Source: a virus
Reading direction: 5' to 3' (one strand)
Virus record (IMG/VR): IMGVR_UViG_3300025433_000001
Coordinates: 1-57,510 of that record
Length of the DNA: 57,510 bases
Part shown: positions 1-57,510 of the stretch, in pieces
Layout: every line of letters begins with the position of its first letter
Position numbering within the stretch: the first letter of the stretch is position 1
The notes under the pieces: generated by a model
The model's database searches: none
Told to the model about the DNA's origin: nothing
What the model saw: the letters and a program-made list of their open reading frames with translations, nothing else
Position numbers and translations under genes: made by a program

Positions 1-127
1 CTGTTAGGTGCCATCCAGTCCACACACAGGGCAAGACAGCGTTGTTCCATCTTCGTTCCATTCCATTTTGCAGTCGCAAACCTCCCCCGTTTCCCGATGC
101 ACAGGCCAAAGGCCAAGGCCGTAGTGA
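1..127. repeat. Left copy of 127-bp terminal overlap
   Basis: Bases 1-127 are identical to 57384-57510. A direct repeat of exactly 127 bp is the usual signature of a circular de Bruijn assembly with k=127, so I read it as an assembly overlap and not as a biological terminal repeat. It means the genome is circular or circularly permuted, with 57,383 unique bp, and that position 1 falls near the 3' end of a small leftward gene. Confidence 0.9.
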
Positions 128-195
128 AGAGCCTCCTTCATCTCGTAGTCTGAGTGAAGGTTCTTAGTCCTCATTTCAAGTTCTCGTTTATTCAT
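4..195 (-). CDS. Small zinc-ribbon-like protein, 63 aa
   Basis: This leftward ORF encodes 63 residues. The C-terminal half holds two cysteine pairs, CDC and CPVCG, separated by about 13 residues, the spacing expected of a zinc ribbon. The N-terminus is charged and helical. There are no membrane segments. The start ATG (193-195) has only a weak AGGTG-type ribosome site. The stop lies three bases inside the circular junction, so the gene is complete only because the contig closes. It is flanked by a 29-bp direct repeat (286-314 and 57360-57388). Small phage zinc proteins of this kind often bind nucleic acid or host proteins, but no specific function can be assigned. Confidence 0.7.
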   Translation of the reverse strand: MNKRELEMRTKNLHSDYEMKEALHYGLGLWPVHRETGEVCDCKMEWNEDGTTLSCPVCGLDGT

Positions 196-285
196 AAAAC
201 ACCTAACCAGAGCGTAGAATTTACGGTGACAACGCCCTGTATTTTAGTTTAGTTTGTGAGCACCGAAACTCACGCTATATCGTTG

Positions 286-314
286 GACGGAACGAATCCA
301 TACAACTAACTGTT
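286..314. repeat. 29-bp direct repeat, copy 1
   Basis: This 29-bp stretch contains CGAATCCATACAACTAACTG and matches 57360-57388 with one mismatch. It covers the end of the methyltransferase gene. The second copy sits just after the stop codon of the 63-aa zinc protein, so the two copies bracket that gene at 309-bp spacing on the circle. It is not a hairpin, so a terminator role is unlikely. A recombination scar from cassette insertion is the simplest reading. Confidence 0.75.
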
Positions 315-1112
315 CGATTTAACTGCTTCAAACTCCCATTGAGCTTGCGCCAGTTGCTTATGAGCCTTCTCGATTCGCTCTTGTGCAATATCGAAATAGT
401 CCAAGTCCTTTTCAATCCCGATGAAGCCTCTGTTCAGGTTCGCACAAGCAACCCCCGTTGTACCGCTTCCCATTGTGAAGTCCAGCACTGTCTCGCCATC
501 GTTGGTGTATGTCTTGATTAGATACTCCATTAGGGCAACGGGCTTTTGGGTTGGGTGCAAACCTCGCTCCCTATTATCTGAATTGGTGAACTTGATTAGA
601 TTTCTGGGGTAGTTCTCAAACTCAATGGTTCGTTCTAGCTTATGGGAATCTCGCTTGAGTTTATGCCCGTTCTCGTATTTCCTTGGTCTGCTCCATTTCT
701 TATCGACACGAACAAGCCCCTGCGGATTGTACGACATTCTGCGTTCTTTTAATTGAACTTTATGCCCTATGGGCGCAGGCGAGAACACGCAGACATCCTC
801 TGTGAATTTAATAGGCATATTCTTGGCGTGAGTAAAGTTGCAACCCTTGCTTTTTTCCCACACCCAACAATACTTAAACATCTTCATGTTGGATGCGATT
901 AGCGTCGTCGTAAAAGGCTGGCTCGCAGTCATCACTATAGCACCGTTCGGCTTGATAACGCGCTTAAGCTGCTCCCACATCGCCTCAAGCGGGATAACAG
1001 AATCCCATTTGCAGGCCGTGGTTCCGTAGGGCGGGTCGGTTAGCACCATGTCAACTGATCCACTCTCAATTTCTTTCATTCGTTCTAGGCAATCGCCTTG
1101 CATAAGTTTCAT
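306..1112 (-). CDS. DNA methyltransferase, beta-class N4-cytosine/N6-adenine type
   Basis: The 268-aa product is an S-adenosylmethionine-dependent DNA amino-methyltransferase. Catalytic motif DPPYG is at residues 26-30 and the AdoMet-binding motif FTMGSGTTG is near residue 212. This order, catalytic motif first with the recognition region in between, is typical of beta-class enzymes. HPTQKP precedes the FxGxG motif, as in type II and phage orphan methylases. I chose the ATG at 1110-1112 because the GGAGG site (1121-1125) is 8 nt from it. The upstream ATG at 1116-1118 would leave only 2 nt. No partner restriction enzyme is nearby, so it is probably an orphan modifying phage DNA against host restriction. 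The target base and sequence cannot be read from the protein. Confidence 0.93.
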   Translation of the reverse strand: MKLMQGDCLERMKEIESGSVDMVLTDPPYGTTACKWDSVIPLEAMWEQLKRVIKPNGAIVMTASQPFTTTLIASNMKMFKYCWVWEKSKGCNFTHAKNMPIKFTEDVCVFSPAPIGHKVQLKERRMSYNPQGLVRVDKKWSRPRKYENGHKLKRDSHKLERTIEFENYPRNLIKFTNSDNRERGLHPTQKPVALMEYLIKTYTNDGETVLDFTMGSGTTGVACANLNRGFIGIEKDLDYFDIAQERIEKAHKQLAQAQWEFEAVKSNS

Positions 1113-1179
1113 TTTCATTTCCTCCGTAATTAAGAATCGAACAAAGAAATAGAGAGTACGGGATTACCCGCCCCTCATT

Positions 1180-1365
1180 TCAGGCGTTGTATTTGTTCAG
1201 CTCCGATATGCACTTCTGTATTTCACGAATCCTGATTGTGTATTGACGCTGTACAGAAGATGAAGAGGCATCTCTCCTTTTAACTTGGTACTGTTCGATT
1301 CGGCAACTCCACAAATCCAACAAGGAATTGGACTTTACCTCAGTAACGCTCGTTTTTTCTTTCAT
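1180..1365 (-). CDS. Hypothetical protein, 61 aa
   Basis: Small charged, probably helical protein in the leftward early block. An ideal AAGGAGG ribosome site precedes the ATG, and the gene sits between the methyltransferase and a zinc-ribbon-like gene in the same direction. No recognisable motif is present. The strong SD and operon position support a real gene, but no function can be proposed. Confidence 0.6.
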   Translation of the reverse strand: MKEKTSVTEVKSNSLLDLWSCRIEQYQVKRRDASSSSVQRQYTIRIREIQKCISELNKYNA

Positions 1366-1389
1366 AGTTTCCTCCTTCGGAAAGTCAAC

Positions 1390-1587
1390 TCAAACGTTAG
1401 CATTCCACACGGCAACAACGCCACAAGAGCAAGGTTTGCGCATGTGAGTTGAATCAAGTTGTTTTTTGCACGATCCACAGTAATAGGTGAACCAATCTTT
1501 GTTCCCGAATGCTTTGCCGTGATTCACTTTCACAACAGGCATGCTAACCAGTTCATCGAGGCTATTGGGTGTCTTTTTGTCGCTCAT
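1390..1587 (-). CDS. Zinc-ribbon-like protein, 65 aa
   Basis: The C-terminal half contains CGSC and CSCG knuckles about 14 residues apart, the signature of a treble-clef or zinc-ribbon fold. No other domain is visible. The start ATG overlaps the stop of the upstream gene (ATGA at 1584-1587), which implies translational coupling to the AP2-like protein. An AAGGGAG site precedes it. It may be a nucleic-acid-binding adaptor; the family is not recognised. Confidence 0.65.
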   Translation of the reverse strand: MSDKKTPNSLDELVSMPVVKVNHGKAFGNKDWFTYYCGSCKKQLDSTHMRKPCSCGVVAVWNANV

Positions 1588-2279
1588 TGGTTTCTCCCTT
1601 TGTTCTTTGGTCGGTGGTCTGCTCTCTCCTTGTCTAAAATACCGTCCCGAGCTTCCCGAGCGTCCTTGATGTCTCCGTGTAGCCCCCCGTACACCGCACA
1701 GCCCCGGTCGGGGACGTACACGTTTACGCGGTACTTCTCCCCGACTTTCTGGATGCCGTTCTCTCTATCGCCGTTTTCGTCTACCCTCTTACGAGTCGCA
1801 TCCGAGCGTGTGGTTTCTTCGAGATTTTTAAGGCGGCAATCGAACACGTCCTCGTTTTTGGGAAGTACGATCTTGTCGGGGTCGGTTATCCCTTTCACCG
1901 TACGGGCTACGCGGAACACCGTTCCATCCGTCTCCTTAGCGGCGAGGAACCACGAACGCCCTGAAGAGGACGCGAATAGCGTGATTTTGGCCTCTTTGAT
2001 GGTTGCCGCGACGGATGGGTCGAGTCGCGCGACGACGGGCTCTAAGCCCCCTTTACGGAACAATAAGTACATAACGACCCCGCCGTCCTCGATAGCGGTA
2101 GGGAAGTAGTCCACATCCTGAGCCTTATACAGCTCCTTCGTGGTGGTGATGATGTTATTCTCAAGGGCAGAGAGGGCGACGCACATGTCTTTAGACGGTG
2201 CCATAAATTCTAAGTACGCGTGGCTCTCCTTCAACTCCTTCAGCCGTTCCGATAATTCATGTATTTTTTTCTTGTTCAT
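1584..2279 (-). CDS. AP2-domain-like DNA-binding protein (HNH-less homing-endonuclease relative)
   Basis: The 231-aa product begins with a coiled-coil-like stretch. It then carries a segment resembling the region between the HNH nuclease and AP2 domain of phage homing endonucleases (VFDCRLKNLEETTRS, compare the DNRxxNLR box). It ends in an AP2-like fold (GIQKVGEKYRVNVYV followed by GDIKDAREARD). The catalytic HNH residues are not recognisable, so it may be a DNA-binding derivative of a former homing enzyme. A longer reading frame begins 60 nt upstream, but the ATG at 2277-2279 overlaps the preceding stop (TAATG) and fits coupled translation better. The family match is from memory and should be tested with profile searches. 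Confidence 0.6.
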   Translation of the reverse strand: MNKKKIHELSERLKELKESHAYLEFMAPSKDMCVALSALENNIITTTKELYKAQDVDYFPTAIEDGGVVMYLLFRKGGLEPVVARLDPSVAATIKEAKITLFASSSGRSWFLAAKETDGTVFRVARTVKGITDPDKIVLPKNEDVFDCRLKNLEETTRSDATRKRVDENGDRENGIQKVGEKYRVNVYVPDRGCAVYGGLHGDIKDAREARDGILDKERADHRPKNKGRNQ

Positions 2280-2602
2280 TAGGCAGTCTCCTTCTCTTTT
2301 ACCCCGCCGATAGACAAGTGGCTGATGGTGCTCACGCACATCACTTCCATGCCCTCGTACTTCCCCCCGCTCAGGAAGGCGGCGTCTTCCTGTAGTACGA
2401 ACGCCACGTGCGCCCTTAACTGTTCGGCTTCTAAGTACCCGAGGTAGAGGTATCGAGGGTCTGCGTTGCCCACCCTGTAAAAGGCATGCAGGGCGTCGTA
2501 AACTTTCTGGCTAATCGGTTCCCCTTTTTCAGTCTCCGTTGTTTCAGTTGTTTCTACCTCCGCGACGGCCCCGTTGTTCGCGTAATACGTTTTCTTTTTC
2601 AT
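2279..2602 (-). CDS. Hypothetical protein, 107 aa
   Basis: Acidic protein with a Thr/Glu-rich N-terminal stretch (VETTETTETEKGE) and a globular remainder of unknown fold. The leader reads AGGAGACTGAAA then ATG, the first of a set of nearly identical leaders used by genes at 3428, 3600, 3792 and 47479. A promoter-like element lies just upstream (2629-2657), so this may be the first gene of a transcript that also covers the AP2-like and zinc-ribbon genes. Confidence 0.65.
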   Translation of the reverse strand: MKKKTYYANNGAVAEVETTETTETEKGEPISQKVYDALHAFYRVGNADPRYLYLGYLEAEQLRAHVAFVLQEDAAFLSGGKYEGMEVMCVSTISHLSIGGVKEKETA

Positions 2603-2628
2603 TTTCAGTCTCCTCTAATTTCCTATCC

Positions 2629-2657
2629 CTTTTACTTTACATTTTTCTGTACGTCAA
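2629..2657 (-). promoter_or_regulatory. Putative sigma70-type promoter, leftward
   Basis: On the minus strand, TTGACG (2657-2652) is followed after exactly 17 nt by TAAAAG (2634-2629), a 4/6 match to the -10 consensus. It lies between two leftward genes, in the right orientation for the 107-aa gene, and in an AT-rich gap. The call rests on motif matching by eye. Confidence 0.4.
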
Positions 2658-2661
2658 GGTC

Positions 2662-2814
2662 TTATTGTATGTCCTCTTTAATTCGGATGCGTTCGAGTCT
2701 GCGGGCGCGTGTGTCCTTGTTCAGGCGTTCGTGTTTCCCGTGCTGGTGCTTGTGGCTTTTGATCTTCTCGAAGTGCGGGGCGGGCTCGTCGTCGTTGGGT
2801 CGGTAGTTTTTCAT
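2662..2814 (-). CDS. Small basic protein, 50 aa
   Basis: A 50-residue ORF starting at ATG 2812-2814 with an AAGGAGACACTGACC leader, so it is well placed for translation. The sequence is very rich in Lys, Arg and His (for example HKHQHGKHERLNK, then RARRLERIRIKED). This suggests an RNA- or DNA-binding helix or a host-directed peptide. No known family is recognised. Its stop lies just upstream of a promoter-like element for the next gene. Confidence 0.6.
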   Translation of the reverse strand: MKNYRPNDDEPAPHFEKIKSHKHQHGKHERLNKDTRARRLERIRIKEDIQ

Positions 2815-2873
2815 GGTCAGTGTCTCCTTGGAGGGTTACGAGGGAGGGGATCGCCCCTCTCCCTCTGATTCGT

Positions 2874-3428
2874 TTACTTGTAGGGCATCCATCCGTGCAG
2901 GAGGGCGAACCGCTTGTACAGTCGGCGTTTTTTCTGGAGCGTCTTAATCAACGTCTCGATGTTTTCGATAGTCTCGCCGCCTACCTTGCCCTCCCGGAAC
3001 TGGAAGCCTTCAAAGGCCACAGTCACGACGGGCTTTTCCTTTACCTTTTTCGGGGCGGGGAGCTCGACGACCTTTGTAGGAAGCTGACTAACGTGCACTG
3101 TTCTATGGGCATCAAAACGTGTGATCGTGCCTGTAGCGTCGTTGCGTGCTTCGTCGGGCGATCCCTTGGTGTATCGTCTGAAGTGATTGCCGAACGGAGT
3201 CCAGAACTTTTCCCCGTTGGAAACAAGCCTGAAGTTCGTTTTCTTTAGGTGGATGACGCTTGGTGTCTTTACGCACACCTCTTTCGATTGACGGACGCCG
3301 TACTCCTCTTCTCGTGCCTTGCCTTGGATTAGTCCCGTGTTGGGGCCGTTCTTTTTGTAGGAACAGCCGTCCGCACGCAGTCTGTAGGTTTCTCCGATTT
3401 GTACTTCTTTGAATGTTACTTTTTCCAT
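2874..3428 (-). CDS. Hypothetical protein, 184 aa
   Basis: No family recognised. The N-terminal 100 residues look like a compact beta-rich fold (KEVQIGETYRLRADG). A proline/lysine linker near residue 125 (PAPKKVKEKP) leads to a helical C-terminus with basic residues (LQKKRRLYKRF). The leader is AAGGAGACTGGAAAC before the ATG. It belongs to the leftward early block; a nucleic-acid role is possible from charge but not shown. Confidence 0.7.
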   Translation of the reverse strand: MEKVTFKEVQIGETYRLRADGCSYKKNGPNTGLIQGKAREEEYGVRQSKEVCVKTPSVIHLKKTNFRLVSNGEKFWTPFGNHFRRYTKGSPDEARNDATGTITRFDAHRTVHVSQLPTKVVELPAPKKVKEKPVVTVAFEGFQFREGKVGGETIENIETLIKTLQKKRRLYKRFALLHGWMPYK

Positions 3429-3441
3429 GTTTCCAGTCTCC

Positions 3442-3600
3442 TTATTTACTGATTAACGTTTTGAGTGCGACGGCGGCGAATGTGCCCGCCACGGCGAAGA
3501 GTAGCCCGAGGAGCGCGGCCTGCCTTATAAAGCTGGTCAGTCTCCTTCGGGCGTGCCCCTTGGGGACGGGTGCGATGATTACTCCGGGTGGTTTTTCCAT
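3442..3600 (-). CDS. Small membrane protein, 52 aa
   Basis: A basic, proline-containing N-terminus (about 28 residues, with a KGHARRR patch) is followed by one hydrophobic helix (QAALLGLLFAVAGTFAAVA) and a short KTLISK tail. The positive-inside rule predicts a cytoplasmic N-terminus. The leader AAAAGGAGACTGAAACC directly precedes the ATG at 3598-3600, one of the repeated early leaders. It is probably an early inner-membrane protein that acts on the host; no family is recognised. Confidence 0.65.
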   Translation of the reverse strand: MEKPPGVIIAPVPKGHARRRLTSFIRQAALLGLLFAVAGTFAAVALKTLISK

Positions 3601-3615
3601 GGTTTCAGTCTCCTT

Positions 3616-3792
3616 TTATTTGGTTTCGTTTAAGATAAAAGCCTTGATAAATCGGGCCTCGTGTTCTTCGTAGTCAGCCTTTATGAACTTCCATTTCTTA
3701 CCGCATCCGCACGGGCACGGGGCGTACGGATCGTCAAGCGGTATCTCGTTGAACCACGCGTCAGCCGCTAACCCTTTTAAATTTACGTTCAT
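3616..3792 (-). CDS. Small Cys-cluster protein, 58 aa
   Basis: A 58-residue ORF with a dense CPCGCGKKW motif in its centre, resembling the metal-binding knuckle of SEC-C type zinc motifs (PCPCGSGKKYK in the classical form). Acidic and aromatic residues surround it. The leader AAAAGGAGACTGAAAAT sits directly before the ATG at 3790-3792. It is probably a zinc-binding microprotein; the partner is unknown. Confidence 0.65.
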   Translation of the reverse strand: MNVNLKGLAADAWFNEIPLDDPYAPCPCGCGKKWKFIKADYEEHEARFIKAFILNETK

Positions 3793-3807
3793 ATTTTCAG
3801 TCTCCTT

Positions 3808-3921
3808 TTATTTAATGAACGCCTGCACCGCGTCATATATCGGGCCGACAGAGCCCGCGAGCGCGGCTATGATTATCGTGCCCGCTACAACTTGCAGTAA
3901 CATAATTAGTTTTTCTTTCAT
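3808..3921 (-). CDS. Small membrane protein, 37 aa
   Basis: The product is a single hydrophobic helix (LIMLLQVVAGTIIIAALAGS) after MKEK and before a short amphipathic tail. It is preceded by a GCGGAACC leader that is weaker than those of its neighbours. It lies in line with two other tiny leftward genes with 15-24 nt gaps, which supports it. Possible roles include membrane perturbation or superinfection exclusion; nothing specific is visible. Confidence 0.5.
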   Translation of the reverse strand: MKEKLIMLLQVVAGTIIIAALAGSVGPIYDAVQAFIK

Positions 3922-3963
3922 GGTTCCGCTTTCTGCCGGGAGTCCGCCCGGCGCGGTAGTGGG

Positions 3964-6648
3964 TTAGCGTGTAATGATGACGAGGCGCGTATCTGTACCG
4001 GTCTGGGATACTTCGCCGGTACCTTGGAACGACCCCGCCGGGAGTTGTTCCGACGTGCCGCCTACCTCTTCGAGCCAGTCGCGGAAGGCGGTAGCCTTCG
4101 AGTCAGTGCGGAAGAAAATACCTTCCCCAGCGATAGCCGCGAGCCGTCCGCCGTCTTTAAGGCAGTGGTAAGCGGCGCGGATGTGGTCGGCATCCTGTCC
4201 CTTTTCAAAGGGCGGGTTCATTATCGCTTTATCGAATCGAGAGATTCCAGTATCTTCCCCGTTGGGGTTTGTAAAATCTTCGCAGAAAGTAATGAACCCT
4301 TTTAGTTCTAGGATCTCGCACAGGCTCGGGCGTATTTCTACACACGTCACGACCCCTCCCGCGTCTCGGGCTCGTTCTGCTAGGTTCCCGGTACCGGCGG
4401 AAGGCTCAAGAACAGTCTCCCCTTCTTGAATGTCGAGGGCGTCGAGCATTTTCTCCGCTACGGCGCACGGCGTCGGGAAGAATCCGGGGATTTTCTGCCC
4501 CGTGAGGTTCAGAATTTTATTCTTTAATTCAGTCTCCTTTTTCCGTGCCGCTTCCGCTTCGGGGTCGCTGGCCTCTTTGAGGAGAGTCAGTAACGCTACC
4601 GCCGCCGGTGACGTGTCGGAAAACTCGCCGGTGTCAACAATGGAATAATAACCCCCGGACATGTCGGAACGTGTCTCCGTGTATTTGAGCAAGTCCTTTT
4701 TCGTTCGGACGGTCTGCAAGATAGGCGGGAGGGTGCCCGCTTCGAGACCGTCGGCCAGAACCCGCGCGGCAGTCTGTACCCGTTCGAGGTGGTGCCCTTC
4801 GATCATCCGCGCCTTATATTCTAAATTGCGCTTGGGCGTCGGGATCTGGGTCATGTCGCGGGTTTTATCTTCGATCTGGGAAGTCAGGCGGTCGGCCATG
4901 GCGCGGAGCTTCTCGGCACTGTTAGCGGCTGAGTTTGGGCGGGGCGTGTCGCAGTCTGTTGTTTCGTGCGGGTCGGTGCCGTAGGGTTCCGGCTCCGGCT
5001 CCGGCTCCGGCTTCCAGTTGAGAAGCGAGAGCGGCAGATTGTCGCCGGTCGTCCTCATGTACTCTTTGAGCGGGTGCCCGTCCTCTTCGCCCCGTGTGAG
5101 GTCGAGACTCATAGACAGCCACCAGCCGAACTTTATTTCCTTTTCCGTTCCGATAGCCCGCCCGATGTCCGCGAGGGCCGGAAGGCGTAGAGGGTGCGGC
5201 AGTTGTCCCACGGTTCTCGCTTTGACTTCTTTCTCCTCGGGCGTGTAGTCGGCACTCTGGACGTTGTAAGGTGCTGGGATTGCTTCGGCTTTGGAGTCTG
5301 TCGGCGGCGCGTCGGTGCCCGTCGGCTCGGGGTCGGTGCCCGCGATGCCGTCCGCGAAAGTCTGCGCGGCTTCGGGAGTCTTAAACGCGAAGCCTGCGGG
5401 GGTCGTGCCCCACTTGCGAGAGTACCAACCCCCCAGCCCCTGCGCGGTGCTTTTGAGTGCTTGGAACTCGTCGCGCTCTACGCGGTCGGATAGTCTCACA
5501 AGCCACATCTGAAAGCCTTTTTTCGTGTGTGTGTGCTCTTCGATAGTCACCGGCCCCGTGGCGGGCGTTTGACGGGCGGCGTCGGTCGCGGGTGCCGTGG
5601 TCTCTTCAAACTTTAGCGCGAGCTCTACAACGTGGCACCCCGTCCCCTCTTCGGGGTCGATCACTGCGAGAAAGGCACCTTTTCCGGTCAAGTCTGTTTT
5701 ACTAATCAGCTCCCGCGCTTTCCGGTTTTTATGTTGTTCCGTTTCCCAGTCGTCGAGGTTGCCCATTTCTGGAAGTGCGGCTTTTACAGTCTGCAGAAGC
5801 TCCCGCGTGTTTCGGCTCGTGAAAATGTATCGACATCCCCCAAAAGCGTCGTTAAACGCGGTCGAGTTGTAGTTGTAACTGTCTGTCATCCCGTCAAAGT
5901 GTCCTTCTTTAAAGTTATTTGTGAAGGCTTCGACTTGGTCGGCGGTCGGGCCGTCGTTCCAGTTTATTTGAACTCTAGAATAGTCAGAAGTTACCGAGAA
6001 ACGAATACCGGGAAACTCCTTTTTCAAGGTCAGTCTTATATTTTTAGCGGCATCTTTTCCGCCCCCGCTCCCCCCTACGCGGGAAAGGTAGGGGTAATCA
6101 AGCGCGGCGGTCTCCTCTTCCGCCCATTTTTTCGCTTTTTCTTCTGCCTGTTTTTCTTCCCTCTTTTCCTGCGCGGCTTTCCGCTCTTCGGCTTCCGTCG
6201 CGTGTTGCTCTATGCTCTTGCGCTCGTCGCGTACCGGTTGGCAGTCTCTAAGGGTTGGGATTAGTTCTAGCGCGGCGGCTATGAGGGCGCGGCAATTTTC
6301 CCGCGTGATTTTCCCGCCGTGCGCCGCGTGTAAAACATTGAGCGCGTCAGTCTGTTTGTTTTTGTGTGTCTGTTCCTCGTCGGTCGGGCATCCCATGATA
6401 TACTGTACGCTCTCATGTTCTGAGCCGTCGGGCCACGAGGACAGGACCCGCGTGCCGCTTCCGGCCCCGAGTACCTTACCGAAGGCTTTTTTTACGTCGG
6501 CAGTCTGTCGCGGCCCGGCTTCGCTTGCCCATTTAAGAATCTCGGTATTTTCTACATCTTCGGCGGGGCGGGTACGCTGGCCGGGGTACGTGGTTTCTGA
6601 TAGGTCGAGTGTTTCGGCGGGTGTGCTGATAGGTGTATTCGTTTTCAT
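3964..6648 (-). CDS. Large polyvalent protein: LPD29-like domain plus C-terminal N6-adenine methyltransferase
   Basis: This is the largest gene of the early block (894 aa). Residues about 150-182 form a highly charged coiled coil. Residues about 200-290 match the large polyvalent protein domain 29 pattern (EFPGIRFSVTSDYSRV, NDGPTADQVEAF, FDGMTDSYNYN). A Pro/Ala/Thr-rich region and a PEPEPEPEP linker follow. The C-terminal ~180 residues are a Rossmann methyltransferase with EPSAGTGNL (near 748) and catalytic NPPF (near 811), preceded by FFPTP, as in M.TaqI-like and BREX-related adenine methylases. Polyvalent proteins are often delivered or expressed early to counter host defence. The enzyme may methylate phage DNA on entry, or it may only bind it. 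The leader is AAAGGAAACGAAACC. Confidence 0.88.
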   Translation of the reverse strand: MKTNTPISTPAETLDLSETTYPGQRTRPAEDVENTEILKWASEAGPRQTADVKKAFGKVLGAGSGTRVLSSWPDGSEHESVQYIMGCPTDEEQTHKNKQTDALNVLHAAHGGKITRENCRALIAAALELIPTLRDCQPVRDERKSIEQHATEAEERKAAQEKREEKQAEEKAKKWAEEETAALDYPYLSRVGGSGGGKDAAKNIRLTLKKEFPGIRFSVTSDYSRVQINWNDGPTADQVEAFTNNFKEGHFDGMTDSYNYNSTAFNDAFGGCRYIFTSRNTRELLQTVKAALPEMGNLDDWETEQHKNRKARELISKTDLTGKGAFLAVIDPEEGTGCHVVELALKFEETTAPATDAARQTPATGPVTIEEHTHTKKGFQMWLVRLSDRVERDEFQALKSTAQGLGGWYSRKWGTTPAGFAFKTPEAAQTFADGIAGTDPEPTGTDAPPTDSKAEAIPAPYNVQSADYTPEEKEVKARTVGQLPHPLRLPALADIGRAIGTEKEIKFGWWLSMSLDLTRGEEDGHPLKEYMRTTGDNLPLSLLNWKPEPEPEPEPYGTDPHETTDCDTPRPNSAANSAEKLRAMADRLTSQIEDKTRDMTQIPTPKRNLEYKARMIEGHHLERVQTAARVLADGLEAGTLPPILQTVRTKKDLLKYTETRSDMSGGYYSIVDTGEFSDTSPAAVALLTLLKEASDPEAEAARKKETELKNKILNLTGQKIPGFFPTPCAVAEKMLDALDIQEGETVLEPSAGTGNLAERARDAGGVVTCVEIRPSLCEILELKGFITFCEDFTNPNGEDTGISRFDKAIMNPPFEKGQDADHIRAAYHCLKDGGRLAAIAGEGIFFRTDSKATAFRDWLEEVGGTSEQLPAGSFQGTGEVSQTGTDTRLVIITR

Positions 6649-6660
6649 GGTTTCGTTTCC

Positions 6661-6756
6661 TTTCGGGGTTTCGGGGGTTCAGTCTGTTTTAAATGTTTCG
6701 GGGTTTCGGGGGTTCAGTCTGTTTTAAATGTTTCGGGGTTTTAGTCTGTTTTAAAA
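6661..6756 (-). repeat. Tandem leader repeat, 2 x 35 bp plus partial
   Basis: Two perfect 35-bp units (6661-6695 and 6696-6730) and a shortened third (6731-6756) lie between the polyvalent gene and the next gene upstream. On the transcribed strand the core is AACAGACTGAA followed by CCCCGAAA. The same core recurs at 6938-7008 and 9135-9195. The repeats lie in untranslated leaders just upstream of ribosome sites and supply the stop codon of the preceding gene. Confidence 0.85.
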
Positions 6757-6924
6757 GGGTATAGGCGCAAAGCACACGGCCGCAACTCGTGAACATTCGC
6801 GGGATGCCTTGCCGAATGCCGCGCGGTTTTCTCTCGTGTCTTTGTGTTTCAATTTTTTGAGGGTTTCCATATAGATCTTAAACGCTACGTTATAGTCCCG
6901 GCTTGTAAGTGGCTTCGGTTTCAT
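6751..6924 (-). CDS. Small basic protein, 57 aa
   Basis: ATG at 6922-6924 follows an AAAGGAAAAGAAACC ribosome site shared with several neighbours. The 57 residues are rich in Lys and Arg with a helical centre (AFKIYMETLKKLKHKD) and end in a hydrophobic VAAVCFAPIPF. The stop codon lies inside the tandem leader repeat. No known family. The leader identity with the 82-, 114- and 289-aa genes suggests shared regulation. Confidence 0.6.
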   Translation of the reverse strand: MKPKPLTSRDYNVAFKIYMETLKKLKHKDTRENRAAFGKASRECSRVAAVCFAPIPF

Positions 6925-6937
6925 GGTTTCTTTTCCT

Positions 6938-7008
6938 TTTCGGGGTTTCAGTCTGTTTTAAATGTTTCGGGGTTTCAGTCTGTTTTAAATGTTTCGGGGT
7001 TTCAGTCT
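6938..7008 (-). repeat. Tandem leader repeat, 2 x 27 bp plus partial
   Basis: Units at 6938-6964 and 6965-6991 are identical, followed by a truncated third (6992-7008). Each carries the AACAGACTGAAACCCCGAAA core on the transcribed strand. The unit is the same as at 9135-9195, about 2.2 kb away, so these short sequences have spread among intergenic leaders. Confidence 0.85.
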
Positions 7009-7207
7009 AATCCGCGTACGGTTTCCACTGCTGCACGCCCGGCGCGGGTTTGCAATCGTACTTTTTACGCTTGCGGCCTTTACGAAGTTCCGCGCTTATT
7101 TTCCCCGTGCTGTAGCCGCTTTCGTTTGCGGCTATATGTATTGCTAGCGCGTACCCGTTAGACGGCGCAAGGGCGCGGGCGCGGGCCGTTGCCTGTAAGA
7201 GAGTCAT
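7007..7207 (-). CDS. Small basic protein, 66 aa, HTH-like
   Basis: The ATG overlaps the upstream stop (ATGA, 7204-7207), so it is likely translationally coupled. The middle (LAIHIAANESGYSTGKISAEL) resembles a helix-turn-helix, as in small phage regulators that scan for a recognition helix after GYS. A strongly basic RKGRKRKKYD patch follows. It could be a DNA-binding protein; the HTH is a visual guess. Confidence 0.6.
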   Translation of the reverse strand: MTLLQATARARALAPSNGYALAIHIAANESGYSTGKISAELRKGRKRKKYDCKPAPGVQQWKPYAD

Positions 7208-7530
7208 GAGTTGCCCCGAAACTCGTTTACAGCCTGAAACACTTTGTCTAATGTCCCACGGAACGCGGGAAATTTATATTCCAAAAGTTCAATACCGCCT
7301 AAATGCGGTTTTTTAGAGTCACAGCATGAAGCATTGAACCCTAACCGGCGGGATTTTATGCTTTTCAAGTTTCCAGTCTCAAAAGTTGTGATCTTTTTTA
7401 CAAAGGCGGTCTGTTCCGCCCCGTTAAAATGGGATGTGAAGTGTTCCGCCCCGTGCGGGTTAAACAGTCCCGCTATCATTTTCGTTTTGTTATTGTTAAA
7501 CGTTACTATGTAGCTTATTGAGCGGCTCAT
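7204..7530 (-). CDS. Hypothetical protein, 108 aa
   Basis: I place the start at ATG 7528-7530 (MSRSISYIVTFNNN) because GGCAGAAAAGGAAACC sits just upstream. The frame is open for a further 129 nt but without a ribosome site. The product looks like a small beta-rich domain followed by helices. It has a cysteine pair (NASCCDSKK) but no clear metal site. It is followed by an overlapping 66-aa gene. Function unknown. Confidence 0.6.
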   Translation of the reverse strand: MSRSISYIVTFNNNKTKMIAGLFNPHGAEHFTSHFNGAEQTAFVKKITTFETGNLKSIKSRRLGFNASCCDSKKPHLGGIELLEYKFPAFRGTLDKVFQAVNEFRGNS

Positions 7531-7580
7531 GTGGTTTCCTTTTCTGCCGGGATACGCCCGGCGCGTATTGGTTTGTGTTT

Positions 7581-7829
7581 TTAAATGTCGGTCAGTTCGA
7601 AAAAACTTTTCTGCCGGGCGGTGCCAAAGTCCCGGACATATTCCAGAAATTCTTTCCACAATTCGACGCGGGAATGTGCCGCGATAGTTTCCCCGGTTGG
7701 CAGTCTGTTAAGGCCGGGCGTGTTGCCGCTAGTCTGGATAGAAAAACCGCGCTTTCCGGTGCATGACTTGAAAGAAACGGTTTTGTTTCCGTTGCGGTCT
7801 CGTGTGATATTTAGGCATGTTGCTTTCAT
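7581..7829 (-). CDS. Hypothetical protein, 82 aa
   Basis: Starts MKATCLNITRDRNGNKTVSF. This MKAT opening is shared with the products of the 7863-8207, 9314-9490 and 9780-10052 genes, suggesting a family of short paralogs or a copied 5' end. The body is a beta-hairpin-like segment then a helical C-terminus. Leader AAAAGGAAAAGAAACC. No known family. Confidence 0.65.
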   Translation of the reverse strand: MKATCLNITRDRNGNKTVSFKSCTGKRGFSIQTSGNTPGLNRLPTGETIAAHSRVELWKEFLEYVRDFGTARQKSFFELTDI

Positions 7830-7862
7830 GGTTTCTTTTCCTTTTCGGGGTTTGGAGTCTGT

Positions 7863-8207
7863 TTAGAATTCAGTTGCAAGTGCTTCTTTCAAAGCGTCTA
7901 AATCTTTTTGATGCACGGCACCTTTTACAGTCTCGTTTTCGAGTGCCAAGGCTGGAAGAATAAGGTATTCGTCGCATAGTGCCGCGAATTGGTTTGGAGT
8001 TATCCAAGCCGGGGCCGGGGCCGTTTCCACGGGTGCCGGGGTTGCTTTAGCGTGCCGCCGGCTACGCTCGTTTATTTCAAACTGAGCGTACTTCGTAGCC
8101 GTTGCGGTAGTAGCTAGCGCGTCTCCGTGAAGGGTTTCAAGTCTGCCGCTTTTGTGCTTAATGGCGGGCAAGTAGTCTGTTCCGATTTTCTTAAATGTTG
8201 CTTTCAT
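7863..8207 (-). CDS. Hypothetical protein, 114 aa
   Basis: An MKAT-type N-terminal domain of about 50 residues is followed by a Pro/Ala linker (TPAPVETAPAPAW) and a helical C-terminal domain. The first part resembles a small beta domain. Leader AAAAGGAAAAAGAAACC with the CCCCGAAA element upstream. Early-block accessory gene of unknown role. Confidence 0.65.
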   Translation of the reverse strand: MKATFKKIGTDYLPAIKHKSGRLETLHGDALATTATATKYAQFEINERSRRHAKATPAPVETAPAPAWITPNQFAALCDEYLILPALALENETVKGAVHQKDLDALKEALATEF

Positions 8208-8242
8208 GGTTTCTTTTTCCTTTTCGGGGTTTGGAGTCTGTT

Positions 8243-9112
8243 TTACGCTTCTATAAGTGTTTCGACTGCCGCCTTATAAAGTTTCGTTTCGTTTTTGATT
8301 AGCCCGGTCTCTTGGCGGGCTGCCGCGTTACAAGGCATCTTTTCCGCGTACGCTTTCAATTGTTCCCGGCCCGCGTTTATGCTTTCGAGTATACCGGAAA
8401 CCTTTTCCGGTAGGTTTCCCATTTCCTTCTCAAAAATATCGACTACCGGCCCACTCATGTATTCCGACAAGTAAGGCTTTTCTGCTGTTTCGTAAAGTGC
8501 CCAGTCGTCAAACTCCGATATTTCGGAAAAATAATAGTCTAACAGTCTGCCTAGTTTGTGCCCGTCTAATTCGTCGAGCCCGGCCCGTATGTCATTTATC
8601 CAGTCTTTCGAGTCACTGGAATAAAAAGACATAAAACCGCTTCGAGACGTGTATTTTTTCCGTATGTATTCCGCAAACCCGGCACGATCAATTCGGCACT
8701 GTTTTAAAATCCACGCCCGAAAGGCCCTTTCATTTGATAGGTTTAAAATAACGTCGCCGGAATCATTTGCAAAATTGTATTCTTTCGGGCTCCTCATTCC
8801 TTGTAGTTCCATAGAAACGAAACCCGGCACACCTTCCAATTCCGCCGCTACGGTTTCCGATATTTCTTCCAGATAATCGCGGTAGTATGTGGAATAGTCG
8901 AATTCTACAGCGCCGCTTCCAAAGTCGAAAACAGCCTTTGAGAGTGGGTTTATTTGAGAGGGCGCAAATCCCGCGGGCTCTAACAGGCCGTTTATCGCCT
9001 GCTCTTCGTCGTCGGAATCCTCCGCGCCGTATAGTGTACCGTAAAATCCGGGAAATATCGGCAAGTATGTTTCTACTGTAGCTTGTTCTATTTTGCTTTT
9101 TTTCGTTTTCAT
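8243..9112 (-). CDS. Conserved phage/plasmid-type protein, 289 aa (SPKEYNF family)
   Basis: The acidic 289-aa protein opens with a charged tail and then PIFPGFYGTLY. It contains SPKEYNF near residue 108 and a repeated aromatic/acidic pattern (DDWALYETAEKPYLSEYM). I recall SPKEYNF with an N-terminal PGFYxTxY as the hallmark of an uncharacterised family common on phages and conjugative elements, often near antirestriction genes. The acidic composition would suit a DNA mimic, but this is inference. Leader GAAGGAAAAGAAACC. Upstream of it are two perfect copies of the 27-bp leader repeat. Confidence 0.7.
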   Translation of the reverse strand: MKTKKSKIEQATVETYLPIFPGFYGTLYGAEDSDDEEQAINGLLEPAGFAPSQINPLSKAVFDFGSGAVEFDYSTYYRDYLEEISETVAAELEGVPGFVSMELQGMRSPKEYNFANDSGDVILNLSNERAFRAWILKQCRIDRAGFAEYIRKKYTSRSGFMSFYSSDSKDWINDIRAGLDELDGHKLGRLLDYYFSEISEFDDWALYETAEKPYLSEYMSGPVVDIFEKEMGNLPEKVSGILESINAGREQLKAYAEKMPCNAAARQETGLIKNETKLYKAAVETLIEA

Positions 9113-9134
9113 GGTTTCTTTTCCTTCTATGGGG

Positions 9135-9195
9135 TTTCGGGGTTTCAGTCTGTTTTAAATGTTTCGGGGTTTCAGTCTGTTTTAAATGTTTCGGG
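9135..9195 (-). repeat. Tandem leader repeat, 2 x 27 bp plus partial
   Basis: Units 9135-9161 and 9162-9188 are identical to each other and to the units at 6938-6991, followed by a 7-bp partial copy. The stop codon of the 36-aa gene (TAA, 9182-9184) lies in the second unit. The repeat forms the leader of the 289-aa gene. Confidence 0.85.
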
Positions 9196-9292
9196 CGTGC
9201 CGGGCGCGGTACTCTTTAAAATACTCTTTTAAGAGGGTGAAGATCGAAGGGGTTTTGTACGTGCCGGGCGTGTTTCTTTTTTTCGGTTTCAT
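9182..9292 (-). CDS. Small basic protein, 36 aa
   Basis: ATG at 9290-9292 follows AAAAGGAAAAGAAACC, the recurring leader. The product is 36 residues with 13 Lys/Arg (MKPKKRNTPGTYK, then KEYFKEYRARHARN). It terminates inside the leader repeat. MKPK is also the start of the 57-aa protein at 6924, hinting at shared origin of the 5' ends. Function unknown. Confidence 0.5.
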   Translation of the reverse strand: MKPKKRNTPGTYKTPSIFTLLKEYFKEYRARHARNI

Positions 9293-9313
9293 GGTTTCTT
9301 TTCCTTTTCGGGT

Positions 9314-9490
9314 TTATGCCACTGATGCTTTGACGTGTTCCGGCTTAATCATTAGTTTATCAACTAGCATCCTTTTTGCGCTCTTGCGTGTCCCGTGCCA
9401 TGTAGTGGATGCGTAGTATGCAAATTGTTTTGTAACAGGATTGTAAACGTATAGATCAATTTTCTTGTAGCGCGTTTTCGTGGCTTTCAT
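9314..9490 (-). CDS. Hypothetical protein, 58 aa
   Basis: The start is placed at ATG 9488-9490 (MKATKTRYKKIDL) because AAAGGGGAAAAG precedes it directly. Extending upstream would translate that ribosome site as KGEK. The short domain (YVYNPVTKQFAYYAST) looks beta-rich, followed by a basic helix. It is a member of the MKAT-start set. This gene opens a run of six using the AAAGGGGAAAAG leader. Confidence 0.6.
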   Translation of the reverse strand: MKATKTRYKKIDLYVYNPVTKQFAYYASTTWHGTRKSAKRMLVDKLMIKPEHVKASVA

Positions 9491-9500
9491 CTTTTCCCCT

Positions 9501-9710
9501 TTATGCGTTGCGTAGTTTTTCAATGTCGGCAAACATATCTTGCTTGTCGGTGTATTCGTGGATTGCTGAGGGAAACAAATCTGCTCCAATGCAAACAAAA
9601 CATTTCAAGAGTATGAAGTCGAATTTGTATTCTGCCGCGAACTTCCCCCGCAAGGTGATAGAGAGATAATCATTTTTCCCTGTTGATATTCTTGATTCTG
9701 TCTTTGTCAT
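9501..9710 (-). CDS. Hypothetical protein, 69 aa
   Basis: Two starts are possible. ATG 9708-9710 (MTKTESRIS) has the AAAGGGGAAAAG leader directly before it. ATG 9747-9749 would add 13 residues that include the translated leader (KGEK) and has its own GGGGAAAAGAAACC. I prefer the shorter form. The protein is a small beta-type fold with Phe/Ile-rich core (YKFDFILLKCFVCIGADLF). No known family. Confidence 0.55.
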   Translation of the reverse strand: MTKTESRISTGKNDYLSITLRGKFAAEYKFDFILLKCFVCIGADLFPSAIHEYTDKQDMFADIEKLRNA

Positions 9711-9779
9711 CTTTTCCCCTTTGGCCTGTTTTTCTAGTTTCGTTTTCATGGTTTCTTTTCCCCTTCTTTCTTTATGCTG

Positions 9780-10052
9780 TTAGCTATGGATAAAGACGCG
9801 CTTGTCTTTGCGGAAAATATATAAACTGGAAGCGTTGCTGTAACAAATGGCGTAAATTCTTTTCAGTCTGTTACAGTCATTTATTTTGTAGGGCGTAGCT
9901 AGTTTTGAACCGTATCCTGTCGAAGTTTGCATAAGTCCGGCAGTGTGACAATGAAGTGGCTCTGTTACTATACGCCCTTTTTCTTTCAAGTCTGAAAAGA
10001 AAGGCTCTTTTCCGTTTTTATCTGTTAGGTACTTTAATTTCGTGGCTTTCAT
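9780..10052 (-). CDS. Hypothetical protein, 90 aa
   Basis: MKAT-start member (MKATKLKYLTDKNGKEPFF) with AAAAGGGGAAAAG leader. The N-terminal pattern xKxLTDKNGK resembles that of the 82-aa protein (NITRDRNGNK), supporting paralogy inside this block. It is a basic protein with no recognisable catalytic motif. Confidence 0.6.
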   Translation of the reverse strand: MKATKLKYLTDKNGKEPFFSDLKEKGRIVTEPLHCHTAGLMQTSTGYGSKLATPYKINDCNRLKRIYAICYSNASSLYIFRKDKRVFIHS

Positions 10053-10079
10053 CTTTTCCCCTTTTAGTTGAATCTCATT

Positions 10080-10256
10080 TTAAATTATTATTTTAACGTA
10101 AGAAACGCCACCTTTCTCATGTTCAAAAACCGTTCCATCTTCGCAAATTTCGACGGCGATTGTATTTTTTTCTTTGGAAATTTCGCCTTCATAGTCAACT
10201 GTTTTGACCCCATAGGCTTTCTCGTATGCGTTTCTAATCTGTTTTTCAAGTGTCAT
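10080..10256 (-). CDS. Hypothetical protein, 58 aa (MTLEKQI start)
   Basis: ATG at 10254-10256 after AAAAAAGGGGAAAAG. The product starts MTLEKQIRNAYEKAYG and continues as a small acidic beta-rich domain (ISKEKNTIAVEICEDG). The first seven codons and the leader are nearly identical to the adjacent 50-aa gene, so the 5' segment (about 40 bp) was duplicated onto two different bodies. Function unknown. Confidence 0.6.
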   Translation of the reverse strand: MTLEKQIRNAYEKAYGVKTVDYEGEISKEKNTIAVEICEDGTVFEHEKGGVSYVKIII

Positions 10257-10281
10257 CTTTTCCCCTTTTTTCGTTTACTTT

Positions 10282-10297
10282 GCCCCTTGCGTGGGGC
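10282..10297. repeat. Intercistronic hairpin repeat
   Basis: GCCCC-TTGCGT-GGGGC can form a 5-bp GC stem between the 50-aa and 58-aa leftward genes. The same element with its flank (CGTTTACTTTGCCCCTTGCG) recurs at 10779-10804, also between two genes. No U-run follows on the transcribed strand, so it is more likely an RNA-stability or processing element than a terminator. Confidence 0.55.
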
Positions 10298-10304
10298 GAA
10301 CCGG

Positions 10305-10457
10305 TTAGCGTGCTAGCTTTGCGATTTCCTCGCGTAAATCGGAAACGGACTCTCCATTCCAGTCGTTAGGCTCGCGGCGGTATAGCGCAACCGCTTCTTT
10401 TAGTTCTTCTTTCAACATGGTTAATTCTTCTCTCATAATCTGTTTTTCAAGTGTCAT
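10305..10457 (-). CDS. Hypothetical coiled-coil protein, 50 aa (MTLEKQI start)
   Basis: ATG 10455-10457 after an AAAAGGGGAAAAG leader. It begins MTLEKQIMREELTM and is almost entirely charged heptad-like helix (LKEELKEAVALYRRE, then SDLREEIAKLAR), so probably a coiled coil. The MTLEKQI start and leader duplicate those of the neighbouring 58-aa gene. Function unknown. Confidence 0.55.
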   Translation of the reverse strand: MTLEKQIMREELTMLKEELKEAVALYRREPNDWNGESVSDLREEIAKLAR

Positions 10458-10480
10458 CTTTTCCCCTTTTTTTCGTTTAA

Positions 10481-10654
10481 TTACTTTTCTGGGATAGTGT
10501 CTAATTCATCCCAAAGCCTAGTGACTATACTCTTTATAAGTGCGGCTGTTTGTTCGTTTTCGCTATGGCACCCGGAAAGGTAGGTGCTAATGTTATTACA
10601 TAGAGTTGCAAGCTCGTTTATTTTCTTATTAAGTGCTTCTGTAGGTGCTTTCAT
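10481..10654 (-). CDS. Hypothetical helical protein, 57 aa
   Basis: ATG 10652-10654 after GGGGAAAAA. Entirely helical prediction by eye (MKAPTEALNKKINELATL, then TAALIKSIVTRLWDEL), with two cysteines far apart. It belongs to the run of tiny genes using the GGGGAAAA leader. No known family. Confidence 0.5.
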   Translation of the reverse strand: MKAPTEALNKKINELATLCNNISTYLSGCHSENEQTAALIKSIVTRLWDELDTIPEK

Positions 10655-10671
10655 TTTTTCCCCTTTATTCT

Positions 10672-10764
10672 TTACGCTGTTTTTACAGCAATGATTAGTG
10701 CTACGATTACAGCCGATACGATTATTACTATTAGCTCGTTTATGAGTTCAGATTCACGTTTCAT
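10672..10764 (-). CDS. Tiny membrane protein, 30 aa
   Basis: ATG 10762-10764 with an AAAGGGGAAAAG leader. The sequence is a charged N-terminus (MKRESELINE) followed by one hydrophobic helix (LIVIIVSAVIVALIIAV) and KTA. It may insert into the inner membrane. Such micropeptides are easily missed; the shared leader is the main evidence. Confidence 0.5.
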   Translation of the reverse strand: MKRESELINELIVIIVSAVIVALIIAVKTA

Positions 10765-10778
10765 CTTTTCCCCTTTAT

Positions 10779-10804
10779 GCGTTTACTTTGCCCCTTGCGT
10801 GGGC
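10779..10804. repeat. Second copy of intercistronic hairpin repeat
   Basis: It matches 10271-10297 (CGTTTACTTTGCCCCTTGCG then GGG) with one base missing in the stem, leaving a 4-bp stem. It lies directly after the stop of the 56-aa gene at 10811 and before the leader of the 30-aa gene. Confidence 0.5.
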
Positions 10805-10810
10805 GGGTTT

Positions 10811-10981
10811 TTAGATTCCCGATACAATAGAGACTGGGGCGTAAGTCCAGTATTCCCCGCGATCTGTCATGTCGGATATGAACTCATCCCGCCGCTTTAT
10901 CAGTCTGTTGCAATCACAATCACAGAATGATTTCGTTTCTCCGGTTTTCTTATTGATTGCTTTGAGCGTTCTAATTGTCAT
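10811..10981 (-). CDS. Hypothetical protein, 56 aa
   Basis: Start placed at ATG 10979-10981 (MTIRTLKAINKKTGE) because CAAAGGAGAACATC precedes it. An upstream in-frame ATG at 11015-11017 has no such site. It contains a CDCDCNR cluster that could bind metal or be a redox site, and basic residues. No known family. Confidence 0.6.
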   Translation of the reverse strand: MTIRTLKAINKKTGETKSFCDCDCNRLIKRRDEFISDMTDRGEYWTYAPVSIVSGI

Positions 10982-11019
10982 GATGTTCTCCTTTGGTTTG
11001 GTTTCTGTCTTGAACATGG

Positions 11020-11244
11020 TTAGGCAATCCTCTTTGCGGCTCTCTTTTCGTTTGCTGTGGACGGCCTGCCTATTATCATTCCGCCATTTCTTTTTGCAAT
11101 ACGCTTTGCGGTACTGATAGCAATAGAGAGGGTTTTGTATTCGCCCGCTATGCTGTAGCTCTTATCAAATTTAGGGTCATCTTTAACTATCTGCACTTCG
11201 TAGCGGCTTGGCGCTAGTTTAACTATTTCTATTGACTCTCGCAT
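11020..11244 (-). CDS. Hypothetical basic protein, 74 aa; first gene of leftward operon
   Basis: Start at ATG 11242-11244 (MRESIEIVKLAPSRYEV) with an AAAGGAGTCAAGATT leader. An upstream ATG at 11287-11289 lies only 7 nt from the promoter -10 and lacks an SD, so it could be an alternative start. The N-terminal beta segment is followed by a basic helix-rich tail (SIAISTAKRIAKRNGG and EKRAAKRIA), compatible with nucleic acid binding. It is the gene nearest to the control region. Confidence 0.6.
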   Translation of the reverse strand: MRESIEIVKLAPSRYEVQIVKDDPKFDKSYSIAGEYKTLSIAISTAKRIAKRNGGMIIGRPSTANEKRAAKRIA

Positions 11245-11295
11245 AATCTTGACTCCTTTTGGTTGGTTTCTGTTTTGGGCTGTTTTCATAATGTC

Positions 11296-11323
11296 AATTT
11301 AGCACGCCCCATCTATATGTCAA
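11296..11323 (-). promoter_or_regulatory. Probable early promoter, leftward
   Basis: The minus strand reads TTGACA (11323-11318), 16 nt, then TAAATT (11301-11296). The -35 is perfect and the -10 is 4/6. It lies at the left edge of the control region, immediately upstream of the long run of tiny leftward genes. This is where an early promoter read by host RNA polymerase would be expected. Confidence 0.6.
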
Positions 11324-11390
11324 CCCTCTTTTTCAATTTTCTTTTGTTTTTTAAAAATAGAGCGCTATAGACGGATAGTGCTGATTCCTA

Positions 11391-11555
11391 TGGTATATAT
11401 AAAAAGCTAAAATGAAACACTTACAAAGATAAAAGGGAATATCGGCTTGTAAATTTAAAAAGTGCCGGGTATCCGGAATTGTGGCGATCGAGCGCGAAAA
11501 ACTATTTAACTCAAATATGTTTTATATATACCACTATGGGTTATATGGTATATAT
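11391..11555. promoter_or_regulatory. Three TGGTATATAT operator-like sites
   Basis: The 10-mer TGGTATATAT occurs at 11391-11400 (+), 11524-11533 (-) and 11546-11555 (+). The last two form an inverted repeat with a 12-bp gap, the geometry of a dimeric repressor site. The stretch is AT-rich and lies between the leftward promoter and the GC-rich array. It may be an operator or part of a DNA-unwinding element. Confidence 0.45.
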
Positions 11556-11654
11556 TAAAAGTTTTCAAATATATATTAGTTACCTTTTAAGATTGTGTAA
11601 AATTAAAAATACGTGGTTATTTGGAATTGTGAAGGGGTCATTATATTGATCTTC

Positions 11655-11672
11655 AAAAAAGGGCCCTTTTTT
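11655..11672. repeat. 18-bp perfect palindrome
   Basis: AAAAAAGGGCCCTTTTTT is a perfect palindrome without a loop, in the AT-rich half of the control region. As RNA its T-run could end transcription rightwards, though a loopless stem is weak. As DNA it is a plausible dimer-binding site. A nearby GATCTTCAAA occurs both before it and at 11762-11771. Confidence 0.5.
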
Positions 11673-11819
11673 AAAAATACAAGCGTAAACCGTATTTTCC
11701 CCCCTATATCCCGAAAAGTAGTGTTTTTTAAATTTACAAGAGCAACCCGGCCTTTTTTCGTGATCTTCAAATCAGGCCTAGTTTTTAAAAATGTAAAAGG
11801 TACGATCACGGGGCCCGCG

Positions 11820-12034
11820 TATCCTGTATCCTATACCGGCCCGCTGTATCCTGTATCCTATACCGGCCCGCGTATACCGGCCCGCTGTATCCTGTATCCT
11901 ATACCGGCCCGCGTATACCGGCCCGCGTATACCGGCCCGCGTATCCTGTATCCTATACCGGCCCGCTGTATCCTGTATCCTATACCGGCCCGCTGTATCC
12001 TGTATCCTATACCGGCCCGCGTATACCGGCCCGC
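11820..12034. repeat. Iteron-like array: 10 units ending TATACCGGCCCGC
   Basis: Ten copies of TATACCGGCCCGC are arranged head to tail. Six are long units, in which TATCCTGTATCC precedes the core, and four are the short core alone. In order they are long, long, short, long, short, short, long, long, long, short, joined by G or TG. A partial GGGCCCGC precedes the array and a diverged AACGCGGGCACGCG follows. The array lies beside about 500 bp of AT-rich DNA at the divergence point of the two transcription domains. Iterons plus AT-rich DNA is the classic layout of a replication origin; an operator array, a centromere-like site or a packaging site are alternatives. It is not a CRISPR array because there are no unique spacers. 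Confidence 0.85.
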
Positions 12035-12125
12035 GCTTATAGGAACGCGGGCACGCGTAACAGATAAAGAGTAACGTGTCAATATTATGTTTTCAAATCT
12101 GTTTTAATCGGGCGGGCGGGGCGGG

Positions 12126-12165
12126 CGTGTAAGAGATAGCGGCTACGTGTAAGAGATAGCGGCTA
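12126..12165. repeat. 20-bp perfect tandem repeat, 2 copies
   Basis: CGTGTAAGAGATAGCGGCTA occurs twice in a row (12126-12145 and 12146-12165), followed by CGTG. Weaker relatives of the first part are at about 12054 (CGCGTAACAGAT) and 12422 (CGTGTAACAG), giving four dispersed sites between the array and the first rightward gene. A regulator-binding role is possible. Confidence 0.7.
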
Positions 12166-12225
12166 CGTGGAGCATCCGGGCGCGGGTGCACTTCCCCCCC
12201 GCAAACCTCGAAGGTCGATTTTTAT

Positions 12226-12278
12226 TCGGGCTCAAAATTTCACGGGGGCAATTTCTCGGGCTCAAAATTTCACGGGGG
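12226..12278. repeat. 23-bp direct repeats at 30-bp spacing
   Basis: The 23-bp sequence starting TCGGGCTCAAAATTTCACGG occurs at 12226-12248 and 12256-12278, separated by 7 bp. The 30-bp period is close to three helical turns, so two protein molecules would bind the same face. It lies about 190 bp upstream of the first packaging gene, where a late-gene activator or repressor could act. Confidence 0.7.
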
Positions 12279-12468
12279 GATTTTTTAAACGAACCACTCG
12301 AAAACAGTCTACTTTAAATATGCCCCCTTATCTGGAAATAGAACGACCCCCTTCACAGTCGAAAAATATCGGGGACGCTACGCGTAGTGGGTAACTTTTT
12401 CCTTTACTAAAAGGGAGGCGACGTGTAACAGTGGCACCGGAAAAATAAACGGGAGACCCCTTGAACCT

Positions 12469-13746
12469 ATGACGACCGACCTATTAAAACTAGAGCCGAG
12501 TGCGGTGACGTTCGCCACGGCGGAAGAGAGTATTCTACTCGACCCTGAAGACCTGTATTCCCGAGCCGTGGCGCAAGCGCGGTACGCCCACGGGCTGACA
12601 ATCGAAGAAGCGGCGTCCGGTAACTTCCCGTCGCATCTCTCCGGCGCGAGGGCGGACGAGTCCCTCCCGTCAACTGTACGGCGCGAGCGAGCGACAGGGA
12701 TATTTCCCCCCGCGACCCCCGGCGAGATCCAACACCAAGCACTGTTGAACAAAGCCAGCAGGCACACCAAGGCACAAAAACTCGAAAAGCTCCTCGCCGC
12801 AGGAACGCTTACCCTCTCCGACACAAAGGGTTACAGAATACGGGTGGCGTACCGACTACTGCGGCAGATGGCGCGGGTGAGGGGGATACTAACCGGCTAC
12901 GAGATGCTACAGAACGTGCTGGGACTCAACGTCGGGAACACGGGCGTGAACCAGTGGGCACTCCCCCAGAAACTAGCGCAGTCGGGATTTCTCACAGGCA
13001 TGCGAGGTGCGCGGAACATTTTACTGAAGACAGAGACAGGGCGCGACCGATACACGTTTAACACGAACGACGGGTACCGTGGTTTTAAAGGAGTCACCAC
13101 CCTCCCGCCTCCAATCCCCGACCATCTTTATCCTGTGCAAACACCCGAGGGGATCTGGGGGTGGAGGCTGTCGCGTGCCGTCCCCGACGAGTACTCCGTC
13201 GCCAAGGACATGCCCCTGATACTGTACTGTGAAGCGATGACAGTGTTATCGGAACAGGTGGGGATACATCACGGTGCGCCGCAGGAGCCGTGGAGCGGGG
13301 AGTACGGATTAGCGGGGCTACTGAACCCTACCATTGCGCGAGTGGCGTGGCCGACGCGGGATGAACTCGTCATGTACGAAGAGGAGCTCGTGCTCCTGAT
13401 TTACGATAAGCTCATGCAGATGTCCGTGCGCTCGACCGAGCAGTACATGCAGGACTATTTCGGATACACACGGTTCGAGGCTCTCGACATCGTGAAGACC
13501 GCGAAGAGCATCGGCCCACTACTTTACAACGAATCGGCAGAAGTCGAGAAGGCTATCCTCATCAAACAGATCGACGCCATCGCCGAGAAGTGCGACCTTG
13601 CCGACGACCCCCGCGCGGAACTCGCTACCCTGAAACTCAAGGCGCAGTTGTTCGGGCTTACCGCCAACGAAGAAAACGAGGGTTTAGCGGCGTTAAGAGA
13701 CGCGGCCATTTCCAGTGCGAAGTACGAAGCGGAGGAGGACGAGTAG
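12469..13746 (+). CDS. Probable terminase small subunit-like DNA-binding protein, 425 aa
   Basis: First gene of the rightward (late) domain. The N-terminal 220 residues contain helical and winged-helix-like stretches (KLEKLLAAGTLTLSDTKGYRIRVAYRLL). The C-terminal 120 residues hold TEQYMQDYFGYTRFEALDIVKTA and AELATLKLKAQLFGL. The latter resembles the end of phage TerS-like and DNA-recognition proteins (a YSRxEA helix and a DxxAxLKxxxxLxGL helix). The length is large for TerS, and TerL is 3.4 kb downstream, so the assignment rests on position and C-terminal pattern. The leader is GGGAGACCCCTTGAACCT; the spacing is long. If correct it recognises the packaging site, possibly in the adjacent repeats. 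Confidence 0.5.
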   Translation: MTTDLLKLEPSAVTFATAEESILLDPEDLYSRAVAQARYAHGLTIEEAASGNFPSHLSGARADESLPSTVRRERATGIFPPATPGEIQHQALLNKASRHTKAQKLEKLLAAGTLTLSDTKGYRIRVAYRLLRQMARVRGILTGYEMLQNVLGLNVGNTGVNQWALPQKLAQSGFLTGMRGARNILLKTETGRDRYTFNTNDGYRGFKGVTTLPPPIPDHLYPVQTPEGIWGWRLSRAVPDEYSVAKDMPLILYCEAMTVLSEQVGIHHGAPQEPWSGEYGLAGLLNPTIARVAWPTRDELVMYEEELVLLIYDKLMQMSVRSTEQYMQDYFGYTRFEALDIVKTAKSIGPLLYNESAEVEKAILIKQIDAIAEKCDLADDPRAELATLKLKAQLFGLTANEENEGLAALRDAAISSAKYEAEEDE

Positions 13747-13754
13747 GAAAAGGG

Positions 13755-13783
13755 TTGACGAGCAGGGCGAGGAGTGGCAATCT
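13755..13783 (+). promoter_or_regulatory. Putative promoter, TTGACG-N17-CAATCT
   Basis: TTGACG (13755-13760) and CAATCT (13778-13783) are separated by 17 nt, directly before the 102-aa gene. The same TTGACG-N17-CANNNT form occurs at 20503, 48253(-) and 57268(-). The -10 match to the sigma70 consensus is poor, so the evidence is the recurrence and position. Confidence 0.3.
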
Positions 13784-13818
13784 GACACCCTTCTATTAAC
13801 CGAACCAAGGAGAAGCCC

Positions 13819-14127
13819 ATGTTTACTGTTATCGTAAAGGCCGGAATCGCGGCGACAGACCTTAAAACTCTCATGGAAGCGGCGGATATTCCGCACGTTT
13901 TTCCAAACGACAACGACAGATGCGCAGGGCTCATCATTCAGATCGACCCCGAGGCTACAGGCACGGTGGACGTGCTGAGTGAAGACGAAACGGCAGGGAT
14001 CACGCTCTCGCCCATCACCGAACCGGCTTCCATCTCCTATAAGGATTTCAACGTGAGCAACACCTACCTGCTGGCTTCCGAAGCCGACGTGGTTGTCAAG
14101 GTGATGGTCGAGCAAAAAGGAGGCTAA
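13819..14127 (+). CDS. Hypothetical virion-module protein, 102 aa
   Basis: Small acidic protein with beta-strand character (MFTVIVKAGIAATDLKTLME, LIIQIDPEATGTVDVLSED). It has an AAGGAG leader and sits 2 nt before the LamG-domain gene. It could be a small structural or decoration protein by location, but no family is recognised. The charged C-terminus reads VVVKVMVEQKGG, with AAAGGAGG encoding both its last codons and the next ribosome site. Confidence 0.65.
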   Translation: MFTVIVKAGIAATDLKTLMEAADIPHVFPNDNDRCAGLIIQIDPEATGTVDVLSEDETAGITLSPITEPASISYKDFNVSNTYLLASEADVVVKVMVEQKGG

Positions 14128-14128
14128 C

Positions 14129-15568
14129 GTGGGCCGTCTAGGATTTAACTCGGGACTCTCCTTCGGGAAACTCCTTACGGCATTCTCCGGTCTGCACACG
14201 ACAGGAGTCTTCTCTCCCCTATCCCTCTCCCCCCTGCAATGGCTCTACAGCTTCCTGTCCCCCAGCACGGCGGTAGACAAGAACGGGCTTGATGGGGACT
14301 ATGTGGAGTCGCCGTGCCTGACGCTTGATGGGAGCGGTGACAAAGTTAACGTCGGAGCGTTATCGGGCAAACCGACCTCTAATTTTACAATTATGGTGTG
14401 GGCAAAGCCCGCCGCAGTAAGCGAGCAGGCGTGGATTATAGAAGCAGGGAATACGGATTGCTATATCAGACATAGTGGAACGACTTTACTGTTTAGGCAT
14501 AACGGAATTGGGGATGGCACTACTCAGAAAAGCGGATTCTTCACCGACACAAACTGGCATCACATTTCTTGCGTTTGGGATGGAGCTAAAACCTACATAT
14601 ACAAAGACGCTGTTCTTTCAACGTCAGAGAACTCCACGGGAACTCTGGGGTCAGCGGCCTTCACTAAATTCATATTAGGCGTTTCCGCTAGTGCCCCGTC
14701 TGGGCGTTATTGGGCTGGTTCTATGGCCGGTGTTCGTGCTATTCCACAAGCGTTGACCCCGACCGAAATTGCATCATGTATGGACGGTGACTGCTCGTTC
14801 GCATCTTCTATTCACCTACCCCTCACCGAAAAATCAGGCGACAAAGCCTACGACATCAGCGACAACGGGAACGACGGAACGATCGCCACGGCAGATCTAG
14901 ACGCTGTATGGTCAGGAACCCAAGACGTAAGCCACCCCTTCGCAGGGGAAGGTGGGAGTAAGGTTCTGCTAGATGTAGACGACACATCAATAGCCGTAAC
15001 CGATCTGCTGACCACGCACGCTGTGACCAGTACCGGAACAGCCACGGTAGATAACGCAGTAGACGGTGTAATTACGGTTGTAGATGGCTATGTGGCGACC
15101 ATTAGCATTGACGGCGTTCTGACATACGATTTAAAGAACTTCTACGGCTCGACGCTTCCAAGCTCTAGCGCATGGGCAACGGGCGTTTTGACGGGCGGAG
15201 CAGAGCATTACCTGCCCGCATTAGCCTCTGGGCTAACAGATGTCGCAGGCAACCCCATCACGAATCCTGCTGGCATCCTGCACAACAATGGGCCACACAG
15301 CATTAAACAGAAAGCGGAGAACGATGAGTTCCTGCTAACGCCGTTCTGGTCTGCTGACGAAGCAAACTATGATGCCAAGTCGTTTGAGGACTTTGCGGAT
15401 CATGCGAACTTCACCAACAACGTGGTTTTAAAATGCGAAGACGGCTTCTTTATCGACGCGTTGACTTGGAGCATTGCTTATGAGTGGACACTCACGTCAT
15501 ATGACAAGATGATCCGCTGGATTGGCGACGTGTGCTACACCAACAGCCTTGAATTTGGAGACCTGTAA
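14129..15568 (+). CDS. LamG-domain adhesin-like structural protein, 479 aa
   Basis: A GTG start follows AAAGGAGGCTAAC. Residues about 55-220 form a concanavalin/LamG jellyroll (SPCLTLDGSGDKVNV, FTIMVWAKPA, WHHISCVWDGAKTYIYKDAVL, AGSMAGVRAIPQALTP). This fold binds carbohydrate and is common in phage fibres and capsid appendages. A beta-rich region resembling IG-like repeats follows, then an aromatic C-terminus. The location before the terminase, not in the tail cluster, is unusual. It is probably a virion surface protein for host glycan binding. Confidence 0.8.
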   Translation: MGRLGFNSGLSFGKLLTAFSGLHTTGVFSPLSLSPLQWLYSFLSPSTAVDKNGLDGDYVESPCLTLDGSGDKVNVGALSGKPTSNFTIMVWAKPAAVSEQAWIIEAGNTDCYIRHSGTTLLFRHNGIGDGTTQKSGFFTDTNWHHISCVWDGAKTYIYKDAVLSTSENSTGTLGSAAFTKFILGVSASAPSGRYWAGSMAGVRAIPQALTPTEIASCMDGDCSFASSIHLPLTEKSGDKAYDISDNGNDGTIATADLDAVWSGTQDVSHPFAGEGGSKVLLDVDDTSIAVTDLLTTHAVTSTGTATVDNAVDGVITVVDGYVATISIDGVLTYDLKNFYGSTLPSSSAWATGVLTGGAEHYLPALASGLTDVAGNPITNPAGILHNNGPHSIKQKAENDEFLLTPFWSADEANYDAKSFEDFADHANFTNNVVLKCEDGFFIDALTWSIAYEWTLTSYDKMIRWIGDVCYTNSLEFGDL

Positions 15569-15963
15569 TGATTGAAGAATACGAACGATTCAAAGTGGTT
15601 GGCTCAACGGGCTACGTGCGTTACTACGCCTTTTGTGAGATTCCGACCAACATGATGGACACCTTGATTCCAGAAGGTGCAAAGTGGGGTAGCAAACCTA
15701 CGGGTGAGGTCATAGAAGGCGATGAGGCTGTAACCGAGCAGAAGACGCTTAGGGAGTTCACGTTCCCCCACATGACCACAGACCTAGGTGAGACCACGAT
15801 CATCCTCCTAGCGGCTATGTACGCCCCTGCATGGAGGCAACATGGGGTCACACCTGCCGACCTAGCAGACTGGGATGGATTTATGGGGGAGCACGGCTAC
15901 CCAGAGGACAAGTGGCTGACCCTTGACGAACGCAATTTACGATTACCCGCAGTAGAAATTTAA
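15568..15963 (+). CDS. Hypothetical protein, 131 aa
   Basis: Its ATG overlaps the preceding stop (TAATG), so it is translationally coupled to the LamG protein and may be its chaperone or partner. Acidic, with many aromatics (GYVRYYAFCEIP, DWDGFMGEHGYPEDKW). No transmembrane segment or known motif is visible. Confidence 0.65.
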   Translation: MIEEYERFKVVGSTGYVRYYAFCEIPTNMMDTLIPEGAKWGSKPTGEVIEGDEAVTEQKTLREFTFPHMTTDLGETTIILLAAMYAPAWRQHGVTPADLADWDGFMGEHGYPEDKWLTLDERNLRLPAVEI

Positions 15964-16009
15964 TCAGGCGAAAGCCTAGCCCCGAGTGGGCCATAGAAAT
16001 GGAAATATT

Positions 16010-16426
16010 ATGACAACACAAAGCAACGGGCGGATAAGTGACAAAGCAAAACTGGTTGGGCGATGGTTGCTCGACGGTTTAATGATTTTAGCCATAGGAT
16101 GTGCGGCGTGGATCTTCGCCCTGTTGTGGAACATGACCGTGACTCAGCAAACGACCACCGAAACAATCAATGCTCTACAGGCTCGGCAGGAGAAAATGGA
16201 CAACTCTGTGAGTGCTCTGCAAATATGGAAGGCTGAGACGGCTTCCAATCGGTTCACCGTCCAGAATGGCATTAAGCTCACCGAGAAAATCACCGAACTG
16301 GCCAAGATCATTGCCGCCATCCCAAAGGAATCCCCGCAACCTTGGTTTGTCGAGCGGGTTGACCGCATGGAAGGGCGACTCGTTGACCTAGAAACAGAGA
16401 GGCGGCAATCCATTGAGAATCCATAA
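16010..16426 (+). CDS. Membrane-anchored coiled-coil protein, 138 aa
   Basis: I start at ATG 16010 (MTTQSNGR); a GTG 24 nt upstream lacks an SD. One transmembrane helix (GLMILAIGCAAWIFALLW) at about residues 23-40 is followed by a coiled coil (TTTETINALQARQEKMDNSVSAL). The arrangement is like Mu gp25/DUF2730-type or i-spanin-like proteins. Position next to holin-like genes suggests a lysis-accessory role. Confidence 0.65.
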   Translation: MTTQSNGRISDKAKLVGRWLLDGLMILAIGCAAWIFALLWNMTVTQQTTTETINALQARQEKMDNSVSALQIWKAETASNRFTVQNGIKLTEKITELAKIIAAIPKESPQPWFVERVDRMEGRLVDLETERRQSIENP

Positions 16427-16442
16427 AACAGTATCTCAGATA

Positions 16443-16535
16443 ATGGCGGATCTTCTCCTCTCGCTTATTAGATTATCTGCGGCTGTGTGCTTCGGTCTAG
16501 CAATCGGTTATTTAGTCGCGAAAGCCTTCGCATGA
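16443..16535 (+). CDS. Possible tiny membrane peptide, 30 aa
   Basis: ATG 16443 opens 30 residues that form one hydrophobic helix (LLLSLIRLSAAVCFGLAIGYLVA). It has no convincing ribosome site, but it fills an otherwise empty 180-bp gap in the lysis cluster. It could be a pinholin-like peptide or chance. Confidence 0.35.
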   Translation: MADLLLSLIRLSAAVCFGLAIGYLVAKAFA

Positions 16536-16608
16536 ATAGCTACCAGCACGTAAAGCAAATCGGTTTTTGTATTTTCCGCAATAAAGCGGGATAGAAAAGG
16601 AGATCATT

Positions 16609-16773
16609 ATGAATGCAATCGCATGGATTCAAGAAAACTACATCGCAATAGCTTCTGGCGCGGCAGGACTTATGACCACGCTTGCAGTCATCGCACGGTT
16701 CACAAAAAACACCAAGGATGACGCGATCATCGCCAAGATCCTTGCGTGGTTGAACAAACTACTGGCGAAATAA
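16609..16773 (+). CDS. Holin-like membrane protein, 54 aa
   Basis: An ideal AAAAGGAGATCATT leader precedes the ATG. The 54 residues have a short N-terminal helix (MNAIAWIQENY), a hydrophobic helix (IAIASGAAGLMTTLAVIA) and a charged amphipathic C-terminus (ILAWLNKLLAK). Small size, a single TM and position before a spanin-like pair suggest a holin or holin accessory. Confidence 0.6.
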   Translation: MNAIAWIQENYIAIASGAAGLMTTLAVIARFTKNTKDDAIIAKILAWLNKLLAK

Positions 16774-16810
16774 CCGTACCGCGTATTGTGCCCGAGCCGG
16801 AGGAGCGATA

Positions 16811-17074
16811 ATGAAGGCTTTTTTTCTCGTACTACACGAAGCTCTAAAGGCTTGGAACACGATATTGCAAATAAAATCTCGTCGGATCGTTCTCGACGAG
16901 TACGAGAGGTGTGAAGATGAGATCGAAGAATTGGAAAAACAAATCGAAGATTATCGTGCTTCTGGCCAGCATGACCGTGCTGGTCTCCTGCTCAAGCGTG
17001 AAGCTCGTAGAGCGCGTCTCGCCGGGCGGCTGGCTAGTACTGAAGCAGGGACAGATATACACAGCTCCCCGTGA
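16811..17074 (+). CDS. Coiled-coil protein overlapping a spanin-like lipoprotein, 87 aa
   Basis: GGAGGAGCGATA precedes the ATG. After a mildly hydrophobic amphipathic start (MKAFFLVLHEALKAW) most of the product is charged coiled coil (EYERCEDEIEELEKQIEDYRA). The outer lipoprotein gene begins inside it in another frame, as in Rz/Rz1. Classical i-spanins have a clear N-terminal TM; here it is weak, so the pairing is inferred from architecture only. An alternative is a cytoplasmic regulator of lysis. Confidence 0.6.
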   Translation: MKAFFLVLHEALKAWNTILQIKSRRIVLDEYERCEDEIEELEKQIEDYRASGQHDRAGLLLKREARRARLAGRLASTEAGTDIHSSP

Positions 17075-17183
17075 CATCACACTCGCCGAAGAGTACGTCG
17101 TTAAAGAGCTTCAAGACGAGCTGATGGACACCATTGAGATACTGAACAAGCTGTCCGCGCAACGCGCACTGAACGACCACTAG
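16917..17183 (+). CDS. o-spanin-like outer-membrane lipoprotein, 88 aa
   Basis: Embedded out of frame in the preceding gene and extending beyond it. The ATG at 16917 follows GAGAGGTGTGAAG; a GTG 6 nt earlier is possible. A basic N-terminus and hydrophobic stretch end in a lipobox (MTVLVSC, Cys about residue 24 followed by SS), giving a signal peptide for signal peptidase II. The mature part holds beta-like and coiled segments (VVKELQDELMDTIEILNKL). Role: bridging to the outer membrane for the last step of lysis in a Gram-negative host. Confidence 0.75.
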   Translation: MRSKNWKNKSKIIVLLASMTVLVSCSSVKLVERVSPGGWLVLKQGQIYTAPRDITLAEEYVVKELQDELMDTIEILNKLSAQRALNDH

Positions 17184-17200
17184 AGAGGCACGGAGACCAC

Positions 17201-19906
17201 ATGTTCGGGATAGAAAACAAGCGACAGTCAGAAGGCGAAATGTTCGGCCTTCGGCCCTCTAAGTCTAAGCACTTCCTACACGACTTCTACAAAGAAATTA
17301 CTGAGGATATCTATGCTTGGTGCTTCTATCTGGATTTTAAACCGACGTGGCAACAGAAACAGCTCCTCGACGCTGTTCAAGAAGGGTACTCGAACGTTGC
17401 CGTGCGCTCCGGGCAGGGGCCGGGGAAATGCCTTCACGGAGATACCGAAATACTAACGTCCGAGGGAGTTAAAAAAATCAGAGACCTTATAGGGCGAGAA
17501 GACCTTCTTGTTTGGAGCATGGATGAGGCAACAGAAAAAACACACACAGCAAGTGCTAGGTGTTTCCCATCAGGATACAAGAAATGCACAACAATTAGAA
17601 CAGATTCAGGGCAGTCTACACGGCTCAGCACCGACCACCCTGTATATACTAGTTCGGGATGGCAAGAAGCGTCTGAGATAACTAACGGATGCCTTGTAGC
17701 CATGCCTCGTAACCTTCAATGGGTAGGAACTGAAGAAGTACCCAGCGAGGAAGTAAGGTGGGTAGGCTACATCCTTGGCGACGGAGGAACAACAGCCAAG
17801 CACGGAGTTCGTTTCACGCAAGAACCTTCCGATAGTTTGGATGATTTCCTACACTGCTGTAATTCTTTAGAGATGACATACCTCAACAGTTCGTCGCCCT
17901 CCAAAGCTCGGGACATAAGGGTGCACCACAAAGCGTCAAACGATGTGTTGTCTCGGTGGTCAAAAAGATCGTTAGCCAAACACAAAAGATTGCCGGATAG
18001 ATTTTGGAGTATCCGGCAGGACAGGGCGGCTGAGATACTGGCTACTTTGTGGCTGTGCGACGGGTACTTTGAGAAGGATGGAGCAGGCATCTGCCTAGCC
18101 AGTGAAGGGCTGATAGACGATGTGCAAACAGCACTACTTTTTTGGGGTATCCACAGCAGGAAAAGGTATAAAAAAGTTAAATTGGGAACGAAAACATTTG
18201 ACTCTTGGCGTCTAAGTATCTCAGGCAGGGAATCTCTGGTGCTCTTTTACGTGGAGATACTTAAAGGTTTCCACTCGTTTGATAAAATAAAAAAAGGACA
18301 CGTAAACTATCTGACGAACATCTGGAGTAAGCCAGAAAACACAAACACCGACGTTGTTCCCTATGACGACAAAGCGATGACCGAGATAGCGGAAGAATTA
18401 GGTATCCCCAAGACACGTCTGCGGGAAAAAGGGTGGAGAGGGCGCAACTACTCTCTATTGAGCAGGAAAAAATTCAAAGAACTCGTATCGGCTACAGGAT
18501 ACGATGGCAAACACGCTAAGTGGGCATCGAACGATATTTACTGGGTGCGGGTTGTCAGTAACACACAAGACAGGACAAACACGCCCGTCTACGATTTAGA
18601 GGTGCCAGAGTATGGAAATTTCGTGGCTAGAAATCTGGTTGTCCATAATACCGCCGCCGACGCCATAGTCGTGCCGTGGTGGAATCTCAAGTATCCGAAG
18701 AGCCTCGCGGTCGTCACAGCCCCGACAATGCGGCAGTGTAAAAACGTATGGCTCTCAGAGGCTCAGGGACGCATACAATCAGGCGACCCGCGTATCAGTT
18801 CCTTTTTCAACTTCACCGGCACAGGGTACGGCATTATGGGAAGTCGTAAAGACATCTGGGGGTGCTACCTTGCCACCGCTAACCGGCCAGAAGCGTTTCA
18901 GGGAATCCATAACCCCTACCTGCTCATGTTGTGCGAAGAAAGCTCCGGTATCGCACGAGGAATCATGGACACGATCAAGGGAACGATGTCCAACGCCGAA
19001 GGTACCTTCTTATGGCTCCAGATCGGAAACCCGAACACACGAACTTGCTCCTTCTTCGACTGTTTCCATTCCCAACTGGACAACCCTTGGCACTGCCTAC
19101 ACTGGAATGGGGAAGAGACACCGGAAACCCCTTGGTTTTCCAAGCGTCGAAATGAAGAAATCGCCGAGGAATTCGGCATGGATTCCGATGTTTACCGCGT
19201 CCGCGTGCTCGGGGAATTTCCGCACACCGACCCGTCAGTGCTTATCAACGAAAACGACCTCCTCGCGTGCACCAAACCAGAGGCAAAAGCGGCGGCACTG
19301 GCGGTAAATGTCAAGATGCGGCCGGTTCGGAAACAAATCGGCATCGACTTGGCTCGATACGGCGGAGACAAAAACTCAATCTCTACATTCTCAGGAAATA
19401 TCATGCTGAAGCTAGAAGCCTACAGCCGCACCGACCCGAACGCCACCATAGACAGGGCTGTCGTACTGCAAGAACATCTGGGATGGGGTAACAGCGAATG
19501 TACGTTTGTTGTGGATACTTCCGGCATGGGAGAGATGGCCGCAGGGATGCTCGGCAGTCAAAGACGCATGGGAAGGAAGATGCACGAGTTCTATTCCCAA
19601 AACACGGCGCACGAGTCGCAAAAATACGACAATAAAATCACGGAAGCGTGGTGCTTGTTTGCTAAAGAGGTTCGTGCCCACCGTATGTTCCTACAGTACA
19701 ATAAAAGTCTCTTTCAACAGCTTACAAACCGACTGTATTCCGTGACCAAACACGGCAAAATTAAGATCGAAACCAAGGACGAGTATAAAAAACGCAACGC
19801 TGATTCGTCCGATGGGGAGCTCGGGATGTCTCCAGACGAGGCTGACAGCGTGGTTTTAGGCCACTACCCACACGCAGTCGCCAGTACACGAGTCCTAACC
19901 GCGTAG
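17201..19906 (+). CDS. terL: Terminase large subunit interrupted by an intein
   Basis: The precursor is 901 aa. Exteins are residues 1-76 and 484-901 (494 aa after splicing), normal for TerL. The ATPase P-loop SGQGPGK-T is split by the intein. Walker B is LLMLCEE, followed by the coupling region QIGNPNTR. The C-terminal RNase H-like nuclease begins IGIDLARYGGDKNSI and includes FVVDTSGMGEMAAGML and a late acidic site (MSPDEADS). The enzyme cuts concatemers and pumps DNA into proheads through the portal. The leader is GGAGACCAC. No TerS or portal is adjacent; the next gene is a truncated paralog of its ATPase half. Confidence 0.95.
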   Translation: MFGIENKRQSEGEMFGLRPSKSKHFLHDFYKEITEDIYAWCFYLDFKPTWQQKQLLDAVQEGYSNVAVRSGQGPGKCLHGDTEILTSEGVKKIRDLIGREDLLVWSMDEATEKTHTASARCFPSGYKKCTTIRTDSGQSTRLSTDHPVYTSSGWQEASEITNGCLVAMPRNLQWVGTEEVPSEEVRWVGYILGDGGTTAKHGVRFTQEPSDSLDDFLHCCNSLEMTYLNSSSPSKARDIRVHHKASNDVLSRWSKRSLAKHKRLPDRFWSIRQDRAAEILATLWLCDGYFEKDGAGICLASEGLIDDVQTALLFWGIHSRKRYKKVKLGTKTFDSWRLSISGRESLVLFYVEILKGFHSFDKIKKGHVNYLTNIWSKPENTNTDVVPYDDKAMTEIAEELGIPKTRLREKGWRGRNYSLLSRKKFKELVSATGYDGKHAKWASNDIYWVRVVSNTQDRTNTPVYDLEVPEYGNFVARNLVVHNTAADAIVVPWWNLKYPKSLAVVTAPTMRQCKNVWLSEAQGRIQSGDPRISSFFNFTGTGYGIMGSRKDIWGCYLATANRPEAFQGIHNPYLLMLCEESSGIARGIMDTIKGTMSNAEGTFLWLQIGNPNTRTCSFFDCFHSQLDNPWHCLHWNGEETPETPWFSKRRNEEIAEEFGMDSDVYRVRVLGEFPHTDPSVLINENDLLACTKPEAKAAALAVNVKMRPVRKQIGIDLARYGGDKNSISTFSGNIMLKLEAYSRTDPNATIDRAVVLQEHLGWGNSECTFVVDTSGMGEMAAGMLGSQRRMGRKMHEFYSQNTAHESQKYDNKITEAWCLFAKEVRAHRMFLQYNKSLFQQLTNRLYSVTKHGKIKIETKDEYKKRNADSSDGELGMSPDEADSVVLGHYPHAVASTRVLTA
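17429..18649 (+). mobile_element. LAGLIDADG intein (407 aa) within the TerL Walker A motif
   Basis: The intein spans residues 77-483. It starts with Cys (CLHGDTEILTSEG, block A), has the block B TxxH site (STDHPVYTSSGW), and ends VYDLEVPEYGNFVARN plus LVVHN (blocks F and G) before Thr as the +1 nucleophile. Splicing restores GPGK-T. The core contains a dodecapeptide homing endonuclease with two motifs, VGYILGDGG and LATLWLCDG, both with the acidic residue. All blocks look intact, so splicing and homing may be active. Its base composition is more AT-rich than flanking TerL DNA. P-loops are favoured intein sites because a precise excision is the only tolerated loss. Confidence 0.95.
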
Positions 19907-19942
19907 GGAACCATAAAATAAGCAACTAAAGGAGACTATCAA

Positions 19943-20506
19943 ATGGGTAAAGAACCTAAAAGAGAAATATATGATTACCTGACGAAAATAACCCCAAATA
20001 TAGGTGCTTTTTGCACGGCACTTAATTTCTCTCCTAGAGAAAGACAGAAAGAGTTTTTGGACTCTTTTACACGTTGCCCCGAAAGCACGGACATTGAATG
20101 GGATAGGGGGGAAGGGAGAACCACAGCAACTGTGGTGGCTTCTTTGTGGTGGTTGCTTAAAAACACACAAGGAAGGTGTCTAGTAGTGTGTCCAACCCTA
20201 AACCAATCAATACATATCTGGTTAACTGAGTGTAAAAAGATTTTAGAGAAAGCAGACCCTCGATTAAGTTCCTTTTATACCCTGAGAAAAACAGGAGCGG
20301 GGCTGTTTGGGGAACAGAAGCATGTGTGGGGGTTGTCCACTATCTCGGCTCGCAGTGTTGCAGGTTTCCAAGGCATTTGCGCAGAAAAACTACTCATTGT
20401 ATGCGACGAATACCAAGGCATCAAGCAGGATGTTATGGCCACCATTCAAGATTACCAGAAGTACGGCGGTGTTGTTTTAAGAACGATACCGACTCAAAAC
20501 CGTTGA
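19943..20506 (+). CDS. ATPase-only TerL paralog with altered Walker A, 187 aa
   Basis: The product aligns along its length with the TerL extein ATPase domain. GAFCTALNFSPRERQKEFLDS matches YAWCFYLDFKPTWQQKQLLDA. DPRLSSFYTLRKTGAGLFG matches DPRISSFFNFTGTGYGIMG. LLIVCDEYQGIKQDVMATI matches LLMLCEESSGIARGIMDTI. The P-loop reads RGEGRTT, with Arg for the catalytic Lys; Walker B is a canonical CDE. It ends at the coupling motif (TIPTQNR against IGNPNTR), so the nuclease domain is missing. It has its own AAAGGAGACTATCAA leader. It is AT-richer than TerL. It could be a decaying duplicate, a regulator that joins the packaging ring, or a decoy. The altered P-loop would not match the intein homing site. 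Confidence 0.85.
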   Translation: MGKEPKREIYDYLTKITPNIGAFCTALNFSPRERQKEFLDSFTRCPESTDIEWDRGEGRTTATVVASLWWLLKNTQGRCLVVCPTLNQSIHIWLTECKKILEKADPRLSSFYTLRKTGAGLFGEQKHVWGLSTISARSVAGFQGICAEKLLIVCDEYQGIKQDVMATIQDYQKYGGVVLRTIPTQNR

Positions 20507-20531
20507 CGAGGCACGTAAAAAGTGCCATCGT
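20503..20531 (+). promoter_or_regulatory. Putative promoter with hairpin, TTGACG-N17-CATCGT
   Basis: TTGACG (20503-20508) overlaps the stop of the TerL paralog. The 17-nt spacer contains an inverted repeat, GGCAC-GTAAAAA-GTGCC, reaching into CATCGT (20526-20531). A very similar arrangement (TTGACGAGG, then GGTGCCCC-AAAAA-GGGCA) is at 57240-57268 on the minus strand. It may drive the protease-decoration-capsid genes. Confidence 0.35.
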
Positions 20532-20552
20532 CCGACAAGTAGGAGAACAAAG

Positions 20553-21713
20553 ATGCCAGCTAAAATTTTACAAATTAAAAACGCTCTCACCATCCAACGC
20601 GACGGCGAAAAAGTTGGACGACTCGATATTTCCGGCGAAGTCGGCTGGGATTGGTATGGCGACGCATGGGATGCCGGATATTTTCAGGCACAGCTCCAAG
20701 ACCTCGGCGACGTAGCTCTTCTCGAAGTGCACATCAACTCTCCGGGCGGTTCAGTCATCGACGGCATCGCTATTTTCAATTATCTGGTACAGCACCCAGC
20801 ACCAGTTCATGTTTACGTGGACGGCGTGGCCGCATCCATCGCATCTGTCATCGCCATGGCGGGCGACAAGATTTACATGCCGACCAACACGCTCGGGTTC
20901 ATCCATAACCCCCTCATGTACACCGTAGGAAATGCCGAGGAACTCCGTAAGGATGCAGACACACTCGATACCATGCAGTCGGCACTGATCGCTTCCTACC
21001 TGCGCCACTTTAAAGGAACCGAAGCCGACATTCAGAAAATTATGGACGCTGAAACATGGCTCACTGCCAACGAAATGGCGGAACAATTTAACCACGTAGA
21101 AGTGCTCGCGCAGGAAGTTAAAATCGCCGCTACATTGGACATGAGTCACCTCGGGGCCGAGCTCCCCGACAAGGCTAAGGCATTCCTCGAACAAAAAAAC
21201 GAGGAAGAAGATAAAAATTTCCTTGCTAAATGTCGGGATTTCCTCAAACGTACTGACTTTAAGAACGCTGTGGTGGGTCTTAACGAAGATCTCAAAGCAA
21301 AACAGAACCAACAGGAGGATGTAATGACACCCGAAGAAATCGCCGCTATGAAAGCAGAGATCGTAACCAGCGTGACGGAAGCCGTCCTTGCTGTTGTGAA
21401 GCCCGAAGAAGAAGAAGTTCCAGCCGCAGTCGCTGAAACTCCCATCGAATTTGTGGGCGACCTTAAAAACCCCGACGACGTGAAGGCACACGCCGCAAAG
21501 CTGGCATCTGCCAAGCTCGAAGCCGCCGTTGACTGGCAAGACCCCGCCTCTGTTCAGGCGTACCTCGACGCTATCACCCCCGCCGCTGACGTTTCCGGCG
21601 TAAAAGGCTCCAATGCCACCACCCCGACCGACCAACTTTCTACGGAAGACAAAGCCTTGAATAAGGCGGACACCTCGAAGAAAATGGACGCCATGATGCC
21701 CCAAGGCCGCTAA
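20553..21713 (+). CDS. Prohead protease of ClpP type, with C-terminal scaffold-like region
   Basis: 386 aa. Residues about 15-200 form a ClpP/S14-like serine protease: NSPGGSVIDG oxyanion region, VDGVAASIASVIAMAG with the catalytic Ser, and LGFIHNPL supplying His. The remaining ~185 residues are acidic and helical (EEIAAMKAEIVTSVTEAV, EEEEVPAAVAE), as in protease-scaffold fusions of lambda gpC/Nu3 type. An internal scaffold start could be ATG 21324 after AACAGGAGGATGTA, which would give an Nu3-like separate scaffold. It matures the procapsid and precedes the decoration and capsid genes as usual. Confidence 0.92.
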   Translation: MPAKILQIKNALTIQRDGEKVGRLDISGEVGWDWYGDAWDAGYFQAQLQDLGDVALLEVHINSPGGSVIDGIAIFNYLVQHPAPVHVYVDGVAASIASVIAMAGDKIYMPTNTLGFIHNPLMYTVGNAEELRKDADTLDTMQSALIASYLRHFKGTEADIQKIMDAETWLTANEMAEQFNHVEVLAQEVKIAATLDMSHLGAELPDKAKAFLEQKNEEEDKNFLAKCRDFLKRTDFKNAVVGLNEDLKAKQNQQEDVMTPEEIAAMKAEIVTSVTEAVLAVVKPEEEEVPAAVAETPIEFVGDLKNPDDVKAHAAKLASAKLEAAVDWQDPASVQAYLDAITPAADVSGVKGSNATTPTDQLSTEDKALNKADTSKKMDAMMPQGR

Positions 21714-21751
21714 CCGTCGCCTAATCTAAAACCAGAAACAAGGAGAGAACA

Positions 21752-22405
21752 ATGACCTTAAAAGTAGACGCACTCGCAGGAACCCCGACCGCCGACGCAT
21801 ACGCCGTCCACAAGGAAGTAGAAATGACTCAGCAGAAAACGTGGACGTTCGGCGCAGTAGCCGCAGACGAAACCGTGGAAACCTGCTACCCTGTAGGATT
21901 CAACAGCACCACTGGTGATGCCGCCAAATGGATGGCACCCGCACCGACTGTAGTCACTGTCTCTGTAGACGGCACTATCGTTGTTAACGGAGTCGCTACC
22001 GCAAGTATTGATGTCAGTGCGGATACCGAGGCAATCGTTGCCGCGAAACTCCTCGCCATCGGCATCAAAGCAACCGTATCTGAAGCCAGCGACGTGTTTA
22101 CTGTAACGCTGGATGGCGACGCTCAAGTTTCTGTGATCCCCACGGTTACAGCCGCGAGCAACGTTGTTGTTGACGGCACGTCCTCGTACGGTACTCACAA
22201 CATCAAAGGTATCGTGTGGCCTGAGCCTATCGACCTCGATGACGCTCTCGAAGTGCAGAAGGTTTGCATGGTCGAGGGTAACGTCGATTTTGACGAATTG
22301 GAAGCAGTAGTTGCCGCTGGCGACGTGACTGCACTCAAAGCGGCTTGTCGTGAAGACCTTCTTCCGCGTGGCCTGAACGTACAAAACCTGACTCAGGTTC
22401 GCTAA
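21752..22405 (+). CDS. Head decoration protein, lambda gpD-like with insertion
   Basis: The 217-aa product lies between protease and capsid, the normal place of a trimeric decoration protein. The first 50 residues and the end (HNIKGIVWPEPIDLDD, VCMVEGNVDFDELEA) resemble the HDPD family. A ~75-residue Val/Ala/Thr-rich insertion (PTVVTVSVDGTIVVN to PTVTAASNVVVDG) looks like an added beta domain that would project from the capsid surface. GGAGAGAACA leader. Assignment from position and end pattern. Confidence 0.65.
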   Translation: MTLKVDALAGTPTADAYAVHKEVEMTQQKTWTFGAVAADETVETCYPVGFNSTTGDAAKWMAPAPTVVTVSVDGTIVVNGVATASIDVSADTEAIVAAKLLAIGIKATVSEASDVFTVTLDGDAQVSVIPTVTAASNVVVDGTSSYGTHNIKGIVWPEPIDLDDALEVQKVCMVEGNVDFDELEAVVAAGDVTALKAACREDLLPRGLNVQNLTQVR

Positions 22406-22433
22406 CTAAAATAGAAACACAGGAGGAAACACC

Positions 22434-23513
22434 ATGCCCGCTGATCCCGTAGAAGCCATTGAAACACGCGAACTGACCCGGTTAGTTAATCGGACTGAAC
22501 GCCCCCGCCGTGCACTCACCGCAATGCTCTTTCCAGATGCAACGCACCGCACATTGATGACCGAAACCGTCCAAGTGGACGAGTTGACGGGCGAAGACGA
22601 ACTCGCTCCGTTCATCGAAGTTAACGGCGAAGCCGTAAACGTCAGTCAGAACAACGGCCAGTCGTACACGTTTGCGACCCCGATGATCTCTGTCAAGCGT
22701 CCGCTTACGGCACAACAGCTCCTTTTCGAGCGGCGTGCTGGGAGCCCTATCGTGTTTTCCGACGGAGGAACCGATGTCGCTGGCGAAAACGCTATGCAAC
22801 AGATCGCTGACGACCTCGCAAAACTTGAAAAGGTTTGCAATAAGAGGGAAGAGTGGATGGTTGCTCAGGCACTGACCGGCTCCATCTCGTATTCCATCGA
22901 AGGCAAAGCGTCTTTCTCCATCGACATGCGTAAGCCTGCCGGAAATACCTTCGCGGCTCCTAACGGGTTGTGGAACGGCGGAAGCCCCGATCCTCGTGGC
23001 GACATCAAAATCATCCAGCGTCTCTGCAACACGAACGAAGTTGGTTCTGTTACGGACGCTATCGGTGACAGCACTGCCGCAGACGCGCTCGACGACCTCA
23101 TCACCGCCGAAACCGTTGTCCTCGATAAGGATGCCTCGATCTTCAACCCGAACACTTCCATGATCGCTACGTATGCCGAAAACGGCATGCGCTTCATTGG
23201 TGTTCTCGGTGGAGTCCGCTTCTGGGAGTACAACGCTTCCTACAAAGCAGACGGCACAGGCACTGTGACCACGTTCATCCGCGCCGGGTACTTCGAGTTC
23301 GTTCAGCTCACGCAGACCGCTCAGTCCAACCGCACGATGTTCTACGGTCGTATTCCTGACCTGAAGGCAATGCGCGAAGGTCTGGACGTTACCAAACGAC
23401 TCGCACGGGTTATTGAAAAAGAAGAGCCGAGTGTTCTCATCAATATCCTGAAGACCCGTCCTCTGCCGTGGTTCTACCGCGCTGACGAGAACGTGTCCAT
23501 GTCGGTCGTGTAA
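22434..23513 (+). CDS. Major capsid protein, lambda gpE-like HK97 fold
   Basis: 359 aa with an AGGAGGAAACACC leader, the strongest in the cluster, followed by a strong terminator. Regions typical of the lambda E family include MLFPDATHRTLMTETVQVDE, an E-loop-like region (PFIEVNGEAVNVSQ, SVKRPLTAQQLLFERRAG) and the end LKTRPLPWFYRADENVSMSVV. It builds the icosahedral shell. Pairing with a gpD-like protein and a ClpP-type protease is consistent with a lambda-type head. Confidence 0.93.
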   Translation: MPADPVEAIETRELTRLVNRTERPRRALTAMLFPDATHRTLMTETVQVDELTGEDELAPFIEVNGEAVNVSQNNGQSYTFATPMISVKRPLTAQQLLFERRAGSPIVFSDGGTDVAGENAMQQIADDLAKLEKVCNKREEWMVAQALTGSISYSIEGKASFSIDMRKPAGNTFAAPNGLWNGGSPDPRGDIKIIQRLCNTNEVGSVTDAIGDSTAADALDDLITAETVVLDKDASIFNPNTSMIATYAENGMRFIGVLGGVRFWEYNASYKADGTGTVTTFIRAGYFEFVQLTQTAQSNRTMFYGRIPDLKAMREGLDVTKRLARVIEKEEPSVLINILKTRPLPWFYRADENVSMSVV

Positions 23514-23541
23514 TCCCCGCCGAAAAGCAAAGAGCAAAATC

Positions 23542-23573
23542 AAAAGGGGGAGCTTAAACAACTCCCCCTTTTT
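23542..23573 (+). terminator. Rho-independent terminator after capsid gene
   Basis: A perfect 11-bp stem, AAAAGGGGGAG and CTCCCCCTTTT, encloses a 10-nt loop and runs into TTTTTT. It lies 28 bp after the capsid stop, probably limiting readthrough so that the capsid message is more abundant than the neck and tail genes. It is symmetrical enough to act in both directions. Confidence 0.9.
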
Positions 23574-23598
23574 TAACCTAAAAAAGGAGACACAGAAG

Positions 23599-24102
23599 AT
23601 GACTGAAGCAGTAAAAAAATACGTGTGCACCATGAACCTACGCCCCGTGAAAGGGAACACTAAGCTGATCTTAGCGGGCACCCCGTTCGACGCGACTATT
23701 CTCGACAACCATACTCGCGAGGTGTTCGAGGAGCGTGGCGACCTCAAGGAATTCTGTATTGACGTTGAAGCTAACGATGTGCCGGACGCGCCGAAAGTAG
23801 TCGCCAAGAAATCGGCAAAAGAGCAGATCGCAGAACTTAAAGCCGACGCGAAGGAAAAGTTTGACGCGGAACTCGAAGGACGGTCGTTAAAGGACGTTCA
23901 GGCATCGTTTAGCGAAGCCGAAGCGAAAGCATCCAACAAGCCCACCGGTATCTTTAACAAGATTGCTGACGAGCTCGAAGGCATGAACCTTGACGAGTTG
24001 GACGCTATCCACGCAGACATCTGCGCTGAGAACGAACTGACAGCCCCCGACGCTTTTGAAAGTATCGAGGAAGCTGTCGCAAAACTGACTAGCGAGTCCT
24101 AA
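23599..24102 (+). CDS. Head-completion-region protein, 167 aa
   Basis: The N-terminal 60 residues form a small beta domain (KYVCTMNLRPVKGNTKLIL); the rest is acidic helical (AKKSAKEQIAELKADAKEK, DELEGMNLDELDAIH). Position directly after the capsid is typical of lambda FI-like or connector-assembly proteins. AAAGGAGACACAGAAG leader. Family not certain. Confidence 0.6.
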   Translation: MTEAVKKYVCTMNLRPVKGNTKLILAGTPFDATILDNHTREVFEERGDLKEFCIDVEANDVPDAPKVVAKKSAKEQIAELKADAKEKFDAELEGRSLKDVQASFSEAEAKASNKPTGIFNKIADELEGMNLDELDAIHADICAENELTAPDAFESIEEAVAKLTSES

Positions 24103-24103
24103 A

Positions 24104-24607
24104 GTGGTCGAGCCCCTCTATAACGAGACGTTGGACAGCCTGCTAAAGATCGTAAGGATCGAACCGGCAGACGACGACAACACCCTTGCGGCCATTTATC
24201 AGGCCGTCAGGGACGTTAGATTGGGGCTCTTCACCCGCTTAGGCAAAACGCGAGCCCTTGAAATACAGGGGTACGCTCTTATCGACAACCCGACCACCGA
24301 CGACGAGACTACCCGCTCCACGGCGGCAAGTGCCGAAGCTCTGTGGACATACGTACTGCTCATCCAGAGACTGCCCGTTATTTTCATGGACAACGCCGCG
24401 TCCACCGGCGACGCATTTAACGAAGAGCCGCTGACGCGAGACGCATCAAGCGCACACACTTTTATCAACTCCCTCAAGGCTCAACTGGAAGAGGCGTTAC
24501 AGGCGATCTCTACGGACGTTTCCGAGCTCAACAAATCTTTCAAGTCCTCCTTAAACGGCCCTGAAGTTCCTTACCTCCTATCCCAGAACCACATAGGGTT
24601 AACGTAA
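24104..24607 (+). CDS. Probable head-tail connector protein, 167 aa
   Basis: A GTG start lies just after the previous stop (TAAAGTG), so translation is probably coupled. Mostly helical (LDSLLKIVRIEP, IYQAVRDVRLGLFTRLG), as in gp6/FII-type connector adaptors which have a helical bundle. The order capsid, small protein, adaptor, tail terminator, tail tube fits. Sequence signature is weak. Confidence 0.55.
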   Translation: MVEPLYNETLDSLLKIVRIEPADDDNTLAAIYQAVRDVRLGLFTRLGKTRALEIQGYALIDNPTTDDETTRSTAASAEALWTYVLLIQRLPVIFMDNAASTGDAFNEEPLTRDASSAHTFINSLKAQLEEALQAISTDVSELNKSFKSSLNGPEVPYLLSQNHIGLT

Positions 24608-25551
24608 TGAGAACTGAGATCCAAAACAGACTCTATCAACTGTGTATCGCCGGTACATTCGCTACCGTGACATACGACGCTGTTACCAAGCTCGCCACGA
24701 AAAGTGAGGCGACAACAGTCCCCGCCACAACAAGCTCTGATGCAGTTCCGGCAGGCCTTCAGGAGCCTATCGAGTGGAAAGACTCAGGGACGACTGAGAA
24801 CGGCGAGAAGGTGTATTATGACGCATCTGAAGCCTATGCGTACTGGAACGACGGCACGGACTGGCAGATAACGATTAAAGGTGACGTAGGGGGGAGTCCG
24901 ACGAACTATTTCAAGGTGCAGGACTATCCCGATACGATTACGCTCATTAAGGACGGGGTTAGCGACAGTGTTGTGTCTTATACCGGCCTTGACAGTCTAT
25001 CTCGACCACAGTACGAAAACGCAACGGAGGAAGTGCGTTTTCAAAGGACATACAGAGACGAGTGGAAAGCCTTTTTTCATCAAGCAGCGGGCCCAAGTCT
25101 TTCTGTATTGTCGTCAGAATACCTTCCACCAAAAGACGGGTGGGATGGTGGATTATCGCTCGCATACACAATCCCAACCGATCAATATGTTGGAGTTGGC
25201 ACGTTCTCAGGCACCATCGTAGAGTCCTCCGCAGTCATCCCCGCCGTCCTCGACATCCCCCACGTCGTAGTGAACGAAGTTTCCGGCACACTGACACGTA
25301 GCGTGAAGGCAGGGGCGCGGTCGAGCAACGCGTCTATGGAGAACTGGATCTTCGAGGCACGCTTAAAATTTAAAAATGAAGTATCTGTTGATTACTTCTT
25401 GAAGAACGAATTGAAAATGGTATCTTTCGTGAAAGATAACGAACGAGTAACGGCAGTTTCGACAGGTTTCCCTGTCGTACAGCCGCCTCGACAAAAACCG
25501 CATAACGGCACAGAGATGGTAATTACTTTTTCTGTCAATACAAGGAGGTAG
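24607..25551 (+). CDS. Tail-terminator-position protein carrying an inserted duplicated domain, 314 aa
   Basis: Overlaps the preceding stop (TAATG). The N-terminus (MRTEIQNRLYQLCIAGTFA) and the C-terminal part (VNEVSGTLTRSVKAG, WIFEARLKFKNEVSVDYF) would by themselves make a ~150-aa protein of the size and place of a tail terminator. Residues about 38-203 are an insertion beginning SSDAVPAGLQ and ending VGTFSGTI. It is homologous to residues about 283-458 of the 881-aa distal tail protein, with one 40-nt stretch 39/40 identical. The insertion is probably a virion surface domain. Confidence 0.7.
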   Translation: MRTEIQNRLYQLCIAGTFATVTYDAVTKLATKSEATTVPATTSSDAVPAGLQEPIEWKDSGTTENGEKVYYDASEAYAYWNDGTDWQITIKGDVGGSPTNYFKVQDYPDTITLIKDGVSDSVVSYTGLDSLSRPQYENATEEVRFQRTYRDEWKAFFHQAAGPSLSVLSSEYLPPKDGWDGGLSLAYTIPTDQYVGVGTFSGTIVESSAVIPAVLDIPHVVVNEVSGTLTRSVKAGARSSNASMENWIFEARLKFKNEVSVDYFLKNELKMVSFVKDNERVTAVSTGFPVVQPPRQKPHNGTEMVITFSVNTRR

Positions 25552-25554
25552 AAA

Positions 25555-26400
25555 ATGGGACGAGGCATAGACACATCAGGCGAACATTCTGTCGAGAGTT
25601 ATCAACTCGGTCGTGGAAAACTATATGCGGCACTGCTCGACGCAACAGGGCACCCGAAATCGTTTGAGGACTTGGGCAATGTCCCGGAACTCACGGCATC
25701 GGTAGAGTCCGAAAAACTCGATCACTTCGGTTCCCGCTCGGGTCTGAAGACGCTCGACAAATCCGTCGTGGTACAGGTTACCACGGAACTCGGATTCCAG
25801 TTGGAAGACATCAATTTCAACAACCTCGCACGCTTTTTCTCCGGCGACACCGCCGCATACACCAACCCAGCTATTGCTGGTGTCGTGGACGCTCCTTTGG
25901 TGGACGCCGCCGACCTCGTAGCGAACGCGTGGTACATGCTCCGCACGCCCACCGGCCCTGCGTTCGGCATCACTGCGACCAACGCTCTGGTTATTGAAAG
26001 CACCAACGATACTCCGGTAGTGCTGACCGCGACTACGGACTACACCGTGGACGAAGTCTCGGGACAGGTGTTCATCAAGAGCTCCACCGCTGTGGATGCC
26101 ATCATCGCCGCAGGTGTGGACGGTCTCACGTTCACGCTGACCGCCGACGCCACCGCCACTACGGTCGATCAACTGACCATCTTGTCCAACACTGAGCTGA
26201 ACGTCGCCCTGCGCTTCGTTCTCGAAGAAGCGGACTCGGGTAAGCAAGTCGTTTACGACTACCACCAAGTCGCCCTGTCCTCGGACGGCGACTACAGCCT
26301 CATCTCGGACGAGTTCGCTCAGCTCCCGATGACTGCTTCGGTGGAAGAAAACGACGCGTACACCAACGTCGCGGACGTTTACTATCCTGTCACTCAGTAA
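25555..26400 (+). CDS. Major tail tube protein, 281 aa
   Basis: Opens with the tail-tube pattern ESYQLGRGKLYAALLDATG, then FEDLGNVPELTASVESEKLDHFGSRSG and KSVVVQVTTELGFQLEDI. The middle contains NDTPVVLTATTDYTVDEVSGQVFI, a signature I associate with gpV-like siphophage tubes. AAGGAGGTAGAAA leader. A strong terminator follows. It polymerises around the tape measure. Confidence 0.9.
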   Translation: MGRGIDTSGEHSVESYQLGRGKLYAALLDATGHPKSFEDLGNVPELTASVESEKLDHFGSRSGLKTLDKSVVVQVTTELGFQLEDINFNNLARFFSGDTAAYTNPAIAGVVDAPLVDAADLVANAWYMLRTPTGPAFGITATNALVIESTNDTPVVLTATTDYTVDEVSGQVFIKSSTAVDAIIAAGVDGLTFTLTADATATTVDQLTILSNTELNVALRFVLEEADSGKQVVYDYHQVALSSDGDYSLISDEFAQLPMTASVEENDAYTNVADVYYPVTQ

Positions 26401-26420
26401 ACTGAATTGACAGAAACAAG

Positions 26421-26447
26421 AAAACCCCCTTCATGGGGGTTTTTTTG
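26421..26447 (+). terminator. Rho-independent terminator after tail tube gene
   Basis: Stem AAAACCCCC/GGGGGTTTT with the loop TTCAT, followed by further T residues. It lies 20 bp after the tail tube stop. As with the capsid gene, each of the two most abundant virion proteins is followed by a terminator. Confidence 0.9.
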
Positions 26448-26486
26448 TGTAGACTACAAACAAGCACAAGGGGTACAGTCTGGGGC

Positions 26487-26630
26487 ATGAGATTGAAAAC
26501 CATAACTAAATACCTATCATATGCAGTATCCGACGAGGGTAAAGTGTTCTCTACAAAGTTTAAGCACTTAGGAAGGCCTCCGAGGGAGCTAAAGTCAGGG
26601 GGAACACGAAGAAAATACAAGCATTTTTAA
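26487..26630 (+). pseudogene. NUMOD4-like orphan fragment, 47 aa
   Basis: The 47 residues (KTITKYLSYAVSDEGKVFST then GRPPRELKSGG) resemble the NUMOD4 DNA-binding module that normally opens HNH homing endonucleases (YxVSNxGxVxS). No HNH domain follows; the frame stops after KYKHF. No convincing ribosome site is visible. It sits between tail tube and chaperone genes, a usual site for homing genes, so it is probably the remnant of an eroded endonuclease. Confidence 0.55.
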
Positions 26631-26678
26631 TAGGAAAACAAAGAGACCAACGAGACCAACCAAAAGGAGCCGAAGACC

Positions 26679-27254
26679 ATGAATAACCTGTGTAAAAAGA
26701 GTAAAGTAACGAAGACGATCCACGGTGAAGATGTTAATTTCTACGCCATTCCTATGGGAACAGTTTTCAAATTCAAACACCTGTCCAAGAAAGCGTCCGG
26801 TTTTCTGGCGACCCTCTTCGCGGACGAGTCTAAAGATGTTACCGTAGAGTCGTACACCGGCCCGTCCGATCAGAAAGACGAAAAGGGCGACGCGTACACG
26901 CAGACGCAAAGCACAACCAAGGAAATTTCAGCGAGCCTCGCATCCCTGCGAGCCAAGCAAAAAGCGGACAGCGTCGAAGGGTTCGTTGACTCTCTTTTTG
27001 CGGACGACGCACAGGAACTCCTCGTGGAGATTATCATTAAATCTGCCTCCGACACCTTCACGGATGCGGACGCCGCAGACCTCCTAGAAAACATGGATTC
27101 GGGCTCCTTTGCACAGTACCTTTTCGGCGCGTTTGAGGCATCTAAGGAGGGCTTCGCCGGGCTGGGAAAGTCCTTATCCCTCCTCGGCAACTTCGGAAAG
27201 ATAAAAGAGGCCGTAGCGGTAGGAACCGACGCACTGAAAAAAGTGACCGAGTAG
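26679..27254 (+). CDS. Tail assembly chaperone (gpG-like), 191 aa
   Basis: Placed between tube and tape measure as gpG always is. Helical and acidic (SLASLRAKQKADSVEGFVDSLF, SASDTFTDADAADLLENM). Near its end the codons CTG AAA AAA GTG provide an A-run on which ribosomes can slip back, joining the next frame. Leader AAAAGGAGCCGAAGACC. It binds the tape measure and recruits tube subunits; not part of the mature virion. Confidence 0.85.
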   Translation: MNNLCKKSKVTKTIHGEDVNFYAIPMGTVFKFKHLSKKASGFLATLFADESKDVTVESYTGPSDQKDEKGDAYTQTQSTTKEISASLASLRAKQKADSVEGFVDSLFADDAQELLVEIIIKSASDTFTDADAADLLENMDSGSFAQYLFGAFEASKEGFAGLGKSLSLLGNFGKIKEAVAVGTDALKKVTE

Positions 27255-27577
27255 TCTCGGAAGATGTTTGGACAGCCCTCTTTGACGCGGTAATTTACTG
27301 CGTTTCGATGGGCTTCTCCGAAGGGAGTATAGAGACCATGACGCCGAGCACCTTTCAGGAGGTGTATCGGTCGTTGAAGCAAAAGGAAGCGGCGGACAAC
27401 TTGAACCTGTTAGCACTGTTCAATCAGGCAGGCAACGGCACGAAACAGTCTATCAAGGCGTTCACTGAGGATTTGAGTGTGTGGTTGCCTGAAGCCAAAA
27501 GCAACGAAGGTTCAAGATTGTCGGGGTACAAGGCACTCCTTCAAGGGAAGAAAATAGGCAAGAGCGGGAGAAAATAA
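27236..27577 (+). CDS. -1 frameshift extension of tail chaperone (gpGT-like)
   Basis: In the -1 frame the reading runs open from the A-run (GAAAAAAG, 27236-27243) with no stop to 27577, giving KSDRVVSEDVWTALFDAVI and then SMGFSEGSIETMTP, about 112 extra residues. No good independent start or SD is present, although an ATG exists at 27308. The product would be a ~300-aa G-T fusion, as in lambda, made at a few per cent. The slip site is G-AAA-AAA-G, which is less canonical than GGGAAAG but A-rich sites are known. Confidence 0.8.
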   Translation, partial: EKSDRVVSEDVWTALFDAVIYCVSMGFSEGSIETMTPSTFQEVYRSLKQKEAADNLNLLALFNQAGNGTKQSIKAFTEDLSVWLPEAKSNEGSRLSGYKALLQGKKIGKSGRK

Positions 27578-27578
27578 G

Positions 27579-30500
27579 ATGGGCGCAGAAATCGAAGGTC
27601 TCCAGTACAATGTCAATTTGGGCGGGAACGTAGATGCTCAGCTTCAGGCCACCCTTGCCAAGATCAAAGAGGTCAAGGCCGCGCTCGACGGACTCGGAAG
27701 CAGTGCAAAAACCACTGCCGTAAAAGCCCCCAGAGCCACAGACACTACGTCCCAGAACAAGAAGGCGCAGGAGAGCATCACGAAGCTGTCTCAGGACGAG
27801 TTGCGAGTACAGCACAAGATACTGACAGCCCGTAAAAAAGTAACTCAGCAGAACAAGGAAGCCGCGAGGATTTCTCAGCGGGCACAAAAGGCGGAAAGAG
27901 CCCACATAGCCGCTGTAGCAAGAGCGGACAAGGCGCGGCGTGCGGCTTTTGACAGAGAAACGACCGCAACAGCCCAACAGCGTAACAAAGAGGCGACACA
28001 GTCGGCGGATAAGAAAGCCCTCGCAAATTCCAAAGCGTTAAAAGCGGACATGATAGAACGGGCTCGTATAGCCGACACTATGAAGCCGATAACCGCTGAA
28101 GACGCCAACGCACAGGCTACCCAAAAGAACCTACAAGCATCCAACGCCCTTGCCGTAAAGAGAGCGCAGATAAACCAGCTCGTGGAAAAAGGGAACATCA
28201 CCCACCGCGCCGCCGCCGAGCAGGTAGGTGTGTCTGCGGCTCAGGCCAAAAAGCTCGGGCTGAATATGTGGGACGCGCAACACGCCGCCCGTCAGTTCCT
28301 TTTCACTTTCCGCCGACTCGTCGGCATCCTCGCCCTTTTCACACTCGCTCGAAAACTAGCGCAGGGGATTGGCGCGGCAGTCGGTCAGATGGTGTCCTTT
28401 AATGCGGAACTCGAATCGGCTGAAATCGGTATCGCGTCCATCGTCACGTCCATCGGGCAGATCCGAGACGGTACGGGGAAATTATTGACAGGTGCGGCGG
28501 CGTTTAATGTTGCGATGAGCGAGTCACGGGGTATCGTAAAACAGCTCCAGAAAGACGCGCTCGGCTCCATCGCCACATTCCAAGCACTCGTACAGTCTTA
28601 TCAAGTAGCAGTCGGGCCCGGCTTAGCCGCAGGTCTCGACCTTGACCAGATCCGCGAGGTCTCCAAACGACTGACGGAGGGAGCCCTCTCCCTCGGCGTC
28701 CCGCTGAACCAGCTTTCAGAAGAAATCCGTTCACTGCTTCAGGGAACGGCCACGGCCAAAAATACTCGAATCGCAGTTTTGTTCGGGGGAGCCAAGGAAG
28801 CGAACGAGGCTATCCGCAACGCTAAGGAGCAGGGCAATCTGTACGAAACCCTGACCGCCAAATTCGGGGGGATCGCTCTCGGTGCCGACGCCGCCGCACT
28901 TTCAATGAACGTGCTTAAATCCAATCTACAGGACACGGTTCAGATACTCCTCGCTCAGGGGGGCATCGAACAGTTCAACGCAGTCAAGGACTCTGTCCTC
29001 GCGCTGTCGCAGGCCATTAAGACCACAGACGCAGAAGGAACCCCCATCTTTGCCCCTGAAGCGTTGGGAATCGTACAGGAGATTGCAGGGACGTTGGCGG
29101 GGATCACCCTGTCGTTCCGTGAAATCTCCGACACAGGGCAGGTGCTCGTGCTCGTCCGAAACGTACTGGCTACTGTCGGCGACGTACTCAAAGTAATTGC
29201 CCCCCTCGCAACAGCCGTGTTTCAAGGACTCGTAACAGGTGCAAACAACGCGATAGCACCTCTGAGGATCGTCGCGGACTCTGTTCGAGCTATCGCACGC
29301 GTCTTGTCTCCCGACGGCGTGATTACCAAGGCACTAGCCATAACCGTTAAATGGCTCGTCGCGGGCGTGACGACGCTCGTTTTATGGGTGAAGCTAACGA
29401 AAACACTGGCCTTTTTGTGGGGCGCGAAAGGCATCCTTTTTAGTACTCAAAAAATAGGGATGGCAATAGCGGCAATCAACCGCGCCCTCTTGACCGTAAT
29501 AGGGACGCAAAGAGCCGCCGCAGTAGCCACGTTCGTTGTGCGTCTCCAGACTCAGGGGTGGGCAGTGGCAATGGCAGGGGTATCCGCGCAGGTATTGATA
29601 GTGGGCGGGCTACTCGTAGTCCTGTCTGCCGCACTGGCGTTCCTTATAACCAAAACAAAGCTGTGGGAAAACAGTATAGGTAGAGCCAACAAAGAGCTCA
29701 AGAAAACTTCAAAAGAAGCCGACTCCCTGAATAACATTATCGAAGGCGCGGACAGTAGTTGGGAAGATTCTAACGAGACTCTCAAGGATATAACGAAGCA
29801 GATTAAAACCATCGCGGAGGAGACGGCAAAAATCCGTTTCCTAGACCCCGTGACAGGGGACGCCAAGAAGTTGGTTGAAGTAGAGTACGACCGCGTGAAG
29901 GCACTCATGGATGCCACGAAACAAGAGCAAATATCTATAGCAAATGCGAAAGAGGAGGTCGTCCTTCTCAGAAAACGCAACGAAGAGATTTTAACAGGCA
30001 TCCGAGTTGTTGGACAGTCTCCCCCCAGACGAGGCAGGGACGAAGTCGGCGACTTAGCTCTTGAGCGGGCGGGGGTTCTCGCCGAAGAGGCACGGGCACT
30101 CGTGCGAATATCGGTGGCAGAGGACAAGATAGCCCAGAGAACATCCTCAGTGAACGCCTTGTTCAGTAAGACGCTTGAGCAAACCCTTACTACCCTCGAC
30201 TCGAAAGAGAAGATAGACCAACTCGACAAGGACACCGTAGCCTCCGCAGACAAATTGACAGCGGCAAAGCTGGCGCAGACCAGTCAGGCCGGAGCTGACG
30301 TGATCCTCGCCCAATTGAAAATAAAATTGCTCGACCAACAACTAGCGATCAACGAACGAGACGCACAAGCTAATGCTGACTCTTTGACAGCACAGAAACA
30401 GGCTGTGCAAGATACTGCGGATGAGTTAAGGGGCGCGGGAGGCTCAATACAGGGGCTCCAAGCCGAGATAGATACCTTGAAGGCTCCAGAAATAATTTCT

Positions 30501-32150
30501 GTGGAACAGGCGCGGAAAGCGTTGAGAAAAATAGATGCGCAAATAGTAAAAGCATCCCTGTTTACAGGGCAAGCAGGGGGGCTAAACACCGGCACATCAA
30601 GCCGAACAAAAGCTCTCCAAGCAGAAAGCGTGAAGCTAGAAAAGGACATCATAGCCGCCCAGAACGCAGGGAGCGCGACACTGTTCGCCGGTGCCCAGCA
30701 ACGATTTGCCCTAGATAAAGGTATCCTCGAATCCAAACTAGCCGTAGCGGAAGCGAATGCTAAAACGGAAAAAGAGGCCGTAGACGCTGTTGTCCAGCTT
30801 CAGGATCAGATGGACAGGGACGCCGTCCGAACCGAGAACGAAAAAAACAAGTTGATGGCAAAGCGTGTCAAGGCACAGGCGAAAGTTGACCGCGCATCTT
30901 TAGAGGCCTCTGAGAACATAATAGACGGAATGATGCTCGGGGTTCTCGAATTTAACGAGGAGCTTGAAACAGGTGCCCGCATATTTGCCGACCTAATTAA
31001 AGAGGGTTTAGAGGGCGTGTCCAACTCCTTCGGGAGCACTTTCCGCGAGTACCTAGAAACGGGAGATACCGACCAGCTCGGCGAGTTTTTCAGAAACGCC
31101 CTGTGGGATGTGTTCCTCGACCTTGCCGAGACTTTTGCGACGAAAGTGTCTGAACAACTTATAGGTGCGCTGGCAGAGACGGTCATAGGACAATCAGCAT
31201 CGAACCTGTTCGGCGGTGTGGGCGGTTCCCTCTTAGGCACATCAGATATAGCCGGGGATTCGGGGGGAGAGTCCCAAGGACTTATAAGCAAGGGCGTCGG
31301 GTCTGTATTCGGAAACGCGGAAGCAGGACAAGAAGGCATTCTCGGCAAGGCCATGACAGCCATGACTGCGGCTCTCGGCCTGAGTACGGCGGCAGACGTA
31401 GCGAACACCACAGCCACAACTTCGGACGCACTAGCAACGTCCACGAACGCCGCCGCCGCAACCGCCAATACTGGAGCCAAAGTAGCAGAGACAGCGGCAA
31501 CGGCAACCAACACAGCGGGCCTCGTGGCGAATTCGGCTTCTACTAACTTAAACACCGCGAGTGTCTGGTCTCTGATAAGCGGGATGCTGATAAACGCTGT
31601 TATCTGGGCGGCGAACACCGCCGCCAGTATAGCGAGCACCATAGCGACATGGGCACTGGTGGTTGTCACGGCTGTAACAGGATTTTTCGGCAACAAAGGA
31701 GGACTAGTACCCAAAACCTTCGACAAAGGCGGAAAAGTACCCCAAGGCCTCGCCGGGGGTGGGGTTCCTTTGAGTGCGCCGTTCTCACGTCCCTCGAACA
31801 TTCCTGCGTCCGATACGGTTCCCGCTTGGCTCACGCCGGGCGAGTTCGTAATCACGAGGGACATGGTTAAGCAGGTAGGTGTCAACGCTCTTGAGCGGTG
31901 GCGCACGGGCATGAACCCTCCTTCCTTCCAACAGGCGGGGTCGTCTATGAAACGGTCAGCATCTGCCGTTAGAGGGTTTGCGACAGGCGGAGCAGTGGGC
32001 AGAGGGTCTGCTGACGAATCTTCTTCCGACCGTCCCGTTAATGTGGCATTCTTCGACGACCGTAAAGCAATGAGCCGCTGGGCTGAGACTACGGAAGGTG
32101 AAACAGCCATCCTTAAAGTACTCAAACAAAACGCTCATCGTTTCGCTTAA
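27579..32150 (+). CDS. Tape measure protein, 1,523 aa
   Basis: The longest gene. An N-terminal coiled-coil part (residues 15-215, Lys/Ala/Gln-rich) precedes a hydrophobic region (FLFTFRRLVGILALFTLARK). Membrane-active segments occur around 590-710 and 1320-1370 (SGMLINAVIWAANTAASIAS). The C-terminus has the classical PAWLTPGEFVITRDMVKQVG motif. At about 1.5 angstrom per residue, the length predicts a tail of around 200-230 nm. It sets tail length and enters the host envelope during ejection. No lytic domain is recognised. Confidence 0.95.
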   Translation: MGAEIEGLQYNVNLGGNVDAQLQATLAKIKEVKAALDGLGSSAKTTAVKAPRATDTTSQNKKAQESITKLSQDELRVQHKILTARKKVTQQNKEAARISQRAQKAERAHIAAVARADKARRAAFDRETTATAQQRNKEATQSADKKALANSKALKADMIERARIADTMKPITAEDANAQATQKNLQASNALAVKRAQINQLVEKGNITHRAAAEQVGVSAAQAKKLGLNMWDAQHAARQFLFTFRRLVGILALFTLARKLAQGIGAAVGQMVSFNAELESAEIGIASIVTSIGQIRDGTGKLLTGAAAFNVAMSESRGIVKQLQKDALGSIATFQALVQSYQVAVGPGLAAGLDLDQIREVSKRLTEGALSLGVPLNQLSEEIRSLLQGTATAKNTRIAVLFGGAKEANEAIRNAKEQGNLYETLTAKFGGIALGADAAALSMNVLKSNLQDTVQILLAQGGIEQFNAVKDSVLALSQAIKTTDAEGTPIFAPEALGIVQEIAGTLAGITLSFREISDTGQVLVLVRNVLATVGDVLKVIAPLATAVFQGLVTGANNAIAPLRIVADSVRAIARVLSPDGVITKALAITVKWLVAGVTTLVLWVKLTKTLAFLWGAKGILFSTQKIGMAIAAINRALLTVIGTQRAAAVATFVVRLQTQGWAVAMAGVSAQVLIVGGLLVVLSAALAFLITKTKLWENSIGRANKELKKTSKEADSLNNIIEGADSSWEDSNETLKDITKQIKTIAEETAKIRFLDPVTGDAKKLVEVEYDRVKALMDATKQEQISIANAKEEVVLLRKRNEEILTGIRVVGQSPPRRGRDEVGDLALERAGVLAEEARALVRISVAEDKIAQRTSSVNALFSKTLEQTLTTLDSKEKIDQLDKDTVASADKLTAAKLAQTSQAGADVILAQLKIKLLDQQLAINERDAQANADSLTAQKQAVQDTADELRGAGGSIQGLQAEIDTLKAPEIISVEQARKALRKIDAQIVKASLFTGQAGGLNTGTSSRTKALQAESVKLEKDIIAAQNAGSATLFAGAQQRFALDKGILESKLAVAEANAKTEKEAVDAVVQLQDQMDRDAVRTENEKNKLMAKRVKAQAKVDRASLEASENIIDGMMLGVLEFNEELETGARIFADLIKEGLEGVSNSFGSTFREYLETGDTDQLGEFFRNALWDVFLDLAETFATKVSEQLIGALAETVIGQSASNLFGGVGGSLLGTSDIAGDSGGESQGLISKGVGSVFGNAEAGQEGILGKAMTAMTAALGLSTAADVANTTATTSDALATSTNAAAATANTGAKVAETAATATNTAGLVANSASTNLNTASVWSLISGMLINAVIWAANTAASIASTIATWALVVVTAVTGFFGNKGGLVPKTFDKGGKVPQGLAGGGVPLSAPFSRPSNIPASDTVPAWLTPGEFVITRDMVKQVGVNALERWRTGMNPPSFQQAGSSMKRSASAVRGFATGGAVGRGSADESSSDRPVNVAFFDDRKAMSRWAETTEGETAILKVLKQNAHRFA

Positions 32151-32165
32151 TAAGGAGACCTGACC

Positions 32166-34811
32166 ATGAAGAAATTTACATTCGCAGGGGCCGACGCATT
32201 TCTGCTTTACTACACGCCCAACTGGGACGAGACCGTAGACTGTTCCTTTTCTGTTCCGAGCGACACAACGACCGGTCTTTCAGGTAAGGAGGACAGGACA
32301 CCTCTCGCTCTATCTCTACGCACGAGGATGGGATTCGAGATACTTACTGTTCGCGAGGAATCCTCGGAGTTTCGAGTCGCCTTAAAAGAACTAGCCAACA
32401 GCCCTGTGATGGTTCCCTTCTGGCCTGCGCAATCGGGATATGCCTCAACGGATAAAGACGGAATAGGCGGGGGTCTGTGGGTAGCTTGGGAGCAGGGATG
32501 GGACACATGGGAGGTTTACCTCGACGGAGCATCTCCCGGAACCTTTACCCCCTCCGCAGACGCTTTAAAAGCCCCCGTTCTTTTGGGGAGGTTCGACCGT
32601 GCCCCCTCCCCTGATAATGAGACCGATGAGGTCTCCACGGTTTCCATTTCTTTTATCGAGAATTCTGCTATCGAGTACGCACTTACCGTGGACGTAGAGA
32701 CCTTCACGGACGGGCCGCTTATCAACGGATCGGCTCAGAAAATGTTTCCCCTACTCCCGAACTGGGCGGGCGGGCTTGAAGCTGGAGAAGCGAAATACAC
32801 AATCGTTAAGGACGAGATAGGCATCGGGCGCACGACCTCCGACACGTATTACGACCAAGACGGAGCACGTAAAACAGAGCAGGATTTCTTGTGCGACGGG
32901 TGGTCAGATTTTAAGCGGATGCTCCGGTTCTTCTACGACGCAAAGGGGACTGTTGGACGGTTCTGGCTACCTCTCGCTGTGGCGGGTTGTCGTTTAGTGG
33001 CTCCTGTGACTCCCGTACCTCAGACGATCTCTACGGACGCTGTTCCCGCAGGACTTCAGGGGACAGTCACATGGCACGACTCACTGCTTCCGTTAGTTAA
33101 CGGGGAGACGGTCTGGCACGACCCTACCGACACTTGGGCGAAGTGGGAGAGCACAACCCACGGCGAGATCTTTTCAGTGGTTGCGGATGTCGGGAACGAG
33201 AGCGTGGAGAACTATTTCAAGGAGCAGGACTATCCCGATACGATTACGGTTAGTGAAACTCTGACCCATGCGGACGGCCTCTACTCCCTTGAATCGATTG
33301 TAAGCGGGCGCCCGAGATATGTGAAGGGCGACATCGTTCTTGAATATAACGCCGGACAAGAAGCGTGGGCTCTTATTGACCAGCCCCACTTTGAGGTTTG
33401 GGTAAATATATCTACCGCTGTTGTACCGCCCGAAGCGGGCTGGACGACAGCGATAGGATCGGCTCCGCCCCCAACCCTCGCATACACAATCCCAGCCGCA
33501 AATGTTTTCTGGGGTAAAGGCACGTTCTCTGGTACGATAACTCTGTCCCTCGTGTACCTGACCGAACTCTCCGTGGACAATGGGGTCGGTTTCGGGGAGG
33601 ACGATTACCTCGCGCTGATTAAAGGCACCTCTGCCACGGGTTTTGAGATCGCTTCCAACGCGGCGAACGTCATCACCCTGACGACCGCCCCGACCGAGGA
33701 GCACTCCCCGTCTAACACGAGCCTGTCGCCCTTGCTTCTCTCGCGGTTCGGCTCCGACGAGTTTGAAATTTCGTTCGTAACGGACGCGGTAGCCGTTATA
33801 CGTTCTCCCTTTATCGAGGTGCCGAAGGAGTACGCCGAAACGGACTCGGGAGCCGCCGACAACGTAGCATACCTGTACGAATTCGAGCTTGCAAATTACG
33901 ATACATGGAGGTACACGAGCCACGAACAGGACATTGGCAACGGGACGCTGACATGGCAGTCTCGCCCGTTTGAGCATTCTGATATTCGTGAGAATGTCAA
34001 CATGGAAAAGGCAGATGTGAAATTGACATCGCGCACGTTCGTAGACGACACGACCCCCGAGAATGTCAATCTAAATAACCCGCTAAACCTTTTCATCCCA
34101 CTGAAACTGGAATCTATTTTATACCTGACGATCAAGGAATGCTCCCCGAACGCTTCCGGCACCATCACAGACTCGCCTACTACGATATTCAAAGGATCTG
34201 TATCCCGAGCAACCACGGACGGGCCGATTATCGAGGCAACCTGCTCAGGCATCAGCGCACTGTTCGACAGGATGGTGCCGAACGTTCTCATGCAACCCAC
34301 CTGTAACTATCTCGTGTTCAGTCCGCCGTGCGGGCTCCTAGCCGCCGACTGGATAATGAACGCTTCTGTTGTGGAGTACCCGTACGCAGGCGGGGCGGAC
34401 GACGATTGGTACAAGGTACTTATCCAGACCCCCGCTTTCGCCAACTCGACACCCGAAGAACCCCGCCCAGCGGTTGAACAGTTTGAGCACTACTTCGCGG
34501 GCGGTAAGATAGAGCTCGGCGTAGCTGTCGATTTCCAGAGTCGCAGTATCTTGGATTCTGTCGCCGAGGGAGGCAACACACTCCTTACGATCAGGCACCC
34601 GCTGAAGGAAGCCTTGAGTGTTGCAGACAACATCAACCTGTGGGCGGGTTGTGACGGCAGGAGAGTGACGTGTCTGGAATATGCCACACCCTCCAACGAA
34701 GAAGGTAAGTTCAACAATTACCCTCGGTTCGGAGGGTTCCCCTTTAGCCCAATCGGAAATCCAGCCCTAGCCAAGATCAATAAGGATCACTCTGAAGGGG
34801 GTAAGAAGTAA
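32166..34811 (+). CDS. Distal tail / baseplate hub protein with inserted duplicated domain, 881 aa
   Basis: AAGGAGACCTGACC leader. N-terminal ~280 residues resemble siphophage distal tail proteins (ADAFLLYYTPNWDETVD, VPFWPAQSGYA). The C-terminal third resembles the DUF2163/BR0599 hub family (ATCSGISALFDRMVP, MQPTCNYLVFSPPCGLLAADW), including the paired cysteines. This is the protein that normally precedes the NlpC peptidase and the tip, as here. Residues about 283-458 (STDAVPAGLQG to GKGTFSGTI) are the second copy of the domain found in the 314-aa neck/tail protein, interrupting the two halves. Confidence 0.8.
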   Translation: MKKFTFAGADAFLLYYTPNWDETVDCSFSVPSDTTTGLSGKEDRTPLALSLRTRMGFEILTVREESSEFRVALKELANSPVMVPFWPAQSGYASTDKDGIGGGLWVAWEQGWDTWEVYLDGASPGTFTPSADALKAPVLLGRFDRAPSPDNETDEVSTVSISFIENSAIEYALTVDVETFTDGPLINGSAQKMFPLLPNWAGGLEAGEAKYTIVKDEIGIGRTTSDTYYDQDGARKTEQDFLCDGWSDFKRMLRFFYDAKGTVGRFWLPLAVAGCRLVAPVTPVPQTISTDAVPAGLQGTVTWHDSLLPLVNGETVWHDPTDTWAKWESTTHGEIFSVVADVGNESVENYFKEQDYPDTITVSETLTHADGLYSLESIVSGRPRYVKGDIVLEYNAGQEAWALIDQPHFEVWVNISTAVVPPEAGWTTAIGSAPPPTLAYTIPAANVFWGKGTFSGTITLSLVYLTELSVDNGVGFGEDDYLALIKGTSATGFEIASNAANVITLTTAPTEEHSPSNTSLSPLLLSRFGSDEFEISFVTDAVAVIRSPFIEVPKEYAETDSGAADNVAYLYEFELANYDTWRYTSHEQDIGNGTLTWQSRPFEHSDIRENVNMEKADVKLTSRTFVDDTTPENVNLNNPLNLFIPLKLESILYLTIKECSPNASGTITDSPTTIFKGSVSRATTDGPIIEATCSGISALFDRMVPNVLMQPTCNYLVFSPPCGLLAADWIMNASVVEYPYAGGADDDWYKVLIQTPAFANSTPEEPRPAVEQFEHYFAGGKIELGVAVDFQSRSILDSVAEGGNTLLTIRHPLKEALSVADNINLWAGCDGRRVTCLEYATPSNEEGKFNNYPRFGGFPFSPIGNPALAKINKDHSEGGKK

Positions 34812-35266
34812 TGACCCCTACATGGTTTAATACTGCCGACAGGCTCGCCCGCCTAGAAGCCTCCGCCAAAGACTGGTTGGGAACTCCCTTCGTGCCGAAC
34901 GCGAGAATAAAAGGGCACGGGGTATCCTGTCACACACTCGCGGAACAGGTTTATCTTGGGTGCGGTCTCCCGTTCGATGCGCGTGCCCCCTCCGCTGATA
35001 TGGGATGGAGCGGGGTACACAAAAACAGTCTGGTCGAACAGTTCATAGTAGGGGTGGACGGGCTGGCTCGCCTGAAGACGGCAGAAAGTATTTTAGTTGG
35101 AGACTTGCTCGGGTTTCGTATAGGCTCCTGCATACACCACCTTGGAGTGGTTCTGAACGACGGTAAGTTTATCCACTCCATGAAGGGGCTCGGGACGACC
35201 TACGGGATGATGTCCGACCCGACGTACAAAGACCGTTTAGCCGTAGTTTGGAGATGGAAAGTATGA
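34811..35266 (+). CDS. NlpC/P60-type tail peptidase, 151 aa
   Basis: Cysteine peptidase with Cys40 (KGHGVSCHTLAEQ), His109/110 (CIHHLGVVL) and His122 (FIHSMKG), the order and spacing of the NlpC/P60 triad. It starts directly at the preceding stop (TAATG). In siphophage tails this lambda gpK-like protein cleaves peptidoglycan cross-links or assists tip assembly. It fits between the DUF2163-like protein and the tip. Confidence 0.9.
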   Translation: MTPTWFNTADRLARLEASAKDWLGTPFVPNARIKGHGVSCHTLAEQVYLGCGLPFDARAPSADMGWSGVHKNSLVEQFIVGVDGLARLKTAESILVGDLLGFRIGSCIHHLGVVLNDGKFIHSMKGLGTTYGMMSDPTYKDRLAVVWRWKV

Positions 35267-38200
35267 GTGAAGTAACAACACCAACAGTCGCGGGGGTAGA
35301 AGATGAGGACTTCAGCACCTCTCAAGAATCTATTCCTATTCCGTACATCGCAGGAACACGCAAGGTCGGGGCTCGGTGGGTGTCGAACACCTACAACCAG
35401 CGCACTGTAGAAGTGGAAGCCGACTCCGGCAAAAAAGGCGGGAGCGGCAAAAAAGGGGGCAGTGCTGAAACAGGGATTTACGACTACTACGGAAGCGTCG
35501 CCGCTATTGTGTGCATGGGAGCCGTGGACACCCTCGTTTCTATTTCATTTGACGGGGAACAGGTTTGGGAGGGCAACGTTGCTCGGGACGCGTCCGATTT
35601 CTACACCGGAACTATTGCAGGTTACGGTACTTTTAATTTCTATTGGGGCACGGACGACCAAGAACTCGACGCATCTTCTGTGCTCAAGGAAGCGAACAAC
35701 GACCGAGGAGACGACCACCCAGATTACAGGGGGGTGTCTCTCATCGAGTTTCGGGATATCCTGTTCGGGCGGGAAAAAGTAACGTCGCCCAATGTCGAGA
35801 TCGTTGTAAGCCGAGCGGCGGTGCAACCCCTTATCGCGTCCCTAGAAGGATCACTGGACGACGGACAGACCAACCCCCTGTGTTCCACTTTAGAGTTGAT
35901 GACGAACACAAGGTACGGACTGGGAATGGCCGCTTCCGTGTTTGGCCAGTCTTCTTTCAGGGCCACAGCAAACGCCTTATTCTTAAACAAAGACCTCATG
36001 TATGTGTCCCCTCTGCTCGCTACGCAGGTGAGCTTGCGGGTCGTGCTGGCGGACATGCTGAACGTTTCTGATTCCTTTTTACTGTGGGACGACGAATCTG
36101 CCACTATTAAGGCAGGTTATTGGGATCACGGTGTTGTGCTCACGGATGTGGAGGTAGCCGCCCTCACCGCTGTAGGATTCGACGACATGACGGAGTCTCC
36201 CGACTTCGATGCCGAGAGCTGGAGCGGCATCCCGACAGGCTTCATCGTTAATTTCTCGGACAGGGAGAGAACCTTCAAGAGATCGTCCGACAAGTACGAG
36301 GACTTGAGCCTCGTTGACCTGACCGGCGGGCCGTCCAACCGCACACTGGCACGGCTGTGGATAACACGCAGGGAGCAAGCACTTGCCCACGCGGCTGAGT
36401 GGTCGAAATCCTTATCCCGCCCGTCACTGGGAGGAGAAGTCGTTTTGCGCAGGGTAGTGGGCAACCTACTGAACGTGGGCGACCTTTTCCGCCTCGACAT
36501 AGACATCGAGCCGAGCGACGCGACCGCAACAACTCAGGTTTGTAAAGTACTTGAGAAACAAGCCAACCAGTCAGGAGCCATCGGAATAACGTTCAAGGCC
36601 GAGACGAATCTCGTCCCTCTAACGTACTCACCAGCGGTAGTTACGCCGACCACGGACAACAACACGTTCCCCGAGCCGGAAGCCTTTGTTTACGTGCGCC
36701 CCATGGAGATGCCGCCTGCCCTTTCTGAAGTAGAGTACGGAGTAGCTGTACTGGCACAGCGAGCAGATAACATGACAGTGGGATACGGTGTCCTTTACGA
36801 CCCTGTTGAGGCTACGGGATCTTTCCCTGCTCTAGGGAACCAGAGAACCTTTGCTGTCCGCGCGACGTTGCAGGATGCTTTCACGGACGCAGGCGTGACC
36901 CCCAGAATCAACACAGCCTTATCCAACGCTCTCGACCTTGAGAATTTCGACCACACTCCCGGCGACGTAAGCGCGTCAGCAGACCAGTTTCTGCTTATCG
37001 TGGCCGAAATCTCTGGCGGCCAGATCGCCAACGACGCCAACGGGTTCGCCATTACGGAGATTATGGCCGTAAGCAGTATGTCCCTCGTGACCGCTGGCCA
37101 ATACGACGTGACTGTTCTTCGAGGACGGTTCTCTACAGGGCAGAAGTCATTTAGCTCGGGAGCGGAAGCGTGGCTCGTGCGCAGATCCTCCATTGAAATC
37201 TACAGCCACCCCGACTTCCCTGCGGCGGCGGCGGCACAAGACGACGTGTTCTTTAAAACGACCCCGTTCAATGTATTCGGCACGAGGGACATCGCGGCGG
37301 TTCCAGACCCTGCTTTAACCTACCTATTCCCTGTGAATCGTTTCTTCGCTCCGACCATAACGCTGGACGCGCTTGAGCCGACCCCCTATGCAGGAGTCCC
37401 TTACGTTGTGTCGGGGAACATTGCAGACCAAGACGGCGACTTGTCGTTCTGGTCAGTGTCCTATAGGGCTACAGGCACTGTAAAAGAAACTGTCGTCGCG
37501 GGCGGGCCGATTGAAAACACAGCCGGTTACGATTTCAGCGTGCCGATCACTTTTGGAGTTCTCGACATCAACGTAGGGTACGATATTATTGTACGGGCCA
37601 AGGACTCGACTACCTTCATCGACAGCTATGTGGAAGAGATTCTGGTTAAGACCGTGGCCGTCGCCACGAGCCAGCTTACAGGGCCCCCTGCTTCTTTAGT
37701 CGCCACAGGCTCCGGCTCGGACGACGAGATGTTCAGTACGGTCTGGCTATCGTGGACACCCCCAGATGTTGTTACCGAGCTTGCGTACTACGAGATACAA
37801 AGAGCCGACGCGACGGGAATGGCCGGAGCCGAGATTATCGGAAACACGGGAGCTGTGTTCTTCGCCGCCCCCGTGGACACAGAAAATTCTTACTACTTTC
37901 AAGTGCGGTCGAGAGACGTGTCCGGCAACTCCAGTGCGTGGACGACCGAGGCTTTTGGAAACGGAATCGACACAGTGGAGGCGATCCCCGGCCCCAACTC
38001 CATCACGGAAACGATGATTCAGGACGACGCGATTTCCACGCCCAAACTTCAGGCGTACTCTGTCACGGCGGCTAAGGTTACTACGGGAGAGCTCGTTACG
38101 CTAAGTGCTCAGATCAGAGACGCGGTAATCACGTCGGCCAAGATAGCGACCCTCGAAGCCGGTAAGATTACCACTGGCACGATGGACGCCACGGAAATAA

Positions 38201-39606
38201 CACTGGACGGAGGGGACGCGAGTATTAAATCCGATGGATTCGATTCGTCCACCGGTTTCAAGGTAGATGGAGCGGGCAACGCCGCGTTTGCCAACCTTGA
38301 GGTTCGTGGAGATGCTGTCGTGGGAACCGGCGCGGACGGTCTTATGTACGGAGCGTTTACCGGAAGCGGCGCGGGTGTTTACGTGGAGTCCCCTACAGCC
38401 CTCGATATGGATACCTCCCTTCACGACATCGTTCGGATATTCATTAAGAGGGAATCGGATGCCGCTAATTTCGAGGGGTCGGTCTGGTTCCAGACGACCG
38501 GTGACCCGACGTGGACGGCCAGCAAATCCGTAGCGTTCGTGTCTACAAACAGCGAGCTCGACTACGTTACTGTTGACGTAGACATGACGACAGCCACTGC
38601 ATGGGGAGTGACGAACCTTCAGGCCTTGAGAATATACCCCGCATCCGTCGAGGACACGGGGAACTTTTCAATAGGATTCGTGCGTATCGTAAACGAGTTC
38701 TCGGCTATTCTGGAGTCGTGGGATTTCGTCTCACAGCTCGAAGGGTGGACAGCGGTCGGGACAGAATCCTTTACGTGGCTCGCGGGAAGCCAGAACGTCC
38801 TACAATCAGCGAACTACGTAGAAGGAGTCGCAGGGTGGAGGATCAAGGGAGACGGATCGGCAGAGTTTTACGACGTTAATATATACGGCTCCGTTCCCAC
38901 ACCTCAAGTATTCGTGGGGGGAACGGAATTGGTCAGTGGTTTGGATTACGAGTACATGACCACCGTAACAGTAACCATCTCAAAACCAGCAGGCACCACG
39001 GCATATTACCGGACGGATGGACTCGTACCTACTGGCGTTGTGGCCGAACTCGTACCGGCTAACGGGCAGGTAACCCTGACCGAAGAGGCACAGTTACGAG
39101 TCGTAGCGTTCGAGGACACGACATCCAGATCCAGCGACGTGTTTTCTGCGGGAATACTTGTAGCTGTTGTTGCCTTACTTAATAGCCTCGGAACGACTGG
39201 GATGTATTTCAGAACGTTTAAAGATGCTACGACTTACATCCTCGTCGGAATAGGCAACAACCCGGACTACATTGACAGAACCACGGGATGGTCTTGGTTG
39301 CGTAAAGCCACTTTCACAGACATCCACGGAGACCCTTACGGGTTCAAGTACGGCCTGTGGTCTCCCGGCTACGAGAGATTCCCCAATGTCTGGTTCTGTT
39401 TCGCAACAGGCTCTACGATGGGAACACGGGTCGGTTATTGGTACAGTGTAGATCCTTTAGCGTTCACTTCCAGTAGTCAGATGGATTTCGGCATCGGAAG
39501 TAGGATTAACGCGTATTGGGACAACTTTGGAAGTAATCTTATATCGACCACAGCTCTCATCAGCGGTGTGTTCGATACGAATGCCTACCCAGATGTCTTT
39601 GCCTAA
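35263..39606 (+). CDS. Tail tip / host-specificity protein (gpJ-like), 1,447 aa
   Basis: Start at ATG 35263, overlapping the previous stop (ATGA) with GGAGATGGAAAGT before it. A Gly/Lys linker (KKGGSGKKGGSAE) is followed by the J-like hub (IAGTRKVGARWVSNTYNQR, IEFRDILFGREKVTSPNVE). A fibronectin III domain is near residues 805-900 (VWLSWTPPDVVTELAYYEIQ, YYFQVRSRDVSGNSS). A stalk repeat follows (SITETMIQDDAISTPKLQ, KIATLEAGKITTGTMDATEI). A CHB_HEX_C-like domain (TTVTVTISKPAGTTAYYRTDG) and a unique receptor-binding C-terminus end the protein. It recognises the host receptor. Confidence 0.9.
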   Translation: MSEVTTPTVAGVEDEDFSTSQESIPIPYIAGTRKVGARWVSNTYNQRTVEVEADSGKKGGSGKKGGSAETGIYDYYGSVAAIVCMGAVDTLVSISFDGEQVWEGNVARDASDFYTGTIAGYGTFNFYWGTDDQELDASSVLKEANNDRGDDHPDYRGVSLIEFRDILFGREKVTSPNVEIVVSRAAVQPLIASLEGSLDDGQTNPLCSTLELMTNTRYGLGMAASVFGQSSFRATANALFLNKDLMYVSPLLATQVSLRVVLADMLNVSDSFLLWDDESATIKAGYWDHGVVLTDVEVAALTAVGFDDMTESPDFDAESWSGIPTGFIVNFSDRERTFKRSSDKYEDLSLVDLTGGPSNRTLARLWITRREQALAHAAEWSKSLSRPSLGGEVVLRRVVGNLLNVGDLFRLDIDIEPSDATATTQVCKVLEKQANQSGAIGITFKAETNLVPLTYSPAVVTPTTDNNTFPEPEAFVYVRPMEMPPALSEVEYGVAVLAQRADNMTVGYGVLYDPVEATGSFPALGNQRTFAVRATLQDAFTDAGVTPRINTALSNALDLENFDHTPGDVSASADQFLLIVAEISGGQIANDANGFAITEIMAVSSMSLVTAGQYDVTVLRGRFSTGQKSFSSGAEAWLVRRSSIEIYSHPDFPAAAAAQDDVFFKTTPFNVFGTRDIAAVPDPALTYLFPVNRFFAPTITLDALEPTPYAGVPYVVSGNIADQDGDLSFWSVSYRATGTVKETVVAGGPIENTAGYDFSVPITFGVLDINVGYDIIVRAKDSTTFIDSYVEEILVKTVAVATSQLTGPPASLVATGSGSDDEMFSTVWLSWTPPDVVTELAYYEIQRADATGMAGAEIIGNTGAVFFAAPVDTENSYYFQVRSRDVSGNSSAWTTEAFGNGIDTVEAIPGPNSITETMIQDDAISTPKLQAYSVTAAKVTTGELVTLSAQIRDAVITSAKIATLEAGKITTGTMDATEITLDGGDASIKSDGFDSSTGFKVDGAGNAAFANLEVRGDAVVGTGADGLMYGAFTGSGAGVYVESPTALDMDTSLHDIVRIFIKRESDAANFEGSVWFQTTGDPTWTASKSVAFVSTNSELDYVTVDVDMTTATAWGVTNLQALRIYPASVEDTGNFSIGFVRIVNEFSAILESWDFVSQLEGWTAVGTESFTWLAGSQNVLQSANYVEGVAGWRIKGDGSAEFYDVNIYGSVPTPQVFVGGTELVSGLDYEYMTTVTVTISKPAGTTAYYRTDGLVPTGVVAELVPANGQVTLTEEAQLRVVAFEDTTSRSSDVFSAGILVAVVALLNSLGTTGMYFRTFKDATTYILVGIGNNPDYIDRTTGWSWLRKATFTDIHGDPYGFKYGLWSPGYERFPNVWFCFATGSTMGTRVGYWYSVDPLAFTSSSQMDFGIGSRINAYWDNFGSNLISTTALISGVFDTNAYPDVFA

Positions 39607-39609
39607 TCC

Positions 39610-39638
39610 TTGACCGGAACCGCACCCGCGTGTACTCT
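39610..39638 (+). promoter_or_regulatory. Putative promoter before the displaced portal
   Basis: TTGACC (39610-39615), 17 nt, then TACTCT (39633-39638), at the only sizeable gap within the tail-to-portal segment. Downstream, CGGATT (39669-39674) and AATCCG (39709-39714) flank GAGACGGTCTC, so the leader may fold. This would let the portal be expressed independently from the tail genes. Confidence 0.35.
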
Positions 39639-39744
39639 GTGCTTTAGATTTTGAATATGCCGTTTACGCGGATTGCTTGCTGGGAGAGACGGTCTCGCTC
39701 CTTGCTTTTAATCCGTATTGCGGCGACTTATAAGGGACTATATT

Positions 39745-41118
39745 ATGAGCGACAAAGACAAAAACTTCAATGTATCGAATGTATGTTCCCGACCGCCCGC
39801 TCCGTTGTTTAAGGGTGCCGGAAGTGAGATGTACGCTCTGACTACGATCTCCGGGAGTAAAGGCACCACGGAGCCTGCAGGGTCGAACGCGGAAGTTCTC
39901 CAAGGTCAGAAGGTTCTTCCGCCGCCGCTCAACATTAAAGCCGCCCTCGCGCTCAAGGACAAATCACCCCACCACGCTACCTGTATCGTCACCAAGAAGA
40001 ACTGTATAGCAGGCCTTGGTTTCCTGTCTGACAAGGACATCAACAACGACGGCGCGATAGATGCTACCGAGGAGCACGCCGCTGAGGTCGCTTCCCTGCT
40101 CACGGGAGCACCCTACGTTAAATCGGACGCGGACACCGCGCTCGACCCTCGTACTCATTTCGGATTTTCTCCCGAGTTACTGACGGCAGTAGAAGACTTC
40201 CTCGACACCGGCACCGGTTATTTGGAAGTGGTTCGCACAGGGGGGGACATCACATGGATCGGCCACCTTCCTGCGGCATCCGTGCGCTTTGTCCAGAACG
40301 GGCGTCACCTCTATTTCCAAGTCCAAGAAACCGGCGGCGCATTGAAGTACTTCAGTCGTTACGGAGCGGAACACAAAAAGTGGCTCCTTGAAGAAGGCCC
40401 GTACAAAGGATCGACCTCCCACACCGAGGACACCGTATCCGAGGTTATCGTTTTCCAAGAGCCCAGTAATCGCGTTAAATATTACGGCTACCCTTCTTGG
40501 CTCGCGGCGGCAATCGACATCGACCTGCTGAAAAAGGCCAAGCAGTACAAGGCCGATTTTTATCACAATCGCGGCGTGATGGATTTCATTCTTTCTATCA
40601 CCGGTGCGAAGGTAGACGAGGACGATTGGAAAACCATCAACGACAATGTCACCGGCACGTCCGGCGAGGGCAACAACTACAAGAACATGGCACTGAATAT
40701 CGCTAGTCCCGACGCCAAAGTGGAAGCCATCAAGCTCGCCGCCGACATGAAAACTGAAGACCAGTTTACCAAGGATAACGAAACGTTCGCTCTGAACATT
40801 GTTACAGCTCACGGAGTACCGCCTCTGCTCGCAGGTATCCAGATCTCCGGTAAGCTCGGCGCGTCGAACGAGTTCTCAAGCTCGTTGGTAGGCTTCCAGC
40901 TCCTGCGCATCGGCCCAGCTCAGCAGATCGTGCAGAAGGTCTTGGCCTCGACCCTCGGCAACAACGACGAAAACGGGGACTTGAAACTCGAAGAGAACGA
41001 CTTCCGCCTGCGCTCGATCACATCCCAGATCAATCTCGACGGCCTCGACACTCTCGGTAAAATGCACGAAGAAGCCGTGGAAGTAGACCGTGACCTTAAC
41101 GACGGCGTTAAGGACTAA
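39745..41118 (+). CDS. Portal protein (PBSX/HK97-like family), 457 aa
   Basis: Start at ATG 39745 with AAGGGACTATATT; a longer frame starts 27 nt earlier without an SD. Portal hallmarks: NIKAALALKDKSPHHATCIVTKK, LEVVRTGGDITWIGHLPAASVRF, YYGYPSWLAAAIDIDLLKKAKQYKA (the YGxPxW signature), and FALNIVTAHGVPPLLAGI plus the trans-stem part. It forms the dodecameric DNA gate. The position after the tail tip rather than between TerL and protease is atypical. Confidence 0.92.
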   Translation: MSDKDKNFNVSNVCSRPPAPLFKGAGSEMYALTTISGSKGTTEPAGSNAEVLQGQKVLPPPLNIKAALALKDKSPHHATCIVTKKNCIAGLGFLSDKDINNDGAIDATEEHAAEVASLLTGAPYVKSDADTALDPRTHFGFSPELLTAVEDFLDTGTGYLEVVRTGGDITWIGHLPAASVRFVQNGRHLYFQVQETGGALKYFSRYGAEHKKWLLEEGPYKGSTSHTEDTVSEVIVFQEPSNRVKYYGYPSWLAAAIDIDLLKKAKQYKADFYHNRGVMDFILSITGAKVDEDDWKTINDNVTGTSGEGNNYKNMALNIASPDAKVEAIKLAADMKTEDQFTKDNETFALNIVTAHGVPPLLAGIQISGKLGASNEFSSSLVGFQLLRIGPAQQIVQKVLASTLGNNDENGDLKLEENDFRLRSITSQINLDGLDTLGKMHEEAVEVDRDLNDGVKD

Positions 41119-41120
41119 CC

Positions 41121-41747
41121 GTGGCCTACAAAGCACTACTGCCAACGCTCGCGGAGGCCACAGCTACGAAGGCGTTAGCTTTTGCGAGACCGAAGATACT
41201 TAGTAACCAGTTGCGCAGGAGCATATACAAACAACAGAATGCGAGAGGCCCCGCGTCGTGGGCGTTAATCGTGCCTCAATTCTGGGCGACCTACATTCAC
41301 AACGGACGAGGCCCTGTTACTCCGAACACAGCCAAGATATTGGTGTGGTTTCGCAACCCCAAAAACGACCCGCGATTGTTTAACGGCAATTCCCCTATAA
41401 GCCGCTCACAAGTGGTGAAAATGACAAAGGCTCAGTTCGATTACTGGGCGGGGGAGAACCGCAAGAAAATACAGGCGTTCAAAAAGGCCACCGGGAAACG
41501 TGTGCTGACAAGTAGTGAGATTCAGAGCCTTAAACTTCCGATGGTCGTGGCGAAAGTATCTGGCCCGTCGCGCCTGAAAGGGACGAAAGTCTACCCGTTC
41601 TTTTCCAACGCGCCGGGTGGGGGTATGGCGGGGTTTAAGGAGCAGGTGGTCAGGGACATAAAAACCGCCGTGCCCGCTCACATAAGGCTGTCGTTAAGCG
41701 ACGCGGGGCTCGTGGGGTATAAGAAGAAGATTACGTTGAATATCTAA
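41121..41747 (+). CDS. Probable minor head/neck protein after portal, 208 aa
   Basis: A GTG start just after the portal stop (TAACCGTG). A basic, mixed fold with KILSNQLRRSIYKQQNARGP, FWATYIHNGRGPVTPNTAKI and PYKKKITLNI-type ends, reminiscent of HK97 gp10-type neck proteins (the YIHNGRGP stretch). It moves with the portal, so a head-tail joining job is likely. Its last 17 bp overlap the convergent RuvC-like gene. Confidence 0.6.
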   Translation: MAYKALLPTLAEATATKALAFARPKILSNQLRRSIYKQQNARGPASWALIVPQFWATYIHNGRGPVTPNTAKILVWFRNPKNDPRLFNGNSPISRSQVVKMTKAQFDYWAGENRKKIQAFKKATGKRVLTSSEIQSLKLPMVVAKVSGPSRLKGTKVYPFFSNAPGGGMAGFKEQVVRDIKTAVPAHIRLSLSDAGLVGYKKKITLNI

Positions 41748-42336
41748 GTTTCTCAAGTCCCCAGACCGCCAGCCCCAGTGCGTCGGTTAAATCCGCCCAG
41801 TCGCCTGCGTTTACTTTCGCGTCGCCTATAACGTACTGCTCGAAATTGTCAGGGACGGGATAATATTTTTTCTTCGACCCTTCGGACGCTTGCTCGTAGG
41901 GAACGCTCCCACCCTTCATGGTGTACGGGACTTCTAGACGGTCGAGAATACGGCGTTGCTTAATGTCCTTCCGTGTCGTGGCCTTCCATTCCCGAGGGAG
42001 TGGGCAAAGCTTCAGTCGTGCAGGGATCGTCGCTAAACAGGCTCCTGATACCAACGCAAGTGCTACGATGTCCTGTGGACGAGCGCAGGTGCTTCCAGTG
42101 TACCGTGCGTCCTGACCCTCGACCGCTAGGACATCCGCAACGGCAGTGAGTCGTAGTGTGTCAAAGACGACGTTATCGGTGAGCATGGCGATAGATGCGT
42201 CTCGGGACTTCCCGCGCTTCTCACGGATCACCTGAACGGCGAATCCTATAGTTCCGCATTCGTACTGCTTAACGACAGCCACAGCGCAGTTGTGTACGTC
42301 GGGATCTACGCCTATGGATACGAGTGGGTAGCTCAT
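41731..42336 (-). CDS. RuvC-like Holliday junction resolvase, 201 aa
   Basis: RNase H-fold nuclease: first acidic residue in SIGVDPDVHNCAVAVV (Asp11), second in DVLAVEGQDARYTG (Glu), last in DWADLTDALGLAVWGLEKL. The pattern and size match RuvC-family resolvases of phages. It would clear branched replication intermediates before packaging. It is the last gene of the leftward domain, overlaps the upstream 55-aa stop (ATGA), and is convergent with the late operon. Confidence 0.85.
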   Translation of the reverse strand: MSYPLVSIGVDPDVHNCAVAVVKQYECGTIGFAVQVIREKRGKSRDASIAMLTDNVVFDTLRLTAVADVLAVEGQDARYTGSTCARPQDIVALALVSGACLATIPARLKLCPLPREWKATTRKDIKQRRILDRLEVPYTMKGGSVPYEQASEGSKKKYYPVPDNFEQYVIGDAKVNAGDWADLTDALGLAVWGLEKLRYST

Positions 42337-42500
42337 TCTTTTTCTCCAACTTCCAAGGCAACAAGTGCGAGCGACATCGTGCCCAGCTCGCCATACTTTT
42401 CGAGGAGCGCACGGAGTTCCACGGCGGCGGCTTCGACTTTCCCTTTGTCGTCTTCAGGGAGTTCGGAGATCCATCCTTTTAGTATTAACAGTTCGTTCAT
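42333..42500 (-). CDS. Hypothetical acidic helical protein, 55 aa
   Basis: Almost entirely helical (ELPEDDKGKVEAAAVELRALLEK, read in two parts) and acidic. Its stop overlaps the RuvC start (ATGA) and its ATG overlaps the 80-aa gene's stop, so all three are probably co-translated. Function unknown; a small partner of RuvC is a guess. Confidence 0.6.
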   Translation of the reverse strand: MNELLILKGWISELPEDDKGKVEAAAVELRALLEKYGELGTMSLALVALEVGEKE

Positions 42501-42739
42501 ACCCTCACCGCCGACAGTGTAAGGTTCATGCCGTTGCTGAACAGAGAAATCCTATACGAGGGGTACGCCGCTCGGAGGTCGCGGAACGGGGCACTGTACC
42601 GAAAGCTGTCGTGATTATTTAGACGGGTGCCGATGTCCACCTCGTCGAGTTCCCCGTCCAGAACGGCGGCGGCTTTCGCGCAGAACAGTTCAAACTCTCT
42701 TCGGCGAGGGCGTCCCCTTGTTTCATGTCTACTTGTCAT
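42497..42739 (-). CDS. Hypothetical basic protein, 80 aa
   Basis: Basic N-terminus (MTSRHETRGRPRRREFELF) followed by helical and strand elements. The ATG overlaps the stop of the frame upstream (TAATG), indicating that the upstream frame is read by ribosomes. GRPRR resembles a terminase-small-subunit or AT-hook start, but no further match is evident. Confidence 0.6.
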   Translation of the reverse strand: MTSRHETRGRPRRREFELFCAKAAAVLDGELDEVDIGTRLNNHDSFRYSAPFRDLRAAYPSYRISLFSNGMNLTLSAVRV

Positions 42740-42933
42740 TATTCTCCTCGCGTTCTTAAACCTTTATACACCGGAAATCTGAGTGATTTCTTACCGGCCT
42801 CGTCTTCACAATCCTCAAAGTAACGGATCGTCGCGGGTTTTCCTATGTATTTCTCTGTATTTTTTACTGTGGTGACGGGACTTCCTCCATTCGTGCTCCG
42901 ATAAATTTCCGTGCGGCTTTCCGTGCCCAGCTT
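42739..42933 (-). pseudogene. Ligase-OB-tail-like ORF without a standard start
   Basis: The open frame reads TEKYIGKPATIRYFED, then KKSLRFPVYKGLRTRGE and stop. GKxATIRYxE with RFPVxKxLR is the end of the OB-fold domain of small ATP-dependent DNA ligases as I recall it. There is no ATG, GTG or TTG in frame between the stop at 42934-42936 and the motif. CTG at 42928-42930 or a -1 shift from the overlapping 61-aa gene are possible. The stop overlaps the next ATG (TAATG), as for translated genes. Either a remnant ligase tail or a product with unusual initiation. Confidence 0.4.
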
Positions 42934-43049
42934 TTAGTTGTGTACTCGAAGGCATTCGTGCGGGGTACCTTAATGCTCCCGTGTTCGGGTGCCGACGCGT
43001 TCAGGTAGGCACCCTCCGCGAGGCGTACTACGTATCTTTTATTGTCCAT
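42864..43049 (-). CDS. Hypothetical protein, 61 aa
   Basis: AAGAGGTAAACC leader before ATG. The product begins MDNKRYVVRLAEGAYLNAS and has a basic helix (KSWARKAARKFIGARM). Its 3' end overlaps, in another frame, the ligase-tail-like ORF. The N-terminal phrase resembles small phage proteins that start with a YVV-x-GxYL strand pair; function unknown. Confidence 0.6.
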   Translation of the reverse strand: MDNKRYVVRLAEGAYLNASAPEHGSIKVPRTNAFEYTTKSWARKAARKFIGARMEEVPSPQ

Positions 43050-43052
43050 GGT

Positions 43053-43277
43053 TTACCTCTTATGCGCAGGGACGTGCCCGAAGTGGAACTGTCCGCAGTA
43101 CGGACACCTGTACACCCTGAAATCTGCTTTGTCGTACCTGTGCTTTTCTATCAGTTGACGCATAGCCCCCTTCGCTTCTTTACGTGAATGGTGCTGTACT
43201 TTCCCGCGACACTTCCGCTCCCTGTCGTCTTGGTCGGCGGCTACCATTTTCCTCGCTATTCGCGTTGACTCCTTCAC
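43053..43277 (-). CDS. Zinc-knuckle protein, 74 aa
   Basis: Basic and helical (RERKCRGKVQHHSRKEAKGAM), ending in YRCPYCGQFHFGHVPAHKR, where two Cys and two His form a likely zinc site. This C-terminal CPYCGxxHxGH type is common in small phage and bacterial nucleic-acid proteins. ATG overlaps the 159-aa stop by 4 nt. Confidence 0.7.
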   Translation of the reverse strand: MKESTRIARKMVAADQDDRERKCRGKVQHHSRKEAKGAMRQLIEKHRYDKADFRVYRCPYCGQFHFGHVPAHKR

Positions 43278-43753
43278 GCCTTGACCGATTCTTCGATGTG
43301 CTCAATCACGGCGTCGGGCACGTCAACGGTTTCGTAGTCATCGTAGTAGGGGGTACTGTTGTTCCGTTCCTCGAACTCATCTTGGTGCACAACATCTCCG
43401 TCGGCGTACATACGGTATTGGGTTGTCTGATGCCTCTTAATTGCCTCCTCCGTTTTTGTTGTCTTCTTACCGTAGTGAGAAAGCAGATCGAGGAACGCGT
43501 CTAAGGATGACGTGCCCTCTAGGGTGTACAGCTCGACCCGTTGCATACCCCCTTTCGCGTCTTGGAACTGTGTGGACATCCGGCAGTATGTTTGACGGTC
43601 AACCTCTTGCTTGTCGATGCACATGAGGCCTTTCATGTAACTCCCTTCGCACGTCACGGGCACTAGAACCCTCGGGGGACACTCCGCCATGTTCACGAAT
43701 CTCCCGTCCCACGCCCCGCCTACGAACAGTATGCTTTTGTCTCGCTTGTCCAT
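43274..43753 (-). CDS. Hypothetical protein, 159 aa
   Basis: Begins DKSILFVGGAWDGRFVNMAECP, a pattern (GGxxDG) seen in a family of small phage proteins of unknown role. It has a beta-rich middle and an acidic C-terminus. Its ATG overlaps the last base of the polymerase stop, so it is coupled to DNA polymerase. No enzyme motif recognised. Confidence 0.65.
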   Translation of the reverse strand: MDKRDKSILFVGGAWDGRFVNMAECPPRVLVPVTCEGSYMKGLMCIDKQEVDRQTYCRMSTQFQDAKGGMQRVELYTLEGTSSLDAFLDLLSHYGKKTTKTEEAIKRHQTTQYRMYADGDVVHQDEFEERNNSTPYYDDYETVDVPDAVIEHIEESVKA

Positions 43754-46530
43754 TACTTAGCCTCCTTCAACCGCCGCGTGGTATACCTATCGCCGTTAAA
43801 CGACAGCCCCGTGGCCATCCGCTCGAACTGTTCTTTATCTATCCTGATTAGTGTGCCGGACACCTCACCCTCGAACAGGGACTCCCATGCGCAGTAGCTC
43901 TTGGTGTTCGCGAGATAGTAGATTTCCTCCGGTTCATCCCCTTCGATCATATCTTCGTACGGTTTCAGAACGCCGTCCACGTAGTAAGGGAAAGCTCCTT
44001 TGCTCCAGCGGTTCATCAAGCACGCCTCTGTGCCCGCTCGTACGTCGGGGGTGATGATTTCCATACACTCTTTAAGTATGGCTTGCATGCGCTCGACACG
44101 CTCCGTCAGGCGGTCGTCGTCTCGGATCTCGCCGAACAGCTCGTCGTGAATGAAGATCGTCGGGCGCACGTTGGCGGTACCGTCGGCATCGTCCTTGAGG
44201 ATCTCGTCTGTTCCAGAGATGCCACGCATAATTTCACAGGTGCCCAGTAGCGCACCCTCTGCCGAAATCGACTGGAGAGCTTGGCCGTTCGCACAGGCAC
44301 AGAAATCTGTCTTCGCGCGGTGCATCCCGAGCGGCGTGTCGTAGCAGTAAAATTGTTTCTTGTACTTTTTACCGTCCGCGTCTTCCTTGGTTTCTGACGC
44401 GTGGTTCGGGTCGAAGCACCGCTTGCCTACGTGAACGAGATATTGCGCCATTTCGGGGAAGGTCGATTTCCAAATGTTCCGCAGGGTCGAGGCCGTATCG
44501 AGGTCAACTGTAACCCCGTACGTGGCCTTGGCGTACGACACGAAGGTTTTCGGGCCAAGTCCGCCGGGATACCCAAGGCCGGTCGGCTTAGCGAATTTCC
44601 GATAGTAGGCGAAGAAGTCAGCAAGGGTAGGAGCCTCGTCTTTTCCAGTCTCCTTGAAGGTCTCGGCGAATTGTTCCGAGTCGCAAGGCGCGTCGTCCTT
44701 TTTGAACTCAAGGAACAGGTCGTACATATCGTTGGAGGAGCAGTCAGCAACGATGTTCCCGAACCAATGGTCGAGCTCCTTGGCAATGCGGCACCCGAGG
44801 TAGGAGTGAACGTCCTTGCCTTCGTTAATCAGATCCCCGAGCACGGAGTAACCGAACAGGGAGTGACAGGTTTGTGCCGCCGTCCCTAGCTCCATGGCCG
44901 AGAAGTCGATACTGAAAAGCTTATAACCTTCCCGAGGGATCACACACTGCCGAATCCGTGGGTCTACCTGCTGACCGTTCATGGAGGGGAAGGTGTATTT
45001 TTCGTTCTTGCCTTTCCCGCGTTTGTTGGCGTAGGAGCTGGTGCGTCCGGTACGCTTCAACGGACGGAAGCAGGAGTGCACGACATCAGCGGGCGTCTTA
45101 CCTGCGAGCTTACTCATCTCCCCTTCGAGGAACGACGGGCAGTTCTCCATTCCCTCGACCCAATAAAGGCCGGGCAGGTAGGAGGTGATAATCTTCGCAT
45201 ATTTCCGACGCTCCGCGAGCAGTTCAAGCATCGGGTCGAGGATCGCAAACGACGCGAGCCATTCCTTATCTACCGAGACGCGCCACCCTTCTGGTAAACC
45301 GTTCGGCCCGCACAGGAGTTCAGGAACCTCGTTCTGTTTAATCACCCGACCGCGTTCGATGAAGTCCTCGAACAATCCCTCTTCCTTGAGTTTGGCGATT
45401 AGGCTGTCGGACGCCCACACTTCCATCAACGGGTTTTCGAGACCGGCTTTCCAGATGTACGCCCAGAGAGCATTGTTCGACCCCTTCTCCGGCTGTCCGC
45501 CTTTTACTTTCGGAGGGCATCCACAGTCCTTTACGGTCTTGCCGGAATAGTCGGGGTGTTCTTTGTGTCCGTAGCACGTTTCCAGATGTTCCTTGGCACC
45601 GTTTTTGTACGGCATCGGTGGGACGGCTGGAATTACGATTCCTTTTCCGATCCACTTTTTCTGCTCCTTCTTGTCGAGACCCTCGAACGCTTCGAGCGAC
45701 TCGGCTATGAATTCCGCTGTGATCTTCTCGCCGCTGGCTTTGGCGTATTCCGAAATGAACGTAGACAGCACGAGAGGCCGTACAAGGGCAGGGTCGTTGT
45801 AAAGTGTATCAAACTCCTTCGTGACCTCCAGAACGCGCTCCGTGTCCATTCTGTTGCCTCGGGTGGTCATTGTCTGCAAAGCGAAGTGAACCCGTACGCG
45901 GAACCCTTCCGTAACGAACGGATCGTATCCGGTGCGGTCAATCAATTTCTGCCGCTCTACTTCCTGTTCGAGGAACACGAGGAGAGTTCCCTCGGGATCT
46001 TCTTCACCGTATTTGACGAACTCGTCAGGCCATTCCGCCAAGGGCATGTCCATAACAGCTTCGTAGTTCATACGCATCGAGTCGCCGTCTTCTTTTTCTG
46101 CTGACCGGTCGATTCCGAGGTACCGTTTTTCGAGAGCCGCGAGGCTGTATTCGGCCCGTGTCTTTACGCCGTGCAGTTCGATGGTGTCGAGGTCGCCGGA
46201 CGCGGTGAGGTTATAGAGCATCTCGCGGATCATCGTATCGTGGATACGCTCTTCGTCGAGGGCTTTCCAGATGAATGGGATCAGCTCAGGCATATCCTTG
46301 GCGACGACAGACAGGTCGAATGCGGCGTTGTGCGTGACGATGTGCATATCGGGATCGGTGAACATGTCACGGATGTGTTCTTGGTAGTCCGGGCAGAGTC
46401 GGGAGCGCATCCAAGAGAACGGCTTACCCTCTTCGGTCAGGATAGCGAACTGTGCGCAGATAAAATCGGGAACTACTTGGGTCTTTCCGATAAGTTTAGT
46501 CTCGGTGTCAAAAGCGATTATGTTGTTCAT
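43753..46530 (-). CDS. Family A DNA polymerase with 3'-5' exonuclease
   Basis: 925 aa. N-terminal DEDD exonuclease: IIAFDTETKLI (Asp, Glu), THNAAFDLSVV, then VKYGEEDPEGTL. Polymerase motif A SIDFSAMELGTAA, motif B around LGYPGGLGPKTFVSYA, motif C IFIHDELFGEI. A cysteine cluster insertion (HLETCYGHKEHPDYSG, KDCGCPPK) may bind zinc or Fe-S. It replicates the phage genome. AAGGAGACCCAGAA leader. Motif A has M-E-L in place of the usual I-E-L, and motif B is diverged. Confidence 0.93.
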   Translation of the reverse strand: MNNIIAFDTETKLIGKTQVVPDFICAQFAILTEEGKPFSWMRSRLCPDYQEHIRDMFTDPDMHIVTHNAAFDLSVVAKDMPELIPFIWKALDEERIHDTMIREMLYNLTASGDLDTIELHGVKTRAEYSLAALEKRYLGIDRSAEKEDGDSMRMNYEAVMDMPLAEWPDEFVKYGEEDPEGTLLVFLEQEVERQKLIDRTGYDPFVTEGFRVRVHFALQTMTTRGNRMDTERVLEVTKEFDTLYNDPALVRPLVLSTFISEYAKASGEKITAEFIAESLEAFEGLDKKEQKKWIGKGIVIPAVPPMPYKNGAKEHLETCYGHKEHPDYSGKTVKDCGCPPKVKGGQPEKGSNNALWAYIWKAGLENPLMEVWASDSLIAKLKEEGLFEDFIERGRVIKQNEVPELLCGPNGLPEGWRVSVDKEWLASFAILDPMLELLAERRKYAKIITSYLPGLYWVEGMENCPSFLEGEMSKLAGKTPADVVHSCFRPLKRTGRTSSYANKRGKGKNEKYTFPSMNGQQVDPRIRQCVIPREGYKLFSIDFSAMELGTAAQTCHSLFGYSVLGDLINEGKDVHSYLGCRIAKELDHWFGNIVADCSSNDMYDLFLEFKKDDAPCDSEQFAETFKETGKDEAPTLADFFAYYRKFAKPTGLGYPGGLGPKTFVSYAKATYGVTVDLDTASTLRNIWKSTFPEMAQYLVHVGKRCFDPNHASETKEDADGKKYKKQFYCYDTPLGMHRAKTDFCACANGQALQSISAEGALLGTCEIMRGISGTDEILKDDADGTANVRPTIFIHDELFGEIRDDDRLTERVERMQAILKECMEIITPDVRAGTEACLMNRWSKGAFPYYVDGVLKPYEDMIEGDEPEEIYYLANTKSYCAWESLFEGEVSGTLIRIDKEQFERMATGLSFNGDRYTTRRLKEAK

Positions 46531-46548
46531 TTCTGGGTCTCCTTCTGG

Positions 46549-46755
46549 TTAAATGTAATTCCTTATGTTGCTTTGTTTCGGGGCGAGCATTCCACTTTCA
46601 GGTGGCGGGGTACTTGAGACCTTTTTCCCGCCGCAGAGAGGTTTCGGGCAGGTCGCCTCGCCCACCATCACCATCATGCCGCATCGGGAGCAGTAGCCTT
46701 TTAACTTTCCGTCCCGTGAGGGCTTCCTGTTGTCGGTGGGGCGTGTCCTTGTCAT
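46549..46755 (-). CDS. Zinc-ribbon protein, 68 aa
   Basis: Two Cys pairs, YCSRCGMMV and CPKPLCGGKK, make a rubredoxin-like zinc ribbon in a basic protein with a disordered C-terminus. The start overlaps the stop of a 21-aa ORF (ATGA). It lies between tmRNA and polymerase. Possibly a transcription or replication adaptor. Confidence 0.65.
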   Translation of the reverse strand: MTRTRPTDNRKPSRDGKLKGYCSRCGMMVMVGEATCPKPLCGGKKVSSTPPPESGMLAPKQSNIRNYI

Positions 46756-46817
46756 CTCGTAACCCCCAAACGCTTGGGGATTTTTAACAGGTTCCTTACG
46801 GTGTTTGTTTTATCCAT
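46752..46817 (-). CDS. Possible 21-aa leader peptide
   Basis: ATG 46815-46817 after AAAAGGAAGATAAAA opens a 21-residue basic peptide (MDKTNTVRNLLKIPKRLGV). Its stop overlaps the start of the zinc-ribbon gene. An inverted repeat CCCCAAGCGTTTGGGG lies inside it. It could be a translation-coupling leader or chance. Confidence 0.35.
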   Translation of the reverse strand: MDKTNTVRNLLKIPKRLGVTR

Positions 46818-46904
46818 TTTTATCTTCCTTTTCTTCTGTCAAAGCGGCAGGACAGCTTGCTCGGTGCCGCCCCTCGCATCCCCTGTTTCTACCCCCAAAA
46901 GGTT

Positions 46905-47287
46905 TGGAGCTGGCGGGAATCGAACCCGCGTCCTAATCAGCTTCCAATAAAGGTTTACATGTTTTCAGGGTGGCAACTGGTGCCACCTCCACCAACTAGT
47001 TTTATCCGAAACCAGCAAAACGGGTTTCCGTCGGTTTTAGCCCCTCCACGGTCGGACTCCCTTACGGGCACCAGTCTTAGCAGTTCAGGTCGTCGATCCT
47101 CTGGCATCTTCTTCGACCCGTTCATCACACCTCAGTTAAGCGGCGATTGCGAGAGCCGGAGCTCCGCCGATGAATCCTAGAACTTTCGTTTTAGCATTTA
47201 TGTTTTGGACGGCTTTTTACGTGGCCCACCGACCAACCACGACATGAACTTTATTTTCTGTCTAACCAGTCGAAACCAGTCAGCCCC
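46905..47287 (-). ncRNA. ssrA: Phage-encoded tmRNA
   Basis: The leftward transcript starts GGGGCTGACTGGTTTCGAC and ends GGACGCGGGTTCGATTCCCG then CCAGCTCCA. The acceptor stem pairs GGGGCUG with CAGCUCC. The T-arm GCGGG-TTCGATT-CCCGC and the D-loop-like GGTTTCGAC are the universal tmRNA ends. CCA is not encoded. Length is about 383 nt. The predicted tag frame (47195-47136) reads AKTKVLGFIGGAPALAIAA and stops, with ATAAAT before the resume GCT. The -AA end fits ClpXP-type degradation. A pseudoknot-like hairpin GGTGGCACCAGTTGCCACC is near the 3' side. One-piece form. It would rescue stalled ribosomes with host SmpB. Confidence 0.93.
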
Positions 47288-47296
47288 GTTAAATTG

Positions 47297-47479
47297 TTAC
47301 GCCATCGCTCGTGCGATTAGCTTTAGAGTTTTGTAGTAGCCGCGAGAACAGATAGCTATGGCGCGGTCTTCGGCAGTGTTCGATTTCATGGACTTTGCCA
47401 TTTTGCGCTGGCGGCGGTTAGTGCGAATCAACTTAATGATTTTTCTCGCTTCTGAGCTTGGTTGGTATCCGACTATCAT
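47297..47479 (-). CDS. Hypothetical basic protein, 60 aa
   Basis: AAAGGAGACTGAAAAA leader, the same as in the early block 40 kb away (on the linear map). A strongly basic helical protein (IIKLIRTNRRQRKMAKSM, KTLKLIARAMA). The stop lies 10 nt before the 5' end of tmRNA, so they are probably transcribed together and the tmRNA processed out. An RNA-binding partner for tmRNA is a speculation suggested only by charge and position. Confidence 0.6.
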   Translation of the reverse strand: MIVGYQPSSEARKIIKLIRTNRRQRKMAKSMKSNTAEDRAIAICSRGYYKTLKLIARAMA

Positions 47480-47511
47480 TTTTTCAGTCTCCTTTGCTGG
47501 TTAAAGATAAC

Positions 47512-47525
47512 CCTCCCCGGAGGGA
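47512..47525 (-). terminator. Weak hairpin after SSB-like gene
   Basis: CCCTCC and GGAGGG form a compact GC-rich hairpin 19 bp after the stop of the 211-aa gene, followed on the minus strand by TTATCTTT. It may attenuate rather than end transcription. Confidence 0.4.
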
Positions 47526-47543
47526 GGGGGTCTCGGTGATTCC

Positions 47544-48179
47544 TTACTCTGCGACTCCCTGCTCGACAAGCTTGCCGAACTGTTCCTCGGAACCGAAGAA
47601 CTTTTTGATGTCCTCGTCGTCGAGGTACTCGGCAACTTCTGCCGCTTCGACCTTGCCCACAAAACGGTGGTTCAGGTACGTCTTCAGTTTGGAAGGGTCG
47701 GTCTTGTCGGGAACGACGTTCGCCTTCGTGGTAGTGGTGATGATGGTCGTGCCGTCGAAGATTCCCGCTTCCACGTCCTCGCCTTTGTCGTTCATCCCGC
47801 AGATCGCCATACTGGCTTCAAAGAACTCCGCGTCGTCCATTCCAGCGGCGTCTTCTTTGGTCATTCCCAGCCCTGCGAGCATGAAGGATTTAAATTCCTT
47901 CTGGAAATAATCGCCGGAGAACAAACAGACGGATACTTCCTCGCCTTTACTATTCCCCTCGAAGTTTTCTGCGTCGGGGGTGCGTCCCGATCCGTCTCGC
48001 TTACAGCACAGCACTGTTGCGGAGATGCGGACGTAGGGTTTGAATTCCCGTGTTTCCAGCATCTTGACCGAGCCAATGAAAAGTTGAACTTCTCCCGGCT
48101 TCAGGTCTTCGCGGCGTGTGGATACTTCCACTTTTCCCATCTCGCCGAACATGGTCTTTGCTCTGTTCAGATTCATCAT
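47544..48179 (-). CDS. Possible single-stranded DNA-binding protein, 211 aa
   Basis: An acidic protein between SF2 helicase and polymerase genes. The middle resembles an OB-type beta barrel (VQLFIGSVKMLETREFKPY, RISATVLCCKRDG), and the C-terminus is acidic (AEYLDDEDIKKFFGSEEQF), as in phage SSB proteins that recruit replisome partners. GGAGGAGACAGAGT leader. The assignment is from composition and location only. Confidence 0.4.
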   Translation of the reverse strand: MMNLNRAKTMFGEMGKVEVSTRREDLKPGEVQLFIGSVKMLETREFKPYVRISATVLCCKRDGSGRTPDAENFEGNSKGEEVSVCLFSGDYFQKEFKSFMLAGLGMTKEDAAGMDDAEFFEASMAICGMNDKGEDVEAGIFDGTTIITTTTKANVVPDKTDPSKLKTYLNHRFVGKVEAAEVAEYLDDEDIKKFFGSEEQFGKLVEQGVAE

Positions 48180-48224
48180 ACTCTGTCTCCTCCTGTTGCT
48201 TGGTTACTCATTTAGAAGGACGCC

Positions 48225-48253
48225 ACTGTGACGCCTGCTCCTCGTTCCGTCAA
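48225..48253 (-). promoter_or_regulatory. Putative promoter, TTGACG-N17-CACAGT, leftward
   Basis: Minus strand TTGACG (48253-48248), 17 nt, CACAGT (48230-48225), in the 113-bp AT-rich gap before the SSB-like gene. It matches the TTGACG-N17-CANNNT form seen at 13755, 20503 and 57268. It would drive the SSB-like, 60-aa and tmRNA genes. Confidence 0.35.
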
Positions 48254-48292
48254 TCTTTTATTTTATTTTTTATTGTGTTAATAAATGTGTGT

Positions 48293-50407
48293 TCAATTCC
48301 CGAAACGATCCTCTAACAAATCACGGGCTTCAGAGGTAGTAACTCCGGGCTTGGCTCCCCATTCTTGGAGAATTTCAAAGGGGACAACTTCCGGCATGGG
48401 GGTGTGTGTGGCGTATATAATCTTCTGTGCATTACCCTGTGATTGGTGCACGTAAGCCGCATCGTTTAACGTCGCGCCGAACAGAACCCTATCGAACTCC
48501 GTTGTGAAACAGGTAGTGACGTTTACTTCGTCGTACTCCTGCTCCATGCGGTGCTGTCGGCCTAGGGACTGCTCTGCTGTTTTCGCGGATCTCGGCCACT
48601 GGAGGTAGAACATGTTGTGGTCGAACTGGAGATTTTTGCCGGTGCCGTGCGCGTTCACCGTTAAAATGATAAGCCTTCCTCGGCACTTATCGGGCTGGTT
48701 TAGGAGTACGTTCGATACCTTTCCGGCTTTGCACAATAATGGGTCGAGCCCTTCCTCTACTGCTCTCTCGTAAACCCAATCCCCCATCTCGTCGTTATCG
48801 TACCAGATCAACCCGCCTTCGCCCTTGGGAAGGTTCTTCGCCCACTCTACGGCCTTCTCGACCTTGAAGCCGCAGACCCTTATCGCCCGCTTGTTCCGGT
48901 CGATACGTCGCTCGAAATCGGAATCCTTCCACTCGCGCCATGAACAGAACAGATCGTAGCCGACGTTCTTATAGCCGTGGATGCTCATATCTTTACCGAT
49001 GAGCATGGGCGTGTCCAACCCTGCCCGAGCGCGGTCGGTTATCCATGCCCGTAGATTCCTCTGATACCCGAGGTGGCAGGAGTGGTACTGCTGAGACCGT
49101 TTCAGGATGTCCTTAGCGTCAGCGACCGACGCGTATTTCTCACGGCGCATCATCCAATCAATATCCGGCCAGTACTGTTCCGTGTAGAATCCCGCGCCCT
49201 CTATCCAATACTTCCAGCGGAAAAGGTGCATGGCTTCCTCGATCTCGTCGCCGTTGGGCGTGAGCCATTCCTGTTCGAGTTGCTGGACGAGCTCCCGTAA
49301 CTTATCCCATCCTTCGTACTTCTCGGGGTGGGGTATCGGCTCGTTTTTGATATAGAGGGAATAAGGCAGATCGTCCCCGCTCGAACAGACCACACCGGGG
49401 GTCGTGGTAAGTCGTTTCTGGAACACGTTGCGGAAACCTTTAACCCCTCCGTCGAACGTTTCCTCGGGGAAATTCTCACGAGCCCAGTTGAGAATGTATT
49501 TAAGCGGCCCTGCTTTCGGTAGTGTGTCGTTCCTGAAATCTGAAAGGCTCGTCGCTGAACTGTCGATGATCTTCGACCACTCCTCTGTAAGAGAGCGCGA
49601 GTTCGGTAGGAAATTGTTATCGCCGAGGGCGGCACGCGCCAGCTCGAAGTAATCCGTAAGCATCTTCTGTGTCATGGTTCCCGAGAGCGCGACGACCTTC
49701 GGGCGTTTCTCGTTCAGGTATTTATTGAACCGGCGAGCGCGGGCGGATTTCTTGGAGACAGAGTGCGCCTCGTCAAGAATAATCAGGTCAGGGGAAATCG
49801 CATCCAGAATCTCGTGCGCGTCCGGCTGTGACAGTAAGGAATACGTGTAAATGTAGAGACCCCTGCGCCCGGAGTTGGCGAGTAATTTCCTCTTGGATTT
49901 TGAAAGCCCCGCGATGCGATGAATCGGGGTATTGAAAATCGTGCGCGGACGCCAGTGTTTAATGTCGGTATCGCAGAGCTGTGTAGCGAGCGACGGCGGC
50001 ACGATAATCATAATCTTATCCATCCCGCCATGGTACGCGTCGTTGGCGATCAGCAAAGAGGTAAGCGTCTTCCCGCCTCCGACCGCGAGCGGTAGGAACG
50101 CCCCGCCGGTATCGTTGAACGCGATGAGCGATTCTGCCTGCTTAGGAAGGAGCCTACCGCCCTTGATAAAGGCCTCGGCTTGAAAGTAGTGCTTTGACAC
50201 GGCTTCGAGGTCGTCCTCGGTCAGCTCGTACCGTACCGGGACGTTTACGATGCGCATAATCTCCGCGTTCATCGTGTCCACGGCGCGGGATCTCATCTTA
50301 TTGAAATTCAACGGCGGGCGTTTCGACGGCGCGGCGGCAACGGACACAGCCCCTACGCTCTGCGCGAGGGACTTCATGCGGGCTATTTTATCGGAAGTTA
50401 TCGACAT
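48293..50407 (-). CDS. SF2 DEAH-box helicase (SNF2-like), 704 aa
   Basis: Walker A LAVGGGKTLTSLLIAND, motif Ia VPPSLATQLC, Walker B ILDEAHSVSKKS, motif III VALSGTMTQKM, and C-terminal motifs V/VI (VNAHGTGKNLQFDH, SAKTAEQSLGRQHRM). This order is that of SNF2/RapA-type SF2 translocases in phage replication modules. It probably unwinds or remodels DNA during replication or recombination. Its start overlaps the end of the glycosyltransferase gene. Confidence 0.92.
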   Translation of the reverse strand: MSITSDKIARMKSLAQSVGAVSVAAAPSKRPPLNFNKMRSRAVDTMNAEIMRIVNVPVRYELTEDDLEAVSKHYFQAEAFIKGGRLLPKQAESLIAFNDTGGAFLPLAVGGGKTLTSLLIANDAYHGGMDKIMIIVPPSLATQLCDTDIKHWRPRTIFNTPIHRIAGLSKSKRKLLANSGRRGLYIYTYSLLSQPDAHEILDAISPDLIILDEAHSVSKKSARARRFNKYLNEKRPKVVALSGTMTQKMLTDYFELARAALGDNNFLPNSRSLTEEWSKIIDSSATSLSDFRNDTLPKAGPLKYILNWARENFPEETFDGGVKGFRNVFQKRLTTTPGVVCSSGDDLPYSLYIKNEPIPHPEKYEGWDKLRELVQQLEQEWLTPNGDEIEEAMHLFRWKYWIEGAGFYTEQYWPDIDWMMRREKYASVADAKDILKRSQQYHSCHLGYQRNLRAWITDRARAGLDTPMLIGKDMSIHGYKNVGYDLFCSWREWKDSDFERRIDRNKRAIRVCGFKVEKAVEWAKNLPKGEGGLIWYDNDEMGDWVYERAVEEGLDPLLCKAGKVSNVLLNQPDKCRGRLIILTVNAHGTGKNLQFDHNMFYLQWPRSAKTAEQSLGRQHRMEQEYDEVNVTTCFTTEFDRVLFGATLNDAAYVHQSQGNAQKIIYATHTPMPEVVPFEILQEWGAKPGVTTSEARDLLEDRFGN

Positions 50408-51285
50408 TTCTTACTACCCTTTTCAATTACTAATTTCATACCGTATTCATTTACCCCTGAAGGGACTACAACGCCCTCTTTTCTAGTTAGTTTAGTCGCC
50501 TTGAAAGGCGTGTAATCTACGTGATGGTGCCAGCGGTTAAACTTGTGAACCATCTTCGCCACGTCGGGGTGCATCTCCTCCAGCATCTTACTTTTAGGGA
50601 CTGTCCCCTCTCCGCTGTAGAACTCCTCCGTGTTCCCTCCCTTCATTCGTTGAGTGGTGACTTTGCCCTGCAAGAAAGCATTGAATTGGACAGTACACCA
50701 CCCATCTTTGAGGGCTCGTAAGCAAATGTCCGTGTCCTCATTATACCTCCCGCGCCACCTGTAAGGGATGTCGTTACGGATCAGCAAACAACTGTAAATT
50801 CTAGTGTTAGTAATCAGAGGAGGTACGGGGTCTACAGCCTTGCAAAACGCTTCATAGTTAGGCCCAGAGATTGCCACGTTAGAATACCGTTCTACAAAAT
50901 CTTCCATCGCACGGAAGATAGCCCCTGTTCGGCTCTCGTACTTCACGTTACGGTTTAACCTGTAAAAGGCTTCTAGGTTATCATCCATTACCCAGTGGTG
51001 TGAGTGTCCCTGTTCGGTGGAGTGATCCCAAACGAAATTCCTCGCCGCCCCCGGACCAACCTTGTTGTCGGGCTCCCTTTCCCAGAACGTGTCGTAATCG
51101 TCTTTGTATTTTTCTGGGAGGACAAGCACCCGCTCAGGCCCTACGGCTTCTGCGTAATCTGCGTACTCGTCGGATTCTACTACCAGCTTATGAGGGACGT
51201 TCATTATATCGAGAGCCCTGCTTGTGACCCTGCTATCCCAGCGGCCTTTGGAAACAATATAAATAGGGTGTTTTGGGTTATTCAT
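50398..51285 (-). CDS. TET-associated-type glycosyltransferase (TAGT/GREB-like), 295 aa
   Basis: Opens NPKHPIYIVSKGRWDSRVTSRALD, followed by HKLVVESDEYADYAEAVG, LPEKYKDDY, GAARNFVWDH and HHWVMDDNLEAFY, the DxD-type metal site. A later RGRYNEDTDICLRALKDGW holds the acceptor or catalytic acidic region. As I recall, this is the pattern of the TET/JBP-associated GT-A glycosyltransferases of phages that glucosylate hydroxylated bases. I start at ATG 51283-51285 after GGAAGGTATGGATAC. No TET/JBP dioxygenase or hydroxymethyl-nucleotide synthase was recognised elsewhere, so its substrate is unknown. Confidence 0.8.
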   Translation of the reverse strand: MNNPKHPIYIVSKGRWDSRVTSRALDIMNVPHKLVVESDEYADYAEAVGPERVLVLPEKYKDDYDTFWEREPDNKVGPGAARNFVWDHSTEQGHSHHWVMDDNLEAFYRLNRNVKYESRTGAIFRAMEDFVERYSNVAISGPNYEAFCKAVDPVPPLITNTRIYSCLLIRNDIPYRWRGRYNEDTDICLRALKDGWCTVQFNAFLQGKVTTQRMKGGNTEEFYSGEGTVPKSKMLEEMHPDVAKMVHKFNRWHHHVDYTPFKATKLTRKEGVVVPSGVNEYGMKLVIEKGSKKCR

Positions 51286-51658
51286 GTATCCATACCTTCC
51301 GCTCAACTCTGTGGTGTGCTTTGTACGGGTGCCACACGCTTTTTGTCCTGTCTGTGATCTTCTGGCCCAGCAACTCCGTCATAATACCCGAATCAAACTC
51401 AGGGGGTACAGACAGGATGATCCATAGGAAAGGTATGCTCTTAGGTTGGTGGAATTCTGGCATCCCTTCCCACTCCGCCACGAGGCTAGGCCCTGTTTGC
51501 TTTGTTACTTTTCTGGAGGTCTCGGTGAACTCGCCAAGATCAAACACCGCCACGGTGCCCTTAACGCATTTAGGGATACAGATGCCCGTCGAAGTGTAGA
51601 AGTTTTCCACGTCTTCAGGGCACGAGAACCTTATATTCAGGTTTCTAACTGGTTCCAT
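51278..51658 (-). CDS. Conserved phage protein, 126 aa
   Basis: Start at ATG 51656-51658 (MEPVRNLNIRFSCPEDVENF) after GGAGAGTAAA. The end GQKITDRTKSVWHPYKAH matches a motif (ITxKTKSIWYP) I recall from a family often encoded beside ParB-like or DNA-modification genes. It overlaps the glycosyltransferase gene, so a linked role in base modification is possible but inferred. Confidence 0.6.
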   Translation of the reverse strand: MEPVRNLNIRFSCPEDVENFYTSTGICIPKCVKGTVAVFDLGEFTETSRKVTKQTGPSLVAEWEGMPEFHQPKSIPFLWIILSVPPEFDSGIMTELLGQKITDRTKSVWHPYKAHHRVERKVWIHE

Positions 51659-51659
51659 T

Positions 51660-52034
51660 TTACTCTCCGCTCCCAAGTGCCTCGACGACCTTATCCCAGT
51701 AATCACGCCCCGCTTTACTGTGCGCCTTGCGGTACCCGAACGGCCCCATGTTCCAGATTAAAGCGAGGTCTTTGTCCGTGCACTCTCGACCTTCGCGCCG
51801 TTCCAGTTGCCTGCCCCATATATCAAGATAGTAACGGCAGATTTCTATGCTTTTCTCGCGGTCGAGACGGTCTTCGAGAAAGAACGCCGTGCCTCGGAAA
51901 GAATTCACATCACAGATAACTCCCTGCGAAATCTGAAGACAACCAAGGGACTGCCCGTTGTCGCCGGACACATGGTCGCGTCCGCTGGACTCGACCGCGA
52001 TAAGCGCGGCTATAAACAGTGCTGTGATTTGCAT
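51660..52034 (-). CDS. Lysozyme/transglycosylase-like endolysin, 124 aa
   Basis: N-terminal hydrophobic stretch merges with ALIAVESSGRDHVSGDNGQS, where Glu15 is the expected catalytic acid of SLT-type enzymes, followed by LGCLQISQGV and IWNMGPFGYRKA (the NxG motif). The N-terminus could be a signal-arrest segment. Its place in the leftward replication module, far from holin and spanin genes at 16-17 kb, is notable. It may be the endolysin. Confidence 0.75.
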   Translation of the reverse strand: MQITALFIAALIAVESSGRDHVSGDNGQSLGCLQISQGVICDVNSFRGTAFFLEDRLDREKSIEICRYYLDIWGRQLERREGRECTDKDLALIWNMGPFGYRKAHSKAGRDYWDKVVEALGSGE

Positions 52035-52035
52035 T

Positions 52036-52272
52036 TTAAGCGTCCTCCGGTTCGCGATCGGCAGGGCAAGCGTCTGTTATTGTAATGTCCGTCACTACGA
52101 CGAGCTCCCCGAGACTGTATTGCCCCACGGCTTCGAGGTCGTAAACGGTTCCTCCCTTGGTGACGGTGCACGTTATTTTGTGCTCTTTATCGTAGAAGCT
52201 CACTGCGTCGAGAAGCTCCCCCTTTTCCCAGTCGTACGTTTCTGCGTCGTCGAAATATTTATTGGCTTCCAT
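52036..52272 (-). CDS. Hypothetical protein, 78 aa
   Basis: Acidic protein with a short beta domain (HKITCTVTKGGTVYDLEAVG, LVVVTDITITDACP). AAGGAGATAGT leader. First gene after the terminator at 52332, and immediately upstream of the lysozyme gene. The DDAETYDWEKGELLDAVSFYD start is rich in acids. No family recognised. Confidence 0.6.
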   Translation of the reverse strand: MEANKYFDDAETYDWEKGELLDAVSFYDKEHKITCTVTKGGTVYDLEAVGQYSLGELVVVTDITITDACPADREPEDA

Positions 52273-52331
52273 ACTATCTCCTTATTCCAAATTTTGAAAA
52301 AACTGGCGATTTTCGTTTCTTTCTAAGTTTT

Positions 52332-52366
52332 AAAAAGTCCCCCGCCCGTGGGCAACGGGGGTTTTT
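52332..52366 (-). terminator. Rho-independent terminator after nuclease gene
   Basis: On the minus strand AAAAACCCCCG, an 11-nt loop, CGGGGGACTTTTTA. The stem is 6 bp of GC with flanking A/T pairs and is followed by a T run. It separates the primase-nuclease block from the following block. Confidence 0.8.
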
Positions 52367-52375
52367 CCTCAGTCC

Positions 52376-54187
52376 TTAGTCAGCCAGTGCTTGGATGACT
52401 TCCTTAGCATATGGGCGGATCGCCAAGATGACGGATTCCAGCAGGGAGGCTTTAGGCAGACGGGCAACCACGAGGGTAGCACTGCCGAGGGCTTCCGAGA
52501 TAGGTTCACCGTACATGCTCACCGCGTCGCGCTGTTGGAACTTATTCATTCCCAACCACTCGACCGTGCTCCCTACGATTTTCGCCATCTCCGTATTGAC
52601 GATAATTATGAACTCTTCAGCGGTTACGCGACAGGACGGTGTTCCGAACTTGCCGCCGCCTTTGACCTTCGACTCGACAACAGCGCACCCGATCAGAAGC
52701 GTGAACTTATCGCGGATGTTGAGGTTTTCGATGTCGCCGAATACTGCTTCGCCGGTCGGTGCCAAAACAGCAGGGGCGTCGGAGGGTGTTTCAACTGCGG
52801 GCTTGTCCACTACCGGAGGTGCTTCTTTCTCCTCGACGGGAGGCGCGTCCTCGATCTTTTCCTTAGCCGTGGCGTCTTCTGCAACGACTTCCGTAACGGC
52901 TTCTTCGCCGGTTTCGTTGTCGATGACCGTGATGTCCCCTTCGCCGATGTCCCATGTAAAGGCATCTTCAAGGGTTTTCCCTGTGTTCTTCTTGTAGAAC
53001 ACAGCACAGAGCTTGCACGGGCCGGAACGGTCAGCGCGGAAGCCGAGCACGTCACTGCTCTTACAGGCGTTACATCCTTCTTTGTGCCACGGTGCGCGGA
53101 TTTTATCAGCCGCTTCGGGTTTCACGGCGGGCTTGGGCTTCGCTACCGCCTTAGCGGCGACGGGCTTCGCTACAACTTCAACTGCGGCGGGTTCCGGCGG
53201 GTTCTCACCCCGTTTAAGGGCTTGTTCTGCTCGAATTTTATCCATCATTTTACTAGCCATTTTCTTCTCTCCTTTTTTGGGGGTTCCCAATTCCGAGGCC
53301 ACGGTTTTATAGTCCGTGGAACTCACTCCTGTTAATTCTCGATTGATTCTCTTTGCGAAATCGGCGGGGGTTTCCAAATCTGTACAGATCCTTGTGAACT
53401 CGCATCCGCCGAACCGGCGACAGGCTCCCGACACGTTGCAAGGTAGCGGGATCTCCTTGAAATTCTTCACGTCTTTGTAGATGAGCATGGTTTCCAATAC
53501 GGGGACTATGCGCTCCTCCCAGAACCGATTCACCTCTTCCCATGTAACAGACACTTCGCGCTTCTCGACGTGCGGCTTATTCGGATCTTTGCAGAAATAC
53601 TGGTGACTCAGCGCGAGCGGGAGGGACTTATCGTAACCCCCTTCTGTGAAGTACCAATAGGCGTAGAGATTGAGCTGTACGTTTTTCTTCAGCTTCTTTA
53701 GGGACTTCGCCCACTTCATGGACTTAGTGGATTTGTGGTCACGGATCGCGCCGGGCTCAAGGAGGTCAATAAATCCGTTAATCATCACGCCGTCCATGGC
53801 CTTAAATCGGAGCTTCTTCTCGATCTCCCTTCCTTCTACGCGGAGGAGGATGCCTTCGGAGATGGCTTTACTTATCAACAGCTTAATAACAGCCTGTTCC
53901 TCCTTTGATACACTCTCTTTAGAGTGTTTCCCCGAGAATCTATTGAAAGGATGTTCCCAGTTCTCGGGGTACAAATCTACGAGGTTCCCGTCCGCGTCGA
54001 GACCCTGCCGATCTGCTTCTTGGTACCTTTCACAAACACTGTGTATGCAGTCACCAAAGGTAGAAGACCCTCGGGGCAGTTCCGGTAGCTTCATAACCTT
54101 CTGAAAGTACCACTTGCGAGAGCAACCGTTTTCCACGGGATCTGCGGTGTCGATCTGACTGGCTGAACTGTTTAGTAGTTTACTCAT
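52376..54187 (-). CDS. PD-(D/E)XK (Cas4/RecB-like) nuclease with zinc ribbon and C-terminal domain, 603 aa
   Basis: Residues 1-290 are a RecB/Cas4-like nuclease: STFGDCIHSVCERY (His motif), GFIDLLEPGAIRDHKST (Asp, Asp-x-Lys) and QLNLYAYWYF. A Cys cluster CNVSGACRRFGGCEFTRIC may hold a 4Fe-4S centre with an N-terminal Cys (ENGCSRKWYF). A linker of Ala/Lys/Pro-rich repeats leads to a zinc ribbon (CNACKSSDVLG, CKLC), an acidic Glu/Val-rich region and a C-terminal domain like recombination/annealing or SSB-like folds (IRDKFTLLIGCAVVES). It likely resects DNA ends for replication-recombination. Confidence 0.82.
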   Translation of the reverse strand: MSKLLNSSASQIDTADPVENGCSRKWYFQKVMKLPELPRGSSTFGDCIHSVCERYQEADRQGLDADGNLVDLYPENWEHPFNRFSGKHSKESVSKEEQAVIKLLISKAISEGILLRVEGREIEKKLRFKAMDGVMINGFIDLLEPGAIRDHKSTKSMKWAKSLKKLKKNVQLNLYAYWYFTEGGYDKSLPLALSHQYFCKDPNKPHVEKREVSVTWEEVNRFWEERIVPVLETMLIYKDVKNFKEIPLPCNVSGACRRFGGCEFTRICTDLETPADFAKRINRELTGVSSTDYKTVASELGTPKKGEKKMASKMMDKIRAEQALKRGENPPEPAAVEVVAKPVAAKAVAKPKPAVKPEAADKIRAPWHKEGCNACKSSDVLGFRADRSGPCKLCAVFYKKNTGKTLEDAFTWDIGEGDITVIDNETGEEAVTEVVAEDATAKEKIEDAPPVEEKEAPPVVDKPAVETPSDAPAVLAPTGEAVFGDIENLNIRDKFTLLIGCAVVESKVKGGGKFGTPSCRVTAEEFIIIVNTEMAKIVGSTVEWLGMNKFQQRDAVSMYGEPISEALGSATLVVARLPKASLLESVILAIRPYAKEVIQALAD

Positions 54188-54188
54188 G

Positions 54189-54362
54189 TTAGAACCACAA
54201 CTGGCGAACAGCCCATAGAATTACCGTGCTGAGCAGTGCGAGGGAAGTACACGCACCGCTGTTTACCTCGTCCCAAAGACCTAACCACTGTACGAACCCT
54301 CCGATGAAATTCGACACGATTGCCAGTAAAACGAACACCGCTAAATAATCTAAAAGAATCAT
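54189..54362 (-). CDS. Small membrane protein, 57 aa
   Basis: Two hydrophobic segments (LLDYLAVFVLLAIVSNFIGG and TSLALLSTVILWAVRQL) with a short polar loop (LWDEVNSGAC) between them. AAAGGAGACGT leader and a good promoter immediately upstream. It has the topology of a hairpin holin-like or superinfection-exclusion protein, though it is in the replication block. Confidence 0.65.
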   Translation of the reverse strand: MILLDYLAVFVLLAIVSNFIGGFVQWLGLWDEVNSGACTSLALLSTVILWAVRQLWF

Positions 54363-54383
54363 ACGTCTCCTTTGTTTTCGAGT

Positions 54384-54412
54384 ACTATTTACTTTATCTT
54401 TTGCTGTGTCAA
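54384..54412 (-). promoter_or_regulatory. Probable sigma70 promoter, leftward
   Basis: Minus strand TTGACA (54412-54407), 17-nt spacer, AATAGT (54389-54384; 4/6 match), in an AT-rich gap that begins at the end of the primase-helicase gene. It is well placed for the membrane protein and nuclease genes. Confidence 0.55.
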
Positions 54413-57000
54413 TTATTTTCAGCTTTTAATTGTACCAACCTTATCGCTCTCAAATTCGGGGTGTCTTTCCCGAGTGTCTGAGCGAACGTCAGCAGGGTTT
54501 GACAGTCCAGCTCGTGCCATTCCAGATGATTGACGACGATAGGTTCTTGACCGAGAACGATGTTACGCATGACCTGCACGATGGTTCCGAACTCCATGGG
54601 ATTGTCCAGTATCTCAAGCTCTTCGCGTATAGCCTGAACGGTGACGTATAGGGCTCCTGTTCCCTCGTCGATCATGTAGTGGTGTCGGGCACTCTTCGAC
54701 TCGATGATTCCCAGCGCGGCGAGGATGACGATGGACGTGGTATTTCGGGTAACGATCTGCTGTTGCATGAACTGACTGTCCCCTGCGCAGTTACCGGCGA
54801 CTAGGTATCTTCCTCGGAAGCCGCCCTCTTCAACCTCTCGCTGTGCGTACAGCCACAGGAAGTGTTTCGCTACGATGTAATTGGAAGGCTCTACGATCCC
54901 CGCTATCCAGCGAGCACCTTTCTTTCCGGTGAATGCGTTGCCTCCTAACTCTTCGAGGTGTGCCGCCGCTTCCGGCCCGAGGTCAAAATGTAAGAGACGC
55001 TCACCGACCGCACGCTTGTCGTCCGGGCTCATCTCTTTACCGGAAAGGAGAGTGCGTACCATGTCGTGGTTGTTGGCGGTCATTATGACTCGCATGGGGT
55101 TGATGACCTGTACGTTGGGTTTGAACTTTTCTTTAATCGTGGTTTTGTCGCCCGCCGTCAGCATCTTGAACAACTCGAACGGTGCCGAGGAGACTTTCGC
55201 TTTCGGCCATGACTCGTTCACGCAAAGGAAGGGTGTCTTTCCGAGGGAGCCGTTAAAATCTCCTATGATGTCGGAACCGGTCGCTGTCAAGGGCATTTCC
55301 AGACATTCTGACAGGCCTTCAGTGAGGAGCTTTTTACCGATGCCCGGCGGCGCGGCAATGGACAGGGCACAAATCGGCCCCTCTTCAAAGGCGAGAGCGT
55401 TAGCGATCCAGTTACACCCCTCGTCGTAGTGGTTGCCAAAGAACAACGTGAGCCAAATATCCACGTCCTCGCTGTACTCAGGTAGGATCGCTGAGCTACG
55501 TCTATACATCGGTAGTTTAAGTACCGGGTTTGCTTTGTCCATGTCGTCTATCATACCGTCACACTCCAGTTGTGGTACCATCTCTATCGCTCTGATAGGA
55601 GTTGAATACGCGTTTTGTATGCACACAGCCGCTACGTCCTGTGGCTTGCCGTTCTGTCCATACTCTGTTGTCTCGATTATGTTCTTGAGGAACGTGGTAC
55701 GGATGCGGGGGATGAGATCCGAACGACCGAGGGGGAACGGTGAATAGCACCCGTCGCGCCCCATGGCAAAAAAGAAATTGGAATTAGAACAACTGGCTAA
55801 AAGGTGACGGAGGACAAAGGGCACCCGCAGATCGTCTGCGTCCAGATCGGAATGGGTGCACCAGTCCTTCATGCCCCGAGCCATCTCCTCGATGTCCGTC
55901 AAAGCCTCGGTTTCTTTTTCGGCTTTCTCGACCCGCTCGGCGTTAATCTTTTCGACCTCTACAGGCCAGATGGCCATGATGGCGTTCCATGTGTGGGAGA
56001 ACCAATCCTGATCCTGTTCCAAGGCTGTAATGGGGCCGAAGAAAAGAGCGTAAACGTGCTCGGGTGACGTGTACGGGACTTTGCGCAAAAGGATGGGGAT
56101 GCACTGCCCGAGGTAATTCATAATCGTGTCGTTACGATTGCCGCCCTCTGCTAGGAGAATATCCTCGCTGAACAGGCAGTGATAGGCCTGCGTGTTTTTC
56201 AGTGCTGTCTTGGCGTCTTTGTAAAACTGACTCTGGACTTGTCGCCCGTTTTTGGATGTCTGAAGGAACGCTTCTATTTCCTCGACTTCCAGACGACTTG
56301 AGCCGGACGCGTCGTAGGTTCTAAGGGTGGGGAGGATGCGCGTCGGCTTCTTCTCCACGAGGGACATATCCAAGACCGCTCCCTCTCGGGTGTCCTCCAT
56401 AAAGTAGGGACTTGCCGATGTCCTCTTCCCGTCGCGGATGACTCGCGGGCACCGGAAGCGTCGTGTCCAATCCTTGCAAGATGGGTCGGCTTCAACTCCC
56501 GCTTTTTCAAATTCTTTAATCAGCCCGACGAGGTACTGTTCCGCGTCCATAACAGGCACGGGTTCCTCGGGGATGTAGATGACCCTTGCGCCGCTCCCCG
56601 TCGTATAGAAGGCAGACCACTGCCCGAGGATGGGGTTATCGTCAAGGGAATAGAACGCTGAGATATTTGTATCGAAAAGTTCGTCGTTCCATTTCTCATG
56701 GTCGGCGTTGTCTAAATCCAGAACGAAACACGATAAGGTGAGTTCCGCTTCTTTCTCAACGGAGACCCTCGCCTCTTTGCGGATGGTTGGCCACGCCTCT
56801 TGTCCGGCGACGTTGTAACAGGTGAGGTGCGCGTCGTCGTGGTGCTCGGTGGCGAGCATCTCCCTGATACTTACCACGTCCTGCGCGACAGGGCTGAACG
56901 GCATTCCCTTCTTATCGAAATGCGGGCCGTGCAGAGATTTGATACCGAGGAAATATTTATTCGGAAGAACTCCTATACGGGTGGTATCTAAATTGCTCAT
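54409..57000 (-). CDS. Primase-helicase (AEP primase plus SF3/D5-like helicase), 863 aa
   Basis: N-terminal archaeo-eukaryotic primase features: SCFVLDLDNADHEKW, AFYTTGSGARVIYIP and CKDWTRRFRCPRVIRDGK. The C-terminal half is a D5-type ATPase: Walker A SIAAPPGIGKKLLTEGL, Walker B-like PFLCVNESW, motif C VIMTANNHDMV, and arginine finger region AVGERLLHFDLG. These proteins open and prime the origin. Its start overlaps the HTH gene's stop by 4 nt. If the array at 11820 is the origin, this is the likely initiator, though it is encoded about 12 kb away across the junction. Confidence 0.9.
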   Translation of the reverse strand: MSNLDTTRIGVLPNKYFLGIKSLHGPHFDKKGMPFSPVAQDVVSIREMLATEHHDDAHLTCYNVAGQEAWPTIRKEARVSVEKEAELTLSCFVLDLDNADHEKWNDELFDTNISAFYSLDDNPILGQWSAFYTTGSGARVIYIPEEPVPVMDAEQYLVGLIKEFEKAGVEADPSCKDWTRRFRCPRVIRDGKRTSASPYFMEDTREGAVLDMSLVEKKPTRILPTLRTYDASGSSRLEVEEIEAFLQTSKNGRQVQSQFYKDAKTALKNTQAYHCLFSEDILLAEGGNRNDTIMNYLGQCIPILLRKVPYTSPEHVYALFFGPITALEQDQDWFSHTWNAIMAIWPVEVEKINAERVEKAEKETEALTDIEEMARGMKDWCTHSDLDADDLRVPFVLRHLLASCSNSNFFFAMGRDGCYSPFPLGRSDLIPRIRTTFLKNIIETTEYGQNGKPQDVAAVCIQNAYSTPIRAIEMVPQLECDGMIDDMDKANPVLKLPMYRRSSAILPEYSEDVDIWLTLFFGNHYDEGCNWIANALAFEEGPICALSIAAPPGIGKKLLTEGLSECLEMPLTATGSDIIGDFNGSLGKTPFLCVNESWPKAKVSSAPFELFKMLTAGDKTTIKEKFKPNVQVINPMRVIMTANNHDMVRTLLSGKEMSPDDKRAVGERLLHFDLGPEAAAHLEELGGNAFTGKKGARWIAGIVEPSNYIVAKHFLWLYAQREVEEGGFRGRYLVAGNCAGDSQFMQQQIVTRNTTSIVILAALGIIESKSARHHYMIDEGTGALYVTVQAIREELEILDNPMEFGTIVQVMRNIVLGQEPIVVNHLEWHELDCQTLLTFAQTLGKDTPNLRAIRLVQLKAENN

Positions 57001-57209
57001 TTCGCACCCGCTTCCGGGAAGTTAGACACGATCCTTTTTAACACGGCGCGGACTCGGTCTTCGGCGACGGTGGAGATCGTTCGCCGCCCAGCGACCGCGT
57101 GTTTGAGGTAGGAAGACTCCAGTCCCGATTTGCGGGAAATGTCGGCTAGGTTAAGTTCCTCCTTGTGGTCTCGAAGGTACTGTAGTAAATCAGATGCACG
57201 GTCGCTCAT
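56997..57209 (-). CDS. Small helix-turn-helix protein, 70 aa
   Basis: ATG 57207-57209 (MSDRASDLLQYL) follows AAGGAGACCACCTTTCC; a longer frame to 57305 lacks an SD and covers the promoter region. The segment LADISRKSGLESSYLKHAV is a XRE-like HTH with GLESSYLK as recognition helix. It is probably a regulator of the replication operon or an autorepressor; no Cro/CI pair is visible. Confidence 0.7.
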   Translation of the reverse strand: MSDRASDLLQYLRDHKEELNLADISRKSGLESSYLKHAVAGRRTISTVAEDRVRAVLKRIVSNFPEAGAK

Positions 57210-57239
57210 GGAAAGGTGGTCTCCTTTAGGTGAGGAAGG

Positions 57240-57268
57240 AAAATGCCCTTTTTGGGGCACCTCGTCAA
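57240..57268 (-). promoter_or_regulatory. Putative promoter with inverted repeat for HTH-primase operon
   Basis: Minus strand TTGACG (57268-57263), 17 nt containing GTGCCCC-AAAAA-GGGCA, and CATTTT (57245-57240). The inverted repeat in the spacer could be an operator for the downstream HTH protein. It resembles the element at 20503 (TTGACGAGG with GGCAC-GTAAAAA-GTGCC). Confidence 0.4.
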
Positions 57269-57359
57269 GGGTTTGTTTTCGGTTGACAGGAATAATCCAA
57301 GACATTCTTAGTTTCGTTCATTGGTTTCTCTGTTGGATTTCATTTTGATTTTTCTGTTA

Positions 57360-57388
57360 GACGGAGCGAATCCATACAACTAACTGTT
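57360..57388. repeat. 29-bp direct repeat, copy 2
   Basis: Second copy of the sequence at 286-314 (one mismatch at 57366). It lies 3' of the zinc-protein stop codon across the circle junction. Confidence 0.75.
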
Positions 57389-57510
57389 AGGTGCCATCCA
57401 GTCCACACACAGGGCAAGACAGCGTTGTTCCATCTTCGTTCCATTCCATTTTGCAGTCGCAAACCTCCCCCGTTTCCCGATGCACAGGCCAAAGGCCAAG
57501 GCCGTAGTGA
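57384..57510. repeat. Right copy of 127-bp terminal overlap
   Basis: Identical to bases 1-127. It repeats the 3' two thirds of the 63-aa gene and should be removed when the circle is closed. Confidence 0.9.

Follow-up and report, generated by a model that had tools for sequence, protein, structure and literature searches.

The divergence region and its repeat array

The window analyzed here, the whole stretch of 57,510 bases, carries a 127-base exact repeat at its ends and thus represents a complete circular assembly of approximately 57.4 kb. The genome is that of an uncultured, siphovirus-like tailed bacterial virus which has no close relative in the phage collection. A leftward early block extends from 11289 downward, across the contig ends, to approximately 41.7 kb and contains genes for methylases, a PolA-type polymerase, a helicase, a nuclease, a glycosyltransferase and a primase-helicase. 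The rightward late block, from 12469 to approximately 41.7 kb, contains the terminase, protease, capsid and tail genes. The two blocks diverge from a non-coding hub in which the order, from left to right, is an AT-rich segment, the array, copies of CGTGTAAGAGATAGCGGCTA, copies of TCGGGCTCAAAATTTCACGGGGG and the gene for a protein designated P0001. The features referred to below are as follows.

11290 to 12468, no strand: non-coding hub, delimited in the ORF map by the first early gene (11020 to 11289, minus strand) and the first late gene (12469 to 13746, plus strand)
11320 to 11810, no strand: AT-rich palindromic segment with the inverted repeats TGGTATATATAAAA, TTTTATATATACCA and TGGTATATATTAAA and the lowest GC content of the genome
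11812 to 12035, plus strand: array of ten TATACCGGCCCGC units, six of them preceded by GTATCCTGTATCC, with a degenerate half-unit, GGGGCCCGC, at the left edge
12126 to 12169, plus strand: tandem repeat, 2.2 copies of CGTGTAAGAGATAGCGGCTA
12226 to 12284, plus strand: repeat pair, two 29- to 30-bp copies of TCGGGCTCAAAATTTCACGGGGG, a G/C run plus an A/T tract
12469 to 13746, plus strand: P0001, 425 amino acids with a probable helix-turn-helix (HTH), a candidate (large) small terminase (TerS); homologues occur in most relatives, frequently beside an array
17201 to 19906, plus strand: large terminase (TerL), interrupted by a LAGLIDADG intein
54409 to 57000, minus strand: DUF5906 primase-helicase-like protein, separated from the array by approximately 12 kb of the circular genome
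56997 to 57305, minus strand: 102-amino-acid IclR-type HTH protein, an alternative candidate for binding the array

An earlier note, made from the sequence alone, had described a unit recurring ten times and extended six times, and an exact pattern search bore this out. The 13-mer TATACCGGCCCGC was present in 10 exact copies between 11832 and 12034 (starts at 11832, 11859, 11873, 11900, 11914, 11928, 11954, 11981, 12008 and 12022), and GTATCCTGTATCC was present in 6 exact copies between 11819 and 12007, each immediately 5' of a TATACCGGCCCGC 13-mer. Inclusion of the degenerate leftmost half-unit brings the full extent of the array to approximately 11812 to 12035. With A denoting GTATCCTGTATCC and B denoting TATACCGGCCCGC(G/T), the 13- and 14-bp blocks follow the order A-B, A-B, B, A-B, B, B, A-B, A-B, A-B, B. 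No further match to TATACCGGCCCGC with one mismatch or fewer was detected on either strand of the whole record, and the sole two-mismatch match beyond the array was at position 26853. In Markov-shuffled versions of the whole genome, the maximum count for any 13-mer was 2, compared to the 10 copies of TATACCGGCCCGC. Start-to-start distances were 27, 14, 27, 14, 14, 26, 27, 27 and 14 bp, all multiples of approximately 13.5 bp; the phase coherence of the starts was 0.98 at 13.5 bp and 0.19 at 10.5 bp, indicating that the units are not helically phased. The internal symmetries attributed to the unit did not all survive inspection: GGGCCC is not part of the unit and occurs once, at the left edge of the array, and GTATAC is present but is formed only at the short joints rather than throughout. 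Searches of public viral and species-genome collections, which may omit records very near this one, detected no match to the exact pair of TATACCGGCCCGC and GTATCCTGTATCC.

Coding repeats were ruled out, as the 13- and 14-bp units break the reading frame, and an assembly artifact was rejected on the grounds that the array is too complex. The copy number in the contig may nevertheless be off, because 224 bp of repeats exceeds the 127-bp end overlap. Folding of the separate DNA strands gave z scores of -3.4 for the minus strand and -0.6 for the plus strand; the minus-strand signal is read as a by-product of the repeated palindromes.

There were no credible genes within 11290 to 12468, the ORF at 11613 to 12074 merely crossing the repeat units. 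The placement of the array at the divergence of two transcription domains was confirmed by the ORF map and by an AT-skew minimum at 11352 and a purine-skew minimum at 12038, turns which are what gene orientation alone would give. A cumulative GC-skew minimum at the array, put forward in the same note as a check, was not found when the skew was computed: the detrended curve had its minimum at 2684 and its maximum at 39915, and the array lies at neither. An AT-rich flank with palindromes, also claimed, is indeed present on the left side, where the 200 bp from 11497 to 11696 have the lowest GC content of the whole genome (24.5%) and TTTTATATATACCA and TGGTATATATTAAA form palindromes. The segment from 11320 to 11810 is a candidate unwinding element and/or a candidate set of early-promoter operators. 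A-tract phasing, used as a test for bent DNA at the hub, was not significant, and neither a DnaA box near the array nor a sigma70-like promoter pointing rightward out of it was found.

Recurrence of arrays beside P0001 homologues

No relatives came to light when P0001, the helicase or the primase was used as a single-protein query. Searches for the closest relatives with the capsid, protease and terminase proteins yielded only one close relative, L015, reached via the protease (capsid 87% and terminase 72% identical), which is a fragment beginning inside the terminase operon and does not contain the array region. A terminase search of species genomes produced no match above 38% identity, and therefore no host was assigned. 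Terminase alignments did define a family of approximately 20 diverged phages whose TerL proteins are 34 to 58% identical, and HMM searches located P0001 homologues at 18 relative loci; with the exception of L059, the homologue lies upstream of TerL, and in L038 it is only a fragment.

Arrays were present directly 5' of the P0001 homologue in several of these loci. Loci L030 and L031 had 16/21-bp units (GTGAGTTTTTTCT and GGGGTAGATTTTCT) adjoining the homologue on its upstream side; L039 had 12/16-bp units (CATGCCCTACCC and CATGCCCTGCACTGGT); L041 had 6.8 copies of TCCTGCCCTGTA and 7.2 copies of AGTTGCAGGAT; L066 had 26-bp units; L032 had three copies of CCCCAATTTTCCCC; and L035 had three copies of approximately 50 bp. 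Unit lengths across relatives thus included 12/16, 16/21, 11/12 and 26 bp, and the unit sequences were unrelated. In G014 (TerL 54% identical), the early-gene end of the contig is formed by a mixed array of 9- and 12-bp units, CGCGGCACT and CGCGGCACTCCA; no P0001 gene was found on this contig, whose other end begins in late genes. Repeats of the general kind of TCGGGCTCAAAATTTCACGGGGG, as judged by eye, sit at the same proximal position in several relatives. In L066, ten perfect TGGCAC-N5-TTGC sites, mostly 26 to 28 bp apart, lie between 3405 and 3692, with none elsewhere in 21 kb. This motif, the sigma54 -24/-12 consensus, does not occur in the genome studied here, and the sites in L066 could possibly form a tandem promoter or a sigma54 decoy.

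Repeat coverage was compared in 400-bp windows across 15 loci, including this genome. The strongest repeat window lay immediately upstream of the P0001 homologue in 7 of the 15, compared to 1.1 expected (P = 3.5e-5). This value should be read with the knowledge that arrays were already evident at several loci when the test was devised and that the loci are not fully independent. Among the exceptions, the higher-scoring repeats of L055, L061 and L065 look coding and lie inside early genes, as judged from their sequence and overlapping ORFs; these dense, apparently coding (hexapeptide-like) repeats occupy 1600 to 2100 in L055, 2950 to 3200 in L065 and 250 to 850 in L061, within leftward early genes. 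Upstream of the P0001 homologue in L029, L034, L040, L064 and L065, there was either no clear array or only two-copy repeats; a 13-bp array in L040, approximately 6 kb upstream of its homologue, was left out of the count. The motif TATCCTG, seen in this genome, in L041 and inverted in L029, was rejected as a binding site common to the family, because it is absent near P0001 in most relatives.

The earlier note had suggested comparing related genomes for conservation of unit and spacing. Distant relatives had either a different array at this position or no array. The array position is thus conserved and the unit sequence turns over. Both the sequence and the spacing of the units change rapidly, which is what co-evolution of a binding protein with its site would produce. 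The AT-rich neighbor recurs as well: in 8 of 13 loci, including this genome, the most AT-rich 200 bp of the locus fell within 1.5 kb upstream of P0001, the relatives being L029, L032, L035, L061, L062, L065 and L066. Since intergenic DNA is generally AT-rich, the recurrence speaks for a conserved hub but does not tell whether that hub is regulatory, an origin or a packaging site.

The P0001 protein as a candidate small terminase

The P0001 gene is the head of the late operon, with the array approximately 430 bp upstream of it. Searches of P0001 against Pfam and PHROGs gave no family match, and no sequence profile identifies it as a small terminase; one homologue matches phrog_3802 (TerS, PHROGs) weakly, at an E value of 0.03. 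The first full-length structure model was poor (mean pLDDT of 62) and had no useful match among solved structures. A model of the conserved C-terminal part was helical (mean pLDDT of 81) with an HTH-like segment, and its best solved-structure match was the small terminase of phage G20c (6ejq; Z of 5.9 and rmsd of 2.6 over 53 residues, model positions 90 to 144). This match covers only a short stretch and is too weak to stand alone. Structure matches among viral models included DNA-binding proteins and annotated small terminases. Over the segment aligned to G20c TerS, the P0001 profile independently matched a transcriptional regulator (E value of 0.0055). The HTH-like segment is central to C-terminal, with approximately 300 residues ahead of it, a placement that differs from that in typical small terminases. 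We have fair confidence that P0001 is an HTH protein and moderate confidence that it is a small terminase, the latter mainly because of synteny, as a single small gene separates the P0001 homologue from TerL in L030 and L039.

TerL is encoded downstream of P0001 in the same operon, and the same order is found in most relatives. The terminases of L030 and L039 align with it over the same length, and that of L015 does not have the intein insert. Directly downstream of TerL, at 19943 to 20506, is a gene for a 187-amino-acid protein resembling the N-terminal part of TerL, which looks like a partial TerL duplicate.

Possible roles of the hub in packaging, replication and transcription

The array may be the protein-recognition part of the genome-packaging start region (pac), a reading that we favor tentatively and rate just short of an even chance. 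By this account, P0001 would be the small terminase and, by analogy, would oligomerize and bind several repeats cooperatively on replicated, concatemeric DNA. The array-bound protein would recruit TerL, which would cut nearby, and this cut would start headful packaging. A second probable role for P0001 is control of its own late promoter, which would lie in this region as well; the AT-rich palindromic half of the hub probably carries the early promoter and may carry the replication origin. The evidence for pac includes an exact, unique, two-type array directly upstream of a late operon which has P0001 first and encodes TerL, the recurrence of P0001 homologues beside different arrays in relatives, and the structure and profile matches of P0001. 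Against it are the relatives in which the array is absent or two-copy, the lack of a TerS profile match for P0001, the shortness of its structural match, the unusual placement of its HTH-like segment and the lack of A-tract phasing. Circular assemblies with end overlaps of 68 to 127 bp were obtained for this genome and four relatives; these fit circularly permuted headful DNA and are also compatible with other types of ends or other causes.

Known packaging sites offer partial parallels. The pac regions of Bacillus phage SPP1 and its relative SF6 contain several sets of direct repeats around the promoters and start of the small-terminase gene, with only moderate conservation of the repeats between the two phages (PMC4737164). 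The genome described here likewise has direct repeats, in its case upstream of a candidate small-terminase gene. It differs in having one long, exact, ten-unit array of two types, approximately 430 bp upstream and not overlapping the gene start, a candidate small terminase that is much longer and unrecognizable by sequence, and no detected sign of bent DNA. The pac site of phage P1 comprises many short repeated recognition elements for its small-terminase protein; these are hexamers that bear methylation sites and lie within the small-terminase gene. The array resembles it in its many short repeated elements, but here these are 13-mers in non-coding DNA.

The main and serious rival, which we nonetheless consider somewhat unlikely, is an iteron-type replication origin, in which an initiator (P0001 or the 102-amino-acid IclR-like HTH protein) would bind the repeats, melt the AT-rich segment and load the DUF5906 primase-helicase for bidirectional replication. 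The direct repeats adjoin the AT-richest 200 bp of the genome, a putative unwinding element; seven relatives likewise have the AT-rich extreme of their locus on the upstream side of the P0001 homologue, and the array lies at a switch of gene strand. However, the spacing in multiples of 13.5 bp is not helically phased (phasing being typical, not universal), the GC skew turns at 2.7 and 39.9 kb (a turn at the origin being common, not defining), a DnaA box is lacking nearby, and the primase gene is 10 to 12 kb away in this genome and in G004, G012 and G018, those in which the distance was measurable. The AT-richness, moreover, may merely mark a long, promoter-bearing intergenic region. The likeness to iteron origins that was noted at the outset therefore holds for repeats beside an AT-rich segment at a divergence; phasing, GC skew, DnaA box and primase distance speak against it. 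The same comparison applies to the origins of phage lambda and plasmids RK2 and F (PMC10797057), which share direct repeats adjoining an AT-rich segment, whereas the array here is unphased and has no adjacent recognizable initiator gene, DnaA box or GC-skew turn. The origin of the PLE satellite, in which semi-palindromic repeats around a poly-A tract are bound by RepA_N (PMC7145576), likewise has its repeats in non-coding DNA of a replicon related to phages, but neither that form of unit nor RepA_N was seen here. The recurring AT-rich neighbor fits an origin equally as well as pac, and the recurrence of a P0001-type HTH gene beside the array argues for packaging no less than for an origin.

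A less probable function, one we would regard as unlikely, is transcription control: the array would be a tandem set of sigma-factor or regulator sites that switch between the early and late blocks, whether as operators, as tandem late promoters or as a decoy. The array does lie between divergent operons, and the strongest hint is the equivalent array of L066 with its ten perfect sites, a feature confined to that lineage; the related L055 has a one-mismatch sigma54-like site just 5' of its P0001 homologue. Such sites are missing from this genome and nearly all other relatives, no sigma70-like promoter was found pointing rightward from the array, and ten copies is far above the number usual for promoters. 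A partition site, a recombination site or a functionless expansion of tandem repeats appears very unlikely. Tandem repeats expand readily and the units are unrelated among relatives, but arrays recur at the equivalent point of the gene order in diverged phages, and neutral growth would not favor this one site; no ParA, ParB or integrase was detected among the proteins scanned, which take in only part of the small ORFs. We give only a slim chance to a wider form of the packaging reading, in which the phages of this group would keep, where the TerS-TerL operon begins, an array conserved in position but private in sequence. Each lineage would have its own unit (often of two alternating types), and the array would co-evolve with a large packaging protein of the HTH type. 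Where the unit had become a host sigma-factor site, as it would have in some lineages, one array could both time late transcription and mark DNA for packaging.

Taken across the family, the array is probably a packaging or replication landmark with a fast-changing sequence and a stable position. How phage packaging proteins recognize their own genome, and how this recognition changes in evolution, is poorly understood. Arrays that hold their position beside a candidate binding protein but differ in the sequence, length and number of their units offer a natural series for tests of protein-site co-evolution, and the pattern of an array beside P0001 provides a route to packaging or replication hubs in uncultured phages for which there are no read data.

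Several features elsewhere in the genome were also observed. Tandem repeats of 27 or 35 bp, CATTTAAAACAGACTGAAACCCCGAAA on the minus strand, occur at 6661 to 6755, 6938 to 7008 and 9134 to 9195 in the leaders of leftward early genes, where they are followed by a repeated ribosome-binding-site leader; they are probably a shared early-gene regulatory element. The early block also contains a complete tmRNA gene (46904 to 47287, minus strand; Rfam RF00023, 130 bits) with the predicted tag AKTKVLGFIGGAPALAIAA, which is unusual for a phage and a possible clue to the host. A gene for a TET-associated glycosyltransferase (TAGT) at 50398 to 51306 on the minus strand (E value of 1.3e-48) suggests hypermodified DNA. 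A portal-like gene, at 39718 to 41118, follows the tail genes and is approximately 20 kb from the terminase rather than adjacent to it.

Follow-up and report, generated by a model that had tools for sequence, protein, structure and literature searches.

A stand-alone paralogue of the TerL ATPase with a defective P-loop, encoded next to terL in an uncultured tailed phage, and the recurrence of such genes in its relatives

The window analysed here (57,510 nucleotides, positions 1 to 57,510 of the IMG/VR virus record IMGVR_UViG_3300025433_000001) encodes, beside its large terminase gene, a stand-alone paralogue of the TerL ATPase with a defective P-loop. This protein, referred to as the twin, consists of 187 aa (19943..20506, plus strand) and has no nuclease domain. 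Twins of this kind form a class that recurs next to terL among uncultured tailed phages of one clade. The window gene is a less degraded, separately placed and probably imported example of this class, without close homologues. The reading that best accounts for the data, with a probability of about 0.5, is that the twin would be a pseudo-ATPase that partners TerL in the packaging motor.

The terL gene of the window (17201..19906, plus strand; PHROG 5902) encodes a precursor of 901 aa, in which an N-extein (17201-17428) and a C-extein (18650-19906) flank an intein. The spliced TerL amounts to 494 aa and its P-loop, GQGPGKT, is intact. The twin gene starts with an ATG codon and is preceded by a strong ribosome-binding site (AAAGGAGA, 19928..19935, plus strand), as read directly from the sequence. 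Residues 6-169 of the twin were aligned by BLASTP with the spliced TerL without a single gap (56/164 identical residues, 34%; 116 bits, E 3e-35). An HMM of the TerL ATPase, built without the twin, matched it at E 8e-34, and the comparison with the TerL profile (hhalign) gave P 99.8. These significant matches exclude a lack of alignment to TerL, and they bear out the sequence-only reading, which had described the ORF as collinear with the spliced TerL ATPase domain and nuclease-less. In PHROGs the only match was the TerL-like phrog_5902. The AlphaFold model of the twin displayed an ATPase fold (pLDDT 89.7, pTM 0.88), and its best PDB matches were T4 gp17 (top), the Avs3-bound phage TerL (8dgc) and the TerLs of P74-26 and D6E.

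Alignment of the motifs revealed a partial loss of the catalytic residues. The degenerate P-loop of the twin, DRGEGRT (20102..20122, plus strand), corresponds to GQGPGKT of TerL and differs from it by Lys59 to Arg, Gly54 to Asp and Pro57 to Glu. The arginine occupies the Walker A position at which 51 of the 51 compared TerLs have a lysine. This substitution had been recognised earlier, when RGEGRTT was set against GQGPGKT; that register did not hold, and the first glycine was found to be lost as well, being replaced by Asp. Walker B reads LLIVCDE and keeps both acids, as anticipated (Asp155-Glu156; 20405..20410, plus strand), Glu156 being invariant in the 51 TerLs. The protein also ends where it had been said to end, at the coupling motif. 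Its C-terminus IPTQNR (20486..20503, plus strand) is level with the motif IGNPN(T)R, so that ..TIPTQNR stands opposite ..IGNPNTR of TerL, with PTQ in place of GNP. The ORF stops at 187 aa and the next gene follows 46 nt on, with no C-terminal RNase H-like nuclease domain. The twin retains 47% of the positions conserved in at least 85% of the 51 TerLs. Among the TerL positions with 98-100% conservation, Q35, G56, G58, P84, Q88, G144, E156 and G159 are kept, and G54, K59, H146, T171, N184 and P185 are lost.

Single-sequence searches found no close homologue of the twin in IMG/VR viral contigs. Phage records searched with the twin alone yielded distant TerLs only, and no relative of it emerged from two scans of contigs from bacterial genomes. 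A fold search in BFVD returned TerLs and short TerL pieces. At rank 25, a 185-aa uncharacterised protein of the cultured Yersinia phage fHe-Yen9-04 (A0A2C9CX17) was similar in fold to the twin along its entire length (TM 0.60); it might represent one exon of a split TerL, or else a twin carried by a cultured phage.

The gene order in the window is lysis genes (recognised by eye), terL with its intein, the twin, a ClpP-like head maturation protease directly downstream of it (20553..21713, plus strand), a small head protein (assigned by position) and the major capsid protein, Phage_cap_E (22434..23513, plus strand). The closest relative, L011 (IMG/VR 3300033146_002754), is 87% identical in the capsid protein, 71% in ClpP and 89% in the TerL nuclease. 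Its TerL-ClpP gap is an empty stretch of 57 bp, and neither the twin nor the intein is present in this phage. In two further relatives, L005 and L006, the gap holds an unrelated minus-strand gene and no twin. Since all three have no twin at this site, the twin is regarded as an insertion specific to the window lineage. L030 and L031, like L005 and L006, have a minus-strand gene between TerL and ClpP.

The twin had been thought to sit in the slot usually taken by the portal. This point has become moot, as the portal gene was located behind the tail genes, not beside TerL (39718..41118, plus strand; phrog_68 at E 9e-20, and phrog_12). The twin therefore does not replace the portal, and the idea of a displaced portal was ruled out. 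The nearest relatives likewise have no portal gene adjoining terL. Compared with that of L011 (L011:210-1718), the window TerL is mosaic, with a break near extein residues 230-245 and an ATPase domain that is only 50% identical. Identities to outgroups hint that the foreign ATPase domain was acquired by L011 and not by the window TerL. That the twin is the displaced original ATPase domain of the mosaic TerL was rejected, as its identity to the ATPase of L011 amounts to only 24%.

Elsewhere in the window, a complete tmRNA was found at 46905-47287 on the minus strand (Rfam RF00023, 130 bits; tag AKTKVLGFIGGAPALAIAA), a feature that is uncommon in phages. Three further minus-strand genes encode an N6/N4 DNA methylase (306-1118), an LPD29 polyvalent protein with a methyltransferase-like C-terminus (3964-6648) and a TET-associated glycosyltransferase (50398-51306). 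Together, these three proteins suggest that the phage DNA is modified.

When the records of the relatives were searched with a profile, two phages (G013 and G014) turned out to have a second TerL-like ORF. Directly upstream of TerL, L020:2377-2919 encodes a 180-aa protein that is 67% identical to its L022 counterpart. A survey was carried out on 80 TerL loci of the window's clade from IMG/VR, with every ORF tested. Of the 80 loci, 32 encode a TerL-ATPase-like, nuclease-less protein with a degenerate P-loop immediately before TerL, and 33 contigs do so in total. The TerL-adjacent, ATPase-only ORFs for which the sequence-only reading had recommended a search are thus present in 33 other contigs, upstream of TerL. 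The independent twin lineages are fewer than 33, because many of these contigs are near-identical; by our own count, 15 of the 49 TerL ATPase segments (clusters at 90% identity) carry an upstream twin.

Most of the upstream twins fall into a group, W, of proteins of about 180 aa that lie directly before TerL in 25 contigs (24 of the 80 loci plus L118). Nearly all its members end in ..VW, and the stop codon mostly lies 1-6 nt from the TerL start, so W is probably translationally coupled to TerL. Both Walker motifs have been lost in W, with neither the P-loop Lys nor the Walker B Glu remaining. The homology to TerL was evidenced by profile comparison with 51 TerL ATPases (hhalign, P 98.5, E 2e-15), and a W-only HMM matched dozens of TerL ATPase domains (best E 7e-11) as well as the window twin (E 3e-8). 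The model of one member (L069) reached pLDDT 89 and pTM 0.87, and its top PDB matches were the TerLs T4 gp17, P74-26 and HK97. A second group, V, comprises six contigs of one TerL subclade (L067, L081, L083, L088/L089 and L091) in which an ORF of about 200 aa overlaps the terL start. The V profile matched TerL at P 96.6 and E 6e-10, and none of 300 control ORFs reached E 0.01 against the TerL profile, V being compared as a five-sequence profile and the controls as single sequences. L101/L102 is probably a third case of an upstream twin. No above-chance match in Pfam or PHROGs was obtained for the upstream-twin members tested, and the L020 and L069 twins had no match by tblastn in 50,697 named phage records. 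The window twin shares with W and V the TerL ATPase fold of about 180 aa, the degenerate P-loop, the lack of a nuclease and the complete terL alongside. Its gene begins 36 nt after the end of terL and has a ribosome-binding site of its own, whereas W lies upstream and is probably coupled.

The dN/dS ratios of W ranged from 0.19 to 0.48 in seven informative pairs (dS 0.34-1.2), and those of TerL in the same contigs from 0.06 to 0.34; the near-identical W pair L060/L061 was uninformative. W is thus kept by purifying selection, yet it is less constrained than TerL. Neutral ratios or frameshifts in relatives had been named beforehand as marks of decay. In group W the ratios are not near 1, and interruptions were found only in two upstream twins, a frameshift in L072:4150-4826 and an in-frame stop in L102:4163-4966, which reflect either decay or sequencing error.

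With respect to descent, the GC3 of the twin was 0.41, compared with 0.62-0.63 for TerL, 0.48 for the intein and 0.48-0.69 for the other genes and exteins examined. This value, the lowest of all, suggests that the gene was imported and not duplicated on the spot. A tree of 67 sequences grouped W as one clade (100/100), with the window twin as its sister (97.4/90); both branches are long, and the sisterhood may be due to long-branch attraction. When W was left out, the twin grouped, with weak support, with L027/L034/L035 and the TerL of the window, and its sisterhood to the latter was not rejected (AU 0.44). A recent tandem duplication of the window TerL is unsupported, in view of the foreign-looking GC3, the weakly supported placement in the tree and a nearly as high identity to the L030 TerL (34.5% over 110 aa).

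The main rival reading for the window copy alone, which we consider less likely, is that the ORF is a recently imported, truncated and functionless TerL piece, a kind of moron-like debris whose role would be unrelated to that of the upstream twins. The absence of the twin from the nearest relatives, its low GC3, its lack of close homologues and the mosaic nature of terL here (identities to L011 of 50% in the ATPase and 89% in the nuclease) fit such an origin. The 187-codon frame is intact, however, and has a strong ribosome-binding site. In addition, the fold has been confidently kept while the P-loop, the coupling motif and His146 were lost, which suggests some time spent as a non-catalytic ATPase-fold protein and not a fresh truncation. 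The third-position identity, which is the lowest (33% versus 49-58%), also speaks against debris, though past selection could explain it. A role as a DNA- or procapsid-recruiting adaptor that replaces or helps the small terminase appears improbable. The W and V twins do fill the slot just upstream of TerL, which is the usual TerS position, and the neighbourhood of TerL in the window showed no recognisable TerS. However, an adjacent TerS was equally unrecognised in the twin-less relatives of the window, and in L020 a gene lying further upstream (331-1416) was judged by eye to encode a plausible TerS-like protein. The twin thus does not seem to fill the place of TerS; no DNA-binding domain was recognised in the twin either. 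Slightly less probable still is a TerL look-alike with a decoy or anti-defence task, which would occupy the Avs-type sensors by which hosts recognise TerL, or hamper the TerL of a competing phage. The match of the window model to the TerL chain of the Avs3-TerL complex (8dgc) indicates that such sensors bind this fold, the loss of catalysis with retention of the fold would suit a decoy, and a prophage defence gene with its inhibitor is known from the terS-terL interval (Tab, PMC10884400). Nevertheless, the tight and conserved linkage to terL in W and V better fits a stoichiometric partner.

The intein of the window (407 aa, beginning with Cys1 and ending in HN; 17429..18649, plus strand) interrupts the P-loop of TerL between GK and T and matches Pfam Intein_splicing and LAGLIDADG_3. 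It therefore combines the splicing domain, the LAGLIDADG endonuclease and the P-loop insertion that define the phage TerL P-loop inteins. Inteins near functional motifs of the phage TerL ATPase domain are well described, and TerL is the commonest intein host in the mycobacteriophages covered by the passages on TerL1 P-loop inteins (PMC5050341); the window intein is an ordinary member of the same kind. Those passages mention no TerL twin, unlike what is found in the window phage. Two relatives carry an intein at the identical TerL P-loop site, 32.5% identical to that of the window (L030:2185-5115 and L031:2143-5073 for the intein-bearing TerLs). The sequence-only reading had proposed that the twin is a duplicate retained because its altered P-loop resists the homing endonuclease. 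The position of the LAGLIDADG-bearing intein in a P-loop motif that the twin lacks agrees with this, but the remaining observations make it very improbable. L030 and L031 have the same-site intein and no twin, whereas no intein was seen in any of the TerLs of the 33 twin-bearing contigs. At the insertion site, the twin and TerL share 19/40 nucleotides. This identity ranks at the 60th percentile of their alignment and is no unusual divergence, so nothing shows selection for escape from cutting. Moreover, the twin is too diverged throughout to serve as a homing target, and a nuclease-less copy with a dead P-loop would be unable to back up TerL. Compared across these phages, the intein is not required for a twin to be present, nor does it suffice for one, and it is an ordinary P-loop intein with no apparent functional tie to the twin.

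The pseudo-ATPase partner of TerL thus remains the preferred reading. The twin class most likely works with TerL, because the TerL ATPase fold has been kept while catalysis and the nuclease were lost, and because the upstream family is under selection and probably coupled. From its position beside TerL we infer a place in the motor. The twin would be made with TerL late in infection and would bind TerL or the portal via ATPase-ATPase surfaces; once bound, it would act as a non-hydrolysing subunit, a chaperone or a regulator of motor assembly or of the start of packaging. The earlier suggestion that the twin may join the motor ring as an inactive member has become more plausible with the wider evidence. 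Against a partner role stand the lack of a close homologue of the window twin, its location downstream of TerL and the fact that L011, L005 and L006 manage without it.

Among known systems, the closest is the TerL ATPase domain itself (T4 gp17, P74-26, HK97), which shares fold and homologous sequence with the twin and provides the best solved-structure matches; the twin adjoins terL, but it is a separate short protein encoded besides a complete TerL, and it has no nuclease, P-loop lysine or coupling motif. When ATPase-dead gp17 subunits are built into T4 motors, packaging continues, although more slowly, with fewer engagements and more pauses (PMC8589836), which means that a mixed motor is physically possible. 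The dead TerL that joins the pentameric motor in those doping experiments, gp17 Q163A, is a laboratory point mutant of the full-length protein and impairs packaging, whereas the twin is a natural separate gene. As doping with dead subunits lowers the performance of the T4 motor, an inert ring member would need to bring another benefit. Tab and anti-Tab, in the terS-terL interval of Pseudomonas prophages, offer a case of an accessory gene beside terL that acts on virion assembly (PMC10884400). In contrast to the twin, Tab is an unrelated short protein that acts on tail assembly and is no TerL paralogue. No TerL paralogue or inactive TerL subunit occurring as a natural gene was found in the open-licence literature, in agreement with the sequence-only reading, which knew of no described system of an intein-bearing motor with an intein-resistant, ATPase-only twin.

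Because it recurs, the twin is of more interest than was first thought. A dead partner may have arisen more than once (W, V and possibly the window gene), by analogy with the inactive subunits of other ring ATPases. We tentatively consider that this clade of tailed phages may possess heteromeric motors, in which terL would be accompanied by a co-translated pseudo-ATPase and the dead subunit would set the geometry, the start or the pausing of the motor. The usual view of phage packaging motors is that of homomeric TerL rings, and it is still debated how the subunits divide the work between them and whether one of them is special. The present data hint that some phage motors may run with a built-in inactive partner. 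If a conserved, natural, dead TerL ATPase beside terL does take part, the sharing of work could be tested with evolved instead of engineered dead subunits. Given its absence from PHROGs, Pfam and, for the two members searched, the named phage records, the twin family is either an overlooked part of a core viral machine or an accessory gene of a new kind in the packaging module.
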